DNA of 51,818 nt from Bacilli bacterium (GTDB lineage Bacteria; Bacillota_I; Bacilli_A; RF39; UBA660): the NCBI GenBank assembly GCA_017435485.1, contig JAFSEY010000007.1:1-51818 (forward strand). Direction: 5' to 3'. Shown here one piece after another: positions 1 to 51,818 of the stretch. Under the pieces are notes generated by a model, which saw only the letters and a program-made list of their open reading frames with translations, was not told the origin of the DNA and made no database searches. Position numbers and translations under genes: made by a program. Position 1 is the stretch's first letter; every line of letters starts with the position of its first letter.

Positions 1-65
1 ATTTTTATTTTTTCTTCTTTTGAATGATAATTATTTTTTCCACCTTTTGGTCTACCACTTGGCAT
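1..65 (-). CDS. N-terminus of a putative IS3-type transposase OrfA or HTH protein (cut by window edge)
   Basis: An open frame starts with ATG at position 65 and runs off the left edge, so only about 21 residues are visible. A good ribosome binding site (AAAGGAG) lies about 8 bases upstream. The visible start is basic and polar: Met-Pro-Ser-Gly-Arg-Pro-Lys-Gly-Gly-Lys, followed by an Asn-Asn-Tyr-His-Ser-Lys-Glu-Glu-Lys stretch. This resembles the N-terminus of helix-turn-helix OrfA proteins of IS3-family elements (inference from memory of the pattern). If so, an insertion sequence begins at the window border. Too little is visible to be sure. Confidence 0.4.
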   Translation of the reverse strand, partial: MPSGRPKGGKNNYHSKEEKIK

Positions 66-92
66 AATTTCATCTCCTTTATTTTATTATAA

Positions 93-126
93 CAAAAAAT
101 GCAGACAACTTTTTTGTGTCTACATT
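93..126 (-). terminator. Intrinsic terminator after trxA
   Basis: On the minus strand a 10-bp stem (AATGTAGACA with TGTCTGCATT, one G-U pair) is followed by TTTTTTG. It lies just downstream of the trxA stop and separates it from the gene at the window edge. Confidence 0.8.
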
Positions 127-146
127 TATTTTACAACTTCAGTATT

Positions 147-446
147 TTATTTTATCTTTTTAATTGTTTCTTTTACTTCTTCAATAGTTTGAAATCCAAT
201 AACCTTTTTAACCATCTCACCTTTTTTAAAGTAACAAACTGTAGGAATACTCATTATCCCGTATTCTTTAGCTATTTCCGGATGTTCATCAACATTAATC
301 TTTAAAATATTAATAAAATCAATTTTTTCTAAAACTGTTGCAAACATTTTACAAGGACCACACCAATCAGCATAAAAATCTACAAGATATAACTCATCTT
401 TAATAACATCTTGAAGATTTTCTCCACTTCTTAAATATTTTAACAT
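147..446 (-). CDS. trxA: Thioredoxin
   Basis: This is a small cytoplasmic disulfide reductase of about 99 residues, the usual thioredoxin length. The redox motif WCGPCK is at about residues 29-34, and the cis-proline loop (Ser-Ile-Pro-Thr) follows in the second half. I chose ATG at 446 because the AAAGGA site sits 11 bases upstream; the GTG at 455 overlaps that site. It lies 18 bases after cvpA and is probably co-transcribed with it. In Bacillus, polX and mutS2 lie between cvpA and the trx genes; here they are absent, which suggests a condensed locus. A terminator follows. Confidence 0.93.
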   Translation of the reverse strand: MLKYLRSGENLQDVIKDELYLVDFYADWCGPCKMFATVLEKIDFINILKINVDEHPEIAKEYGIMSIPTVCYFKKGEMVKKVIGFQTIEEVKETIKKIK

Positions 447-464
447 AATTATCACATTCCTTTA

Positions 465-1151
465 TTAATAGAAATTAACTTCTGTTGTAATTCTTAATTT
501 TCCATCATCAATTAATTTTTTCGCTTGTTCTTTAGATATAACACCGTATCTAATTAATGAAGTTAAAGCATCTACGTTATAAGATTCTTTATCATCAGTA
601 TCAGCATATTCTTTTTGTAACTCATAAATTTCACTTAAAGCATTATAAGTAGGACCAGCTACATTAGCTAAAACTGGTGTTCTCGCTAAAATTGTTCTTG
701 CCCATGAACTTTCCATGATAAATTCACTAGTTACATTTATTCTTGCTAAAACAAACGCTGCTATAAAAATAAATACAATCATTTCTAAAACTCCGGCAAT
801 TGCCCCTAAAATCTTAGAGAAGAATCCTAATACAATAGTAATATTTAATAACTTTTCAATTATTCCTGTTATATTTATTATTATTCCTAATACAGACGAC
901 AATATGACAAATACTAATAAAAAAGCAATTGATTCATACAAGAAAATATTTAATATTGTCAATCCTCCAAAATCCCAAAACGGTAGATAATTGTACATAA
1001 ACGTTGCTATTGGAGTCTTAAAATAAAACGATAAAACTATAACTAAGATTACTCCAATTAAGGAAACCATCGTTTTAATAAATCCTTTTTTAAATCCAAT
1101 CAAAGCCCCTAGAATTAAAAATAAAATTATAATTGCGTCAACTATTGACAT
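465..1151 (-). CDS. cvpA: CvpA family membrane protein
   Basis: A 228-residue integral membrane protein with about four hydrophobic segments (roughly residues 3-22, 26-48, 65-95, 105-140) and a hydrophilic C-terminal tail. The start (Met-Ser-Ile-Val-Asp-Ala-Ile-Ile) and the Gly-Phe-Lys-Lys-Gly-Phe motif after the first segment are typical of the CvpA/colicin V production family. The family's molecular role is not settled; it is linked to envelope stress and, in Bacillus, lies near zapA, polX and mutS2. The ATG at 1151 has an AGGTGAT site. It is divergent from rnhC and leads the cvpA-trxA unit. Confidence 0.85.
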   Translation of the reverse strand: MSIVDAIIILFLILGALIGFKKGFIKTMVSLIGVILVIVLSFYFKTPIATFMYNYLPFWDFGGLTILNIFLYESIAFLLVFVILSSVLGIIINITGIIEKLLNITIVLGFFSKILGAIAGVLEMIVFIFIAAFVLARINVTSEFIMESSWARTILARTPVLANVAGPTYNALSEIYELQKEYADTDDKESYNVDALTSLIRYGVISKEQAKKLIDDGKLRITTEVNFY

Positions 1152-1232
1152 ATTCTATCACCTATTATTTATTATAGTATAATATTGATGAAAAATAAAG
1201 CATTTTATGTTAAAATTATTTTGAGGTGTAAC

Positions 1233-2168
1233 ATGAACATTGTATTTAAAGCTAGCGAAAATATTCAAAAAAAGATGATTAAATATTACGAAGACAAAAG
1301 AAAAGAAAAGACTCCCCCTTATGCCGTCTTTCAAGCCACCGAAGAAGATACAATTATAACTTTATATGAGAGTGGCAAAGTAATGTTTCAAGGAACTAGT
1401 GCTGATATAGATGCAAATTTATGGATTGAAATGGAAAAGAAATTAAATAATCGTACTATTGAAATTAATAACGATTCTAAGAAAAAAGAAACTAAAGATA
1501 ATATTTTCTTTAACTTTAGCACAATTGGATCTGATGAAGTTGGAACCGGCGATTATTTTGGACCTATCGTTGTTACAGCGTCTTACGTTTCAAAAGAAGA
1601 TATTAATTTCTTAACTGACTTAGGAGTTAAAGATTCCAAAAAATTAACTGATGAAAAAATTATTAAAATTGCTCCAGCAATTATTAAAAAAATCCCTTAC
1701 GTAACATTAGTTTTGGATAACAATAAATATAACGAAAATTATTCTGAAGATGTAAACATGAACAAAATAAAAGCTATTTTACACAACAAAGCATTAGTAA
1801 CTTTACTAAACAAAGAAAAATACAATTACGAAAAAATAGTTATCGATCAATTTGTCTATCCTAAAAAATATTTTGAACATATTTACAATGCTCAGCAAAA
1901 GGCTGTAAATATAACTTTTATGACTAAAGCGGAAGATAAATGTTTGAGCGTTGCTGCTTCTTCGATAATAAGCCGATATACCTTCTTAGTAAAAATTAAA
2001 AGTTTAGAAAAAGAACTTGGTATTGAAATACCCAAAGGTGCTGGAACTAAAGTTGACGAAATTGGAGCTGAAATCGTAAAAAAATATGGTTTTAATAAAT
2101 TAAAACATATAGCTAAATTAAACTTTAAAAACACAGACAAAATAAAAGACATTTTAGAAAATAACTAA
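1233..2168 (+). CDS. rnhC: Ribonuclease HIII
   Basis: This enzyme cleaves the RNA strand of RNA-DNA hybrids, removing R-loops and primers. The protein of about 311 residues has an N-terminal TBP-like substrate-binding domain (about 1-85) and a C-terminal RNase H2-like catalytic domain. The catalytic motif Gly-Ser-Asp-Glu-Val-Gly-Thr-Gly-Asp-Tyr-Phe-Gly-Pro carries the Asp-Glu pair that marks type HIII. Later carboxylates lie in the Val-Ile-Asp-Gln-Phe and Lys-Ala-Glu-Asp segments. The start is ATG 1233, preceded by GAGGTG; the frame is open further upstream but has no site there. It is convergent with holA. Confidence 0.93.
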   Translation: MNIVFKASENIQKKMIKYYEDKRKEKTPPYAVFQATEEDTIITLYESGKVMFQGTSADIDANLWIEMEKKLNNRTIEINNDSKKKETKDNIFFNFSTIGSDEVGTGDYFGPIVVTASYVSKEDINFLTDLGVKDSKKLTDEKIIKIAPAIIKKIPYVTLVLDNNKYNENYSEDVNMNKIKAILHNKALVTLLNKEKYNYEKIVIDQFVYPKKYFEHIYNAQQKAVNITFMTKAEDKCLSVAASSIISRYTFLVKIKSLEKELGIEIPKGAGTKVDEIGAEIVKKYGFNKLKHIAKLNFKNTDKIKDILENN

Positions 2169-2178
2169 ATGTCTTTTT
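2145..2178. terminator. Terminator shared by rnhC and holA
   Basis: AAAAGACATTTTAG pairs with CTAAATGTCTTTTT around a 7-base loop, with one bulged base. A-runs and T-runs on both sides allow it to act in both directions between the two convergent genes. Confidence 0.7.
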
Positions 2179-3121
2179 AATTTATAATTTCCATAATTAG
2201 AAGTTCTAAAACAATTGCTCTATCCACCTGCCCAGACTTATATTTGTAATCATAATCTGCTAACAATTTCATTATTGTTTTTAACTCTTCTAATTGATAA
2301 CGTTTTGCATTATCCATAACTTTAGCTATTTGCCAATCTTGAAGTCCATCTTTTAGTAATATATCCCTAGGATTATCATTGTTGTTTAAAGCAACTTTAT
2401 AATGTAACATCAAACGATATTCACGGGCGATTAAACTCATTACTACCGTAGGTTCAGTTTTCATTATCTTAAGGCCAGTTAATAATAAAGCAGCACTTTG
2501 ATGATTTTTAGCTACAACTTCATCAACAAATTTAAAGACATTATCATTTATCGATGTCGAGATTAAATTCTTGGCTAAATTTAAATTAACTTCTTTTTCA
2601 AAACATAATTGCAATTTATCAATTTCATTACAAATAACATCATAATTTTGATTATTAACTTTTATTAAATAATTTATAACCTCATCAGATAAATTATAAT
2701 TAATTTCCTTTAAATAATCTTTGATAAGAATTATTAAGTCTTTATAAGATATTTTTAAATAGTTTAATATATGATTCTTTTCCTTTAATAGTTTAACTAT
2801 TTTTTTTCGCGAATCTTCCTTTTCAGTACAAACAAAAATTAAATTAACAACTGGATTAGGGTTATTAAAATAATTAGTTAACGCTTCAACTTCTTTATCA
2901 TTTAACTTTCCAGCGGTTGTAAATATATTAGCATTATAAACAATTATATTTTTTTCGTCATTAAACAAAGAATTGTATCCAGCTTCAGCTATTACTTCTA
3001 ATATAGAGTTTTTATTTAAATCAAAATAAATAGTCTCTTTATCAATATTATTATGAATAATCTTAGCTATTTCTTTTTTTACTATTTTATGATAATTAGA
3101 AATAATTAAATATATTGGCAT
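2177..3121 (-). CDS. holA: DNA polymerase III delta subunit
   Basis: This is the clamp-loader delta subunit, which opens the beta clamp during DNA replication. It is about 314 residues, the normal size. It begins with Pro-Ile-Tyr-Leu-Ile-Ile and a YhcR/HolA-like N-terminal AAA+ fold lacking a P-loop. The C-terminal collar has the typical Lys-Ser-Gly-Gln-Val-Asp stretch near the end. ATG 3121 is chosen because TAGGTGG lies five bases upstream; the GTG at 3130 overlaps that site. In many Bacillota holA directly follows comEC. Here the two are separated by a terminator, a comEC remnant and two accessory genes. Confidence 0.88.
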   Translation of the reverse strand: MPIYLIISNYHKIVKKEIAKIIHNNIDKETIYFDLNKNSILEVIAEAGYNSLFNDEKNIIVYNANIFTTAGKLNDKEVEALTNYFNNPNPVVNLIFVCTEKEDSRKKIVKLLKEKNHILNYLKISYKDLIILIKDYLKEINYNLSDEVINYLIKVNNQNYDVICNEIDKLQLCFEKEVNLNLAKNLISTSINDNVFKFVDEVVAKNHQSAALLLTGLKIMKTEPTVVMSLIAREYRLMLHYKVALNNNDNPRDILLKDGLQDWQIAKVMDNAKRYQLEELKTIMKLLADYDYKYKSGQVDRAIVLELLIMEIIN

Positions 3122-3150
3122 TGTTACCACCTACTAATAATAAGTATAAC

Positions 3151-3181
3151 AAAAAAAAGAAAAAGGATAAATCCCTTTTCC
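3151..3181 (-). terminator. Terminator upstream of holA
   Basis: On the minus strand AAAAGG(G)AT and ATCCTTTT form a stem followed by TTCTTTTTTTT. It closes the comEC remnant region and isolates holA from read-through. The rest of 3182-3398 is AT-rich and shows no gene. Confidence 0.7.
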
Positions 3182-3398
3182 AAATATATATTAAAACATT
3201 ACTATGTAATGTACTATATTTTATGAAAATCAGTAAGACTTTGTGTAATTATTTTATTCAATTTTAAGAAAGAAAAGATATTTTTTAACAACAATTTCCT
3301 AATATTAAAATATATTAATTTATAAAAATTATACTACGCCGTAATAATTTTTTATACAACCAAATAGAAAGACACTAATTACAAAGAAAAAAACAATT

Positions 3399-3805
3399 TC
3401 AATTTATTTCTTTTATAAAATTATTACCAGAACTTGTCCAACTCCCATGATGTCCAACTTTTAATACATCTATATCTTTTAAATTATATTTTTCGAAAAT
3501 ATCTTCTTCAACTTCTACACCTGCATCTCGCATAAATAGAAATTTATGATTATTTAATTCAGTATAAATTACACTTGAATTATCATTTTCATTACCATAG
3601 TCTTTACTATTCAAAAAATACAACTTATTATCAGCAATATTTAACTCTTTAATACACGAATAATATTGGTATTTTCTTTTTATTTAAAACTTTAATTAAT
3701 TCCTTTTCTAAATCATTAAATTCACCACAATCAAATATAACTTTCTCTACTTTGAAGTTATTTACAAGATTAATTGCTTCTCCCATGTGGTCGTAGTCGC
3801 CATGT
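3399..3805 (-). pseudogene. Decayed second copy of the comEC 3' region
   Basis: About 400 bases closely parallel the stretch at about 5258-5661 that encodes part of the beta-lactamase-like domain of ComEC. The longest open piece (3399-3623) still reads Lys-Val-Gly-His-His-Gly-Ser, but Gly-Asp-Ala-Gly has become Arg-Asp-Ala-Gly, Lys-Thr-Ser-Ser has become Trp-Thr-Ser-Ser, and a TGA follows the Glu-Ile-Asn that in ComEC is followed by about 55 more residues. Upstream the frame is broken, though His-Gly-Asp-like coding similarity continues to about 3805. Its place next to holA, where comEC normally ends, suggests it is the original comEC 3' end displaced by the inserted segment 3.8-5.1 kb. The mechanism is inferred; the duplication itself is visible. 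Confidence 0.85.
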
Positions 3806-3849
3806 GCTGATTGTCAATTAGTAAGTCGAATGAAATCCTTTGTTTTCAT

Positions 3850-3878
3850 AAAAAAAGAACTATCAAATTGATAATTCT
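3850..3878 (-). terminator. Terminator after the 83-residue membrane protein gene
   Basis: On the minus strand GAATTATCA and TGATAGTTC form a 9-bp stem (one G-U pair, 3-base loop), followed by TTTTTTT. Confidence 0.8.
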
Positions 3879-3886
3879 GTTATATC

Positions 3887-4138
3887 TTATTTCTTTTTTG
3901 TCTTTCTTTTTGATTTTTTAAATTCTATTTTTATATCTCCTTCTGATAAAATGCTTCCGACTATAATTCCGAGTAATAGACCTCCAACAGAACCATATCC
4001 TATAAACATCATATCATCATACTTGAAAGAAAGTATACAACCAACTACAGTTCCAATCATAACACCAATAGGCATCCAAGTACCAATTGCTTTATCTTCT
4101 TTTGTTTCTACAATACTTTTATTTTTTTTCTTACTCAT
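3887..4138 (-). CDS. Small two-helix membrane protein, glycine-rich
   Basis: I do not recognise this 83-residue protein. It has a lysine-rich start, two hydrophobic glycine-rich segments (about residues 20-37 and 45-65) joined by a short Lys-Tyr-Asp-Asp-Met turn, and a very basic C-terminus ending in repeated Lys/Arg. This looks like a small inner-membrane protein with glycine-zipper-like helices. The ATG at 4138 has a GAGG site. It has its own extended -10 promoter and terminator and sits in the insert between the two comEC copies, next to the DUF1016 gene. A link to that nuclease is possible but not shown. Confidence 0.7.
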   Translation of the reverse strand: MSKKKNKSIVETKEDKAIGTWMPIGVMIGTVVGCILSFKYDDMMFIGYGSVGGLLLGIIVGSILSEGDIKIEFKKSKRKTKKK

Positions 4139-4158
4139 AACTACGTCCTCATATTATA

Positions 4159-4167
4159 ATTATATCA
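4159..4167 (-). promoter_or_regulatory. Extended -10 promoter for the small membrane protein gene
   Basis: TGATATAAT on the minus strand lies about 20 bases before the start codon. No good -35 box is seen at the right distance. Confidence 0.45.
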
Positions 4168-4186
4168 TAGAATTTTATAAAACGTA

Positions 4187-5074
4187 TCACACTAATTCAT
4201 ATTCTCTAGCTATTATCCTATCATCAGAACAATATTTTATTACATACTTATTATCCTGTTTGCAAATTATTATTCCTACAGTTTTATTTTCTTCTATAGT
4301 TTTAATATTTTTATCTATATAATTCATATATGTCATAATCTGACCTGTGTGTTCTTTCTTGAGTTCAGTTATCTTCAATTCTACAACAACATAACATTTA
4401 TATTTGATATTATAAAGAAGTAAATCAATGTAATTATATCTATCATCTAACTTAATTTTAAATTCGTTATCAATAAAAGTAAAACCATTACCAAGTTCTT
4501 TAAGAAAAGTTGGAATATCTTCAAGTATTAATTTTTGTAGAACTTTTTCAGATATTATTTTATATTTATAATTATTCTTTATAAATATAGGATTAGGTAC
4601 TATGTCTTTTAGTTCTACAATTTCTTCTTTAGTTAATTTATCTCTAGTTGCAAGAGGCAATCTTTCAAATTCATTAAATTTTAATTTATATTCTAATTCT
4701 CTAACTGAAATATGATTGTTCGTAACAATTTGAATATAATAATTTATAGAATCATAATCTAAGTTAAATAGCAATCTAATATGACTCCATGTTAATTGTG
4801 TCCACAATGTGGACACTTTTTCATTACTAAACAAATTATAAAATTGTTTCATTCTAAATAAGGTTCTTCTATTATATTTCTTGCCTACTTCTATAACTAA
4901 TTTTTTAGAGTACTCATCAATTATATTATCACCATATTTTCCACGTGCTTCATTAAGTAATTTCCCTATCTCAAAATATGTAATAACTTTATGCCTTTCT
5001 TTCGAGTAATCTTTAACTCTTGAATACACTTCATTATCAATTATTTTATTTTTTATTTGATTATAATAATTCAT
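4187..5074 (-). CDS. DUF1016 / YhcG-type PD-(D/E)XK nuclease family protein
   Basis: The protein of about 295 residues has two parts. The N-terminal DUF1016 region contains the conserved Lys-Tyr-Gly segment, the Phe-Arg-Met-Lys-Gln-Phe-Tyr stretch and the Leu-Thr-Trp-Ser-His-Ile-Arg motif. The C-terminal nuclease fold has Tyr-Ile-Asp-Leu-Leu-Leu-Tyr, Val-Val-Val-Glu-Leu-Lys (the E-x-K) and Gly-Gln-Ile-Met-Tyr-Met-like segments expected for PD-(D/E)XK enzymes. The family is widespread in accessory regions and is often linked with restriction or defence loci; its substrate is unknown. ATG 5074 has a perfect AAAGGAG, 11 bases after comEC ends. It ends with TGA. It is probably horizontally acquired. 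Confidence 0.85.
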   Translation of the reverse strand: MNYYNQIKNKIIDNEVYSRVKDYSKERHKVITYFEIGKLLNEARGKYGDNIIDEYSKKLVIEVGKKYNRRTLFRMKQFYNLFSNEKVSTLWTQLTWSHIRLLFNLDYDSINYYIQIVTNNHISVRELEYKLKFNEFERLPLATRDKLTKEEIVELKDIVPNPIFIKNNYKYKIISEKVLQKLILEDIPTFLKELGNGFTFIDNEFKIKLDDRYNYIDLLLYNIKYKCYVVVELKITELKKEHTGQIMTYMNYIDKNIKTIEENKTVGIIICKQDNKYVIKYCSDDRIIAREYELV

Positions 5075-5085
5075 ATTACTCCTTT

Positions 5086-7173
5086 CTATGGCGGACAAGT
5101 TTCTATCTGTAATTTATTATTTTTTATTTTAAACATAATACTTCCAACTTGATCTGTCCTATATATTTTTGAATCTTTTAAATTGTCTAACACGCTGTCA
5201 TTCGGATGACCATACCTATTATTCTTACCTACACTCATTATTGAATATTTAGGATTTATTTCATTAATAAATTTTTCTGAAGAGCTTGTCTTACTTCCGT
5301 GATGTCCAACTTTTAATACATCTATATTTTGTAAATTATATTTTTCTAAAATATCTTCTTCTACTTCTACTCCTGCATCTCCCATAAATAAGAATTTATG
5401 ATTATTGAATTTTGTATAAATAACACTTGAATTATCATTTTCATTATTATAATCTTTATTATTTAAAAAATATAATTTGTTATCATCAACATTTAATTCA
5501 TTAATACAAGAGTAATATGGTATTTTCTTTTTTTCTAAAACTTTTATAAGTTCTTGTTCAAGTTCATTAAATTCACCACAATTAAATATGACATTTTCTA
5601 CTTTAAAATTATTAACTAAATTAATTGCTTCACCCATATGGTCGAAGTCTCCATGAGTAATCACTAATAAATCCATTTCATCAATTCCTAAACTGTTCAA
5701 AAATACAATAACATTATCACTAACGTGATATGAACTTTTTTTAATATCTTTATTGGAATAATTAATTTTGCCACCTGTATCTATCATGATAACTTTATTC
5801 TTAACCGGAGTTACTAAAATCGTTGAATCACCTTGACCTACATCCAAAAAGTAAATCTGATAATCAAAATTCACAAATTTCTTAAAGTACAACATTAATA
5901 ATATTATTATAAAAGTTATATATAATTTAATATTGGTATTTTTTAAAAACATATATAAAACACCATAATAAACAATTATGATTAATATTGTTGGTTTAGA
6001 AATTGTAATAGTTAAAAAATCCATTTCATCAAATAATAAATTAATTTTTTCTAAAATATCTAAACTTAGCTTTAATACCGGTTCTAAATATTTACAAAGA
6101 AACGTCCCAATAACTAAGGGAAAAACAATACTACTAACTAAAGGCACACAAATAATATTTATAATAATTGATAAAATATTAATTTTATAAAAATTAAATA
6201 TAGTTATTGGTACACTGGCTAAAAAAGTCAAAATACTCAGTTTTAACAAATTTAAAATTTTATTTTTACTTTTAATCGGAAAACTATAAATAAAAAACAT
6301 TAATACATAAGAATAAATAAAACCTAAATCATAGACATAAAAAGGATTAAAAATTATTAGAACACAAGCGCTATAAAGTAATATTTTAGGTTTTGATATT
6401 TTAATATTAAATAATTTAAAAAGATATTCTAATGTCAGAAAAGTACATACTCTTAAAATTGAAGCAGGCATATTTACAATCAAAGCATAAAAACAACTAA
6501 ATGCAATTATTATTAGTTTGCGAGCAACTTCTGGAACCTTTTTTAATATCCTATTTAGTAAACTTATAAAAATAGAAATATGCATTCCAGAAATAGCAAA
6601 TAAATGTAAAATCCCATTATTTTTGAAAGATGAATATACCTCATTTTCAAGATCTGATTTATTTCCCAATAACAAAGCCAATATATAATTTGAAGTATCT
6701 TCTAGACTATTTGCTTTTTTATATAAAGCATTCTTAATTTTATAATACCAAGAATTATTTTTGTAAATTTCGAATTCTTCTATTAAAAAAGTTTTATGTA
6801 TCTTTTTATTATATAAATATTTTTTATAATTAAACGTATTAGGGATTGTATTATTAGATAGCTCTTTTAAATTCCCTTTAATAACAATATAATCACCAAA
6901 TTTAATGAGTTTTTGTAACTTATCTTTTTCCTTTTGATTTTCAATATAATAATTAGCAATTATTTTCTCTTTAGTTTTTATCGTTAACGACAACTTATCT
7001 TCTTTAAATGAATAATTAATAATCTGACCTTTTAATATGGTTTCATCATTTAAAACTGATTCATATTTAATTATTATTGTAAAGAAAATAACATAACCAG
7101 TAATAAACATTAATAAAGCTACAGCATATTTATTAGATCGTAATAAATTCTTTAATTTTATTAAATAAAGCAT
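5086..7173 (-). CDS. comEC: ComEC/Rec2 DNA uptake channel
   Basis: This is a membrane channel that takes up single-stranded DNA during transformation. The protein of about 695 residues has an N-terminal OB-like soluble region after the first helices, the Competence-domain membrane core (about residues 150-430), and a C-terminal metallo-beta-lactamase-like domain with Asp-Val-Gly-Gln-Gly-Asp, Thr-His-Gly-Asp-Phe-Asp-His and Gly-His-His-Gly-Ser motifs. It looks complete. ATG 7173 is preceded by AGGA inside comEA and overlaps the end of comEA by about 41 bases, implying translational coupling. Its last 170 or so codons match the decayed copy at 3.4-3.8 kb. Confidence 0.93.
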   Translation of the reverse strand: MLYLIKLKNLLRSNKYAVALLMFITGYVIFFTIIIKYESVLNDETILKGQIINYSFKEDKLSLTIKTKEKIIANYYIENQKEKDKLQKLIKFGDYIVIKGNLKELSNNTIPNTFNYKKYLYNKKIHKTFLIEEFEIYKNNSWYYKIKNALYKKANSLEDTSNYILALLLGNKSDLENEVYSSFKNNGILHLFAISGMHISIFISLLNRILKKVPEVARKLIIIAFSCFYALIVNMPASILRVCTFLTLEYLFKLFNIKISKPKILLYSACVLIIFNPFYVYDLGFIYSYVLMFFIYSFPIKSKNKILNLLKLSILTFLASVPITIFNFYKINILSIIINIICVPLVSSIVFPLVIGTFLCKYLEPVLKLSLDILEKINLLFDEMDFLTITISKPTILIIIVYYGVLYMFLKNTNIKLYITFIIILLMLYFKKFVNFDYQIYFLDVGQGDSTILVTPVKNKVIMIDTGGKINYSNKDIKKSSYHVSDNVIVFLNSLGIDEMDLLVITHGDFDHMGEAINLVNNFKVENVIFNCGEFNELEQELIKVLEKKKIPYYSCINELNVDDNKLYFLNNKDYNNENDNSSVIYTKFNNHKFLFMGDAGVEVEEDILEKYNLQNIDVLKVGHHGSKTSSSEKFINEINPKYSIMSVGKNNRYGHPNDSVLDNLKDSKIYRTDQVGSIMFKIKNNKLQIETCPP

Positions 7174-7918
7174 CACCAATTCCTGAAATATTCTTAATAT
7201 CTTCTATACTATTAAATTTGCCTTTTTCTTCACGATATTTGATTATATTATTAGCTTTTGCCTCACCAATTCCAGGCAAAGTAGTAAGTTCATTAATGTT
7301 AGCTGTATTAATATTAATAAGCTTATTATCTTCATTAGTTATATTATTTTTCGTCTCATTATCTTCTTTGGTCTCATTTTCTTCTTCGCCATTTATATTT
7401 TCTGTTACTATTTCCACTTTTGATTCATTATTAGATTCAACTACCGAACTATCACTTTCTATACATTCTGTAATATCGGCGTTTACTTGAGGGCAAACAC
7501 AAGTGTTAACCTCTTCTGGCTTAGTATTCTTTTTATACTCATTTTTAGTATAAATATATATCACCATCTCATCAGAAACCTTTTTGCTTAAATTAACATT
7601 ATTAGTATAAGCGGATTTATTTAAACCTCCAGCATATTCAATAACATCAATAATTCTACTTCCTTTAACAATTTTGTATACTCCTGGTTTTTTTACAGCC
7701 CCTTTTATATCAACACTGTATGTTTCTAAATCCTGCTCTACAACTGCACTATCTTCCTTAGAAATTTCTTCCTTAGCCAAACTCGCCATAATTATTTCCT
7801 CTGGTTTATCTTTGTTATAATTACTATAAACAAAAATACTAAAACCAGCACATAGGATAATTAAACCTAATAAAAAATAATACCACCTAGCTCTAATAAA
7901 ATTTAAAAATATTTTCAT
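7133..7918 (-). CDS. comEA: ComEA competence DNA receptor
   Basis: This membrane-anchored protein binds double-stranded DNA at the cell surface and hands it to ComEC. An N-terminal membrane anchor (about residues 13-31) is followed by an SLBB-type domain (Val-Asp-Ile-Lys-Gly-Ala-Val-Lys-Lys-Pro-Gly-Val-Tyr motif near residue 70). Then comes a long acidic Glu/Asn-rich linker, and a C-terminal helix-hairpin-helix pair (Ile-Asn-Ile-Asn-Thr-Ala, Leu-Pro-Gly-Ile-Gly, Ile-Ser-Gly-Ile-Gly). At 261 residues it is longer than Bacillus ComEA because of the linker. The start has GAAGGAGATG. It is operonic with comEC. Confidence 0.92.
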   Translation of the reverse strand: MKIFLNFIRARWYYFLLGLIILCAGFSIFVYSNYNKDKPEEIIMASLAKEEISKEDSAVVEQDLETYSVDIKGAVKKPGVYKIVKGSRIIDVIEYAGGLNKSAYTNNVNLSKKVSDEMVIYIYTKNEYKKNTKPEEVNTCVCPQVNADITECIESDSSVVESNNESKVEIVTENINGEEENETKEDNETKNNITNEDNKLININTANINELTTLPGIGEAKANNIIKYREEKGKFNSIEDIKNISGIGDALFNKIKEFITI

Positions 7919-7975
7919 AAAAAAATCATCTCCTTCATTAGTTATATTGCCAAAGAAGATGATGATTTCCTTTTT

Positions 7976-9133
7976 TTAAATGCTGGCAATTGATTTTTTT
8001 ACTTGATTTATATTATTTTCAATAGCTACCCTTTGAACAACAAACAAGATTGCAACAATATTTATAGTAAAACTTCCTCCATAACTTAATAAAGGTAACG
8101 GTACCCCAGTTAATGGAATCAAAGCTAAAACTCCCAATAAGTTTACCAAAATATGGGCCAAAATATATAAAAAAGCTCCGTATGCTAAAATTGACCCTTG
8201 TAAATTACTCGCTTCTTTAGCGATTTTTAAAATTCTAAATAGCATAAAACCATATCCTAAAATAATCAAAATACCAACTACCAAGCCTAATTCTTCTACA
8301 ACGATAGGAAAAATAAAATCGGTATGACTTTCTGGTAAATATAAATATTTTTGCGTACTATTACCTAGTCCTACTCCAAGTAATCCACCATTATGAATAG
8401 CAATAAACCCATTACAAACCTGATATCCAGTGTCTTCCCGATATCTACTACAAGGTTTTTGAAACTGGAATCTTTGTAACTGGCGACTATTTAATATTTC
8501 ATTACCACTATATATCAAAGCAATAGCTAAAATAACTACCCCAACAATTAAATATTTTGCTACATTTACTACATTCTTTTTTATCATTGGAATACTAATA
8601 AATATTCCAAAAGCAATTCCTAATATTATTAAAGCACTTCCTAGATCCGGTTGCATCATAACTAACACAGCTATAATACCTACAACAGCTAATGGAATAA
8701 AATAAACTGGTAAAGATAATCCTTTTTTTCTTGCTAATCTTTCATAAAATACCGCCATAAAAATAATTATTATTGTTTTAGCAAATTCACTAGGTTGTAA
8801 ATTTATAGGTCCAAAACTATACCAACTAAGCGCATTATTAGTTAACTTTCCATAAGCAAAAAGTCCAATTAACGCAACTATAATCCCAATAACAAGGATA
8901 TGAGAAAAATATTTATACTTTTTCGTCGGAACATTTAAAATAACGAAAAATCCAGCAATAAAACTAATTATCAAAAAAATTGCTTGCCTAATAAAAAAAT
9001 GATATGGTGAAACGTGATATCTTAAAACAGTTGAAACACTTGAAGCACTAAATATCATAATTAATCCAAATATACTAAACATAAACATCATTAAAAGTAA
9101 TGGCTTATCACATCTAGAAAGCATCTTCTTCAT
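7976..9133 (-). CDS. ftsW: SEDS peptidoglycan glycosyltransferase, FtsW type
   Basis: A 385-residue polytopic membrane protein of the SEDS family, which polymerises lipid II into glycan strands. About ten hydrophobic segments are visible. Family motifs present: Phe-Ser-Ala-Ser-Ser near residue 29, Gln-Pro-Ser-Glu-Phe-Ala-Lys near 115, a Gly-Leu-Gly-Asn-Ser segment, Pro-Glu-Ser-His-Thr-Asp-Phe-Ile, and Gly-Val-Pro-Leu-Pro-Leu-Leu-Ser-Tyr-Gly-Gly-Ser near the C-terminus. The last motif favours FtsW or SpoVE over RodA, but the exact paralogue is not certain. ATG 9133 has AGGTGAG. It lies upstream of comEA. Confidence 0.88.
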   Translation of the reverse strand: MKKMLSRCDKPLLLMMFMFSIFGLIMIFSASSVSTVLRYHVSPYHFFIRQAIFLIISFIAGFFVILNVPTKKYKYFSHILVIGIIVALIGLFAYGKLTNNALSWYSFGPINLQPSEFAKTIIIIFMAVFYERLARKKGLSLPVYFIPLAVVGIIAVLVMMQPDLGSALIILGIAFGIFISIPMIKKNVVNVAKYLIVGVVILAIALIYSGNEILNSRQLQRFQFQKPCSRYREDTGYQVCNGFIAIHNGGLLGVGLGNSTQKYLYLPESHTDFIFPIVVEELGLVVGILIILGYGFMLFRILKIAKEASNLQGSILAYGAFLYILAHILVNLLGVLALIPLTGVPLPLLSYGGSFTINIVAILFVVQRVAIENNINQVKKSIASI

Positions 9134-9265
9134 ATTATCTCACCTATTATAAATCATATCATAGAATTGAAAATATTGAAACAATTTCAAAAAATTAGGT
9201 TTTTTTAATGTCAAAAACGCCTCTTGTTTAATAAATTATAGTAGATACATAAAGGAGGGTTAAAT

Positions 9266-9451
9266 ATGTATTATTATGGAAATAATGGCTACTATGGCGG
9301 AGGCTATGGTGGATACCAAGGACAATGCTGCCCAACTTATGCTGGATATACTAGTGGATATGGTATCGGAGCAGCTATTTGGATCGTATTATTCATCTTA
9401 TTAGTAATAATCATCGGAGCTGGATGGTCTTGGGGTTCAAATAACAACTAA
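9266..9451 (+). CDS. Small YjcZ-like membrane protein
   Basis: A 61-residue protein with a Tyr/Gly-rich N-terminal half containing a Cys-Cys pair, followed by one transmembrane helix of the type Ile-Val-Leu-Phe-Ile-Leu-Leu-Val-Ile-Ile. That helix resembles the YjcZ family of tiny Bacillus sporulation-associated proteins (established family, matched by eye). It has a strong AAAGGAGGG site seven or so bases before ATG and its own terminator, so it is a single-gene unit. Two shorter relatives occur at 41.3-41.5 kb. The function is unknown. Confidence 0.75.
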   Translation: MYYYGNNGYYGGGYGGYQGQCCPTYAGYTSGYGIGAAIWIVLFILLVIIIGAGWSWGSNNN

Positions 9452-9462
9452 TACTCTTAAAT

Positions 9463-9485
9463 AGGAAGTTATTCTTCCTTTTTTT
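9463..9485 (+). terminator. Terminator after the YjcZ-like gene
   Basis: AGGAAG and CTTCCT form the stem with loop TTATT, followed by T7. Confidence 0.8.
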
Positions 9486-9524
9486 ATATTTTTCTGATAC
9501 AATACCTGTTGTTGGAGGTAGTTT

Positions 9525-10076
9525 ATGAAGTTACCAAATATCAAAATATTAGATGAAAAAGATAAATTATTACGCGAAAAAAGTAAAGAAGTTACTTTTC
9601 CTTTATCAAATGAAGATAAAAAATTAATTCAAGATGCACTAACTTACTTAGAAATGAGTCAAATAGAAGAATATAATCAAAAATATAATTTAAGAGCTGG
9701 AATGGGACTTGCCTTTCCTCAATTAGGTAGTTTAAAAAGGATTTTTGTTATTGTAAATGAATATGACGAAGGAAAATTTGAAAAATATGTTGTTATAAAT
9801 CCAAAAATTATTAGCATGAGTGAAGAAAAAATTTTTGTCGGCGAAGGTGAAGGATGTCTAAGTGTTAATCGTGAAACTGAAGGTATCGTTCCAAGGCATG
9901 CCAGAATTACTGTTGAAGCATATGATGAAAATGGTGATTTATATACTTTTAGAGCTAGAGAAGAATTATCAGTAGCTTTTCAACACGAAATAGATCATTT
10001 AGACGGCATATTATTCATTGATAAAATAGACAAACAAAATCCATTTAAAGATCGCCAAACTATGCGAGAAATATAA
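9525..10076 (+). CDS. def: Peptide deformylase
   Basis: This enzyme removes the formyl group from the N-terminal methionine of new proteins. The 183 residues fit the longer type-2 enzymes of Gram-positives. Metal-binding motifs are intact: Glu-Gly-Cys-Leu-Ser (Cys ligand) and His-Glu-Ile-Asp-His (two His ligands and catalytic Glu). Motif 1, normally Gly-Leu-Ala-Ala-Pro-Gln, reads Gly-Leu-Ala-Phe-Pro-Gln here. That places a bulky side chain next to the active-site glutamine and could affect substrate or inhibitor binding. GGAGG lies before ATG 9525. It is convergent with the next gene. Confidence 0.93.
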   Translation: MKLPNIKILDEKDKLLREKSKEVTFPLSNEDKKLIQDALTYLEMSQIEEYNQKYNLRAGMGLAFPQLGSLKRIFVIVNEYDEGKFEKYVVINPKIISMSEEKIFVGEGEGCLSVNRETEGIVPRHARITVEAYDENGDLYTFRAREELSVAFQHEIDHLDGILFIDKIDKQNPFKDRQTMREI

Positions 10077-10079
10077 AAG

Positions 10080-10107
10080 GAGTTACAAAATTGTAACTCT
10101 TTTTTTA
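10080..10107. terminator. Terminator between def and the convergent unknown gene
   Basis: GAGTTAC and GTAACTC form a perfect 7-bp stem with a 6-base loop, followed by T8. The A-run upstream makes it usable on the other strand. Confidence 0.85.
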
Positions 10108-10109
10108 TG

Positions 10110-10997
10110 CTATTTTTTTCCAAAATTTGCTTTATTTTTTAAATTGGATAGACTTCTACTTAATTTTAACCCACCTTGTTTTGCTTGAGATTTAGTTTTA
10201 TTAAAAAATCTATCATAATCTACTTTATAAACACTTAATGTTTTCAAATCTAGAACTATTTCTATATTATTTTGAGACAAATATCCTACAATATCAAATA
10301 AATTTTCAGCTTTACATTCTTTTAATTCTTCCTTGTCTTTTAAACAATTAATTATCATTTGTTCGTATAAAGTAACATTTTTGGGAAGCTTTGGCATATT
10401 AATTTTCGGAGCATTTTCCATAGCTTGATCTATCGCATCTTTTGGATAATAACTGCTACCATCACCTGTAATTAAAATACATTTACCTTCAGAATCATAT
10501 ACCACATAATTATAATAACCGCGAGGAAGTTTTGAAGTTATAATTAAACAATCGGCTGCCTCTTCAACTATTACTTGACCATTATCAAGCATTATTGTAT
10601 TTTTAGTAATTATAAAATCATCTAACAACGCAGCAGCCTTTCCTAAATATTTTAAGTTATATCCCATAACTAAAACCTTACCAGTACTTTTTTCCACTAT
10701 TTTATAACCACATTCTGATGATTCAATATAATATTGTCCTTTTAAACCACCTATTAGCATCGGAATATTCTTAGGAATATAAAATTTTCTTTCCTCATTG
10801 ATTTCTGATGTGTCCATTGGACTCTTAAAAATTAAAACATCCTTTTTTATACCATTTTCTTCTAAAACATAAAACGGACTATATCTCGCAATTTTTTTCA
10901 TTTCATCTTGTATTAATAACGGATGTAATAACAACATGTGATTAATTTGAGATGGTTCCTTAAAAAGGATATCATAATTATCACAAATTTTTCTCAT
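10110..10997 (-). CDS. Conserved-looking protein of unknown function
   Basis: I do not recognise this 295-residue protein. There is no signal peptide or membrane helix. The middle (about residues 85-190) is rich in short beta-like segments with Gly-Gln-Tyr-Tyr-Ile-Glu and Gly-Asp-Gly-Ser-Ser-Tyr-Tyr turns. The C-terminal third looks helical and ends in a basic, Ser/Lys/Asn-rich tail (Ser-Gln-Ala-Lys-Gln-Gly-Gly). It has a clear sigma-A promoter and an AGGAGGT site, and is probably a single-gene unit after smc. It is likely cytoplasmic. No function is proposed. Confidence 0.75.
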   Translation of the reverse strand: MRKICDNYDILFKEPSQINHMLLLHPLLIQDEMKKIARYSPFYVLEENGIKKDVLIFKSPMDTSEINEERKFYIPKNIPMLIGGLKGQYYIESSECGYKIVEKSTGKVLVMGYNLKYLGKAAALLDDFIITKNTIMLDNGQVIVEEAADCLIITSKLPRGYYNYVVYDSEGKCILITGDGSSYYPKDAIDQAMENAPKINMPKLPKNVTLYEQMIINCLKDKEELKECKAENLFDIVGYLSQNNIEIVLDLKTLSVYKVDYDRFFNKTKSQAKQGGLKLSRSLSNLKNKANFGKK

Positions 10998-11021
10998 AAA
11001 GTACCTCCTGAATATATAAAT

Positions 11022-11050
11022 ATTATATTTAATTTAAATTAGAATATCAA
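11022..11050 (-). promoter_or_regulatory. Sigma-A promoter of the 10.1-kb unknown gene
   Basis: TTGATA, 17 bases, then TATAAT on the minus strand, about 25 bases before the start codon. Confidence 0.75.
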
Positions 11051-11066
11051 GATAGTAATCTAGTAT

Positions 11067-11089
11067 AAAAGAAAAAGAGCCTAAGCTCT
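11067..11089 (-). terminator. Terminator after smc
   Basis: On the minus strand AGAGC, TTAG, GCTCT, then TTTTTCTTTT. The stem overlaps the smc stop codon. Confidence 0.8.
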
Positions 11090-14024
11090 AATCTTCTAAT
11101 TTAACACTAACTATCTTACTTACTCCAGATTCTTGCATAGTAATTCCATATAACGCATCAGCATATTCCATAGTCTTTTTCTTATGGGTAATTAAAATAA
11201 ACTGACTCTTGTCTTTCTTGGCTTTTAAGTATTCCCCAAAAGTTGCTACATTAAGTTCATCTAATGCCGCTTCTACTTCATCAAAAATGCAGAACGGAAC
11301 CGTTTTAACATTTAAGATTGCAAATAATAAAGCTATCGCTGTTAAGGTTTTTTCTCCTCCACTTAATAATGCAATTGAGTTTAATTTTTTTCCAGGAGGT
11401 TCAGCAATAATATCAACTCCTGTAGTAAGCAAATCATCTGGATTAGTTAATTTTAAATAACCTTTTCCACCTTTAAATAACTTTTTAAATGTTTCATGAA
11501 ATTCATTATTAATTTTATCAAAACTTTCTTTAAACTTCTCAATCATAATTTCATCCATGTCACTTATCATTTGTAGTAAGCTTTCACATGAATTATCCAA
11601 ATCTTCTTTTTGAGCAGTTAAAAAATCATATCTTGTTTTTAATCTATCATACTCTTTAACTGCCCCCGTGTTTACCTCACCAAGATCAAATAAACTTTTA
11701 CGATAACTAACAATTTTTTTTCTAGCTTCTTCTACAGAAACATCTAAATAATATTCATCTAAAGCTCTTTCATAAGAAATATTGTAATTTTCACTAAGCG
11801 TATTTAAGTAATTTTCTAGTTTAACTTCAATTTTACCAATAGAAGACTCATTTTCATAAATATGTTTTTGAATCTCGTTATATTCACTTCTATTTTGTTT
11901 AGCTTCTAATTCTTGTTTACTAATTAAATCATTTAAGTCACTTCGTTTATTTTTAAAATCTGTTAAATCTTTTTCTAAAATCTTTTTATTAGTCTCAAGT
12001 TCATTACATTCATCAATTATTTTTAAAACTTCTTCATTAGTTTTATCAGCATTTAAACTAGTCATACCAACAATTTCATTTTGAATTAGTTTTAATTTTT
12101 CATTGTCACTCATATTTTTTTCTTTAATAATCGTTAACTTTTGATTAACCATCAAAATTTCTTGATTAAATCCATTAACCTTATTTTCTAATTCAATAAT
12201 ATTTTTCTCTAAATTATCTAAATCTAATTGATATTTTAAATAATTTTTTTCAATTTCTTCAGCTTGAGATTTTAAAGATTTAAGTTTTTGTTTATCGTAA
12301 TTTACTGAATCACTAGTTTTTAAACTTCCTCCGGTAACTGAACCACCACTATGCAATATTTCTCCATCTAAAGAAACTATACGATAACGATAATTTATTA
12401 TTTTACCAATTCTATTTAAAGCATCCAAATCACTTACAACGATAACATTTCCCAATTGATTTTCGATAATATTTATAAATTTATTATCATAAGAAACCAA
12501 ATTAGCTGCTACATCAATGAAGCCAGTTTCACCCTTAAGCATCATTAAAGTTTCATGATCTATGTAACGTGGTTTTATTACTGATAAAGGAAAGAATGTT
12601 GCTCTACCCTTACCAGCCGTTTTTAAATAAAATATTGCCGATTTTACAACCGCTTCATCTTCAGCTACAATAAAATTAGAACTTGCTCCTAAAGCCACAT
12701 CAATAGCATTTAAATACTCATCTTTAACATTAATTAATCTGCCAATTCGATCATAAATACCTGACATCTGACGATTTAAAACGGCTTTTACAGCCACCGG
12801 CACTTTATTATCTGCTGAAATAGCAAACTCTAACGCTTCAATTTCGTTTTTAATGGTCATATTCTTCTTATTTAAAACAACTAAATCATTATATAAATTG
12901 CTTTTATTTACTTTAGCTTTTAAATAATCATTTTGAACTACTTCTTTTTCTTTTTCATATTTTTGTTTTTCTTGTTCCAAATTATTTATTTCTTTATCAT
13001 CCAAAGAAATATGTTTTTTCAAATTTAATTCTTGTTCTTTTAACTCAATTAAACTATTTTCAACTTTTTCTTTTGAAACTTCATATTTTTGACGTTCTAA
13101 CATAACTTGCTTTTGACTTAATTTATCTGCTAACAAATTTGTTATTTTCAAATATTCATCGTTTAATCTATTAATTTCTTCTTCTATCTTTAAAGATTCA
13201 ACTTTTAATGTTTCAATTGTTGCAGCATCACTACTGGTAATTGTCCCTAATTTTAATAAATCATTCTCATAGATTTGAATATCTCTTTTTAAACTCAATT
13301 CTTGTTCTTTCAAATTACTAATTTCTTGGGCTGTTAAAGATATTTCTAAATTTTCTAAATTAGCTTTAGTTTCTAAGTATATTTTAGCAACCTTACTTTG
13401 TTTTTCTAAAGGTTCAATTGTTTGTTTTAATTCTTCAATTAATAAATTAACAGTATTAATATTATCTTTTGTTTTTTCCAATTTACGAAGACTTTCTTCT
13501 TTACGTTTCTTGTATTTTAAAACCCCAGCTGCAGCTTCAAAAATACTTCTTCTTCCCTCCGGCTTACTATTAATAATATCTTGCACGCTACCTTGAGAAA
13601 TGATGTTAAAAGAATCACTTCCTGCTCCTGAATCTAAAAATAAATTCGTAATATCTTTCAAACGAACTTTAACATTATTTAAATAATATTCATTTTCCCC
13701 CGTTTTATAAACTATTCTTTTGATTTCTACTTCTTCAAAATCACAATTTAAATAATGATCAGTATTATCAAATACTAAAGTAACCGATGCTCTTGTTAAT
13801 CCATCCCTTGTTTTACTTCCTGAAAATATTACATCAGTCATACTATCAGTAGCTCTTAGTTGTTTTACAGATTGTTCTCCTAAAACCCATTTAACGGCAT
13901 CTACAATATTACTTTTACCAGATCCATTAGGTCCAACTATGGCAGTAATATCTTTATCAAAATCGATAGTTAATTTATCAGCAAATGATTTAAACCCATA
14001 TGCTTTTATAGCCTTTAAGTACAT
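11088..14024 (-). CDS. smc: Chromosome segregation/condensation protein SMC
   Basis: SMC dimerises into an ATP-driven ring that extrudes DNA loops. Walker A (Gly-Pro-Asn-Gly-Ser-Gly-Lys-Ser-Asn) is at residues 32-40. The long coiled coil is interrupted by a hinge near residues 405-560 (Ser-Gly-Ile-Tyr-Asp-Arg-Ile-Gly). The C-terminal head has the signature Leu-Ser-Gly-Gly-Glu-Lys and Walker B with Phe-Asp-Glu-Val-Glu-Ala-Ala-Leu-Asp. At 978 residues it is about 200 shorter than Bacillus SMC, with the loss in the coiled-coil arms; both heads and the hinge are intact. It starts nine bases after rnc and is co-transcribed with it, the usual rnc-smc order. Confidence 0.95.
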   Translation of the reverse strand: MYLKAIKAYGFKSFADKLTIDFDKDITAIVGPNGSGKSNIVDAVKWVLGEQSVKQLRATDSMTDVIFSGSKTRDGLTRASVTLVFDNTDHYLNCDFEEVEIKRIVYKTGENEYYLNNVKVRLKDITNLFLDSGAGSDSFNIISQGSVQDIINSKPEGRRSIFEAAAGVLKYKKRKEESLRKLEKTKDNINTVNLLIEELKQTIEPLEKQSKVAKIYLETKANLENLEISLTAQEISNLKEQELSLKRDIQIYENDLLKLGTITSSDAATIETLKVESLKIEEEINRLNDEYLKITNLLADKLSQKQVMLERQKYEVSKEKVENSLIELKEQELNLKKHISLDDKEINNLEQEKQKYEKEKEVVQNDYLKAKVNKSNLYNDLVVLNKKNMTIKNEIEALEFAISADNKVPVAVKAVLNRQMSGIYDRIGRLINVKDEYLNAIDVALGASSNFIVAEDEAVVKSAIFYLKTAGKGRATFFPLSVIKPRYIDHETLMMLKGETGFIDVAANLVSYDNKFINIIENQLGNVIVVSDLDALNRIGKIINYRYRIVSLDGEILHSGGSVTGGSLKTSDSVNYDKQKLKSLKSQAEEIEKNYLKYQLDLDNLEKNIIELENKVNGFNQEILMVNQKLTIIKEKNMSDNEKLKLIQNEIVGMTSLNADKTNEEVLKIIDECNELETNKKILEKDLTDFKNKRSDLNDLISKQELEAKQNRSEYNEIQKHIYENESSIGKIEVKLENYLNTLSENYNISYERALDEYYLDVSVEEARKKIVSYRKSLFDLGEVNTGAVKEYDRLKTRYDFLTAQKEDLDNSCESLLQMISDMDEIMIEKFKESFDKINNEFHETFKKLFKGGKGYLKLTNPDDLLTTGVDIIAEPPGKKLNSIALLSGGEKTLTAIALLFAILNVKTVPFCIFDEVEAALDELNVATFGEYLKAKKDKSQFILITHKKKTMEYADALYGITMQESGVSKIVSVKLED

Positions 14025-14033
14025 CTTATCACC

Positions 14034-14684
14034 TTATTTTTTAACACATTTTTTAATAGCATCATATGCTGCTTTTTGTTCTGCTTCTTTTTTACTACGT
14101 CCTTGACCCACACCATAAACAATATTATCAATTTTCACTTCGATTACAAAGCTCTTTTTATGAGCGGGACCAGATTCACTAACTAATACATATTCTAATG
14201 ACTTACGATCAGTTTGAACCATTTCTTGTAATACTGATTTATAATCAGATAAAAACTCATGTTTACTTTCCACAAAAGGAATTACCACTTGATAAACATA
14301 TTTTTTGGCAACTTCAAAACCTTGATCAAGAAAAATTGCTCCCAAAACACTTTCAAAACAATCCGCAATAATCGTTTCATTTAAATCTTTAGCTTGACCG
14401 TTACCTAAAATGATTTCTTTGTCTATTCCAACCAATTTAGAATACTCAAACAAAGCATTTTCACAAACATAACTAGCTCTAATTTTACTCATTTCTCCTT
14501 CAGGTGCTTCTGTATTTAAATATAAATATTCACTCATTATAAGTTGTAATACGGCATCTCCTAAATATTCTAATCTTTCATAATTTTGGACATTATGTTC
14601 ATTTGAATAAGAACTATGCGTAAGAGCAGTCTTTAAAAGATTCTTATCCTGAATATATATTTCATATTTTTCTAAAAAGTTCAT
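14034..14684 (-). CDS. rnc: Ribonuclease III
   Basis: This double-strand-specific RNase processes rRNA and structured mRNAs. The 216 residues hold an N-terminal endonuclease domain with the signature Glu-Arg-Leu-Glu-Tyr-Leu-Gly-Asp-Ala-Val-Leu (about 38-48) and a second catalytic Glu in the Phe-Glu-Ser-Val-Leu-Gly-Ala-Ile-Phe segment. A C-terminal dsRNA-binding domain ends in Lys-Glu-Ala-Glu-Gln-Lys-Ala-Ala-Tyr. The start is ATG 14684 with GGGTGAT; the GTG nine bases upstream overlaps that site. It leads the rnc-smc operon from its own promoter. Confidence 0.95.
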   Translation of the reverse strand: MNFLEKYEIYIQDKNLLKTALTHSSYSNEHNVQNYERLEYLGDAVLQLIMSEYLYLNTEAPEGEMSKIRASYVCENALFEYSKLVGIDKEIILGNGQAKDLNETIIADCFESVLGAIFLDQGFEVAKKYVYQVVIPFVESKHEFLSDYKSVLQEMVQTDRKSLEYVLVSESGPAHKKSFVIEVKIDNIVYGVGQGRSKKEAEQKAAYDAIKKCVKK

Positions 14685-14716
14685 TTGTATCACCCTTTAT
14701 CAGTATTTATAAAAAT

Positions 14717-14745
14717 ATTATATCAATTTAAAAGATATTTTACAA
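14717..14745 (-). promoter_or_regulatory. Sigma-A promoter of rnc-smc
   Basis: TTGTAA, 17 bases, TATAAT on the minus strand, with an extended TGATATAAT. Its -35 box overlaps the -35 box of the divergent yidD promoter. Confidence 0.8.
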
Positions 14746-14767
14746 TTTAAAAGTTTTATAGTACAAT
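14739..14767 (+). promoter_or_regulatory. Sigma-A promoter of yidD and the lipoprotein gene
   Basis: TTTACA, 17 bases, TACAAT, 16 bases before the yidD start. The -35 box shares five bases with the rnc -35 box on the other strand. Confidence 0.75.
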
Positions 14768-14783
14768 TATCAAAGGTGAGACA

Positions 14784-15008
14784 ATGACATGGCTAATGAT
14801 TAAATTAATTAAACTATATCAAATTACACCATTAAAAAGTCATAGTAAATGTCGCTTTTATCCTACATGCTCTCATTATTTTATTGAAGCATTAAAAAAT
14901 TATGGTTTTTTTAAAGGCAGTTTCTTAGGGATAAAAAGAATATTAAAATGTCGCCCATTTGGAGATTTTGGTTATGACCCAGTACCTAATAAGAAGGAGA
15001 AAAATTAA
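14784..15008 (+). CDS. yidD: Membrane protein insertion efficiency factor YidD
   Basis: A 74-residue YidD-family protein. The hallmark [10 protein letters not shown] motif is at residues 23-32, followed by the Gly-x-x-x-Gly-x-x-Arg-Ile-Leu-Lys-Cys-Arg-Pro-Phe segment. In other bacteria YidD sits near the inner membrane and helps YidC insert proteins. AAAGGTGAG precedes the ATG. The stop codon is immediately followed by the ATG of the lipoprotein gene, so the two are translationally linked. Confidence 0.93.
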
Positions 15009-15881
15009 ATGAAAAAAATATTATTATTTTTGGGAATCTTATTTATAGGATTACTAACGACTGGTTGTTTTAATAATAAAGCTAGCAAAGGTAAAATATA
15101 TACTACAGTATATCCAATTACTTTTATCACAAATTATTTATATGATAGGGATGATATTAATTCAATTTACCCGTTAGATGCTGACACAGAAAACTATCGC
15201 CTGACAAAAAAACAAATTAAAGAATATGCCAATAGTGAAATATTTATTTATAACGGATTAACAAACGAACAAGAAATTGCTAAAGACTTTATAAATTATA
15301 ATAAAAGATTAGTAATCATTGATGCAAGTAACGGAATAAATTATCAGCATACATTAGAAGAAATATGGTTATCCCCAAACAACTTTTTAATGCTTGCTAA
15401 AAATATTAAACAATATTTAATCAAAAACACTGAAAATCAAGAAACAATTCGAACTATTGAAAGTAACTATAAAAAGTTGGAAGATGAAATATCAATAATG
15501 GATGCAGAACTAAGAAGTATTTCTAAGGAAGCTAAAGAAAATAGTAAATCCCAAACATTAGTTGTATCTAGTAATAAGTTTAAATATTTAGAAAATTATG
15601 GATTTGAAATAGTTTCATTAGACGAAACTGAAAATATATCAGAAAATAATTTAAATAATATTAAAAATAATTTTAAAAATGAAAAATATAAATATATTCT
15701 AATGCCTAAAGGAGAAGAAAACTCAGAACTGATAAATAATTTAATAAACGAATACAAAGCCGAAATTACTTATGTAAATATCATGCACACGCTTTCTAAA
15801 GATGATGAATCAAAAAATGAAAATTATTTAACATTAATGAATACATATATTGATAACATTAGAAGTATAATATTAAAGTAG
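15009..15881 (+). CDS. ZnuA-like lipoprotein lacking the metal-binding histidines
   Basis: A lipoprotein signal peptide ends in Leu-Thr-Thr-Gly-Cys (Cys 20). The rest (290 residues in all) follows the fold of the family-9 metal-binding ABC receptors (ZnuA/MntA): Thr-Val-Tyr-Pro-Ile-Thr-Phe near the start, an Ile-Trp-Leu-Ser-Pro segment, a central long helix, and a Leu-Glu-Asn-Tyr-Gly-Phe segment. The residues that bind Zn or Mn in the family are replaced: no His in the first loop (Tyr-Pro-Leu-Asp-Ala-Asp), Glu-Ile in place of Pro-His before Trp-Leu-Ser-Pro, and Ser-Asn in place of His before the Tyr-Leu helix. No permease or ATPase gene is adjacent. It may bind another ligand or act structurally. 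Confidence 0.72.
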   Translation: MKKILLFLGILFIGLLTTGCFNNKASKGKIYTTVYPITFITNYLYDRDDINSIYPLDADTENYRLTKKQIKEYANSEIFIYNGLTNEQEIAKDFINYNKRLVIIDASNGINYQHTLEEIWLSPNNFLMLAKNIKQYLIKNTENQETIRTIESNYKKLEDEISIMDAELRSISKEAKENSKSQTLVVSSNKFKYLENYGFEIVSLDETENISENNLNNIKNNFKNEKYKYILMPKGEENSELINNLINEYKAEITYVNIMHTLSKDDESKNENYLTLMNTYIDNIRSIILK

Positions 15882-15900
15882 TTTTGTTAAACTACTTTTT
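15876..15900 (+). terminator. Terminator after the yidD-lipoprotein operon
   Basis: AAGTAGTTT, loop TGTT, AAACTACTT, then TTT. The hairpin begins within the last codons. Confidence 0.8.
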
Positions 15901-15906
15901 AAATGC

Positions 15907-15935
15907 TTGACTTAATCAATCTATTATAGTAAAAT
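15907..15935 (+). promoter_or_regulatory. Promoter of tRNA-Ser
   Basis: TTGACT, 17 bases, TAAAAT, 14 bases before the mature tRNA 5' end. Confidence 0.75.
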
Positions 15936-15949
15936 GATTAAGTAGTCAC

Positions 15950-16040
15950 GGAGCAGTACTCAAGAGGCTGAAGAGGCGCCCCTGCTAAGGGTGTAGATCG
16001 GGCAACTGATGCGAGAGTTCAAATCTCTCCTGCTCCGCCA
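15950..16040 (+). tRNA. tRNA-Ser (GCU)
   Basis: A class II tRNA of 91 bases with a long variable arm. The acceptor stem is GGAGCAG/CTGCTCC, the anticodon stem CGCCC/GGGTG, the loop CTGCTAA gives anticodon GCT, and CCA is encoded. It has its own promoter and terminator. Confidence 0.95.
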
Positions 16041-16053
16041 TTAAAAAGAAAAT

Positions 16054-16076
16054 CCTTTCATTAGAAAGGTTTTTTT
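16054..16076 (+). terminator. Terminator after tRNA-Ser
   Basis: CCTTTC, ATTA, GAAAGG, then T7. Confidence 0.85.
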
Positions 16077-16098
16077 ATGTTAAAAATAAAATACACAA

Positions 16099-16122
16099 CA
16101 AAAAAACAAGCTTTCGCTTGTT
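16099..16122 (-). terminator. Terminator after the tRNA-Lys/Ile/Glu cluster
   Basis: On the minus strand AACAAGC, GAAA, GCTTGTT, then a T-run. The GAAA tetraloop is stable. It lies just beyond tRNA-Glu. Confidence 0.85.
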
Positions 16123-16132
16123 ATTTTCTAAT

Positions 16133-16209
16133 TGGTGACCCGTACGGGATTTGAACCCATGAATGCATGCGTGAAAGGCATGTGTGTTGAACCACTTCAC
16201 CAACGGGCC
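16133..16209 (-). tRNA. tRNA-Glu (UUC)
   Basis: Acceptor GGCCCGT/ACGGGTC, anticodon stem CATGC/GCATG with loop CTTTCAC (anticodon TTC), T-loop TTCAAAT, and an encoded CCA. It is the last gene of a three-tRNA transcript. Confidence 0.95.
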
Positions 16210-16219
16210 ATTTAATAAA

Positions 16220-16296
<77 letters not shown>

Positions 16297-16360
16297 ATTT
16301 GTAACGACCTATTACATTGTAACCTATTTAAGACCATAATGCAAGACTTTTTTAAATAAA

Positions 16361-16436
16361 TGGTGGACCGTTAGGGATTCGAACCCTAGACCCACTGATT
16401 AAGAGTCAGTTGCTCTACCAGCTGAGCTAACAGTCC
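16361..16436 (-). tRNA. tRNA-Lys (CUU)
   Basis: Acceptor GGACTGT/ACGGTCC, anticodon stem ACTGA/TCAGT with loop CTCTTAA (anticodon CTT), T-loop TTCGAAT, CCA encoded. It is the first gene of the cluster; a TGATATATT extended -10 element lies about 20-30 bases upstream. Confidence 0.95.
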
Positions 16437-16531
16437 ATAACCACTTATGCCTTATCAATATATCATAAATATTCAAAAAAGAAAAGAAAAAATTAGCATT
16501 TTTTCAAAAAATAAAGCTATTTTTTAAAATA

Positions 16532-17170
16532 TTATTTTCTTATTGGTCTGAACTTAGGAAATTTTTCTTTTATTTCATTTTCTGTATAATAATTATCCAC
16601 TATTCTAAAAACAAAATTATCTTTATAGCGATGTCCTTGTCTTAATAAAACTAATCCTGTAACTAAAGTATTAATTAAGAAAAACGCCCCTATTCCAGCT
16701 GAAATAAATCTAAAATAATTTATCTTTTTAAGCCTATTGTAAATTTTTAAAAATTGCGGATATAACTCATATATCCAAAAGACAGCAACAATTCCCCAAA
16801 TAATACAATAAGGTAAATAAATTCGTCCATTTATATTGTAATTAAAAGTAGAATAATCCCAAAAATATGATTTAAAAACAACTTCCAATAAAAAACTGCA
16901 TAAATATTCAAAGCTAGTTCCCACTACTATCCCCATAATAAAAGTATTGGGTATATTCCTTTTCTTTAATTTATAATAGAAAAAAGTCATTAAAATAACA
17001 CCAGCCCCATATATTGGTTTAAATGGTCCAACAATTAAACCTTGTTTATTTACATAACTTCCATATTTCAAAAGATAAAATACCGTTTCTAAAACATAGC
17101 CAAACAAGCATCCTAACCCAAATAACCAAATAACTTGATATATATCTAATTTACTTCTTTCTTTAGACAC
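16532..17170 (-). CDS. Putative ABC transporter permease-like membrane protein (CmpB family)
   Basis: This protein of about 212 residues has five to six membrane helices and matches the 'putative ABC transporter type IV' family (PF06541). It shows Gly-Tyr-Val-Leu-Glu in helix 1, Gly-Pro-Phe-Lys-Pro-Ile-Tyr-Gly, a Phe-Glu-Tyr-Leu segment, Trp-Asp-Tyr-Ser and Asn-Ile-Asn-Gly-Arg-Ile-Tyr-Leu. The family's function is not known despite its name. I prefer the GTG at 17170, which has GGGTGAT five bases upstream; the GTG at 17182 overlaps that site. It is divergent from the next gene. Confidence 0.8.
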   Translation of the reverse strand: MSKERSKLDIYQVIWLFGLGCLFGYVLETVFYLLKYGSYVNKQGLIVGPFKPIYGAGVILMTFFYYKLKKRNIPNTFIMGIVVGTSFEYLCSFLLEVVFKSYFWDYSTFNYNINGRIYLPYCIIWGIVAVFWIYELYPQFLKIYNRLKKINYFRFISAGIGAFFLINTLVTGLVLLRQGHRYKDNFVFRIVDNYYTENEIKEKFPKFRPIRK

Positions 17171-17188
17171 AAAATCACCCACAAAAAA

Positions 17189-17197
17189 ATTATATCA
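17189..17197 (-). promoter_or_regulatory. Extended -10 promoter of the CmpB-family gene
   Basis: TGATATAAT on the minus strand, about 18 bases before the GTG start. No clear -35 box. Confidence 0.45.
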
Positions 17198-17215
17198 CAA
17201 AAGTCATAAAATCTA

Positions 17216-17224
17216 TGCTATAAT
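17216..17224 (+). promoter_or_regulatory. Extended -10 promoter of the 17.2-kb membrane protein genes
   Basis: TGCTATAAT, 18 bases before the ATG at 17243. No clear -35 box. Confidence 0.45.
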
Positions 17225-17242
17225 TTAAAAAGAGGTATAATT

Positions 17243-17431
17243 ATGCAAGAAAAAAGATTAAAAAGAGTATTAATTATTGGAATTATTGGAATATTGTATA
17301 GCTTATTTTTAGTTATCGATAATCTACTTACGGATATTTCTATCCCCGAAATGATTTTAGCAGGAGGTTTATTTATCTTTTCCATATTCTTTATAATTGC
17401 TCAGAAAAGATTATCTAAAAAAATAAAATAA
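17243..17431 (+). CDS. Small two-helix membrane protein
   Basis: A 62-residue protein with a basic start, two hydrophobic helices (about residues 8-25 and 35-53) separated by Asp-Asn-Leu-Leu-Thr-Asp, and a basic end (Lys-Arg-Leu-Ser-Lys-Lys). The inside-positive pattern predicts both ends in the cytoplasm. AAAGAGG lies eight or so bases before ATG. It is followed after 23 bases by a second membrane protein gene and is probably co-transcribed with it. The function is unknown. Confidence 0.7.
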   Translation: MQEKRLKRVLIIGIIGILYSLFLVIDNLLTDISIPEMILAGGLFIFSIFFIIAQKRLSKKIK

Positions 17432-17438
17432 AACTTAA

Positions 17439-17460
17439 TATCATATTATTTAATATGATA
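17439..17460 (+). promoter_or_regulatory. Hairpin that encloses the start codon of the next gene
   Basis: TATCATATT, loop ATTT, AATATGATA: a perfect 9-bp stem whose right arm contains the ATG at 17455. There is no T-run, so it is not a terminator. No Shine-Dalgarno site is seen. Translation may depend on ribosomes arriving from the upstream gene. Confidence 0.45.
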
Positions 17461-17832
17461 AATAACATAGATAGACAACTTAGAAGAATAAATAACGAAG
17501 ACTTAATCTGGGTAGTCTATTTTTTTATTGTTATTGCCGCCCTATTTTCCAATGCATACGAAAGAAAGTTTGTCACCCATAAAGATAAGGATGCTGAAAA
17601 AAAATACAAAACTATTAATGTTTGTATTTTTACAGTATCTCTTTTTATATATCTATATTTTGCTAGTCTTTTATATGAAGATTTATCTACTTTAAGAAAC
17701 AACGTTTCTAAAAAAAGAGTTCTTACATTAAATATAAAACTAATTGCTGCTATTTTATTTATTATCGGTGGAATTATCTATTTAATTTTTGAAATCGATC
17801 AAAACGAAGATGTTGAAACAGGAATTATTTAA
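17455..17832 (+). CDS. Membrane protein of unknown function
   Basis: A 125-residue protein with three hydrophobic segments (about residues 18-33, 55-72 and 92-110). The start, Asn-Asn-Ile-Asp-Arg-Gln-Leu-Arg-Arg-Ile-Asn-Asn-Glu-Asp-Leu-Ile-Trp, looks like a conserved amphipathic N-terminus, but I cannot name a family. No other start codon fits, and the ATG lies in a hairpin without a ribosome binding site. Its stop overlaps the stop of the convergent deacetylase gene by eight bases, with no terminator between them. Confidence 0.65.
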   Translation: MINNIDRQLRRINNEDLIWVVYFFIVIAALFSNAYERKFVTHKDKDAEKKYKTINVCIFTVSLFIYLYFASLLYEDLSTLRNNVSKKRVLTLNIKLIAAILFIIGGIIYLIFEIDQNEDVETGII

Positions 17833-19087
17833 AACTATGATAAACTTTGCCGTCTTCTAAATTATAACCTTTTAAGGCTGCTAATTCTGATATAGTTACC
17901 ACTTGAATACCTTTAGTATACAAAATCGGTAACACTTTTTGAATGGCCTCGACAGAAGTTGCGTAAGAATCATGCATTAAAATAACATTACCATCAGCTG
18001 CATTATCCAAAATATAATTAGTTAAATATTCAACGTTATGATACCGCCAATCGTTAGTATCAATATTCCATAAAACAAAAGAATAAGGATAATCTTTTAT
18101 TAACTCCTTTTTGTAAGCCCCATATGGAGGTCTTACTAATTTAATATTTTGACCCGTAATATTCTTAAACAAATCATTAGTTTTTGTAAGCTCCTCTGTC
18201 ACTTTACCCACCTTTACTCGCTTCATATTAATATGAGAATAAGTATGTGATCCAATTTCATTTTGCAAACTAATAATTTCATTAATTATATCAGCTTGAT
18301 AACTCATTTTATTTCCAACCATAAAGAAAGTGCCACGCATTTTATTATCCGTTAAAGCTTGTAAAATAGCTTTAGTTTTTTCGCCATTCGGTCCATCATC
18401 AAATGTTAAAGCTATCGTAGTCTTATTTTTATCATAATAAAAACCATTTTCATTTTCATATTCAGCATCTAGCTTATAAGCAAAATTTAAATAATCTTTT
18501 ATTTCATTATAATTAACTTTTAAATATATTTCTTTATTATATTCTGGTTCAAAAGTATAGCCGGAAAAGCGTAATATCATTTCATTTTCTTTTATTTCAT
18601 ATGCAATATTGCCTTCTTCTGTTGTTAAAACATCTGCAATAAATTTAGGATATTTTAAATATAATAATTCATTAACTTTATTCCAAAATTCCTCCTTTGT
18701 TTCTTCTTTTAAAAGACTTGTAACATCTAACTCTTCTCCTTTAGAGTAATCTAATATAATACTTGTATAAACACTTTGAACTTCATCATACACTAAAAAT
18801 ATTAGAATCTTATCATCCAAAATATAATAACTTTGAACATTATATTTGCTTTTATAATCATTGATAATAACTTGTACATTTAATTTAGTTATATAATCAC
18901 TTATAACTTCATTAATTTCTGCACCACTATCCACCGAAACGGTCGGTTCAACAAATGTTTCTATTTCATTTTTTTCTTTAAAATTATTTTTGTTCAAAAT
19001 AAAAAGACAACTTACTACAAATATTGAACAAAGCAAAATAAGAAAATTTTCTATAAATGTATTTTTATTTTCTTTATGTGACTTCAT
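17825..19087 (-). CDS. Membrane-anchored polysaccharide deacetylase (NodB family)
   Basis: A 420-residue protein with an N-terminal membrane anchor (about residues 11-28), an extracytoplasmic region resembling the DUF3298-like part of PdaC-type enzymes (about 60-200), and a NodB deacetylase domain (about 225-410). The catalytic set is complete: Thr-Phe-Asp-Asp-Gly-Pro, Ser-His-Thr-Tyr-Ser-His, Arg-Pro-Pro-Tyr-Gly, Asp-Thr-Asn-Asp-Trp and Leu-Met-His-Asp. It probably removes acetyl groups from peptidoglycan or a surface glycan. It follows proS by about 40 bases and may be co-transcribed with it. Confidence 0.88.
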   Translation of the reverse strand: MKSHKENKNTFIENFLILLCSIFVVSCLFILNKNNFKEKNEIETFVEPTVSVDSGAEINEVISDYITKLNVQVIINDYKSKYNVQSYYILDDKILIFLVYDEVQSVYTSIILDYSKGEELDVTSLLKEETKEEFWNKVNELLYLKYPKFIADVLTTEEGNIAYEIKENEMILRFSGYTFEPEYNKEIYLKVNYNEIKDYLNFAYKLDAEYENENGFYYDKNKTTIALTFDDGPNGEKTKAILQALTDNKMRGTFFMVGNKMSYQADIINEIISLQNEIGSHTYSHINMKRVKVGKVTEELTKTNDLFKNITGQNIKLVRPPYGAYKKELIKDYPYSFVLWNIDTNDWRYHNVEYLTNYILDNAADGNVILMHDSYATSVEAIQKVLPILYTKGIQVVTISELAALKGYNLEDGKVYHSFK

Positions 19088-19130
19088 TTTACTTCTCCTA
19101 CTTATAGTATTGTCTTTTTTTTACAATTTA

Positions 19131-20555
19131 TTAGTATTGGATACCCCAAATAACATGCTTAGTCGCCTCTTTACCGCAACATACGCACTTACCATCTACT
19201 AACGGATCATTTTCCATGATACATCTAGATTTACAGCCACGAATTTCTTTTATTTTTAATTCGCAAGCTTCATCTCCACACCAATCACCATGAATAAATC
19301 CTGGTTGAGTATTTAATATTTTTTCCATATCTTCTAAATTATGAGCTGTAAATGTTAAAGCATCTCTTCTTTCAACCGCTCTTTTATACATATCATTTTG
19401 AATAGTTTCTAATAATTCTTGTACATATCCTACTACATCAATATCTTTAGACTCAATTATCTTTTCTCTAGTATCTCGTCTAGCAAAAGTTATTTTATTA
19501 TTTTCTAAATCCCTTTTCCCAATTTCAATTCGTACAGGAATACCATTTACTTCAGATTCTGCAAACTTAAATCCTGGTGATTTATCAGTTAAATCAACAT
19601 AACAAGCTATATTTGCTTCTTTTAACTTAGTAGCATATTCATTAGATAAATTAACTATTTCATCATCTTTTCCTATCGGAATAATCACAACTTGCTTAGG
19701 AGCAATTCTTGGTGGCAAAACTAATCCATAATCATCACTATGAACCATAATTAATGCCCCGATCATTCTCGTCGTAGTTCCCCAAGATGTTTGGTAAATA
19801 TACTCTTGCTTATTTTCTTTATTTAAAAATTTAACGTCATAAGCTTCAGCAAATTTTTGACCAAAATAATGGCTTGTACCATCCTGTAATGCAACTCCAT
19901 TATACATCAAAGCTTCATTAGTTAATGTATATTCAGCACCAGCAAACTTTTCTTTTTCTGTTTTAATACCAGTTATTGAAGGAATTGCTAAAATTTCATG
20001 GTGAAACCATTTATAAACTTCCATCATTTGATCAGTTTCTCTAACAGCTTCTTCTTTTGTACTATGAATAGTATGACCCTCTTGCCATAATATTTCTCTA
20101 CTTCTTAAAAACGGTCTAGTTTCTTTTTCCCATCTTAAAACATTACACCATTGATTATATAATTTTGGTAAATCACGATAAGATTTAACATGATCTTTAT
20201 AATAATCACAAAACATTGTTTCACTAGTTGGGCGAATACATAATCTTTCTTCTAATTCTTTAGCACCACCATGAGTAACCCAGGCCACTTCTGGGGCAAA
20301 ACCCTCAACTAATTCCGATTCTTTTTTTAATAAACTCTCAGGTATTAATAAAGGTAATTGTACATTAACGTGTCCCAATTCTTTAAACTTTTTATCTAAG
20401 ATTTCTTGCATTTTTTCCCAAATTGCATATCCGTTTGGTTCAATTACAGTACACCCTTTTACAGACGAATAAGCAGCTAGGCTAGCAGCGCTTACAACAT
20501 CCGTATACCACTTAGCAAAATCAACATCTCTACTAGTAATAGCATTATTTTTCAT
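19131..20555 (-). CDS. proS: Prolyl-tRNA synthetase, archaeal/eukaryotic-like type
   Basis: A 474-residue class II synthetase that charges tRNA-Pro. It is the short form without the editing insertion, with a C-terminal zinc-binding-like region: cysteines at Trp-Cys-Gly-Asp-Glu-Ala-Cys, Gly-Cys-Lys-Ser-Arg-Cys and Cys-Val-Cys-Cys-Gly. It ends in the Gly-Ile-Gln-Tyr C-terminus typical of this type. Class II motif 2 is seen as Arg-Trp-Glu-Lys-Glu-Thr-Arg-Pro-Phe-Leu-Arg. The long bacterial form (about 570 residues) next to rseP is the Bacillus arrangement, so this may be a replacement. The start has GAGGTG. No T-box is visible upstream. Confidence 0.93.
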   Translation of the reverse strand: MKNNAITSRDVDFAKWYTDVVSAASLAAYSSVKGCTVIEPNGYAIWEKMQEILDKKFKELGHVNVQLPLLIPESLLKKESELVEGFAPEVAWVTHGGAKELEERLCIRPTSETMFCDYYKDHVKSYRDLPKLYNQWCNVLRWEKETRPFLRSREILWQEGHTIHSTKEEAVRETDQMMEVYKWFHHEILAIPSITGIKTEKEKFAGAEYTLTNEALMYNGVALQDGTSHYFGQKFAEAYDVKFLNKENKQEYIYQTSWGTTTRMIGALIMVHSDDYGLVLPPRIAPKQVVIIPIGKDDEIVNLSNEYATKLKEANIACYVDLTDKSPGFKFAESEVNGIPVRIEIGKRDLENNKITFARRDTREKIIESKDIDVVGYVQELLETIQNDMYKRAVERRDALTFTAHNLEDMEKILNTQPGFIHGDWCGDEACELKIKEIRGCKSRCIMENDPLVDGKCVCCGKEATKHVIWGIQY

Positions 20556-20578
20556 TTTTATAACACCTCGCTGAAGTT

Positions 20579-20587
20579 ATTATATCA
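20579..20587 (-). promoter_or_regulatory. Extended -10 promoter of proS
   Basis: TGATATAAT on the minus strand, about 23 bases before the proS start. The -35 region is weak. Confidence 0.5.
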
Positions 20588-20690
20588 TAATAAAAATCAA
20601 AATTAAATCCAAAAAGATAATAATAATCTTCTTTTAAACACTTTACAATGTTATACAAATTTATTATTTGTATTTGAGATACAACAACAT

Positions 20691-20794
20691 AAAAACACAC
20701 CTTTATAAAGTGTGTTTAAGTATCATTTGGTGCCCTTTTGGTGGAAGTATAATAACCACAAGGTAAATTTCATAGGTAGTAATAACTACTAACT
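20691..20794 (-). ncRNA. Candidate small RNA (about 100 nt)
   Basis: On the minus strand, a TATAAT box at 20801-20806 is followed by about 100 bases with no open frame. This ends in a strong terminator: AAACACACTTTATAAAG paired with GTGTGTTT, one bulge, then TTTTTA. Inside are a GTAGT-TATT-ACTAC hairpin and a TTGTGG/CCACCAA stem. It lies between proS and the 20.9-kb gene. The alternative is that it is only the 3' untranslated region and terminator of that gene. This is an inference from promoter, structure and terminator alone. Confidence 0.35.
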
Positions 20795-20800
20795 AGTTAA

Positions 20801-20831
20801 ATTATACTACAAATTTAGTAAAATGCATCAA
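20801..20831 (-). promoter_or_regulatory. Possible promoter of the candidate small RNA
   Basis: TTGATG, 19 bases, TATAAT on the minus strand. The spacing is two bases longer than ideal. Confidence 0.35.
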
Positions 20832-20872
20832 AAATTATAAAAGATTTTTTATAAAACATAAAACTAAATTAT

Positions 20873-21403
20873 TTACTTTTTTAAAGTAGCATTATCTCCA
20901 AATAAATTACCTAATTCATCAAAATGCTTAATATTAAGTGAATTTAACAGTTCAAGATACAATTGAACAGAAAATTGTTCGTTTGAATTTTTTACTGACA
21001 TTTCACAAACTTCTTTTATTTTTTCATAATCATCCCGAGTTATATTAATATTTAAATAACTAACAGGGTCACTTGTAGCATTATCTTTGATTGTAACACC
21101 AAATTTGTATGTTTCATTATCTTGTATATAACCACCAAATCTTATTTCTGAAGAATTTGGACCAAAAAAATTTACAATAAATTTTTCGGGAAATGTTTCT
21201 GTATTTGATTGAATTATTGTAAATGAAGCAATATGTTTCGCAACAACACTAAATCTAAAAGTGTCAGTATTATTAATATTTACTATTTCTTGTGTTGGGG
21301 CTGGATACCTAGAAATTACGGTACGTTTTTCTATAGGAGAATTGACAACCGTTTCTTGTATCGCAGCGTATTTACCTAATAAAAATCTATTATTTTCTTC
21401 CAT
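20873..21403 (-). CDS. Unknown protein, divergent partner of the CheD-like gene
   Basis: I do not recognise this 176-residue protein. It has no signal peptide or membrane helix. Residues about 40-125 alternate short hydrophobic strands (Phe-Arg-Phe-Ser-Val-Val, Phe-Ile-Val-Asn-Phe-Phe-Gly, Tyr-Lys-Phe-Gly-Val-Thr-Ile) and look like a beta-sandwich. The last 50 residues look helical. ATG 21403 has AAGGAA upstream. It is divergent from the CheD-like gene across about 180 bases with an inverted repeat, and both lie between rseP/tRNA-Arg and proS, a position often without extra genes in Bacillus relatives. It is probably accessory. Confidence 0.65.
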   Translation of the reverse strand: MEENNRFLLGKYAAIQETVVNSPIEKRTVISRYPAPTQEIVNINNTDTFRFSVVAKHIASFTIIQSNTETFPEKFIVNFFGPNSSEIRFGGYIQDNETYKFGVTIKDNATSDPVSYLNINITRDDYEKIKEVCEMSVKNSNEQFSVQLYLELLNSLNIKHFDELGNLFGDNATLKK

Positions 21404-21522
21404 ATTTTTTTCCTTTCTTCTTAATCCATTGATAATAATATCTTTTTGAATTAATATATCTAAGTCAATTAGATCATAAATTTCCGCTTCATTAATTTAT
21501 TTTTGATTAAATATTAAAAAAA

Positions 21523-21540
21523 ATAACAAATTAATGTTAT
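21523..21540. promoter_or_regulatory. Inverted repeat in the divergent intergenic region
   Basis: ATAACA, 6 bases, TGTTAT: a perfect 6-bp inverted repeat that overlaps a TATAAT box (21538-21543) upstream of the CheD-like gene. It is a possible operator. A second TATAAT lies at 21553-21558. The remainder of 21404-21584 is AT-rich without a gene. Confidence 0.3.
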
Positions 21541-21584
21541 AATAAAGATAGATATAATGTATTATGTGAAGGCGAGGTAATATA

Positions 21585-22148
21585 ATGAAAGATTATATTA
21601 ATAGCGGAAATAAAATCAATATTGATCAACAAATTTTGTCTATATTAAATGAAATAACAAGACATGTTGCTACCGCCGAAATGAATGAATTTATAATATC
21701 TGACAGTAATAAAAATATAATAGGAACTGTTGGATTAGCAGTTTGTGATGGAATAATTTTTTATGATAGGAAAAACAAATGGGGAATTGTTGGACACGCT
21801 GCTGGTGATAATAAAATAGCATTACTTTCAGATATGTTAAAAACATTACCAATCGATAAAGATATAGTTATAGAATATGCAATAGTTACTGGATATGATA
21901 ATATACGAAACGGCAATTACACCGATACAAATAAAATGTTAGAATATTTAAAAAATAATTGTCCTGAAAATATCAAATTAATACCATTTCAAACTGATTT
22001 AGGAATTAGAGTTGGACAAAGTTATAGTAATGAATTTTACTTTGATGTTAAAAGCGGTAAAACTGCCAGTCAAATTTTAAATTATTATGATTATTTAGAT
22101 TTTTCTTCTTTTAATGACAAATTAAATAATAAAGGTATTTCAAAATAA
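21585..22148 (+). CDS. CheD-like (glutamine deamidase fold) protein outside a chemotaxis locus
   Basis: The 187 residues contain a stretch that parallels CheD. Thr-Val-Gly-Leu-Ala-Val-Cys (about residues 50-56) matches CheD Thr-Leu-Gly-Leu-Gly-Ser-Cys, with Thr and Cys in the same register. The His of Ile-Val-Gly-His comes exactly 17 residues after the Cys, as in Thermotoga CheD as I recall it. Later segments (an Ile-Val-Thr-Gly-Tyr strand, a helix with Asn-Lys-Met-Leu-Glu, then a Leu-Gly-Ile-Arg-Val strand) keep the order of the CheD fold. CheD deamidates receptor glutamines; here no chemotaxis gene is near, so the substrate is unknown. AGGCGAGG precedes ATG. The deamidase assignment is inferred from motif and spacing. 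Confidence 0.6.
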   Translation: MKDYINSGNKINIDQQILSILNEITRHVATAEMNEFIISDSNKNIIGTVGLAVCDGIIFYDRKNKWGIVGHAAGDNKIALLSDMLKTLPIDKDIVIEYAIVTGYDNIRNGNYTDTNKMLEYLKNNCPENIKLIPFQTDLGIRVGQSYSNEFYFDVKSGKTASQILNYYDYLDFSSFNDKLNNKGISK

Positions 22149-22165
22149 AAATTTCACCTAAAAAA

Positions 22166-22323
22166 CATAATTTTGCTTGGCTTTATGCCTTGCTAAAATT
22201 ATGCTTAAAAGGGTTTAAAAAAGGAATTTCCCTTTTTCACACCGTTATTTCTGCCAATAGCGTAGTGTGTTACTAAAATGTCATTTTAGTTGATTTGAAG
22301 TTATTATAAATAACTCTTTTTTT
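22166..22323 (+). ncRNA. Candidate structured RNA with five consecutive hairpins
   Basis: Just after the CheD-like gene five hairpins follow each other. H1 at 22166-22203 is CATAATTTT/AAAATTATG extended by GC and GGC/GCC pairs. H2 at 22207-22236 is AAAAGGG/CCCTTTT. H3 at 22238-22269 is CACAC/GTGTG plus CGTTATT/AATAGCG with a TA bulge. H4 at 22273-22289 is CTAAAAT/ATTTTAG. H5 at 22299-22323 is AGTTAT/ATAACT followed by T7, a terminator. No open frame fits. The region is richer in paired G and C than its surroundings. It may be a stand-alone RNA or a structured 3' untranslated region; H2 alone could be the gene's terminator. Confidence 0.4.
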
Positions 22324-22330
22324 GTATTTT

Positions 22331-22359
22331 AAAACTCGAACTTCAAATAGTTCGAGTTT
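22331..22359 (-). terminator. Hairpin after tRNA-Arg
   Basis: A perfect 11-bp stem, AAACTCGAACT with AGTTCGAGTTT, and a 6-base loop, just beyond the 3' end of tRNA-Arg. The T-run on the minus strand is short (TTTT). Confidence 0.55.
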
Positions 22360-22369
22360 CCTATCAATC

Positions 22370-22446
22370 TGGTGTCCTCAGGCAGATTCGAACTGCCGGC
22401 CTATTGCGTCGGAGGCAACCACTCTATCCAACTGAGCTATGAGGAC
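22370..22446 (-). tRNA. tRNA-Arg (CCG)
   Basis: Acceptor GTCCTCA/TGAGGAC, anticodon stem GTTGC/GCAAT with loop CTCCGAC (anticodon CCG), T-loop TTCGAAT, CCA encoded. It lies 27 bases after rseP on the same strand. The accessory island begins beyond its 3' end, the side where elements that use tRNA genes as targets insert. Confidence 0.95.
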
Positions 22447-22473
22447 ATCCAAATTAATTTTAACATAAATAAT

Positions 22474-23532
22474 TTATTTTATAAATAGATTTAAAATATC
22501 TCGATACGTAATATATATCATTAAAGCCATTAATAGCAAGAAACCAATCGTATGAAAAGCATTTTCAATTTTAGCATTAATTGGACTTCCCTTAATCTTT
22601 TCAATAATAATAAATAATACTCTTCCACCATCAAATGCTGGGAATGGTAACACATTTATGAATCCAACATTTATTGATAAGAAAGCGATTAGATAAATAA
22701 TGTACGAAATACCTAACTTAGCCCCTTGATCAACTACTTGATAAATTCCTACCGGTCCTGATAATGAATTTAGAGAAATCTTTCCTGTAAATAATCCTTT
22801 AATAGTTAATTTCATTGAATCAAAGACACTACCAAATTTAGCAAATGCAAATTTTAAACTAGATATAAACCCTTTTTCTATTTTTGTATCAACCGAGAAT
22901 CCAAAAACCATTCTTTCTTCGCCAGTTTCAGCATCAGCTTCTTTTATTGGAGATACTTTAATTGTATCAGTAGTACCATCTTCTCGTAATACTTCAAATT
23001 CTGTATAATTTTTATTATTTTTATAAACCAAAACTAATTGAGCTGCATCCCATGACGAAACTTTTTGTCCATTTATTTTAATGATTTCATCACCAGCTTT
23101 TAAACCTGCTTGAGCAGCTGGATAATTTTCTAAAACTTCTCCTATAATCGGTTCAGTAGGTGTAGCTCCCCAAATTAAAGCATATACAAATAATAAAACT
23201 AACGCTAAAATAAAATTATTTATAACTCCTGCAAGCAATATCATTGTTCTAGCATACCAAGGTTTATTACACATCAAATCTTCTTTTTTTACTTTATCAT
23301 CATCAGCATAAACTTCTCCAGCCATTGAAACAAATCCGCCAATTGGAAAAGCTCTTATACTATAATCTATTTTATCTTTTCCTTTTTTCGAAAATATTTT
23401 TGGACCCATTCCAATCGAAAATTCATAAATATGTACTTTAAAAATCTTTGCCCAAATAAAGTGTCCAAATTCATGAACTAAAACAATAATTCCAAGAATT
23501 AAAACAAATAATAATAATGTTACAATCCACAT
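22474..23532 (-). CDS. rseP: Site-2 zinc metalloprotease RseP
   Basis: This intramembrane protease cleaves membrane-bound regulators such as anti-sigma factors and leftover signal peptides. The 352 residues have the zinc motif His-Glu-Phe-Gly-His in the first helix (residues 20-24), a PDZ domain (about 130-200, with Ala-Gly-Leu-Lys-Ala-Gly-Asp-Glu-Ile), and the third zinc ligand region Asn-Val-Leu-Pro-Phe-Pro-Ala-Phe-Asp-Gly-Gly, where Phe replaces the usual Leu before Asp-Gly-Gly. GGAGG precedes ATG. It is 11 bases after cdsA, the usual cdsA-rseP pair. Confidence 0.94.
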   Translation of the reverse strand: MWIVTLLLFVLILGIIVLVHEFGHFIWAKIFKVHIYEFSIGMGPKIFSKKGKDKIDYSIRAFPIGGFVSMAGEVYADDDKVKKEDLMCNKPWYARTMILLAGVINNFILALVLLFVYALIWGATPTEPIIGEVLENYPAAQAGLKAGDEIIKINGQKVSSWDAAQLVLVYKNNKNYTEFEVLREDGTTDTIKVSPIKEADAETGEERMVFGFSVDTKIEKGFISSLKFAFAKFGSVFDSMKLTIKGLFTGKISLNSLSGPVGIYQVVDQGAKLGISYIIYLIAFLSINVGFINVLPFPAFDGGRVLFIIIEKIKGSPINAKIENAFHTIGFLLLMALMIYITYRDILNLFIK

Positions 23533-23543
23533 ATTTTTTCCTC

Positions 23544-24335
23544 CTATAAACTACTAAATATTAGTAAAAATCCTAAAACAACAAAAATTAAACTATCTAA
23601 TCGATCTAATATTCCTCCATGACCAGGCATAATATTAGAAAAATCTTTAATTTCGTTATCTCTTTTTATACGACTAAATACTAAATCTCCCATTTGACCT
23701 AAAACAGATAATACTAAGGTAATAAGAATTATTTTTATAGATACTGGACTTACCATATAATGATAAAAAGTACTAGCAATAAAAGTTCCTAATAAACTTC
23801 CAGCAATGCTGCCTTCCCATGATTTTTTAGGACTAACTGCTGGGCACAATTTATGTTTCCCAATTAAACTACCTACTATAAAGGCAAAAGTATCTGTTAA
23901 TATAGTAATTAACATTAAATAAATAAATCTATATAAACCAAATGCTCTAACTAAAATAAAACTGTTAAACACTAATCCAATTAAAGTAGTTATCCCAATC
24001 ATATATAAAGCATCTTTACTATTATAAGTCTCTTTCTTATAAAATATTAAAGGAATTAGTAAAGCTAATGATGTAATAGCCAATCCCTTATAAGTTAATC
24101 CAAATAAAATAGAATAAGCTTCGCTTTGCGATAAAATTAAAAATACCGCACAAATCATTCCAATAATTTGAATTAAAATAGGCATTTTATTTTTATTACA
24201 CTTAAGATTTAATAATTCTCGATAACCAATTAAACCAATTATCGTTACACCTAACGCAAAATATTCTCTCCCTAAAATAAGTAATGGAACAACTATTGCT
24301 AATGCTACTATTGCACTTATTACTCTTGTTTTCAT
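23544..24335 (-). CDS. cdsA: Phosphatidate cytidylyltransferase
   Basis: This enzyme makes CDP-diacylglycerol from phosphatidic acid and CTP, the branch point for phosphatidylglycerol and cardiolipin. The 263 residues have about eight hydrophobic segments. The signature lies near the C-terminus: Ser-Pro-Lys-Lys-Ser-Trp-Glu-Gly-Ser, then Gly-Asp-Leu-Val-Phe-Ser-Arg-Ile-Lys-Arg, then Pro-Gly-His-Gly-Gly-Ile-Leu-Asp-Arg-Leu-Asp-Ser. It has its own sigma-A promoter. The uppS and dxr genes that usually flank this locus are absent. Confidence 0.94.
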   Translation of the reverse strand: MKTRVISAIVALAIVVPLLILGREYFALGVTIIGLIGYRELLNLKCNKNKMPILIQIIGMICAVFLILSQSEAYSILFGLTYKGLAITSLALLIPLIFYKKETYNSKDALYMIGITTLIGLVFNSFILVRAFGLYRFIYLMLITILTDTFAFIVGSLIGKHKLCPAVSPKKSWEGSIAGSLLGTFIASTFYHYMVSPVSIKIILITLVLSVLGQMGDLVFSRIKRDNEIKDFSNIMPGHGGILDRLDSLIFVVLGFLLIFSSL

Positions 24336-24367
24336 TTTATACCTCCATTATTAACTACACTAGTAAA

Positions 24368-24396
24368 AGTATACTCTTTCTTTATCCTCTAGTCAA
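24368..24396 (-). promoter_or_regulatory. Sigma-A promoter of cdsA-rseP
   Basis: TTGACT, 17 bases, TATACT on the minus strand, 32 bases before the cdsA start. 24397-24472 is AT-rich and empty. Confidence 0.75.
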
Positions 24397-24472
24397 ATTA
24401 ATATCTATTATGATTATACTTTAAAAATTAATTTTTAACAAATTATTACCATTAAATTTTATTAATTTACAC

Positions 24473-24497
24473 AAAAAAACATGTCATTTGACATGTT
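24473..24497 (-). terminator. Terminator after rpsP-khpA
   Basis: On the minus strand ACATGTCA, AA, TGACATGT, then TTTTTTTG. The stem begins at the khpA stop codon. Confidence 0.85.
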
Positions 24498-24741
24498 AAA
24501 ATGAATCGATATTAATTTTTACTTTTTTCTTATCATTTAAATATGCTTGAGCTTGAACTAAGGTTCTAATAGCATTAGCACATTTTCCATTTTTTCCGAT
24601 AACAGCACCCTTATCTTCTGGATCAACAATTATTTCTAACATTGTTACATCTTCATCACTTTCAAATGATGAAACTTTTACCATATCAGGATTCTTTGTT
24701 ATACTTTTTACTAAATACTCAGTAAATTCTACTAAACTCAT
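24496..24741 (-). CDS. khpA: KH-domain RNA-binding protein (KhpA/YlqC)
   Basis: An 81-residue single-KH protein. The RNA-binding loop Ile-Gly-Lys-Asn-Gly-Lys follows Asp-Lys-Gly-Ala-Val (residues 50-58). KhpA with KhpB binds many RNAs and affects cell elongation in streptococci. It follows rpsP by two bases, the conserved rpsP-ylqC pair, but rimM, trmD and rplS, which usually follow, are missing; a terminator ends the operon. Confidence 0.92.
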   Translation of the reverse strand: MSLVEFTEYLVKSITKNPDMVKVSSFESDEDVTMLEIIVDPEDKGAVIGKNGKCANAIRTLVQAQAYLNDKKKVKINIDSF

Positions 24742-24743
24742 AA

Positions 24744-25025
24744 TTATTTACCTGCTTTTTTTACTTTAGATTCAGCATATTTAGCATTAATTCCAGCTTT
24801 AGAAAATAAATTTTTAACTGTATCAGTTGGGATAGCTCCATTATTTAACCATTTTAAAGCTTTTTCTTCATCAATATTAATTTCAGCAGGATTCTTAATT
24901 GGATTATAAGTACCTACAGTTTCAATAAATCTACCATCACGTGGACTTCTTGAATCAGCTGCTACAACTCTATAAAAAGGTTTTTGTTTAGATCCCATTC
25001 TTTTTAATCTTAATTTAACTGCCAT
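24744..25025 (-). CDS. rpsP: 30S ribosomal protein S16
   Basis: A 93-residue S16 with the family start [10 protein letters not shown], then [16 protein letters not shown] and Gly-Thr-Tyr-Asn-Pro. It binds 16S rRNA early in 30S assembly. AGGAGG precedes ATG. A strong promoter lies upstream. Confidence 0.97.
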
Positions 25026-25051
25026 AGTTCTTCCTCCTTTAATACGTTACT

Positions 25052-25080
25052 ACTATATCACAGCAGGCAAAATGTGTCAA
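25052..25080 (-). promoter_or_regulatory. Sigma-A promoter of rpsP-khpA
   Basis: TTGACA, 17 bases, TATAGT on the minus strand. A perfect -35 box fits a ribosomal protein operon. A GTTAACC/GGTTGAC stem just upstream (about 25077-25095) overlaps the -35 box and may end cotE transcripts weakly. Confidence 0.8.
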
Positions 25081-25096
25081 CCTTTTTAGGTTAACA

Positions 25097-25630
25097 CTAA
25101 TCTAAGAAATTTTCGTTTATATCATCAATATTGCCATCAACATCGTTATCTGCAATATATTCTTCAATAACCTCGTATTCATCTTCATCTTCTTCTACAC
25201 TTACTTTTAATTTAGTGTCTCCAACAATTTCTACACCCAGTTCTTTTTCAACATTAAGATTTACAAGACCATCTGCTATTTTCACATCAGTCACAGTTGG
25301 TTGTTTTAAACTTCGCACAATAATTTCCGATGCATTAGTTAAATTAGCATTATCTTTTAACCTTACATTCATTTGGTCACTATAATTAAATCTTTGAGTA
25401 CTAACTGATGTTTTTGTATCATTGTCATAAGAATACCAGACATTTATATCAAAGCTACCATTTAATAAAACACTACCATTATTATTATGCCCATTAAAAG
25501 TATGATTAATTACCCAACAGCCTAAAACTGTATTTGGCACCTCTTCTGTTTTCAAGCTATAATCATTATGGCTTATTTTTTTGGCTTTTCCCACCACAGC
25601 TTTGGTTACTATTTCTTTATAATTAGCCAT
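25097..25630 (-). CDS. cotE: Outer spore coat morphogenetic protein CotE
   Basis: The 177 residues align in order with Bacillus CotE. The start Tyr-Lys-Glu-Ile-Val-Thr-Lys-Ala-Val-Val matches Tyr-Arg-Glu-Ile-Ile-Thr-Lys-Ala-Val-Val. It also shares Leu-Gly-x-Trp-x-Ile-Asn-His, Asp-Ile-Asn-Val-Trp-Tyr-Ser-Tyr, Thr-Lys-Thr, an Arg-Leu-Lys-Asp-Asn segment, Gln-Pro-Thr and Val-Val/Ile-Val-Gly-Asp/Glu-Thr-Lys. The very acidic tail ends in Asp-Asp-Ile-Asn-Glu-Asn-Phe-Leu. CotE directs outer coat assembly in the mother cell, so this implies sporulation or recent loss of it. GAGGAGG precedes ATG, with a sigma-K-like promoter upstream. Confidence 0.9.
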   Translation of the reverse strand: MANYKEIVTKAVVGKAKKISHNDYSLKTEEVPNTVLGCWVINHTFNGHNNNGSVLLNGSFDINVWYSYDNDTKTSVSTQRFNYSDQMNVRLKDNANLTNASEIIVRSLKQPTVTDVKIADGLVNLNVEKELGVEIVGDTKLKVSVEEDEDEYEVIEEYIADNDVDGNIDDINENFLD

Positions 25631-25648
25631 TTTAATCCTCCTCTAGTT

Positions 25649-25675
25649 TAATTTATGCAACTACTAGACAAAAGT
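25649..25675 (-). promoter_or_regulatory. Sigma-K-like promoter of cotE
   Basis: On the minus strand AC, 16 bases, CATAAATTA, matching the sigma-K pattern AC-N16/17-CATANNNTA. It lies about 20 bases before the start. Bacillus cotE is transcribed by sigma-E and sigma-K (known); use here is inferred. Confidence 0.45.
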
Positions 25676-25684
25676 ACACTTAAA

Positions 25685-25713
25685 TTGAAATTTAATGACA
25701 TCTTTGCTATAAT
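25685..25713 (+). promoter_or_regulatory. Sigma-A promoter of the HIT gene
   Basis: TTGAAA, 17 bases, TATAAT, 17 bases before the start codon. Confidence 0.85.
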
Positions 25714-25730
25714 TTTAATGGTGATAAAAA

Positions 25731-26087
25731 ATGAATTGTATATTTTGTAAAATTATTAATAAGGAAATACCTAGCAACATCATTTATGAAGATGATTGGG
25801 TTATAGCCACATTAGATATTAATCCAAGAAGTAAAGGGCACACTTTAATTATCCCTAAAAAACATTATGAAGATTATACCAAACTTCCTATTGAAGTACT
25901 TGATCATATTTATAAAGTTGCCCAAGATTTAGGAAATAGAATTATGGCTAAGCTTAACCAAGATGGATATAGTCTAGTCGTAAATTATGGTAGTGTTCAA
26001 GAAATCAAACATTATCATTTACACATTATTCCAAATAATAACGAACAAAACATTGATGTTAACGAAGTATTTAATTTATTGAAATAA
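25731..26087 (+). CDS. hit: HIT family nucleotide hydrolase
   Basis: A 118-residue histidine-triad protein. Cys-x-x-Cys lies at residues 3-6 (Cys-Ile-Phe-Cys). The catalytic triad reads His-Tyr-His-Leu-His-Ile-Ile-Pro near residue 97. The segment Ser-Lys-Gly-His-Thr-Leu-Ile-Ile-Pro-Lys is typical. These enzymes hydrolyse nucleoside phosphoramidates or dinucleotides; the substrate here is not known. It stands alone with its own promoter and terminator. Confidence 0.93.
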   Translation: MNCIFCKIINKEIPSNIIYEDDWVIATLDINPRSKGHTLIIPKKHYEDYTKLPIEVLDHIYKVAQDLGNRIMAKLNQDGYSLVVNYGSVQEIKHYHLHIIPNNNEQNIDVNEVFNLLK

Positions 26088-26094
26088 TTTATAA

Positions 26095-26128
26095 AAAAGA
26101 CTATTGAATTTTTTTCAATAGTCTTTTC
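26095..26128. terminator. Terminator between the HIT gene and the convergent G5 gene
   Basis: AAAAGACTATTGAA and TTCAATAGTCTTTT form a perfect 14-bp stem, with T and A runs at the ends so that it works on both strands. Confidence 0.9.
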
Positions 26129-26144
26129 TTTTTTTAAATTATTA

Positions 26145-27332
26145 TTACCAAGCTCCACAACTTAAACCATAATCATTACATTTCTCAATAGTTAAAGCTG
26201 CTTTTTCACCATCACCAGCTCTACCGTCAAAATAATATAAAATTCCTTTATAAGTCCCTGAATACAAAAAATCTCCTACTTTTTCAATTTTAAATGCTTT
26301 AATATTACTATCCCCAGCAAATTTTATAACATAATCTTGTCCACTTATATTTGTTGAATAAAATTCACTCAAATTAAGTTCATCATTACAACTTTTTAAA
26401 CCATCAGGGGTTATAAAAGTCTCCTCTTCAGTACATATATATCCGAGCATCATCCCCTCGATAAAATCCGTATTTATATTAAAATCGCTAATTCCGACCT
26501 TTTCTATTTGACCAATAGCTTCTTTAGTAATTTTTTCTGAAACTTTTTCACGAGAAATTTCTTTACCATTTTCATATGTTATTTTATAAGTTATTTCTTT
26601 TGTACCATTTACTCCTTTTTGTACAACTTCTTTTTTTCCTTTTAGCATATTTACTTCATCTATAGTTTCAGTTTTAAAAGAAATTTCTTTTTCTTCTTTT
26701 ATTTCCTTTGTTTCTCTATTTTTTGATTCTTCGTTAATAGTATCTTCTTGTTTTGGTTCTTCTTTTTTCTCCTCAGTGTCTGTTGTATATTCTTTTATTT
26801 CACCAGATTTTTTTATATAAATATCAATATAACCAATATTTTTTCCTTTTTCAGAAACTAAAGCAATATTATGATCTCCAGCTTCAACTGAAATGTTTTT
26901 AAGAGCATCCGCTAACCCTTTAATAAATTTCTCCCCATTTTTAACCATAACTTCAAAATAGCCTAAAAATTTTGGCTCTGAATATACCCAAACTGCAATT
27001 TTCTCTCCTTTTTTTACATTAACATCGTTAGAAAGAGTAATTGTATCTGCCGTTACAGACTTAACCTCAACTTCTTTCATTGATTTTAAAAGTTTTTTTG
27101 TGTCTTTTGCCGGAGCATCTGGTAATTTTTCTTGAATTTCATCATCATTTGAAACATTGTCTGGTTCTTTAATAACTTCTTGAACATTTTCTTTTCCTTT
27201 ATCAGTTAAAACATCTTCTTTTTTATCAATTGCAGTAAAATAAATAAAAAATAAAATTGTAGCAACAGCTAAGCAGCAAATACCTCCAAAAATTAATTTG
27301 TGCTTTTTTATAAATTCTCCAATTTTTTTCAT
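26145..27332 (-). CDS. Surface protein with G5 domain
   Basis: A 395-residue membrane-anchored extracellular protein. A membrane helix (about residues 14-31) follows a Lys-rich start. An acidic linker comes next, then a beta-rich region (about 85-180), a second Glu/Lys-rich linker (about 183-215), and a G5 domain (about 215-290: Met-Leu-Lys-Gly-Lys-Lys, Gly-Val-Asn-Gly-Thr-Lys, Glu-Asn-Gly-Lys-Glu-Ile-Ser). A C-terminal region has four cysteines (Ile-Cys-Thr, Ser-Cys-Asn, Glu-Lys-Cys-Asn, Ser-Cys-Gly) that may form disulfides. G5 domains bind N-acetylglucosamine polymers or zinc in known proteins. It is probably cell-wall associated. Confidence 0.75.
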   Translation of the reverse strand: MKKIGEFIKKHKLIFGGICCLAVATILFFIYFTAIDKKEDVLTDKGKENVQEVIKEPDNVSNDDEIQEKLPDAPAKDTKKLLKSMKEVEVKSVTADTITLSNDVNVKKGEKIAVWVYSEPKFLGYFEVMVKNGEKFIKGLADALKNISVEAGDHNIALVSEKGKNIGYIDIYIKKSGEIKEYTTDTEEKKEEPKQEDTINEESKNRETKEIKEEKEISFKTETIDEVNMLKGKKEVVQKGVNGTKEITYKITYENGKEISREKVSEKITKEAIGQIEKVGISDFNINTDFIEGMMLGYICTEEETFITPDGLKSCNDELNLSEFYSTNISGQDYVIKFAGDSNIKAFKIEKVGDFLYSGTYKGILYYFDGRAGDGEKAALTIEKCNDYGLSCGAW

Positions 27333-27360
27333 GAAACAATCTCCCTACTTTCCTGTCTAA

Positions 27361-27389
27361 AGTATAAAACATTAAAAAAGCCTAGTCAA
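27361..27389 (-). promoter_or_regulatory. Sigma-A promoter of the G5 gene
   Basis: TTGACT, 17 bases, TATACT on the minus strand, 28 bases before the start codon. Confidence 0.75.
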
Positions 27390-27401
27390 TTATTATTTCA
27401 A

Positions 27402-27427
27402 CAAAAAAAGTAAACAAATATTTACTT
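27402..27427 (-). terminator. Terminator after the repeat-protein gene
   Basis: On the minus strand AAGTAAA, 6-base loop, TTTACTT, then TTTTTG. It follows the stop codon directly. Confidence 0.8.
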
Positions 27428-27428
27428 T

Positions 27429-28289
27429 CTATTCCACTATATTCTTATTATTTAAATTAACCCTAATTCGCGCAGGAATCTTTTCTGGTAAATCGTCTTT
27501 AAGTTCGAAAGTTTTATCTAAAAGTACTAATAACTTCTTATTATTAGTTCCACTCTTTTCAACTTGAACTGTGAGCGCTTCCCCATAATCTTCCATATTA
27601 TTACAATAACATTGTTGAGCTAATATTAACTTGACAATTGAAGTTTGAGTATAATTAAGTCCAAATATCAAGCAAGCACTGGATAAATCCATATTAGTTC
27701 CCGAAACTAAATTAACTATATCAATTAAATTATTAATTCCATAATGATTTGTTGCATCTATCGCTAGAGCTAACAATTTAATATTTCTTGGTTCCTTTGC
27801 TTCTACTAATTTTTGAATACGTTCCACATAATCTACGTACATATGGTTGTTTGTTTCTTTGAAAGATAAATCATCTGCTACCATAAGACATTCTAAGGCT
27901 TTATAATAATCGTTTAATTGTAAATAACACATTCCTAGTTTCGCATAAGATTTATAATCAGGTCCTCCATATGATAATAATCGTTTAAACAAAATTTTAG
28001 CGGTCTCAAAATTACATTGTTCATAATTATAAATAGCCAATTCATGTAATTTTTTAAAATCATTTTTCCTTCCCGGAACAATATATCTTAATACCACTCT
28101 TTTTTCGTTATGATAATTTAAAGAAAAACAGCAAACATTTTCAATTTTTTTAAGGAAACCACATAATAAATACCAATTTGTTACACTCATTGGTTCTAAC
28201 ACAATAATACCTTTGCCAATATATAAAGCATTAATAGCTTCTTTTAATAAGCTAAAATCTATTTTTCCTTTTTTATTTATTATATTCAT
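27429..28289 (-). CDS. TPR-like repeat protein of unknown function
   Basis: A 286-residue soluble protein. Residues about 85-170 look like two or three tetratricopeptide-type helix pairs (Ala-Ile-Tyr-Asn-Tyr-Glu-Gln-Cys-Asn-Phe-Glu-Thr-Ala, then Tyr-Ala-Lys-Leu-Gly-Met-Cys-Tyr). The N-terminal 60 residues look alpha/beta. There is no catalytic motif. AAGGAG precedes ATG. It sits between the chaperone operon and the G5 gene, on its own promoter with a 22-bp palindrome over the -35 box, so it is probably regulated by a specific repressor or activator. The role is unknown. Confidence 0.7.
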   Translation of the reverse strand: MNIINKKGKIDFSLLKEAINALYIGKGIIVLEPMSVTNWYLLCGFLKKIENVCCFSLNYHNEKRVVLRYIVPGRKNDFKKLHELAIYNYEQCNFETAKILFKRLLSYGGPDYKSYAKLGMCYLQLNDYYKALECLMVADDLSFKETNNHMYVDYVERIQKLVEAKEPRNIKLLALAIDATNHYGINNLIDIVNLVSGTNMDLSSACLIFGLNYTQTSIVKLILAQQCYCNNMEDYGEALTVQVEKSGTNNKKLLVLLDKTFELKDDLPEKIPARIRVNLNNKNIVE

Positions 28290-28318
28290 TTTAATAACTC
28301 CTTAAAATCAGTAATAAT

Positions 28319-28358
28319 ATATTACCTTGTCTTATCTTAATTTACAAGTGTAAATTAA
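28319..28358 (-). promoter_or_regulatory. Promoter with overlapping 22-bp palindromic operator
   Basis: TTGTAA, 17 bases, TAATAT on the minus strand. The -35 box lies inside TTAATTTACA-AG-TGTAAATTAA (28337-28358), a perfect 10-bp inverted repeat. It is not followed by a T-run, so an operator is more likely than a terminator. Confidence 0.6.
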
Positions 28359-28379
28359 AAAAGATGAGAATTCTCATCT
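28357..28379 (-). terminator. Terminator after dnaJ
   Basis: On the minus strand AGATGAGAATTCTCATCT, a near-perfect palindrome, followed by TTTTTAATTT. It overlaps the dnaJ stop. Confidence 0.8.
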
Positions 28380-29493
28380 ATAAATATTTTTTAAATTTTT
28401 TAAACTCAGTTTCATCATCTAAATCAGTTTCATGAAGTGCTTTAAACAATTCTTTTTGCTTACGATTTAACTTACTAGGAATTACAACATTAAATACTAC
28501 AAACATATCACCTTTACTGGACGAATTGACATGTTTAACGCCTTTACCTTTTAACTTAACTTTCTCTAAATTTTGCGTACCAGCTTTAACATCTAAAATA
28601 ACATTTCCGGTCAAAGTAGGAATTTCTTTTTTACATCCTAGTACCGCTTCTGTAATAGTAAGGGGAACTTCTAGATAAATATCTTCTCCATCTCTTTCAA
28701 ATATATCGTGATCTTTCACTTTAAACTCAATATAGATATCACCATTAGGCCCTCCATTCAATCCAGCAGAACCTTTACCAGAAATTCTTTGTTGCATCCC
28801 ATTATCTACACCTTCTGGAATTGTTATAGTAATTTCTTTCATCGCTTTTACTTGACCATTTCCCCGACATTCAGAACATTTTTCTTTAAATACTTTTCCT
28901 TTACCACGACAATCTGGACAAGTTGTTTGCGTTTGAAATACTCCAAACAAAGAGTTTTGTTGACTTACAACTCTACCATGCCCATTACAGGTTGAACAAG
29001 TATGCTCATCAAAGCCACCTTTACCCTGACACTTTTTACACTCTTCATTTAGATCAAGTTTAATTTCTTTTTTACACCCAAATACTGCTTCTTCAAAAGT
29101 TAAATTGATTTTGACTAAACTATCTTCTCCTTTAATTGGACGATTAGAATTTCTTCCTCTACTTCCTCCGAAATTAAATCCAAATCCACCGCCAAATAAA
29201 TCTCCAAAGATGTCTCCTAAATCAATATCATCCATATTAAAGCCGCTAAAGCCAGCTCCACCAGATCCATTAGAAAAGGCCGCATGACCATATTGATCAT
29301 AAGACGCTTTCTTTTGCGGATCGGATAATACAGCATAGGCTTCACCAATTTCCTTAAACTTTTCTTCCGCCCCAGGTTCTTTATTCACATCAGGGTGATA
29401 TTGTTTAGCTAATTTTCTAAATGCTCTTTTTATCTCTTCATCAGAGGCTCCTTTAGATAGCCCTAACACCTCATAATAATCTTTTTTATTCAT
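28378..29493 (-). CDS. dnaJ: Chaperone DnaJ
   Basis: This co-chaperone stimulates the DnaK ATPase and delivers substrates. The 371 residues show the J domain with His-Pro-Asp (about residue 33-35), a Gly/Phe-rich stretch, four zinc-binding repeats (Cys-Lys-Lys-Cys-Gln-Gly-Lys-Gly, Cys-Ser-Thr-Cys-Asn-Gly-His-Gly, Cys-Pro-Asp-Cys-Arg-Gly-Lys-Gly, Cys-Ser-Glu-Cys-Arg-Gly-Asn-Gly) and the C-terminal substrate-binding domains. It is the last gene of the heat-shock cluster, separated from dnaK by pepF. Confidence 0.97.
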
Positions 29494-29524
29494 TAGTTAC
29501 ACTCCAATCCTTGTAAGTAATAAA

Positions 29525-31318
29525 TTATTCACTACTTTCCAAAATTTTCAATTTTTCTTCAAAATATTTAAATGCGTCCTCGTATGGTTTTTCGCTCATT
29601 ATATCAATTCCAGCAGTTTTTAATATTTCAACAGGATAGTCGCTTCCTCCACTACTTAAGAATTTAAGATATTTTTCTTTAGCGTTATCTTCATTATTTA
29701 AAATTGAATGAACTATCGAAACAGCACTAATTAATCCGGTTGCATATTTATATACATAAAATGGCGTATAAAAATGCGGAATACGCATCCATTCATAACG
29801 GATTGCATCATCACTTACAACATCTTCACCAAAATATAATTTATTTAATTCATAATAAGTTGTAGATAATTCTTCTTCCGTTAGCGCTATACCTTCTTCT
29901 TCTTTATCATGAGCAATCATTTCAAACTCAGCAAACATAGTTTGTCTAAATATAGTTGTTCTATAACGATCTAATAAATCTAATATCATTGCTTTCTTTT
30001 CCATCTTATCGTCAGTATGATTATACATATAATCAAATAGTAACACTTCATTTACAGTTGATGCTATTTCAGCCAAGAAAATCGGATAACTATGGTAAAT
30101 ATAATCTTGATATTCACAAGAAAATGCTGTATGCATTGCATGACCATATTCATGAGCTAAAGTCTCTACTGATTTTAAATCGTCAGTATGATTTAATAAA
30201 ACATAAGTAGGCACCCCATAATAAGACCATTGGTAGGCTCCAGATTTTTTTCCATCACTTGGATATACATCAGTCCATCTATTATTAAATTGTTTATCTA
30301 ATTTTTCTAAGTATTCTTCGCCAAGAGGTTTTAACGCTTCTCTAACAATTGCTTTTGATTCTTCAAAGGTATATTTTTTATCTTTATTTATAATCGGATT
30401 ATAATACATATCATACATATGCATTTTATCTAATTTGCATTCTTTTCTCCGACATTCCAAATAACGATACATTAATGGTAAATATTTATGTACTTGTTTA
30501 ATTAAATGCGTATACAAATCAGGTTTAATATTATCAAAATACAAACTCATTTCTAAAGGTGATTTATACTTACGAGCTTTACTAATAAAGAAATCTTCTT
30601 TTATTTTTTGGGCATAAAAATTTCCTAAAGTATTTTTATGATTTTTATAAAATTTATAATACTCCTCAAAAACATTTTTTCTTACTCCTTGTTTTTGTGA
30701 ACTCATTAAACTAACGTAATTGCTTTCCGTTAGTTTTACCGATTTTCCATTATCATCTTCTACTTCTCCAAAAATACTATCTGCATTACACAAATTGTAA
30801 TAAGCATTCTTTGCTCCTTTTAATAGCGGAGATGTTAAACTAAGCAGTTTTTCACTTTCCTTACTTAGAATATGATCTTTTTCTCGATATAACTCTTCAA
30901 AATAAAAATTATATTTTTTTAATTCTTCTTTTTCTTCAAGAAGTTTTTTTACATAATCTAAATCTTTAGTAAGAAGTTCCGGAGTTATAAAAGATAATTT
31001 ATTACCCATTGTTTCAAATAATTTAGTTGTTTGCATTTTTAGTGCTTGGCGCTTAGCATCTTTCGTATTAGTATCACAATCTAATTGAGCATATAAATAT
31101 AATTTAGTACTTAATAAATCTAATTCTTTATCAGTTTCTAAAAATTCTAATAAAGTATCACTACTATCTAAAATATGATTTTCAAAACCAGCTAATTTAT
31201 CAATTAAATCATTTATTTGCTTTATATATTCATCCAGCTTATTGATATCTAATATCAAAGATAAATCCCATTTGTACTCATTTGGTATTTCAGCTCTATT
31301 TTCATATGTTTTGCTCAT
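29525..31318 (-). CDS. pepF: Oligoendopeptidase F
   Basis: A cytoplasmic M3-family zinc peptidase of about 597 residues that degrades short peptides. The zinc motif is His-Glu-Tyr-Gly-His within Thr-Leu-Ala-His-Glu-Tyr-Gly-His-Ala-Met-His, with the downstream Glu in Glu-Ile-Ala-Ser-Thr-Val-Asn-Glu. ATG 31318 is chosen because GAAAGGGA lies six bases upstream; the ATG 15 bases earlier has none. It is placed between dnaK and dnaJ, where most Bacillota have nothing, so it may share heat-shock control. Confidence 0.94.
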   Translation of the reverse strand: MSKTYENRAEIPNEYKWDLSLILDINKLDEYIKQINDLIDKLAGFENHILDSSDTLLEFLETDKELDLLSTKLYLYAQLDCDTNTKDAKRQALKMQTTKLFETMGNKLSFITPELLTKDLDYVKKLLEEKEELKKYNFYFEELYREKDHILSKESEKLLSLTSPLLKGAKNAYYNLCNADSIFGEVEDDNGKSVKLTESNYVSLMSSQKQGVRKNVFEEYYKFYKNHKNTLGNFYAQKIKEDFFISKARKYKSPLEMSLYFDNIKPDLYTHLIKQVHKYLPLMYRYLECRRKECKLDKMHMYDMYYNPIINKDKKYTFEESKAIVREALKPLGEEYLEKLDKQFNNRWTDVYPSDGKKSGAYQWSYYGVPTYVLLNHTDDLKSVETLAHEYGHAMHTAFSCEYQDYIYHSYPIFLAEIASTVNEVLLFDYMYNHTDDKMEKKAMILDLLDRYRTTIFRQTMFAEFEMIAHDKEEEGIALTEEELSTTYYELNKLYFGEDVVSDDAIRYEWMRIPHFYTPFYVYKYATGLISAVSIVHSILNNEDNAKEKYLKFLSSGGSDYPVEILKTAGIDIMSEKPYEDAFKYFEEKLKILESSE

Positions 31319-31340
31319 AATAATCCCTTTCATCTAAGCA

Positions 31341-31365
31341 AAGGTTCTAGTTTCCTAGAACCCTT
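31341..31365 (-). terminator. Hairpin between dnaK and pepF (weak terminator or processing site)
   Basis: GGTTCTAG, GAAA on the minus strand, CTAGAACC, followed by only CTTTGCTT. The stem is strong but the T-run is poor, so it may attenuate transcription or protect mRNA ends after dnaK. Confidence 0.45.
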
Positions 31366-31375
31366 AAACTCATCT

Positions 31376-33223
<1,848 letters not shown>

Positions 33224-33256
33224 TTATATCATTCCTTTCTTATTTTACGAGTATTA

Positions 33257-33772
33257 TTATTCGCTAACTTTAACCATTGCCGGTCTTATAACTTTATCTT
33301 TATAAATGTAACCTTTTTGCATTACATCAATAACTTTGTTGCTTGGGATTCCAGCAACTTTTTCTGTTAAAACAGCATCCATTTTAGCCGGATCAAATTC
33401 CTCATTTAAACAAATAATTTCTTCAATTCCTTTTTCTTTTAAAATATTTATCATATTTCCATAAATCATTTTAAAACCACTTAAGAATTTTGATAATTCA
33501 TCATCTAAATTAGTATCATCTAATTTAATTGCTCTTTCAAAATTATCAATGACACTAAGAAGCTTCTTAGCAAAATCTTCACCTTCATATTTATAAAGCT
33601 TACTAATTTCTTCTTCATAACGTCTTTTCATATTTTGCATATCTGCTGTTAAACGAAGAACTTTTTCATTTAATAAAGCATTAGCAGCCTTCAGTGTTTC
33701 CACTTCTTTATTAACTTTAACTTTTTTTTCCTTTTTCGGAATTTCTTTTGTTTGTTCTACATTCTCATTCAT
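33257..33772 (-). CDS. grpE: Nucleotide exchange factor GrpE
   Basis: A 171-residue GrpE: charged N-terminal tail, long helix with Asn-Met-Lys-Arg-Arg-Tyr-Glu-Glu-Glu (about residue 47-55), and a C-terminal beta domain with Val-Met-Gln-Lys-Gly-Tyr and Arg-Pro-Ala-Met-Val. It releases ADP from DnaK. Its start lies inside the end of hrcA (8-base overlap), implying coupled translation. Confidence 0.96.
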   Translation of the reverse strand: MNENVEQTKEIPKKEKKVKVNKEVETLKAANALLNEKVLRLTADMQNMKRRYEEEISKLYKYEGEDFAKKLLSVIDNFERAIKLDDTNLDDELSKFLSGFKMIYGNMINILKEKGIEEIICLNEEFDPAKMDAVLTEKVAGIPSNKVIDVMQKGYIYKDKVIRPAMVKVSE

Positions 33773-34787
33773 GTTTACTTTCCTTTTCTAATGAATCTAA
33801 ATTTTCATTAATATATTTTAATAATCCAACAACGCGATCATATTCCATTCTCTTTGGACCTATAATAGCAATTGTTCCTTCTTCACCATTTATATTATAA
33901 TGACTTTTTACAATCGTTACATTAGAATCAAAATCACTTTCATCACCAATATAAATATTAATACTATCAGATTCATCTTTAGCTTCTATTTTTCGAATAA
34001 GTTCATTGTTTTCAAACTTACTCATTAATCTTCTAATTTCATTTGTATCATCATATTCTGGTTGATTTAAAAGCTTAGCTTGACCTCTTACATGAACATT
34101 ACTTCCTTTATTAAATCCATGTAATGCATCATAAAAGATATTGTAAATGGCCTCATATTGTTCAATTCTTTGCGAAATAATCGGCTTAATTTCAAACTCT
34201 AATCTTTCGGCAACTTCATTAATAGGAGTTCCAATTAACATTTTATTAATCATATCACTAGTTTTAACTAACTCTTTAACTTCAGTATTCGGAGGTAAAA
34301 CAAATTGTTTATTTTGCACAACTCCTTTATTAGTACAAACCAATGCTACTACTTTATTTTCATCAATTGGAATTATACTTACTTGTTTAAGTAAATTTTC
34401 TCTACTATTACTTCCTAATACAATACTTGTATAATTAGTTATATCACTAATAATTTCCATACATTTTGTAATTGTATCACTAAGTTGTAATTGCTTATTG
34501 TCAAATATTGTTTGAAGCTTTAAAACATCTTCTCCCGTTAATTCCTTTGGCTTCATTAAATAATCAACGTAATATTTGTAACCTTTTTCTGAAGGAACTC
34601 TTCCTGAAGAAATATGGTTTTTTTCAATATACCCTAATGATTCTAATACCGCCATCTCATTACGAATAGTCGCACTAGAACATTTAAATTTCTTACATAA
34701 AGATTTACTTCCAACTGGTTTTACATTCTTAATATAATTTTCTACTATTTCTTTTAATAGATTCTTTTGTCTTTCGTCCAAAATCAT
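33765..34787 (-). CDS. hrcA: Heat-inducible transcription repressor HrcA
   Basis: HrcA represses chaperone genes at the CIRCE operator. The 340 residues begin with a winged-helix DNA-binding domain (Val-Gly-Ser-Lys-Ser-Leu, Ser-Ser-Ala-Thr-Ile-Arg-Asn-Glu-Met), followed by Gly-Arg-Val-Pro-Ser-Glu-Lys-Gly-Tyr and a GAF-like region. The start is uncertain: ATG 34787 sits only two bases after AAAGG, while TTG at 34781 has better spacing. The stop is TGA, which argues against UGA as tryptophan. It is autoregulated through the adjacent CIRCE. Confidence 0.96.
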   Translation of the reverse strand: MILDERQKNLLKEIVENYIKNVKPVGSKSLCKKFKCSSATIRNEMAVLESLGYIEKNHISSGRVPSEKGYKYYVDYLMKPKELTGEDVLKLQTIFDNKQLQLSDTITKCMEIISDITNYTSIVLGSNSRENLLKQVSIIPIDENKVVALVCTNKGVVQNKQFVLPPNTEVKELVKTSDMINKMLIGTPINEVAERLEFEIKPIISQRIEQYEAIYNIFYDALHGFNKGSNVHVRGQAKLLNQPEYDDTNEIRRLMSKFENNELIRKIEAKDESDSINIYIGDESDFDSNVTIVKSHYNINGEEGTIAIIGPKRMEYDRVVGLLKYINENLDSLEKESKHE

Positions 34788-34799
34788 CACCTTTATCCA

Positions 34800-34826
34800 T
34801 TAGCACGTCATTTAATTAAGTGCTAA
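34800..34826. promoter_or_regulatory. CIRCE operator
   Basis: TTAGCAC, 13 bases, GTGCTAA: total 27 bases, as in the consensus TTAGCACTC-N9-GAGTGCTAA. The two inner bases of each half differ from consensus. It lies between the -10 box and the hrcA start. Confidence 0.9.
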
Positions 34827-34830
34827 TTAC

Positions 34831-34859
34831 ATTATAATATTATGCTTAGCACTTGTCAA
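34831..34859 (-). promoter_or_regulatory. Sigma-A promoter of the hrcA-grpE-dnaK operon
   Basis: TTGACA, 17 bases, TATAAT on the minus strand: a consensus promoter just upstream of CIRCE. The spacer itself contains AGTGCTAA, and with a GCTAA at 34869-34873 it forms a poorer second CIRCE-like pair. Confidence 0.9.
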
Positions 34860-34884
34860 TATATAACTGCTAATTTGACATAAA

Positions 34885-34909
34885 TTAAAAAAGTTCGATA
34901 TAGAACTTT
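34885..34909 (-). terminator. Terminator at the end of the pseudogene
   Basis: On the minus strand AAAGTTC, 6-base loop, GAACTTT, then TTTAATTT. It overlaps the stop codon of the decayed gene and insulates the hrcA promoter. Confidence 0.7.
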
Positions 34910-35193
34910 ATTTAATACATCCAAAACCACTTTGTTTTAATTGAAATTTGCCATTAGTTTCTTCAAGCGTATAATATATCAACTAATTTTTCACCATTTT
35001 TACAATATTGGTAAAAATTCTGAAGATTTCGCATCAAATATTGTTTAGACATTTTAATTTCGTATTCGTTTTCAACTAAAATAAATTGACAATTTGATCC
35101 TCATATAATGGAAGAATTATGGCAAATGTTATAATTTTCTATTTCATTAAATTTATTATAAGATATTTTTTTCTTTTGAGTCACAAGAAACAT
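34908..35193 (-). pseudogene. Decayed small gene of unknown function
   Basis: Reading from ATG 35193 (with a TAGGG-like site) gives about 30 plausible codons, then an in-frame TGA, then about 45 more sensible codons (Cys-Gln-Phe-Ile-Leu-Val-Glu-Asn-Glu-Tyr, Gly-Glu-Lys-Leu-Val-Asp-Ile-Leu-Tyr-Ala). A frame change follows, with a last stretch Leu-Glu-Glu-Thr-Asn-Gly-Lys-Phe-Gln-Leu up to TAA. One stop and one frameshift in an otherwise coherent protein, plus its own terminator, mark a recently broken gene of about 95 codons. I do not recognise the family. Confidence 0.6.
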
Positions 35194-35206
35194 ATTTTCG
35201 CCCTAC

Positions 35207-35971
35207 TCACTCAAAAATTTCGCTATATGTTTTACCCGTTAAAACTTGTACTTCCGAAAACTTCTTATTACCTAAATATGTAATTTTTGCATTACCGGAT
35301 ATTATTTGGTCTCCTTTTATCCCTAATTCTTCTGATTCTGCAAAATTAGGATTAAATTTTTCCCCATTTGCTAATGATATTTCAGCTCCACAATCAGCAG
35401 CATCGAAAGTATAATATATAACCGGATTACTATTTTCAATTTCTATTTTTTCAATTGTCGAAAAATTATATTTTATAACATTGTCATCCCAATTTAATGG
35501 TTCTATGTTTAATTCTTTATTTTCATCAAAAATTTTTAAACCTATAGTTGAGCAAGAACCATAATCAGCAAACATAAAAATATCTCCCAAAACATAAACA
35601 TAACCTAATCCAGAAAACCTATCCATTGTATAAATATGTTTATCATCAAAATATACTTTCATACTATTATTGTCCATATAAATGCGATGTTTATTGCCAT
35701 TTAACATTATATCTTTAGATCCATATCCAAGCCAATACTTTGCTATATTTTTTTTTGAATCGTATATATAATCACTGTAAACTTCTGCATTATCTATATA
35801 ACTATCTTCCTGGTCTCCTAAACTTTCTTGATTATTAGTATTAATTTCAACATTGTTTCCTTTATTACTTACTTCATCAGTTTTATTAACCCCAAAATAA
35901 ATTGCCGTTCCTATTGCTCCAACTGCAATTAGTGTAATTACTGCTATAATATATTTTTCTATCTTATTCAT
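35207..35971 (-). CDS. Membrane-anchored extracytoplasmic protein of unknown function
   Basis: The protein of about 254 residues has an N-terminal membrane helix (about residues 8-26), a short polar linker rich in Asn and Asp, and a beta-rich outer domain with several aromatic strands (Tyr-Trp-Leu-Gly-Tyr-Gly, Val-Tyr-Phe-Asp-Asp-Lys-His) and three Cys (Gly-Ser-Cys-Ser, Asp-Cys-Gly). ATG 35971 has AGAGG six bases upstream. The stop is TGA, only about 13 bases before the decayed gene, which may have been its operon partner. No known domain is recognised. Confidence 0.7.
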   Translation of the reverse strand: MNKIEKYIIAVITLIAVGAIGTAIYFGVNKTDEVSNKGNNVEINTNNQESLGDQEDSYIDNAEVYSDYIYDSKKNIAKYWLGYGSKDIMLNGNKHRIYMDNNSMKVYFDDKHIYTMDRFSGLGYVYVLGDIFMFADYGSCSTIGLKIFDENKELNIEPLNWDDNVIKYNFSTIEKIEIENSNPVIYYTFDAADCGAEISLANGEKFNPNFAESEELGIKGDQIISGNAKITYLGNKKFSEVQVLTGKTYSEIFE

Positions 35972-35994
35972 AGTCATCCTCTTTCTATATTAAC

Positions 35995-36023
35995 ATTATA
36001 GAACATTTTATTTCATGAAACAA
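35995..36023 (-). promoter_or_regulatory. Sigma-A promoter of the anchored unknown gene
   Basis: TTGTTT, 17 bases, TATAAT on the minus strand. Confidence 0.75.
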
Positions 36024-36033
36024 TTTTTTTAAC

Positions 36034-36063
36034 CAAAAACAAAGCCCTTTAGACAAGGACTTT
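36034..36063 (-). terminator. Terminator after greA
   Basis: On the minus strand AAAGTCCTT, 5-base loop, AAGGGCTTT (one G-U pair), then GTTTTTGG. It overlaps the greA stop. Confidence 0.7.
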
Positions 36064-36523
36064 ACGCTACACTAACTATTTTTACTTGATATGAACCATT
36101 TGGACTATCTACATCTACTAGTTCATCTTTTTTATGACCAATAATTGCTTTTCCAATCGGAGATTCATTAGAAATCTTATTATTAAACGGATCGGCTTCT
36201 AAAGATCCAACGATTTGATATTCATCTTCTTCTCCATCATCATAAGCAACAACAACAGTAGAACCAACGTTAATTACATCGCTATTTTTATTATCAGCAA
36301 TTTCGCTATGTTCTAATTTGTATTCTAATTCTTTAATTCTTGCTTCAAGTTGCGCTTGTTCATTTCTAGCTGCATCATAATCAGCATTTTCAGATAAGTC
36401 ACCTTGAGCTCTAGCTTCTTGTAAAGCTCTAATTATTTCTGGTCTTCTAACTTGTTTTAATTCGTTTAATTCAGCTTCTAATTCTAAATAACCATTAGCT
36501 GTTAATACACATTTATTTTTCAT
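36062..36523 (-). CDS. greA: Transcription elongation factor GreA
   Basis: GreA rescues backtracked RNA polymerase by triggering transcript cleavage. The 153 residues show the N-terminal coiled coil with Gly-Asp-Leu-Ser-Glu-Asn-Ala-Asp-Tyr-Asp-Ala-Ala at its tip and the C-terminal globular domain with Ser-Pro-Ile-Gly-Lys-Ala-Ile-Ile-Gly. GAGGTGG precedes ATG. It is the last gene of the conserved ireB-to-greA cluster; the udk gene usually just before it is absent. Confidence 0.97.
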   Translation of the reverse strand: MKNKCVLTANGYLELEAELNELKQVRRPEIIRALQEARAQGDLSENADYDAARNEQAQLEARIKELEYKLEHSEIADNKNSDVINVGSTVVVAYDDGEEDEYQIVGSLEADPFNNKISNESPIGKAIIGHKKDELVDVDSPNGSYQVKIVSVA

Positions 36524-36562
36524 GTTTCATCCACCTCTAAATTAACAATCCTCCTAAGGATA

Positions 36563-37762
36563 CTATACAAAGTCATTTTTGTCAAATACTTTTATACGAA
36601 TCATATCATCTTGTCTCACAAAAATATCACACGGAATATAACAAATCATTTTTGGATGTCTTGCTACATCAATCTCCTCTTTGTCTTCGTTATATATCTT
36701 ATTAATTTGTAATGTAAAAGTTTCCGTTTTCGGCCCAAAAACTTCGACAACATCTCCCAATTTAAAATAATTACGTTGTTCTAATTTAATTAATTTATTT
36801 TCTTTATCATAATCAATTACTAACCCTAAAAAATCTTGATTAGAAGCTTCATCACGATCAGCGTAATATTGTTCTTTGTTAGTTGGTAATTTTTGGAAAA
36901 ATTGAGCAACTGAATCGCGATTAGCACACCTGTTCAAAATATTTAAATAATAATTTAACTCCGAACTTGTAATAGTATTATCTAAAGTTTTATCAATTAT
37001 ACGTCTATAAACTAAAACCATCGTTGCAATATAATAAATTGAACGCATTCTGCCTTCTATTTTAAAAGAATTAACTCCAACATCAATCATTTCTTTAATA
37101 TGATTTACCATATTTAAATCTTTTGGCATAATCGAAAAGTCTGGTTTATCATCTTCATACCCAAAATTCCAACGACAAATTTGAGCACAGCCACCTCTAT
37201 TGGAATCTCTTTTTGTCACATAATTAGATAATACGCATTTGCCTGATATAGATGAACACATAGCACCATGAATAAAGCATTCTATATCCACTCCCGTTTC
37301 ATCTTTAATTTTCTTTATATCATCTTTATGACATTCGCGAGCAAGCACTACTCTTTTAGCATTTAATCCTTGCCAAAATTTAACTGATTCATAATTTAAG
37401 TTACTCGCTTGAGTTGAAATATGAATTTCTAAAGGTAAATTTAATTCGTTAATTTTTTGCACTACTACAATGTCACTAGCAATAACTGCATCAACCTTTA
37501 TATCAGCTAACTTTTGTAAATAATCTTCTAAACCATCTAAGTTTTGATTATGAAATATAATATTTACTGCTACATACACTTTTTTATCAATACTATGCGC
37601 ATAATCTACCGCTTCTTTTATTTCTTCTAAAGAAAAGTTTTTAGCATTTGCTCTCAAACTAAATTGTTCTCCACCTAAATATACAGCATCCGCCCCATAT
37701 TTAAAAGCAATTTTAAGTCTTGTTAAATCCCCAGCTGGAGCAAGAAGTTCTATTTTTTCCAT
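36563..37762 (-). CDS. trhP2: U32 family tRNA hydroxylation protein (TrhP2/YrrO type)
   Basis: This is a member of the peptidase U32 family, now known to hydroxylate wobble uridine-34 of certain tRNAs. The 399 residues carry the signature His-Gly-Ala-Met-Cys followed by Ser-Gly-x-Cys, Arg-Gly-Gly-Cys and Gln-Ile-Cys-Arg, four cysteines thought to hold an iron-sulfur cluster, and Lys-Ile-Glu-Gly-Arg-Met-Arg. AAGGAGG lies eight bases before ATG 37762, which overlaps the upstream stop by one base. With yrrN and trmR it forms the ho5U/mo5U pathway. Confidence 0.88.
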   Translation of the reverse strand: MEKIELLAPAGDLTRLKIAFKYGADAVYLGGEQFSLRANAKNFSLEEIKEAVDYAHSIDKKVYVAVNIIFHNQNLDGLEDYLQKLADIKVDAVIASDIVVVQKINELNLPLEIHISTQASNLNYESVKFWQGLNAKRVVLARECHKDDIKKIKDETGVDIECFIHGAMCSSISGKCVLSNYVTKRDSNRGGCAQICRWNFGYEDDKPDFSIMPKDLNMVNHIKEMIDVGVNSFKIEGRMRSIYYIATMVLVYRRIIDKTLDNTITSSELNYYLNILNRCANRDSVAQFFQKLPTNKEQYYADRDEASNQDFLGLVIDYDKENKLIKLEQRNYFKLGDVVEVFGPKTETFTLQINKIYNEDKEEIDVARHPKMICYIPCDIFVRQDDMIRIKVFDKNDFV

Positions 37763-38577
37763 CACTTTTCCTCCTTCGGCGGCAACTTATAATAAGTTTC
37801 CTCATCTAAAAAATAAGATGAAGTTAAGGAACTTATGCCATCAACAATATAATTACTATTTTTAAAATTATTTAATAATTTATCTTGGTCTCCACTAGGT
37901 AAAAACGCCAAATTAACCATATAGTAAGCTGCATCCAGATTAAATAATCTTAACCCATTATAAAATTTTTCTGGATAAAATACAGTTCCATATTCATTTT
38001 CTACTACTTTAAATTTTTGATTAGTAACTTTTTCTAAGACATCTTTTTCTTCTTTTTTATCTAAATTATATTCTTTAGCATAATTAGTAAGTAATGTTCT
38101 TCTAGAATACATTATTCGATTTAAACCAAAAGTATATAAGCTGATTTTCTTAGATGCTTTTTCGATAATTATTTTCATTTCTGATTCCGTAATATCTGTT
38201 GAAAGTATGACACTATCAACAAAATCGAGCATAGCATTAACACTTAAATAACTACAATTCAAATGACGAGAATCATATATTTTAATTAAATTAGTATCTT
38301 TTAAAACATTAATTAGTCCTAAATCTTCAAAAACAATTCCTTTTATATTAGTAGGAAGCTTTGTCATAATTATTTTTAAATTATCAATATCTTCATTTGT
38401 TAAATTTCGATTAATGTATAAAAAAGCTTCTTCTTTAATATCTGTTATTTCATAGGCCTTTTTAAAACCAACACTATATCCTTGAACAGGAAAAAGGAAA
38501 GTATTTATACCTACTTTCTTTGCTTTATTTATTAAATCATCATTATCGATTAAAAGTAATACCTGATTATTTTTCAT
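37762..38577 (-). CDS. trhP1: U32 family protein (TrhP1/YrrN type)
   Basis: The protein of about 271 residues matches the YrrN position and shape: a barrel-like alternation of strands and helices, and the Met-Tyr-Ser-Arg-Arg-Thr-Leu-Leu-Thr-Asn-Tyr segment typical of U32 proteins. It lacks the four-cysteine signature of its neighbour. In Bacillus the two partners act together in tRNA U34 hydroxylation (known). The start at 38577 overlaps the trmR end by 11 bases and has only a weak site, suggesting translational coupling; longer frames upstream would overlap trmR further. Confidence 0.8.
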   Translation of the reverse strand: MKNNQVLLLIDNDDLINKAKKVGINTFLFPVQGYSVGFKKAYEITDIKEEAFLYINRNLTNEDIDNLKIIMTKLPTNIKGIVFEDLGLINVLKDTNLIKIYDSRHLNCSYLSVNAMLDFVDSVILSTDITESEMKIIIEKASKKISLYTFGLNRIMYSRRTLLTNYAKEYNLDKKEEKDVLEKVTNQKFKVVENEYGTVFYPEKFYNGLRLFNLDAAYYMVNLAFLPSGDQDKLLNNFKNSNYIVDGISSLTSSYFLDEETYYKLPPKEEK

Positions 38578-39160
38578 TTTTTCTTGTACTAACTGACAAA
38601 CCATCACCAATATCATAGAATTTAGTATCAAATTCTTTATTATCTTTTAAAAATTCAATGTATCCTTCTATTTTTTGGACCAGTGATCTTAAGTTTTTAC
38701 TTTCTATTGAATCAGCTTTACCTACATACCCATGAAACTTTAAATTATCCGTAATAATTGCTCCATCTTTGGCTAAAAAATATTTAAATTTTTCGAAAAA
38801 CTTCGTATATTGTCCTTTGGCAGCGTCTATAAAAATCAAATCATATTCAACATTATTTAAATTGACTTCTAAAGCATCTTGATAAAAAACGTTTATTTTC
38901 TTATCAAGGCCACACTTTTTAACATTTTTTAAACATTCCATGTATCTTGTTTCATCACGTTCAATTGTCGTAACTACTACATCTTGGGTAGCACTAGCCA
39001 TTAAAATAGCTGAATAGCCAATGGCACTCCCTATCTCTAAAATGTTTTTTATATTATGAGCTTTAATATATTTCATTATAAAAGCAATTGATTCTTTTTC
39101 TATAATCGGAACGTTATGTAAATTAGCATACTCTTCCATTTCTAGAATAAAATTTTTCAT
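38567..39160 (-). CDS. trmR: tRNA 5-hydroxyuridine methyltransferase
   Basis: A 197-residue SAM-dependent O-methyltransferase of the YrrM family. The SAM-binding motif is Leu-Glu-Ile-Gly-Ser-Ala-Ile-Gly-Tyr-Ser (about residues 40-49), with Phe-Ile-Asp-Ala-Ala-Lys-Gly as the metal and substrate motif and Ile-Thr-Asp-Asn-Leu. In Bacillus TrmR converts ho5U34 to mo5U34; the two U32 genes that make ho5U follow directly. AGGTGG precedes ATG; it starts two bases after mltG ends. Confidence 0.9.
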   Translation of the reverse strand: MKNFILEMEEYANLHNVPIIEKESIAFIMKYIKAHNIKNILEIGSAIGYSAILMASATQDVVVTTIERDETRYMECLKNVKKCGLDKKINVFYQDALEVNLNNVEYDLIFIDAAKGQYTKFFEKFKYFLAKDGAIITDNLKFHGYVGKADSIESKNLRSLVQKIEGYIEFLKDNKEFDTKFYDIGDGLSVSTRKNEK

Positions 39161-39162
39161 TA

Positions 39163-40215
39163 TTAACCACCTATCTGTGTTTTATACTGCAGAAACTCTT
39201 GATAGGTTTCAGCAAAATAAACTTTTCCAGTTGCTAAATCTGCATAGAAATATAAATAATTTGTTTCACTTGGATTTAATGCCGCATCAATACTTTGTAG
39301 TGATACATTACAAATTGGTCCAACTGGTAAACCAATAAGATTTGTATTTCTTGTGTTATATGGACTATTAGAATTTAAATCATCATAAGTCAAAGATTCA
39401 CTTAAGGCTTTTTTAACAGCATAATATGTTGTTACATCCATTCCTAATGACATATTTTTCTCTAATCTTTTATATATAACTTGACTTACCCCTTTTCGAT
39501 CTTCTTCAGTTAACGCTTCTTTTTCTATAATAGAAGCCATAGTAATTATTTCATGAATATCATAACCACTATTTAGAATTTGTTCTTTATAGTTTGCCAA
39601 TTTCTTCTCGGTATTATCTAACAATCGATAGACTATATCTTTTACACTGGCATCATTATAAAATTCATATGTATCAGGAAATAGATACCCTTCTAACGGA
39701 TAATATATTGCATTATCCAAAATTTTATCCGATAAAAACCAATATTTATCAATTAATTCATTTAAAAATTCTTGATCATCTAAGGCCGCCATTACATCCT
39801 TAGGGGAATATGCAAAAGCATCACAAATTATATCAACAAACTCTGTCAACTTTTGACCTTCAATAAAAGTAACTGCAATAGTTTGCGCTTTTTTATTAGT
39901 ATCACCATTACTTAAATCATTTACAATTTCTTTAAGTCCCATATTACGATCAAAAGCATATTCTCCAGCTTGAATATTTAATTTATTGTGAGAAAACAGA
40001 TAAATATATGCTGAAACCTCACTTTTAATTAGATTTGCTTCTTTCAAGTTTTTTACTATTGTAATCTTAGATTCACCAGGTTTAACTACAAAAGTAACAG
40101 GTTCACTTGTTTTAGCCACTGAACCTAATCCATAAAAATATAAGAAAATTACAATTGCAATAACAACTCCAATTAAAATAGAAGTTATAACAATTCCCTT
40201 TTTTTGTTTAGTCAT
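39163..40215 (-). CDS. mltG: Endolytic murein transglycosylase
   Basis: A 350-residue membrane-anchored enzyme that cuts nascent glycan strands. It has a single N-terminal helix (about residues 9-30), a LysM-like part, and the YceG domain. The catalytic Glu lies in Ala-Ser-Ile-Ile-Glu-Lys-Glu-Ala, followed by Ser-Gln-Val-Ile-Tyr-Lys-Arg-Leu and the Asn-Leu-Ile-Gly-Leu-Pro-Val-Gly-Pro-Ile and Leu-Asn-Pro motifs. It belongs to the ireB-greA cluster in the YrrL position. Confidence 0.95.
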   Translation of the reverse strand: MTKQKKGIVITSILIGVVIAIVIFLYFYGLGSVAKTSEPVTFVVKPGESKITIVKNLKEANLIKSEVSAYIYLFSHNKLNIQAGEYAFDRNMGLKEIVNDLSNGDTNKKAQTIAVTFIEGQKLTEFVDIICDAFAYSPKDVMAALDDQEFLNELIDKYWFLSDKILDNAIYYPLEGYLFPDTYEFYNDASVKDIVYRLLDNTEKKLANYKEQILNSGYDIHEIITMASIIEKEALTEEDRKGVSQVIYKRLEKNMSLGMDVTTYYAVKKALSESLTYDDLNSNSPYNTRNTNLIGLPVGPICNVSLQSIDAALNPSETNYLYFYADLATGKVYFAETYQEFLQYKTQIGG

Positions 40216-40229
40216 TTTTATACACCCTT

Positions 40230-40511
40230 TTATTCTTCATTAATTTTACTATCTAGATTTGCTAGTAATTTTTCAATAAATTCATATTCTTCATCAGTTT
40301 CAATTGGATAAAGACTATTATCTTTAACACTCTTATTCAAAGAATACGCATATGTCATAATACAACCATCTTCATCCAACTCATTATCAGTAAAAACAAT
40401 ATATTCTTTTTTATTTTCTTCTGAAGAAATTTTAGCAATTATTTCATATTCTTTTTCATTACCATTATCATCTTTAATAATTAATAAATTTTCTTTAATA
40501 TCAGATTTCAT
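40230..40511 (-). CDS. yrzB: DUF1292 protein (YrzB)
   Basis: A 93-residue acidic protein of the DUF1292 family: Glu-Lys-Glu-Tyr-Glu-Ile near the start, Tyr-Ile-Val-Phe-Thr-Asp, and a Tyr-Glu-Phe-Ile-Glu-Lys-Leu end. The function is not known. It sits between ruvX and mltG exactly as in Bacillus. Confidence 0.88.
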   Translation of the reverse strand: MKSDIKENLLIIKDDNGNEKEYEIIAKISSEENKKEYIVFTDNELDEDGCIMTYAYSLNKSVKDNSLYPIETDEEYEFIEKLLANLDSKINEE

Positions 40512-40514
40512 ATC

Positions 40515-40931
40515 CTAACCTTTCATTTTGATAAAACTTTCTAATATTAAACAAGCCGCTACTTCATCAACGATCTTTTTATGTTTAATAGCTTTTTTAT
40601 CATTATTATGTAATATATTGTGAGCCATAACAGATGTTAATCTTTCATCTATTAAAGTAATTGGTACATTAGTTTTTTCTTTTAAAATATTTTCAAACTC
40701 TTTACTTCTTTGCGCTGCAAAACCTAATGAACTATCCATATTTTTAGGAAGCCCTAAAGCAATCTCAGTGATATTATTATCTTTTATAATACTTAGTAAT
40801 TCATTTAAAATGCTAGCAAAATCACTATCTGAAAATCTTAGCGTTTTATAAGGGTATGCTAACATATTAGTTTTATCACTAATAGCTACCCCAAGTGTTT
40901 TAGTGCCTAAATCTAGTCCTAAATACCTCAT
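40515..40931 (-). CDS. ruvX: YqgF/RuvX family nuclease
   Basis: A 138-residue RNase H-fold protein. Gly-Leu-Asp-Leu-Gly-Thr-Lys-Thr-Leu-Gly-Val-Ala lies at the start, Ala-Leu-Gly-Leu-Pro in the middle and Asp-Glu-Arg-Leu-Thr-Ser near residue 96, with a late Asp in Val-Asp-Glu-Val-Ala-Ala. It is linked to 16S rRNA 5'-end processing and possibly Holliday junction resolution. Its ATG overlaps the ireB stop by one base. Confidence 0.94.
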   Translation of the reverse strand: MRYLGLDLGTKTLGVAISDKTNMLAYPYKTLRFSDSDFASILNELLSIIKDNNITEIALGLPKNMDSSLGFAAQRSKEFENILKEKTNVPITLIDERLTSVMAHNILHNNDKKAIKHKKIVDEVAACLILESFIKMKG

Positions 40932-41173
40932 TACTTCCCCATATAATTATCAAGTAAAAATTTAACGATTTCACTACGATCCAATTCTAAAATTTTACTT
41001 CTGGCTTCTTGATAATTAGAAATAAAGCCTGGATCTCCACTTATTAAATAACCAGCCAATTGATTTTGAGCATCATACCCTCTTTCATTTAAACTAGTAG
41101 ATACTTCCTTTAAAGTTGCTTTAATTAGCTCTTCTTTCATCAATTTTACATCAAATAAACTAGTCTGTTCCAT
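40931..41173 (-). CDS. ireB: IreB family regulatory protein (UPF0297)
   Basis: An 80-residue protein with Leu-Asn-Glu-Arg-Gly-Tyr-Asp, Gln-Leu-Ala-Gly-Tyr-Leu-Ile-Ser-Gly-Asp-Pro and Leu-Leu-Asp-Asn-Tyr motifs that define the family. In Enterococcus IreB is phosphorylated by the Ser/Thr kinase IreK and affects cephalosporin resistance. Thr 4 is a possible phosphosite by position. It is the first gene of the cluster. AGAGGTGAG precedes ATG. Confidence 0.94.
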   Translation of the reverse strand: MEQTSLFDVKLMKEELIKATLKEVSTSLNERGYDAQNQLAGYLISGDPGFISNYQEARSKILELDRSEIVKFLLDNYMGK

Positions 41174-41197
41174 ATCTCACCTCTTAATTACATAGAT

Positions 41198-41226
41198 ATT
41201 TTATCATTAAATACTATTTTCTACAA
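41198..41226 (-). promoter_or_regulatory. Sigma-A promoter of the ireB-ruvX cluster
   Basis: TTGTAG, 17 bases, TAAAAT on the minus strand, 24 bases before ireB. Confidence 0.7.
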
Positions 41227-41229
41227 CAC

Positions 41230-41256
41230 AAAAAAGGAAATCCGCAAATTCCCTTT
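41230..41256 (-). terminator. Terminator after the tiny peptide genes
   Basis: On the minus strand AAAGGGAAT, 6-base loop, ATTTCCTTT (one G-U pair), then TTTG. Confidence 0.7.
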
Positions 41257-41261
41257 ATTTA

Positions 41262-41375
41262 TTAATAGAAAAGTATTCCACCTATAATAATAGCAAGTAA
41301 AATATATAATATTAAGATTATAAATGCATTATTATTAGCAGAGTTACATCCATCATTTTTTTTACAAACTCCCAT
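41262..41375 (-). CDS. Tiny membrane peptide, YjcZ-like (37 residues)
   Basis: A 37-codon gene with a perfect AAGGAGGTG seven bases before ATG. A polar start contains two Cys (Gly-Val-Cys-Lys-Lys-Asn-Asp-Gly-Cys) and an Asn run, then a single helix (Phe-Ile-Ile-Leu-Ile-Leu-Tyr-Ile-Leu-Leu-Ala-Ile-Ile-Ile-Gly). The layout matches YjcZ-type tiny sporulation peptides. It follows the next one by 29 bases and probably shares its sigma-K-like promoter. Confidence 0.7.
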   Translation of the reverse strand: MGVCKKNDGCNSANNNAFIILILYILLAIIIGGILFY

Positions 41376-41404
41376 GGGACACCTCCTTGATTAAATTTTA
41401 ATAG

Positions 41405-41500
41405 TTAGATAACTGAACCTAATATGATAATAAGTAGGATAAATAATACTAAAATAATAGCAGCTCCCATTCCACAGTTATTTCCACCGCAATTATGCAT
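41405..41500 (-). CDS. Tiny membrane peptide, YjcZ-like (31 residues)
   Basis: A 31-codon gene: Met-His-Asn-Cys-Gly-Gly-Asn-Asn-Cys-Gly, then the helix Ile-Ile-Leu-Val-Leu-Phe-Ile-Leu-Leu-Ile-Ile-Ile, nearly the YjcZ core. AAGGAGGAA lies eight bases before ATG. The other ATG nearby runs into a stop after three codons. It is the first gene of a two-peptide operon with a sigma-K-like promoter. Confidence 0.72.
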   Translation of the reverse strand: MHNCGGNNCGMGAAIILVLFILLIIILGSVI

Positions 41501-41532
41501 ATAACATTCCTCCTTTTTTGTCTTTACACTAG

Positions 41533-41559
41533 TATTTTATGGTTAAATTAACAATGTGT
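41533..41559 (-). promoter_or_regulatory. Sigma-K-like promoter of the tiny peptide operon
   Basis: On the minus strand AC, 16 bases, CATAAAATA, the same layout and spacing as in front of cotE. No sigma-A promoter is evident on this strand here. Confidence 0.45.
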
Positions 41560-41573
41560 GCGTATTCTATGAC

Positions 41574-41602
41574 TTGTTTTTTACTATATTTATTGTTATA
41601 AT
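41574..41602 (+). promoter_or_regulatory. Sigma-A promoter of prsA
   Basis: TTGTTT, 17 bases, TATAAT, 19 bases before the ATG. Confidence 0.75.
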
Positions 41603-41621
41603 TTGTTTATTGGGAGGATAT

Positions 41622-42650
41622 ATGAAAAGAAAGTTATTTTTATTAAGTTTAAGTCTATTTTTATTAGCAGGATGTGGTGAAATTCCTAAGCTTAAAAATG
41701 GCGAAGATGCAGTTGTATCATTTAAAGATGGTGGCATTAGCACCAATGAATTATATGAAGAAATTAAAGCAAATTATGGATTAGAAGCATTAGTTACTTT
41801 AATAGATAAATATGTTTTAGAAAAAGAATTTGCTGATTACACAGAAGAAGCTAAAGAACAAGCTACTTCAACAATTGATGCCATGAAAGAAAGCTATGGT
41901 GGCGAAGAAGGATTATTAGAAGCTATTAGAACGTATACTTCTTATCCAACAATTGAAGCTTATAAAGATGTTGTTTATTTAAGTTATTTACAAGAAAAAG
42001 CTATTAACGAATACGCTAAAACACTTGTAACAGATAAGGAAATCGAAAAATATTACAAAAATAATGTATACGGAGATGTATCAGTAAATCATATTTTAAT
42101 TACAGCTGATATCAAAAGCGATGCAACTGATGAAGATAAGAAAAAGGCACAAGATGCTGCCAAAGCTAAAGTTGAAGATATTATTAAATCTTTAAATGAT
42201 GCTAAATCTAATAAAAAAGATGTTTTAGCAACTTTTAAAAAATTAGCTAAAGAAAAATCAGAAGATGATGACACTAAAGAAAAAGGCGGAGAACTTGGTT
42301 ATATTAATTACAACACTTTAGGAAGCGCTTACGATGAATTAGTTAAAGCTGCACTAGATCTTAAAAATGGTGAATTTTCTACTAAAGTTATTACTACTGA
42401 ATTAGGATACCATGTAATTTATCGCGTTGATCAAAAAGCAAAAGCTAAATTAGACGAAGTTAAAAATGACGTTAAAGACACTTTAGCTCAAGAAAAAATA
42501 TCATCAGATGCTGCAGTAAGCGTTGACGCATTACAACATTATCGTAAAAAATACGATATGCAAATTAATGATACAGACCTTAAAACACAATATACAAACT
42601 ACATTCAAAACTTAATAGCTCAAACAATGACAAAAAACGATTCAGAATAA
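41622..42650 (+). CDS. prsA: PrsA-like foldase lipoprotein (parvulin peptidyl-prolyl isomerase)
   Basis: A lipoprotein that folds secreted proteins outside the membrane. The signal peptide ends in the lipobox Leu-Leu-Ala-Gly-Cys (about residue 18). The parvulin domain lies at about residues 150-260, starting Ser-Val-Asn-His-Ile-Leu-Ile and including Gly-Gly-Glu-Leu-Gly-Tyr and Leu-Gly-Tyr-His-Val-Ile-Tyr. ATG 41622 has GGGAGG; the frame is open upstream without a site. About 342 residues, slightly longer than Bacillus PrsA. It stands alone. Confidence 0.92.
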   Translation: MKRKLFLLSLSLFLLAGCGEIPKLKNGEDAVVSFKDGGISTNELYEEIKANYGLEALVTLIDKYVLEKEFADYTEEAKEQATSTIDAMKESYGGEEGLLEAIRTYTSYPTIEAYKDVVYLSYLQEKAINEYAKTLVTDKEIEKYYKNNVYGDVSVNHILITADIKSDATDEDKKKAQDAAKAKVEDIIKSLNDAKSNKKDVLATFKKLAKEKSEDDDTKEKGGELGYINYNTLGSAYDELVKAALDLKNGEFSTKVITTELGYHVIYRVDQKAKAKLDEVKNDVKDTLAQEKISSDAAVSVDALQHYRKKYDMQINDTDLKTQYTNYIQNLIAQTMTKNDSE

Positions 42651-42663
42651 TGAATCGTTTTTT
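42632..42663. terminator. Terminator between prsA and recX
   Basis: AAAAAACGATTC and GAATCGTTTTTT form a symmetric 12-bp stem with an 8-base loop; it works on both strands. Confidence 0.9.
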
Positions 42664-42674
42664 ATTTATAAATA

Positions 42675-43421
42675 TTAATCAATAAAATTTCCAAACCCCT
42701 TAGCTTTTAAACGCATCTTTATTTCATAGTTTAGCCTATCGCCTTCGTATTTTTTTGAAAGCTTATTATAAAGCTTATCGAATTCTTTTTTATAAACTTC
42801 ATTACTTATATTTATACTAATTGTACCCAAATAACTTAAGACAATATCCCTTCCAAATCCTTTTGTAACCAAATCATTAACTATTTTTTGTTTTAATGAA
42901 ATAGCACTTAATTTCTTATTATTCTTAATCATTTTATCAGCATAATTTTTTACTTTTTCATACCATACAGTTTCATTAATTTCTTCTATATTTTTTGTAA
43001 CAATACCATTATCAAAACCTAAAGAAACTAAATCCTTTTTAATTTTATCAGGTCCTACTAATCTCAAATTAATCGAATCATTTATATAAGCTGTTATATA
43101 TGCCTTATCATTTAAATAGCCATCTTGTCGAAGCTTTAAAATTACTTTAGCTATTTCTTTATTAGCATACCTATTATTAAACTTTTGATATATTTCCTTT
43201 TCTGAACGCATCTTGGTTTTTAAAAACTTAATTGCTTCATGGTACAACTCATAAAAAGTATTTTGGGCTATTATCTCGCTCAAATAAGACTGCTCAATTT
43301 CTTTTTTTATAAGTAAATTTTCTTTTAAAATAAGTTCATCATATACTTTAACTTTATCTGAGTTATCCAGCGTAATTTCATATAAATTACTTTTTATCTT
43401 TTTATAACTTAATATTTTCAT
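42675..43421 (-). CDS. recX: Regulatory protein RecX
   Basis: A 248-residue RecX, which modulates RecA filaments. Three helical repeats are visible: Ala-Ile-Lys-Phe-Leu-Lys-Thr-Lys-Met-Arg-Ser-Glu-Lys-Glu-Ile, then Leu-Asn-Asp-Lys-Ala-Tyr-Ile, then a Leu-Lys-Gln-Lys-Ile-Val-Asn-Asp-Leu segment; Gly-Pro-Asp-Lys-Ile is typical of the family. It has its own promoter containing a LexA-like palindrome, consistent with induction during DNA damage. Confidence 0.9.
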   Translation of the reverse strand: MKILSYKKIKSNLYEITLDNSDKVKVYDELILKENLLIKKEIEQSYLSEIIAQNTFYELYHEAIKFLKTKMRSEKEIYQKFNNRYANKEIAKVILKLRQDGYLNDKAYITAYINDSINLRLVGPDKIKKDLVSLGFDNGIVTKNIEEINETVWYEKVKNYADKMIKNNKKLSAISLKQKIVNDLVTKGFGRDIVLSYLGTISINISNEVYKKEFDKLYNKLSKKYEGDRLNYEIKMRLKAKGFGNFID

Positions 43422-43445
43422 TAGTTCTCCTTATTTACACAAATA

Positions 43446-43473
43446 ATTATATCACCAAACGTACGTTTGTCAA
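43446..43473 (-). promoter_or_regulatory. recX promoter with LexA-like palindrome
   Basis: TTGACA, 16 bases, TATAAT on the minus strand. The spacer holds the perfect palindrome CAAACGTACGTTTG (43456-43469), which overlaps the -35 box. Gram-positive LexA boxes read CGAAC-N4-GTTCG; here the AAC-N4-GTT core is kept and the outer bases differ. Confidence 0.6.
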
Positions 43474-43486
43474 CTAAATGAAAGAA

Positions 43487-43515
43487 AAAGTTAATGTATT
43501 TTTAACATTAACTTA
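43487..43515 (-). terminator. Terminator after nrnA
   Basis: On the minus strand AAGTTAATGT, 7-base loop, ACATTAACTT, then TTTC. It overlaps the nrnA stop. Confidence 0.8.
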
Positions 43516-44482
43516 TAATTCTTCATTATATTTTTTACAAAGCGCATCTAAATCATGAACTAATTCATCCATCTCCGAAAGAGAATTCAAACGACATCCA
43601 CAAGCAAATTTATGACCACCGCCATTATGTCTCGATGCCACTTCATTTATAACTGGCCCCCTACTTCGAATACTTACTTTATATTGATTTGATTTTTCAT
43701 CATAAGTAACAAATAACCAAACAATCATTTCTTTAATAAAATTAAAATTATTAATAATATTAGAAGCAGTAGCTACATCTACATTATAATCTTTAAAAAC
43801 ATCTAATGGGATATGTAAATATCCTAATTTGTTATCAGTTATATTTATATTATTTGTTAAATAAGCTTGAAATTTAATTTCGCTTATCGGTCTTAAATAT
43901 AACTCTTGATATAACTCTGTAAAATCTATTCCGCTAGCAATAATTAAATCATGAACAATTTGAAAAGTTTCAACAGTCGTATTTTTATGAACAAACCTTT
44001 CACTATCCGAAACTATTCCCAAAAATAAATTACTAGCAATTTTTTCATTTAAAGCTAACTTAGTATTTAATATAAGTTCACACACCATCTGACTCGCACT
44101 AGAAGCTTCAGTGTCAGTATAATCAACATTTCCAACTATATCTTCAGCTGGATGATGATCAATTTTAATAAGTTCTTTATATTTTAAGCCATCAATTCCA
44201 TCAACTCTTTTACGATTAGGAACATCCACTACAATTAATAAAGGATTAGTTAATTTATCATATTCAACATGATCCAATAAACCATATGATTTAAATCTTG
44301 CTACTCCCATTCCTACACAATAAACTTTTTTACCTGGAAATGTCAGTAGAATTGATTCTTTCAAGGCCATCTGGCTAGCAACCGCATCAGGGTCAGGTCC
44401 GATATGTCTAGCAATAACTATTTCATCATATTCTTTTATTTTCTTATATATTTTTTTTAAAATCGGCTTTTTGATAAAGCAT
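43513..44482 (-). CDS. nrnA: DHH-family nanoRNase / pAp phosphatase, frameshifted near its start
   Basis: NrnA degrades very short RNAs and dephosphorylates pAp. The C-terminal DHHA1 part is intact (His-Asn-Gly-Gly-Gly-His-Lys-Phe-Ala-Cys-Gly), as are Lys-Ile-Asp-His-His-Pro and Ser-Asp-Ser-Glu-Arg. The first catalytic motif, Arg-His-Ile-Gly-Pro-Asp-Pro-Asp-Ala, lies upstream of the first in-frame ATG (44370) and has no start codon in its own frame. The ATG at 44482 with AGGAAG is in another frame; one base too many in an A8 tract (44451-44458) separates them. With A7 the protein would be about 323 residues, the normal length. This is a sequencing error, a mutation, or slippage. It follows ackA. 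Confidence 0.85.
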
Positions 44483-44496
44483 CAACTTCTTCCTAT

Positions 44497-45675
44497 TTAT
44501 TTTACTAATTCATAAGTATCGCTAGCTATTAATAATTCTTCATTTGTTGGGATAACATATACTGGTATTTTAGAATCATCAGTTGTAATTAATCTAAATT
44601 CTCCTCTAAAATCATTTTTAGTTTTATCTATTTTAACACCCAAACTTTGGATTCTATCTAAAATTAATGAACGCATAATCTTACCATTTTCTCCTAAACC
44701 AGCTGTTAAAATAATTACATCAGCACCATTTAATAAATTATTATACATAGCAATATAATTAGCAACTTTTTGTGCATACATATCTTGGGCTAAAATACAT
44801 TTTGGATCTCCTTCAGCAGCTCCTTTTTCTACATCGCGATTATCACTACTTATACCAGATACTGCAAGTAAACCACTTTTCTTATTTAAATCGGTTAAAA
44901 TTTCATCAATATCCTTACCTGTCTTTTTCATTACATAAGGAATCATACTAACGTCGATATCTCCACATCTTGTACCCATCATAACACCCGCAAGTGGTGT
45001 AAATCCCATAGATGTATCTAATACTTTTCCGTTATCGATAGCTGTAACACTAGCTCCATTACCAATGTGACAAGTAATTGCTTTCAAATCTTGTTTGGCT
45101 AAGTAATTACAGATTTCTCCATATACAAAACGATGACTAGTTCCATGAGCACCATATTTTCTTACCGCATATTTTTCGTACCATTCCCTAGGAACTGGAT
45201 ATAGATAACTTATTTCATCCATTGATTGATGAAAAGCTGTATCAAATACCGCTACCATAGGTACATTTGGTAAATATTCTTTAAACGCATTAATTCCTAC
45301 AATATGAGCCGGATTATGTAAAGGTGCTAACTCACTTAATTCATCAATATCAGCAACAACTTTATCAGTTATAATTACTGATTCATTATAACGGTCTGCT
45401 CCTTGAACAACGCGATGACCAATTCCATCTATTTCATCTAAAGATGTAATAATTTTATTATTTATTAATTCTTCAACTAATAACTTAACTGCTTCTTTAT
45501 GATCTTTTAAATCGTAATCACGTCTTGTTTTTTCTCCATTCATTTTAATAGTATAAAAACTATTACCTATTCCTATTTTTTCAAAATAACCATTTATTAA
45601 TTCTTTTTTTTCTGGAAACTCAAATAACGTAAATTTTAATGATGAACTTCCAGCATTTACTGATAATATCTTCAT
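44497..45675 (-). CDS. ackA: Acetate kinase
   Basis: This enzyme makes ATP and acetate from acetyl phosphate. The 392 residues begin Asn-Ala-Gly-Ser-Ser-Ser-Leu-Lys-Phe. They have His-Arg-Val-Val-Gln-Gly, Val-Phe-Asp-Thr-Ala-Phe-His, Tyr-Gly-Ala-His-Gly-Thr-Ser-His and His-Ile-Gly-Asn-Gly-Ala-Ser, all the nucleotide and acetate site motifs. It is 14 bases upstream of nrnA. No pta is adjacent. It suggests a fermentative metabolism. Confidence 0.97.
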   Translation of the reverse strand: MKILSVNAGSSSLKFTLFEFPEKKELINGYFEKIGIGNSFYTIKMNGEKTRRDYDLKDHKEAVKLLVEELINNKIITSLDEIDGIGHRVVQGADRYNESVIITDKVVADIDELSELAPLHNPAHIVGINAFKEYLPNVPMVAVFDTAFHQSMDEISYLYPVPREWYEKYAVRKYGAHGTSHRFVYGEICNYLAKQDLKAITCHIGNGASVTAIDNGKVLDTSMGFTPLAGVMMGTRCGDIDVSMIPYVMKKTGKDIDEILTDLNKKSGLLAVSGISSDNRDVEKGAAEGDPKCILAQDMYAQKVANYIAMYNNLLNGADVIILTAGLGENGKIMRSLILDRIQSLGVKIDKTKNDFRGEFRLITTDDSKIPVYVIPTNEELLIASDTYELVK

Positions 45676-45737
45676 TTTTCCACCTCTACCTAATTATACC
45701 TAAAAATACCAATTTTTACTATATTTTTTTTAATAAG

Positions 45738-45758
45738 AAAAAAAGCAAGATATCTTGC
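45738..45758 (-). terminator. Terminator after the small basic protein gene
   Basis: On the minus strand GCAAG, ATAT, CTTGC, then T7. Confidence 0.8.
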
Positions 45759-45767
45759 ATAAAATAT

Positions 45768-45956
45768 TTATTTTTTTACTGGCTTTTTAGCTGCCTTTGT
45801 TTGACAGGTTTTACTGTAAATTTGACAATCATCTACCATACTTTTTTTATTTATTAAATAATTATATCCAAAAGGATTAAAATCTTCAAAAATTCGTTTT
45901 TCCCTTTTATTATTACTATCTATATTAAACCCTCTATAATAATTATTATTTACCAT
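45768..45956 (-). CDS. Small basic protein of unknown function
   Basis: A 62-residue protein, hydrophilic, rich in Asn, Tyr and Lys, with three cysteine-related positions (Asp-Asp-Cys, Lys-Thr-Cys) and a Lys/Ala-rich tail (Lys-Ala-Ala-Lys-Lys-Pro-Val-Lys-Lys). GGTGAAG lies before ATG and a terminator follows, which supports a real gene. I do not recognise it; a nucleic-acid-binding or spore-associated role is possible but not shown. Confidence 0.55.
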   Translation of the reverse strand: MVNNNYYRGFNIDSNNKREKRIFEDFNPFGYNYLINKKSMVDDCQIYSKTCQTKAAKKPVKK

Positions 45957-46006
45957 AAATCTTCACCATTATTATTTTGAGTTAAATAGCTAGTTTTTAT
46001 TCTTAG

Positions 46007-47191
46007 TTATAACAAATCTGCGTATTTATTTTCATTTTTACAAGTAACTTTAATTACTTCGTGTTCTTTAATACATTTATTAATTAATGATTCATAGTCA
46101 AAAATCTTTTCATATTCTTCACATAAATGACTCTCAGGATTTATTACCGGATGTTTTGGTACAAATATCGTACAGCAATCTTCAAAAGGTAAAATACTTG
46201 TTTCATATGTATTTATATCTTTAGCTATTTTAATTATTTCATTTTTATCAAAACACGCTACCGGTCTTATTACTGGCATTTTAATTACCTCATTGATAGC
46301 TTTCATACTAGTTAGAGTTTGACTTGCAACTTGTCCAATCGATTCACCATTTACCAAAATATGCATTTTATTTCGGTAAGCTATTTTTTCACTTATTCGA
46401 TACATCATTCTTCTCATAATCGTAATTAAATATTCATGGGGGACTTTCTTATAAATAGTTTCTTGAATCTCTGTAAAATTGATAATATGAACCTTAATAT
46501 CTAAATTATATTCTGCTAATGATTTAGCTAAACTTAAGACTTTATTTTTAGCATCATCTGAAGTATGAGGAGGACTTTCAAAGTAAACGGCTTCTAGTTT
46601 AACCCCTCTTTTAATAGCTAAATAACCAGCTACCGGAGAATCAATTCCTCCACTAAGCATTAATAATCCTTTTCCTAAAGTTCCAACAGGGTACCCACCA
46701 AGTCCTTTAATCTTTTCAAAATAAACTAATACTTCATTATTTCTAATTTCAATATTGATTAATACTTCTGGATTATTGACATCTACTTTAATATTCCCTT
46801 TATTTTTTAAGATACATGCTCCTACACTTTTACTAATTTGCATACTATCTAAAGGATAATTTTTATCACTTCTTTTGGTTTCAACTTTAAATGTTTCAAA
46901 CTCTTTTTCTTTAACTAAAGTTAAAACATTATTACAAACTATTTCAAAATTCTTTTCTTTAAAAGTATATCCAACCGCAAAAGCATGAATTCCAAAAATA
47001 TTTTTAAGTTTTAAAACACATTTTTCAATATCGTTTGAACGAATAAACATTCTTCCTTTATCATATACCAAATCATAATCATATCCATCTAAAGCAGTAC
47101 TAATATTATTTCTCAACATTTTTATAAAGAAATTTATATTATCTTTTTTTGTAGTTAATTCCCCATATTTTATTATTATAACTTTTTCCAT
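46007..47191 (-). CDS. thiI: tRNA 4-thiouridine synthetase ThiI
   Basis: ThiI adenylates uridine-8 of tRNA and replaces its oxygen with sulfur; it also serves thiamine synthesis in some species. The 394 residues carry the ferredoxin-like and THUMP domains (about 1-165) and the PP-loop ATPase with Leu-Ser-Gly-Gly-Ile-Asp-Ser-Pro-Val-Ala (about 180). The Glu-Asp-Cys-Cys-Thr-Ile segment holds a conserved cysteine. There is no rhodanese domain, as in Bacillus. ATG 47191 has AGGTGG and overlaps nothing; it starts eight bases after the nifS-like gene. Confidence 0.95.
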   Translation of the reverse strand: MEKVIIIKYGELTTKKDNINFFIKMLRNNISTALDGYDYDLVYDKGRMFIRSNDIEKCVLKLKNIFGIHAFAVGYTFKEKNFEIVCNNVLTLVKEKEFETFKVETKRSDKNYPLDSMQISKSVGACILKNKGNIKVDVNNPEVLINIEIRNNEVLVYFEKIKGLGGYPVGTLGKGLLMLSGGIDSPVAGYLAIKRGVKLEAVYFESPPHTSDDAKNKVLSLAKSLAEYNLDIKVHIINFTEIQETIYKKVPHEYLITIMRRMMYRISEKIAYRNKMHILVNGESIGQVASQTLTSMKAINEVIKMPVIRPVACFDKNEIIKIAKDINTYETSILPFEDCCTIFVPKHPVINPESHLCEEYEKIFDYESLINKCIKEHEVIKVTCKNENKYADLL

Positions 47192-47198
47192 AACCCAC

Positions 47199-48296
47199 CT
47201 ACTTTCCATATTGCTCATACGCTTTTATAAACTGAGCAATAAATTCTTTTATTTCATCAGTCGTCGTCTTATAAGATAAACTTATTCTAATTGTACTAGA
47301 AGCTCTTTTCTTGTCTTGATAAACTGCCATCACCGTTGTATTTAAACCATCCTCATATCCAACAAAAATATCTTTTTCGCTTAAATATTTTTCAATCAAA
47401 CCAGCACTATTATTTGGCAGTGATAAACTTAAAATGTGAGCAATTGAATATTTTGTTTTATTTATATAAATATCTTCATAACTTTCTAATGAGTTCACTA
47501 TTTTTTCATTTAATCGACTAATAAAATGTTCTTTTTTTTCTAAATCATTTAAAGCAGTTTTTAATGCTGTTGCAAAAGCCAACACTAAAGGAATAGATAC
47601 TTGATAAACATTTAAATCCTTAGTTCCATACATTAAAGGAGCAATATTTACAATATCATTACAATAAAGAAATCCTATCGATTTAGGCCCAAATATTTTA
47701 TGAGATGAAACACTTGCTAAATCAACATCATGAAAATTTATTCCAATTTTACCTATACCTTGTGAAACATCGGAATGAAGTAAAACATTAGGATTCTCTT
47801 TTTTAATTATTTGTCTAATCATTTTAAGTGGTTGGCGTATGCCCATTGCATTGTTTACAGCACTTATACTTACTAAAATAGTATCTTCTTTTACTAAACG
47901 TTTTAAATCTTCAAAATCAACTAAACCTTCTTTATCATTTTCAACATAGCTTATTTCAAAACCAATTGACGATAAATAATCACATATTTGATACATACTA
48001 GCATCTTCTAATTTAGAAACAATGATATGTTTCCCCTTTTTATGATTAGCCATTGCTACTCCAATCAAAGCCAAATTATTAGCTTCAGTAGCTCCTGATG
48101 TAAAAGTTATTTCACTTTCCATTATATTAAATAAATCCGCAATTTCTTTAGTAGACTGTTTTAACGAATTTAATGCTTTTATCCCTAATTTATTACTTGC
48201 ACTATAGTCACCTATATATTCTTTACTAGCTTTAGTATAAGTATCTAAAGCTTCAAAAGATATCGGACAAGTTTTACTATAGTCTAAATATACCAC
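47199..48296 (-). CDS. NifS/IscS-like aminotransferase fold protein without the catalytic cysteine
   Basis: A PLP-fold protein of about 366 residues in the nifZ position upstream of thiI. Pyridoxal site residues are present: His-Ser-Asp-Val-Ser-Gln and Ser-Ser-His-Lys-Ile-Phe-Gly-Pro-Lys with the Schiff-base Lys. The active-site loop near residue 325, normally Ser-x-Gly-Ser-Ala-Cys, reads Gly-Tyr-Glu-Asp-Gly-Leu-Asn-Thr-Thr with no cysteine, and the protein's three cysteines lie elsewhere. The His of the usual Glu-His-x-Ser motif is Asp. GTG 48296 has AGGTG six bases upstream. It may bind PLP, but persulfide formation by the normal route looks impossible. Confidence 0.85.
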   Translation of the reverse strand: MVYLDYSKTCPISFEALDTYTKASKEYIGDYSASNKLGIKALNSLKQSTKEIADLFNIMESEITFTSGATEANNLALIGVAMANHKKGKHIIVSKLEDASMYQICDYLSSIGFEISYVENDKEGLVDFEDLKRLVKEDTILVSISAVNNAMGIRQPLKMIRQIIKKENPNVLLHSDVSQGIGKIGINFHDVDLASVSSHKIFGPKSIGFLYCNDIVNIAPLMYGTKDLNVYQVSIPLVLAFATALKTALNDLEKKEHFISRLNEKIVNSLESYEDIYINKTKYSIAHILSLSLPNNSAGLIEKYLSEKDIFVGYEDGLNTTVMAVYQDKKRASSTIRISLSYKTTTDEIKEFIAQFIKAYEQYGK

Positions 48297-48320
48297 ATTA
48301 ATCACCTATATCCATTATAC

Positions 48321-48342
48321 AAAAAAAAGACCTAAAGGTCTA
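48321..48342 (-). terminator. Terminator after the radical SAM gene
   Basis: On the minus strand AGACC, TTTA, GGTCT, then T7. Confidence 0.85.
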
Positions 48343-48361
48343 TTCTTTAATTTAAAATTAT

Positions 48362-49588
48362 CTACTTTATTATATCACCAGGATTATATTTTCTTATTAA
48401 TTTTTTAGCACTAACATTTCTTATAGCACCATTTTTTAAAAGCAGACTATAAACATCTAAATCATCGTGATAACATGCAACTACTTTTTCAGCATTTTCT
48501 AATTCAAGATCAATCATATCTCTAATATTTTCTATTTTATTATCCATATATTTTTTTGAACACCTTATATAATCATTTGAATGTTGGGGTAAATCTGCAG
48601 ATGGTATACAGAATGAATTTATATACGAGTGAACAAAACGCGGATAAACTTCTAATTCTTCTATTAAATTTAATGTTGCTTTGATATCATCTTTAGTTTC
48701 CGTTGGAAACCCCGCAATAAACTCAGTATCAATTTGGATATCAGGCCTTTCTTTTTTTATTGTTTTTATAACTTTAATTAAATCTTCTAACGAAATTGGG
48801 CGATTCATCATCTCGTAAAGTCTTGGACTACCAGTTTCAAGGGATGTAAATATTGTTTTAATCTTTGGATTAGAAATTATTTCATTTATAAGTTCAGGAT
48901 ACCAATTAATTAAAGCTCCAACCTGTATAAATTTGAGTGAATTTATCTGAGAAAATAAATTTATCGCTTCATGAGCTTTTCGTTCTTTATATAAATCAAC
49001 GCCATATAAGCTTAAATTAGAACTTATTAAAGTACCATAATATATAGGAAAATCACTTTCATTTAACATATCAACTAAATATTTTACAGCTTCTTTTCTT
49101 ACACTTTTTAAGTCAAAGTTCATATAATTTTTCTTGCAAAAACTACAATTATTTAAACACCCTTGAACAACAGAAACCAAAAGTTCACCACCTTGGACAT
49201 GAATAGGAATCTCAAAATCAAATTCATTTGTATTTTTATACTCAACTAAACTAGAAATACATTGAGCTAAATTATCTGGATGTACTATAGTTGTTTTATC
49301 TAAAAGTTTTTGTTGTTCTTCTGTCAGCTTAAAATTAACTCCCTTGGCTAAACATCCACTTACAATAACTTTGGCATTAGATTTCTTATATTCTTCTACT
49401 GCTTCCAAATAATTCATAATTTCTAAAAAAGACTTATATGATCCAATACAGGAATCAACAACAATTATATAATCAGCAAGATCTACATATTCAGTAATTT
49501 CATGCTTTGCTGCTTCTATAATATTTTTTATTAAACCCTTTTCAAAATGAACATCACAAGCATGAGTTCCTTCAATATAAAACGTCAT
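48362..49588 (-). CDS. Divergent methylthiotransferase-like radical SAM protein
   Basis: The protein of about 408 residues follows the MiaB/MtaB layout. The N-terminal MTTase domain has three cysteines (Thr-His-Ala-Cys, Val-Asp-Ser-Cys, Ser-Gly-Cys-Leu-Ala) that would hold a second 4Fe-4S cluster. The radical SAM domain has Gly-Cys-Leu-Asn-Asn-Cys-Ser-Phe-Cys and the usual Glu-Thr-Gly-Ser and Asp-x-Ile-x-Gly-Phe-Pro-Thr-Glu motifs. The C-terminus is short and shows no clear TRAM domain. Family members add methylthio groups to tRNA bases or to ribosomal protein S12. GGGGGA precedes ATG 49588. It stands alone with its own terminator next to the thiI genes; the target is unknown. Confidence 0.8.
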   Translation of the reverse strand: MTFYIEGTHACDVHFEKGLIKNIIEAAKHEITEYVDLADYIIVVDSCIGSYKSFLEIMNYLEAVEEYKKSNAKVIVSGCLAKGVNFKLTEEQQKLLDKTTIVHPDNLAQCISSLVEYKNTNEFDFEIPIHVQGGELLVSVVQGCLNNCSFCKKNYMNFDLKSVRKEAVKYLVDMLNESDFPIYYGTLISSNLSLYGVDLYKERKAHEAINLFSQINSLKFIQVGALINWYPELINEIISNPKIKTIFTSLETGSPRLYEMMNRPISLEDLIKVIKTIKKERPDIQIDTEFIAGFPTETKDDIKATLNLIEELEVYPRFVHSYINSFCIPSADLPQHSNDYIRCSKKYMDNKIENIRDMIDLELENAEKVVACYHDDLDVYSLLLKNGAIRNVSAKKLIRKYNPGDIIK

Positions 49589-49630
49589 AAAATCCCCCAC
49601 TAACGCAGAGTATAGTATCACACTCGCAAA

Positions 49631-49655
49631 TAAAAAGCAAACATTCCTAGTTTGC
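49631..49655 (-). terminator. Terminator after the 49.7-kb unknown gene
   Basis: On the minus strand GCAAAC, 7-base loop, GTTTGC, then TTTTTATTTG. Confidence 0.8.
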
Positions 49656-49667
49656 CATTTTAATTTA

Positions 49668-50597
49668 TTAGAATCTATTTATACTCGCTTTACATAAATT
49701 ATCTTTAAATTTCAAAATTCTCTTATATTCACTTTCTTCATCAATTTGTTCTTCAATGCCAGCAAAAAAATATATAAAGTCTCTTAATTGTTCTTTAATA
49801 GGCATTGGTAAATTTAAATCTAATCTAAAAAGAGATTCTTCTGATAATCCATTATTTTTAATATCTTTTATTATATCTAATGATAAAGGTAAATATCTAT
49901 ACAATATATGTCCTTTACACAAACTTATTAAATTTTGCCAAGCAACCATTTTTTCACTACATATTATATTTTCAGCATTTATTATTAATAAATTCATGCT
50001 TTGCTCTTCACTAAACAATATAGAATCTTTTCTTTTCGACACTATTTGTTTATCCACAAAATCCTTTAAACCATACCAATTCCGCTTTTCCGTAAACTCC
50101 GAAGTATAAAGTTTACTTTCTAATATTTCAATTGTTTCGTTATCAATAACAGGCAAGTTATGTAATAATATCAATTTTAAAACATATGCTTTTTGACTAG
50201 TTAAAGATGTTTGACTAGTTCTAAATCTATTTTCAAAAATAAACTGTTTTAATTCTTTTTTGCTAAACCTTGGTATATAAGACTTATGTAAATCATCTAA
50301 TCCTATAAGAATTGGATAATCAAATTCCAAACCTGACGATAAACAAGGATTTTTTAAAAGTTTGATCAATTCATCTATGAACGATAAATCCCCAACACTT
50401 TCTCCAGTTACATCCCAAAATAACGACCCAACACTTTGCACAAAATAATTTTGATTAATTAAATAATCTTTGTATTTTTTATAAGCCGCTATCTTTTCTT
50501 CATTTGTCATTTTATCTATCACATTAGGATCATTAAGCATATTTACCTGTTCATATAAATATTTTTGATTTATACAATTAGATAATATTAAAGACAT
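49668..50597 (-). CDS. Protein of unknown function (309 residues)
   Basis: I do not recognise this protein. It is soluble and mostly helical by composition, with no signal peptide. Notable stretches are Ser-Leu-Phe-Trp-Asp-Val-Thr-Gly-Glu-Ser (about residue 78), Phe-Arg-Thr-Ser-Gln-Thr-Ser-Leu-Thr-Ser and a Leu-Asn-Leu-Pro-Met-Pro turn. GAGGTGGG precedes ATG 50597. It has a sigma-A-like promoter and terminator of its own, between ezrA and the radical SAM gene. Confidence 0.72.
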   Translation of the reverse strand: MSLILSNCINQKYLYEQVNMLNDPNVIDKMTNEEKIAAYKKYKDYLINQNYFVQSVGSLFWDVTGESVGDLSFIDELIKLLKNPCLSSGLEFDYPILIGLDDLHKSYIPRFSKKELKQFIFENRFRTSQTSLTSQKAYVLKLILLHNLPVIDNETIEILESKLYTSEFTEKRNWYGLKDFVDKQIVSKRKDSILFSEEQSMNLLIINAENIICSEKMVAWQNLISLCKGHILYRYLPLSLDIIKDIKNNGLSEESLFRLDLNLPMPIKEQLRDFIYFFAGIEEQIDEESEYKRILKFKDNLCKASINRF

Positions 50598-50616
50598 TTT
50601 TACCCACCTCATAATT

Positions 50617-50645
50617 ATTTTACCAAAACGCTTATACTTAAGCAA
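50617..50645 (-). promoter_or_regulatory. Promoter of the 309-residue unknown gene
   Basis: TTGCTT, 17 bases, TAAAAT on the minus strand; the -35 box lies just after the ezrA terminator. Confidence 0.55.
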
Positions 50646-50646
50646 A

Positions 50647-50672
50647 GAAAAAAGCCAGTTTAACCCGACTTA
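50647..50672 (-). terminator. Terminator after ezrA
   Basis: On the minus strand AAGTCGG, GTTAAA, CTGGCTT (two G-U pairs), then TTTTCTTT. It overlaps the ezrA stop. Confidence 0.7.
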
Positions 50673-51818
50673 TCCTTGATATTCATCAATTAATCTTTTA
50701 TGAATTCCTGGTTCAACTATATTAATAGCATTAATAGCATTTTCTAAGCTAAGTTTAAAATTCCCTTTCAAAAATGCATTTTCTGCTTTAGAAAGTCCAA
50801 AATCAACATCCCTATTAACCGGACGATATCTATTTCCATAAACAATAGCTGTTTCCGCCATCTTAGCTGTTTTTACTGTTTCATTGGTAGTATTGTAAAC
50901 TTTCAAAACCAAGTCTCTAGCTGTATCAACTCTTGTATTTAAAGTTTTTATCGAAATAGGTCTTTTATCTAACTCTTTAACCATTTCATTAATAGCTAAA
51001 GTAGCTTCTGATAATTCAATATAATAATTTTTGGGAATAACTGGTAGCTTATAGCCTTTTATTTTATCTTTAGCTTTCACCAGAATATCTTTTATTTCAT
51101 TTAATTGTTCACGAGCTCTAAGTTCATCATCCTTTAAACTTCCCAAACTTTTTAAAGCCCCCTGTAACTGTTCTTCTGTCTTAGATAGTTTTACATTAAT
51201 TATTTCCATTTCTTTTGCTAAATGAGAATAAGAATTACTTTTATTACGGTGTCTTGCAACACATTTATCATAGCTAGCTCGAATACTTACTAGACTATTT
51301 TTTATTTCATCAATTACTGAAACATCATCATCTGTTAAATCGTAACTATATTTAATATCATCAATTTTTTTGAATAAATCATTATTAATTTTTTCTAATT
51401 TAGTTACTTTAATCAAAATGCTCCTTACATAATCTTCAAAAATCTTTTTAGCTAACTTCTCTTTATCAAAATCATAGTACAAAGATTCAAAATAATCTAA
51501 AATGGTTTTTAATTCAAAAATCGAATCTTCTAAATTTAAGACATTTAATCTTTGAAATATATCAGCTATCTTTTTGTTTGATTCAGTAATATTGTATTCA
51601 ATGTTTAAATAATCTAAGTTGTAACCATCTTTTTGCATCTTATCAGATAAAATCTCAACTTCATCAATTCTTTTCGGAATAATATTTTTACCCATTAAAA
51701 TAATACTAGGAGCTTCTTCGATAACAATTTTTAGATTTCCGACAACATCATCAATCGCTTTAACAATTTTACCTACTTCTTGATAGGAGTTTTCATCCAT
51801 AGCAATTTCAAATGCACT
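50670..51818 (-). CDS. ezrA: Septation ring formation regulator EzrA (C-terminal part, cut by window edge)
   Basis: The frame is open through the right edge, so the N-terminal membrane anchor and start are missing. The visible 382 residues are long helices with heptad-like Leu/Ile/Val spacing, as in the spectrin-like repeats of EzrA. The C-terminus carries the typical Tyr-Gly-Asn-Arg-Tyr-Arg, Ala-Glu-Asn-Ala-Phe-Leu-Lys-Gly and Ala-Ile-Asn-Ile-Val-Glu-Pro-Gly segments. EzrA limits FtsZ ring assembly and links it to cell-wall enzymes. The order ezrA-nifS-thiI is conserved in Bacillus; here two extra genes lie between. Confidence 0.9.
   Translation of the reverse strand, partial: SAFEIAMDENSYQEVGKIVKAIDDVVGNLKIVIEEAPSIILMGKNIIPKRIDEVEILSDKMQKDGYNLDYLNIEYNITESNKKIADIFQRLNVLNLEDSIFELKTILDYFESLYYDFDKEKLAKKIFEDYVRSILIKVTKLEKINNDLFKKIDDIKYSYDLTDDDVSVIDEIKNSLVSIRASYDKCVARHRNKSNSYSHLAKEMEIINVKLSKTEEQLQGALKSLGSLKDDELRAREQLNEIKDILVKAKDKIKGYKLPVIPKNYYIELSEATLAINEMVKELDKRPISIKTLNTRVDTARDLVLKVYNTTNETVKTAKMAETAIVYGNRYRPVNRDVDFGLSKAENAFLKGNFKLSLENAINAINIVEPGIHKRLIDEYQG

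What the first reader, a model, noticed from the sequence alone, without database searches (positions are those of the whole stretch)
20600..22446. CheD-like Thr/Cys/His protein in a non-chemotaxis island beside tRNA-Arg
Seen: the gene at 21585-22148 has Thr-x-Gly-Leu-x-x-Cys and a His 17 residues after the Cys, in the same register as the CheD catalytic triad, with matching strand order afterwards. Known: CheD deamidates chemoreceptor glutamines, and the same fold occurs in bacterial toxins such as CNF and BLF1. Inference: here it sits in a small accessory segment between rseP/tRNA-Arg and proS, divergent from an unknown beta-rich protein and followed by a structured RNA. It may modify a different target, in a self-regulating or conflict system.
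Basis: partly seen in the sequence, partly recalled or inferred. Interest (0 to 1): 0.65.

Follow-up and report, generated by a model that had tools for sequence, protein, structure and literature searches.

The report
Orphan CheD-like enzyme beside mobile oriT
A small gut-type bacterium that appears to lack chemotaxis receptors carries a gene for a CheD/NTAN1-type enzyme (predicted to strip amide groups from proteins) next to a degenerate transfer origin of a mobilizable element, so the enzyme is probably travelling cargo with a non-chemotaxis target rather than part of a chemotaxis pathway.

Summary
The 187-aa protein (21585-22148) has Thr48, Cys54 and His71 in CheD register. Its predicted structure (pLDDT 81) matches CheD and human NTAN1 best (Z about 11), PgeF/YfiH next (7-8.5), and the toxins CNF1 and BLF1 weakly (4.4-4.7). 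It scores below the curated CheD and NTAN1 cut-offs, is sparse (about 18 of 385 genomes of its order) and was seen only in one family of small-genome uncultured Bacilli. Its genome shows no chemoreceptors and no canonical CheD. Selection is purifying (dN/dS 0.29).

Two inferences change. The divergent 'partner' gene is not conserved. The 'structured RNA' is two features: a tRNA terminator (22326-22369) and an oriT-like DNA repeat (22161-22290) with the exact MOBV1 nick sequence TAGTGTG/TTA and an IR1/IR3-like hairpin. The repeat core occurs in 49 of 365 genomes (reversed pattern: none) and often faces MOBV relaxase genes. The closest homologue (86% aa, another genus) is followed by this oriT and a MOBV remnant.

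Best reading: an orphan CheD/NTAN1-like amidohydrolase, probably a deamidase of an unknown intracellular protein, carried as cargo of a relaxase-less mobilizable element or remnant at a tRNA-Arg hotspot. Activity and substrate are untested.

The parts
21585..22148 (+). CheD/NTAN1-fold orphan cysteine amidohydrolase, 187 aa; predicted triad Thr48/Cys54/His71
   Evidence: ORF; triad conserved; AF2 pLDDT 81, pTM 0.76; CheD 2F9Z Z 11.1, NTAN1 Z 11; dN/dS 0.29 against the L011 homologue
21518..21584 (+). conserved upstream region of the gene, with a TATAAT-like box at about 21544
   Evidence: DNA homology with L011 starts at 21518; alignment; the box is by eye
22161..22290 (+). MOBV-type oriT-like repeat (hairpin array), degenerate copy lacking GGC of the inner hairpin
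   Evidence: interspersed repeat, up to 95% identical, in relatives; exact core in 49 of 365 genomes, 0 for the reversed control pattern
22243..22262 (+). IR1-like inner hairpin CGTTATT...AATAGCG
   Evidence: architecture compared with pMV158 oriT (PMC5863519)
22238..22269 (+). IR3-like outer stem CACAC/GTGTG with TA bulge; predicted nick between 22269 and 22270 (TAGTGTG/TTA)
   Evidence: exact 10-mer at 22263-22272, expected 0.15 per window; MOBV1 nick site from PMC5090054
22272..22290 (+). hairpin immediately 3' of the nick (ACTAAAAT...ATTTTAGT), kept by compensatory changes in many relatives
   Evidence: helix 2: 5 of 8 pairs with changes on both sides, 75.9% of cells paired
22326..22369 (-). 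intrinsic terminator/3' trailer of tRNA-Arg, a conserved type found 3' of many tRNAs in the family
   Evidence: 14 of 20 fetched matches lie directly 3' of a predicted tRNA gene, as does the own-genome tmRNA copy
22370..22446 (-). tRNA-Arg (CCG), likely integration hotspot
   Evidence: in G007 an integrase-like ORF directly follows the same tRNA; in same-genus G160 ackA follows it
20873..21403 (-). divergent 176-aa ORF of unknown function, not a conserved partner
   Evidence: no Pfam family above cut-off, no NCBIfam or PHROG match; no phage or plasmid match; absent from L064; AF2 without alignment uninformative, pLDDT 40

Best explanation
[quoted passage not shown] It most likely uses Cys54 as nucleophile, His71 as base and Thr48 as orienting residue to hydrolyse a side-chain (or N-terminal) amide of an intracellular protein that is not a chemoreceptor. 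The gene is cargo of a mobilizable element. It sits directly upstream of a MOBV-type transfer origin, next to tRNA-Arg, in an element that here lacks its own relaxase and would be mobilized in trans, or is a remnant. Shown computationally: fold, conserved triad, purifying selection, absence of MCP domains, oriT sequence and structure, MOBV linkage of this oriT in relatives. Inferred: deamidase chemistry, protein substrate, cargo status and actual mobility of this copy.
For: Triad and fold; NCBIfam CheD PRK13490 touched by 10 of 19 members, best 1.5e-5, and the XopAK effector model by 6, best 5.7e-5; Pfam N_Asn_amidohyd by 6, best 6.3e-4; CheD chain 2F9Z is the top profile hit in the PDB, E 0.026. 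No MCP and no PF03975 CheD in the genome, with positive controls. Selection: dN/dS 0.29, and 0.13-0.22 in relatives. Mobility: 87.7% DNA identity over 773 nt with G353, another genus; 86% aa against a maximum of 79% and a median of 44% for 13 other matched proteins; L064 has gene, oriT, then MOBV C-terminus remnant (77% over 31 aa, E 4e-9); L133 from the same genome shows cargo, oriT, MOBV-like relaxase ORF and recombinase-like ORF. oriT: exact nick sequence, 24 of 27 repeat copies carry it and 0 occur in 111 kb of background; MOBV gene or remnant within about 1.5 kb in 11 of 27 copies, against 1 in 46 background loci; hairpin covariation.
Against: No activity data. The window protein is below the curated cut-offs for CheD and NTAN1. 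Many homologues sit at ordinary chromosomal loci without an oriT nearby (for example next to mfd-like and SpoVT-like ORFs in L114 and L116), so mobility is not general to the family. The window copy of the oriT has lost GGC from the inner hairpin, no relaxase or direct repeats of the tRNA end were found, and the only MOBV relaxase found in the genome is a different subtype without this oriT core nearby. The G353 contig is 3.6 kb of a MAG and could be misbinned.
Confidence: 0.6

Rival explanations
1. An NTAN1-like N-terminal asparagine/glutamine amidase, i.e. part of a bacterial N-degron-type control, rather than an internal-glutamine deamidase.
For: Top Foldseek hits are NTAN1 (E 6.5e-7 against 8.6e-5 for CheD); Pfam N_Asn_amidohyd is the Pfam model most members touch (6 of 19). 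Two homologues lie next to a peptide deformylase-like ORF (L020 and L064).
Against: CheD and NTAN1 tie on VIA-align Z (11.1 and 11.1). The C-terminal region that gives NTAN1 its Nt-Asn specificity (PMC7022378) is missing from the short protein. NCBIfam CheD models score better (1.5e-5). Deformylase neighbours were noticed in only two loci.
Confidence: 0.2
2. A conflict or effector enzyme (CNF1/BLF1/XopAK-like) that modifies proteins of a competitor, phage or mobile element.
For: Sparse, horizontally moving gene beside an oriT; the NCBIfam XopAK effector model touches 6 of 19 members.
Against: The predicted single-domain protein matches CNF1 and BLF1 only at Z 4.4-4.7. No conserved immunity-like neighbour: contexts differ between loci and the divergent ORF is not conserved. 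No match in phage or plasmid collections. Some lineages keep it at housekeeping loci. PADLOC was not scanned.
Confidence: 0.12
3. A relocated or residual true CheD serving a chemotaxis system in the missing part of the genome.
For: The strongest family-model matches are to CheD; the genome is 94% complete, so some genes may be missing.
Against: No MCP signalling domain and no canonical CheD in the genome. The protein is below the CheD cut-off and has an extra N-terminal helix. CheA, CheC and flagellar genes were not searched separately.
Confidence: 0.04
4. The hairpin repeat is a single-strand origin (sso) or a transcription terminator, not an oriT.
For: It contains TAGCGT, identical to the CS-6 motif of plasmid ssos (PMC4598088); in ICEBs1 an sso lies just downstream of the relaxase gene (PMC4595007), as here; the pMV158 oriT overlaps the mobM promoters (PMC5863519), whereas this repeat usually faces the mob 3' end.
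Against: The exact 10-nt MOBV1 nick sequence stands at the 3' base of an IR3-like stem, as in pMV158. TAGCG lies in the stem, not a loop, and varies to TATCG in several copies while the nick motif is kept.
Confidence: 0.2

Closest known systems
CheD chemoreceptor glutamine deamidase (PF03975; Thermotoga maritima 2F9Z chain C)
   Same: fold (Z 11.1, 120 residues, rmsd 3.2), Thr/Cys/His register, same order of motifs around T-x-G-L-x-x-C
   Different: 16% identity; below curated cut-offs; N-terminal helix and longer C-terminus; no MCP in the genome
NTAN1 N-terminal asparagine amidohydrolase (PF14736; 6A0E)
   Same: fold (Z about 11, best Foldseek E), Cys-His spacing
   Different: Thr instead of Ser; lacks the appended C-terminal specificity region; 187 against about 300 residues
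PgeF/YfiH (PF02578)
   Same: same superfamily fold (Z 7-8.5)
   Different: separate family: ORFs of about 230-255 aa in relatives that the profile touches weakly
CNF1 and BLF1 toxin deamidases, XopAK effector
   Same: CNF1 and BLF1: superfamily fold; XopAK: weak profile match only
   Different: much weaker structural match (Z 4.4-4.7 for CNF1 and BLF1); no delivery domain seen here
MOBV1 oriT of pMV158 and IMESag-rpsI
   Same: nick site TAGTGTG/TTA (pMV158), inner hairpin 7 nt upstream (8 nt in pMV158), outer stem with bulge ending at the nick, linkage to Mob_Pre relaxases in relatives
   Different: usually lies at the 3' side of mob, facing it; the window copy lacks GGC of the inner hairpin and has no adjacent relaxase; other hairpin sequence

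Membership tests
CNF1/YfiH-like cysteine hydrolase superfamily | alpha-beta-beta sandwich fold | tested here: met
   AF2 model pLDDT 81, pTM 0.76; only superfamily members among the clear hits
CNF1/YfiH-like cysteine hydrolase superfamily | conserved Cys and His with Ser/Thr or equivalent | tested here: met
   C54 and H71 in 19 of 19, Thr in 16 of 19; distances in the model were not measured
CheD (PF03975 and NCBIfam CheD) | score above curated cut-off | tested here: not met
   window protein 15.3 bits against a cut-off of 251 for PRK13490; no PF03975 match in the genome
CheD (PF03975 and NCBIfam CheD) | chemotaxis context (MCP substrates) | tested here: not met
   no MCPsignal in the 94% complete genome, positive controls ring; CheA and CheC not searched
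CheD (PF03975 and NCBIfam CheD) | Thr/Cys/His triad at -6, 0, +17 | tested here: met
   T48, C54, H71; CheD Thr21/Cys27/His44
CheD (PF03975 and NCBIfam CheD) | deamidation of glutamine in a receptor | not testable with these tools
   needs biochemistry
NTAN1 (PF14736) | score above curated cut-off | tested here: not met
   15.8 bits against 24
NTAN1 (PF14736) | appended C-terminal region covering the active site | tested here: not met
   the protein ends at 187 aa with a low-confidence tail after the core; NTAN1 chains are about 305 aa
CNF1/BLF1-type toxin | close structural match and delivery apparatus | tested here: inconclusive
   Z 4.4-4.7; no delivery domain in family scans, but signal peptides were not predicted
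MOBV oriT | nick sequence TAGTGTG/TTA | tested here: met
   exact at 22263-22272; literature site
MOBV oriT | IR1/IR3 hairpins placed 5' of the nick | tested here: met
   layout as in PMC5863519; shortened in the window copy
MOBV oriT | adjacent MOBV relaxase gene | tested here: not met
   none in the window; met in 11 of 27 related copies, so this copy is an orphan or remnant
MOBV oriT | location upstream of mob | tested here: not met
   in relatives it usually lies at the mob 3' side
MOBV oriT | nicking by cognate relaxase | not testable with these tools
   needs in vitro assay

The most novel reading that the evidence does not exclude
A previously undescribed family of stand-alone protein deamidases, spread in part by oriT-only mobilizable cassettes, that regulates or attacks an intracellular non-chemotaxis protein in near-minimal Bacilli.
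Probability: 0.3. Interest if true: 0.72.

Novelty: new variant of a known kind. Interest (0 to 1): 0.5.

Why it matters
From general knowledge, bacterial members of this fold are known mainly from chemotaxis (CheD), cell-wall editing (PgeF) and toxins. A stand-alone family under purifying selection in reduced genomes, in the one tested here without any chemoreceptor, and moving with a transfer origin in at least one case, gives a tractable route to a new intracellular deamidation target. The oriT repeat also offers a handle for recognising mobilizable elements in a large group of uncultured Bacilli, where 35 of 112 sampled genera carry its exact core.

Tried and rejected
Conserved divergent gene pair: rejected. 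Rfam RNA: no match at gathering or relaxed threshold. Phage or plasmid origin of the protein: no tblastn match in the phage and plasmid collections with a homologue as query, no confirmed locus in viral contigs. Repeat in named plasmids or phages: only a 32-nt chance-level match. First idea that the repeat is a single-strand origin (TAGCGT): demoted after the MOBV nick-site match. Weak profile hits removed after reading the ORFs: long PgeF/YfiH-like proteins (L023, L028, L029, L031), a cell-surface repeat protein region (L024) and an RlmN-like radical SAM protein (L030). Attachment-site direct repeats of the tRNA-Arg end: none over 10 nt. ProS as a divergence yardstick between G000 and G353: only distant matches, so other window proteins were used. 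A fold search of the divergent ORF was not run because its model is poor.

Full report
What was checked. The ORF at 21585-22148 encodes 187 aa with T48, C54 and H71. CheD uses Thr21/Cys27/His44 and NTAN1 Ser69/Cys75/His92 (PMC7022378), i.e. the same spacing. Single-sequence scans are weak: Pfam N_Asn_amidohyd E 0.008, NCBIfam CheD E 0.015. Homologues make it firm: across 19 members Cys and His are invariant and Thr is kept in 16; ten members touch the CheD model PRK13490 (best 1.5e-5), six XopAK (best 5.7e-5) and six the NTAN1 model (best 6.3e-4). The window protein itself is below the curated CheD and NTAN1 cut-offs.

Structure. With 13 sequences AlphaFold2 gives pLDDT 81 and pTM 0.76. Foldseek finds NTAN1 (E 6.5e-7) and T. 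maritima CheD (8.6e-5); VIA-align gives Z 11.1 for CheD, 11.1 for NTAN1, 8.5 for YfiH, 4.7 for CNF1 and 4.4 for BLF1. The model adds an N-terminal helix and a poorly predicted C-terminal tail. Triad distances were not measured because coordinates were not on hand.

Distribution. The single-sequence search finds 5 of 291 family genomes. The profile search finds 24 of 385 in the order at E 1e-3; after reading the ORFs and removing PgeF-like, surface-repeat and RlmN-like hits, about 18 remain, divergent subgroups included. In a class-wide draw only three genomes, all of the same family, match. A scan of 84,980 species gave 12 loci, all from uncultured Bacilli, Mollicutes, Tenericutes or unnamed-bacterium records. 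The own genome (1.09 Mb, 94% complete) has no MCP signalling domain and no PF03975 CheD, with positive controls. dN/dS is 0.29 between the window gene and its closest homologue and 0.13-0.22 among three others.

Context. Neighbours differ between loci. The divergent 176-aa ORF has no credible homologue (one E 2.5e-4 match to a longer DHH-like protein) and is absent beside the 86% homologue (L064). In same-genus G160 rseP and tRNA-Arg are followed by ackA with no such genes; in G007 a 365-aa ORF that looks like a tyrosine integrase by eye follows the same tRNA. The locus is therefore a plausible integration hotspot, but no att repeats were found.

The 'structured RNA'. DNA homology between the window and G353 (another genus) runs from 21518 to 22290 at 87.7%. 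The 3' part is an interspersed repeat. One search's tally of 180 genomes mixes it with a second feature, 22326-22369, which is a tRNA terminator type: 14 of 20 fetched copies lie directly 3' of a predicted tRNA. The repeat core, CACACCGTTATTGGCTYTGCCAATAGCGTAGTGTGTTAC, contains TAGTGTG/TTA, the MOBV1 nick site (PMC5090054), at the base of an outer stem around an inner hairpin, like IR3/IR1 of pMV158 (PMC5863519). The 10-mer occurs once in the window (expected 0.15; that figure alone is weak), in 24 of 27 repeat copies and not in 111 kb of background. Those 27 copies were chosen by similarity to this repeat, so the count shows conservation rather than independent discovery. The exact 18-nt core is in 49 of 365 genomes and 35 of 112 genera, with no hit for the reversed pattern among the genomes listed. 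Hairpin pairing is 88% of cells, with three measures above all 500 shuffles and two borderline.

Linkage to mobility. A MOBV relaxase gene or remnant lies within about 1.5 kb in 11 of 27 copies, against 1 of 46 background loci; one such protein scores PF01076 2e-29 and one neighbouring recombinase PF00239 2e-33. In L064 the CheD-like gene is followed by the oriT and 31 codons of a MOBV C-terminus with one stop. L133, from the same genome, shows cargo, oriT, MOBV-like ORF and recombinase-like ORF (assigned by sequence resemblance, no family scan). The CheD-like pair is 86% identical although 13 other matched proteins have a median of 44% and a maximum of 79%; those are best matches, not proven orthologues. 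The own genome holds one MOBV relaxase of another subtype without this oriT core nearby.

Mechanism and limits. The most likely chemistry is thiol-based amide hydrolysis; the most likely substrate class is a protein Gln or Asn that is not in a chemoreceptor. This rests on superfamily knowledge, not on any assay. Cargo status rests on two loci (the window and a short MAG contig) plus the oriT. The window oriT lacks three bases of the inner hairpin and has no relaxase, so present-day mobility is uncertain. An NTAN1-like N-terminal amidase and a conflict enzyme remain open rivals. The taxonomic name of the host family was not established. The literature searches found no description of this family or repeat, but only open-licence papers were searched.

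Noticed in passing
22326-22369 and L160-L179: A conserved intrinsic terminator type (GATTGATA...ACTCGAAC...GTTCGAGT) recurs 3' of many different tRNA genes and the tmRNA across this bacterial family, up to 95% identical between genera.
   Followed up: partly
L041 and L079 (own genome contig C2, about 23030-23186): A second copy of the oriT-like repeat lies directly 3' of the tmRNA gene, in the same arrangement as at tRNA-Arg.
   Followed up: partly
L018, L019, L020 (genus g97): In one genus the CheD-like gene is followed by a 304-aa AAA+ ATPase ORF on the same strand, with desulfoferrodoxin-like or deformylase-like ORFs upstream.
   Followed up: no
L025, L027: Divergent CheD-like members (Val at the Thr position) lie next to ORFs resembling class I glutamine amidotransferases (gamma-glutamyl hydrolase type).
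   Followed up: no
25097-25630 (-): A CotE outer spore coat protein (PF10628, E 5e-47) in a genome of only about 1.1 Mb.
   Followed up: no
19131-20555 (-) and L131: The window genome has a 474-aa ProS, while G353 of the same family gives only distant matches to it, so the two appear to carry different ProS types.
   Followed up: no
L084: In G007 a 365-aa integrase-like ORF sits convergent to and directly 3' of the tRNA-Arg (CCG) that follows rseP.
   Followed up: partly
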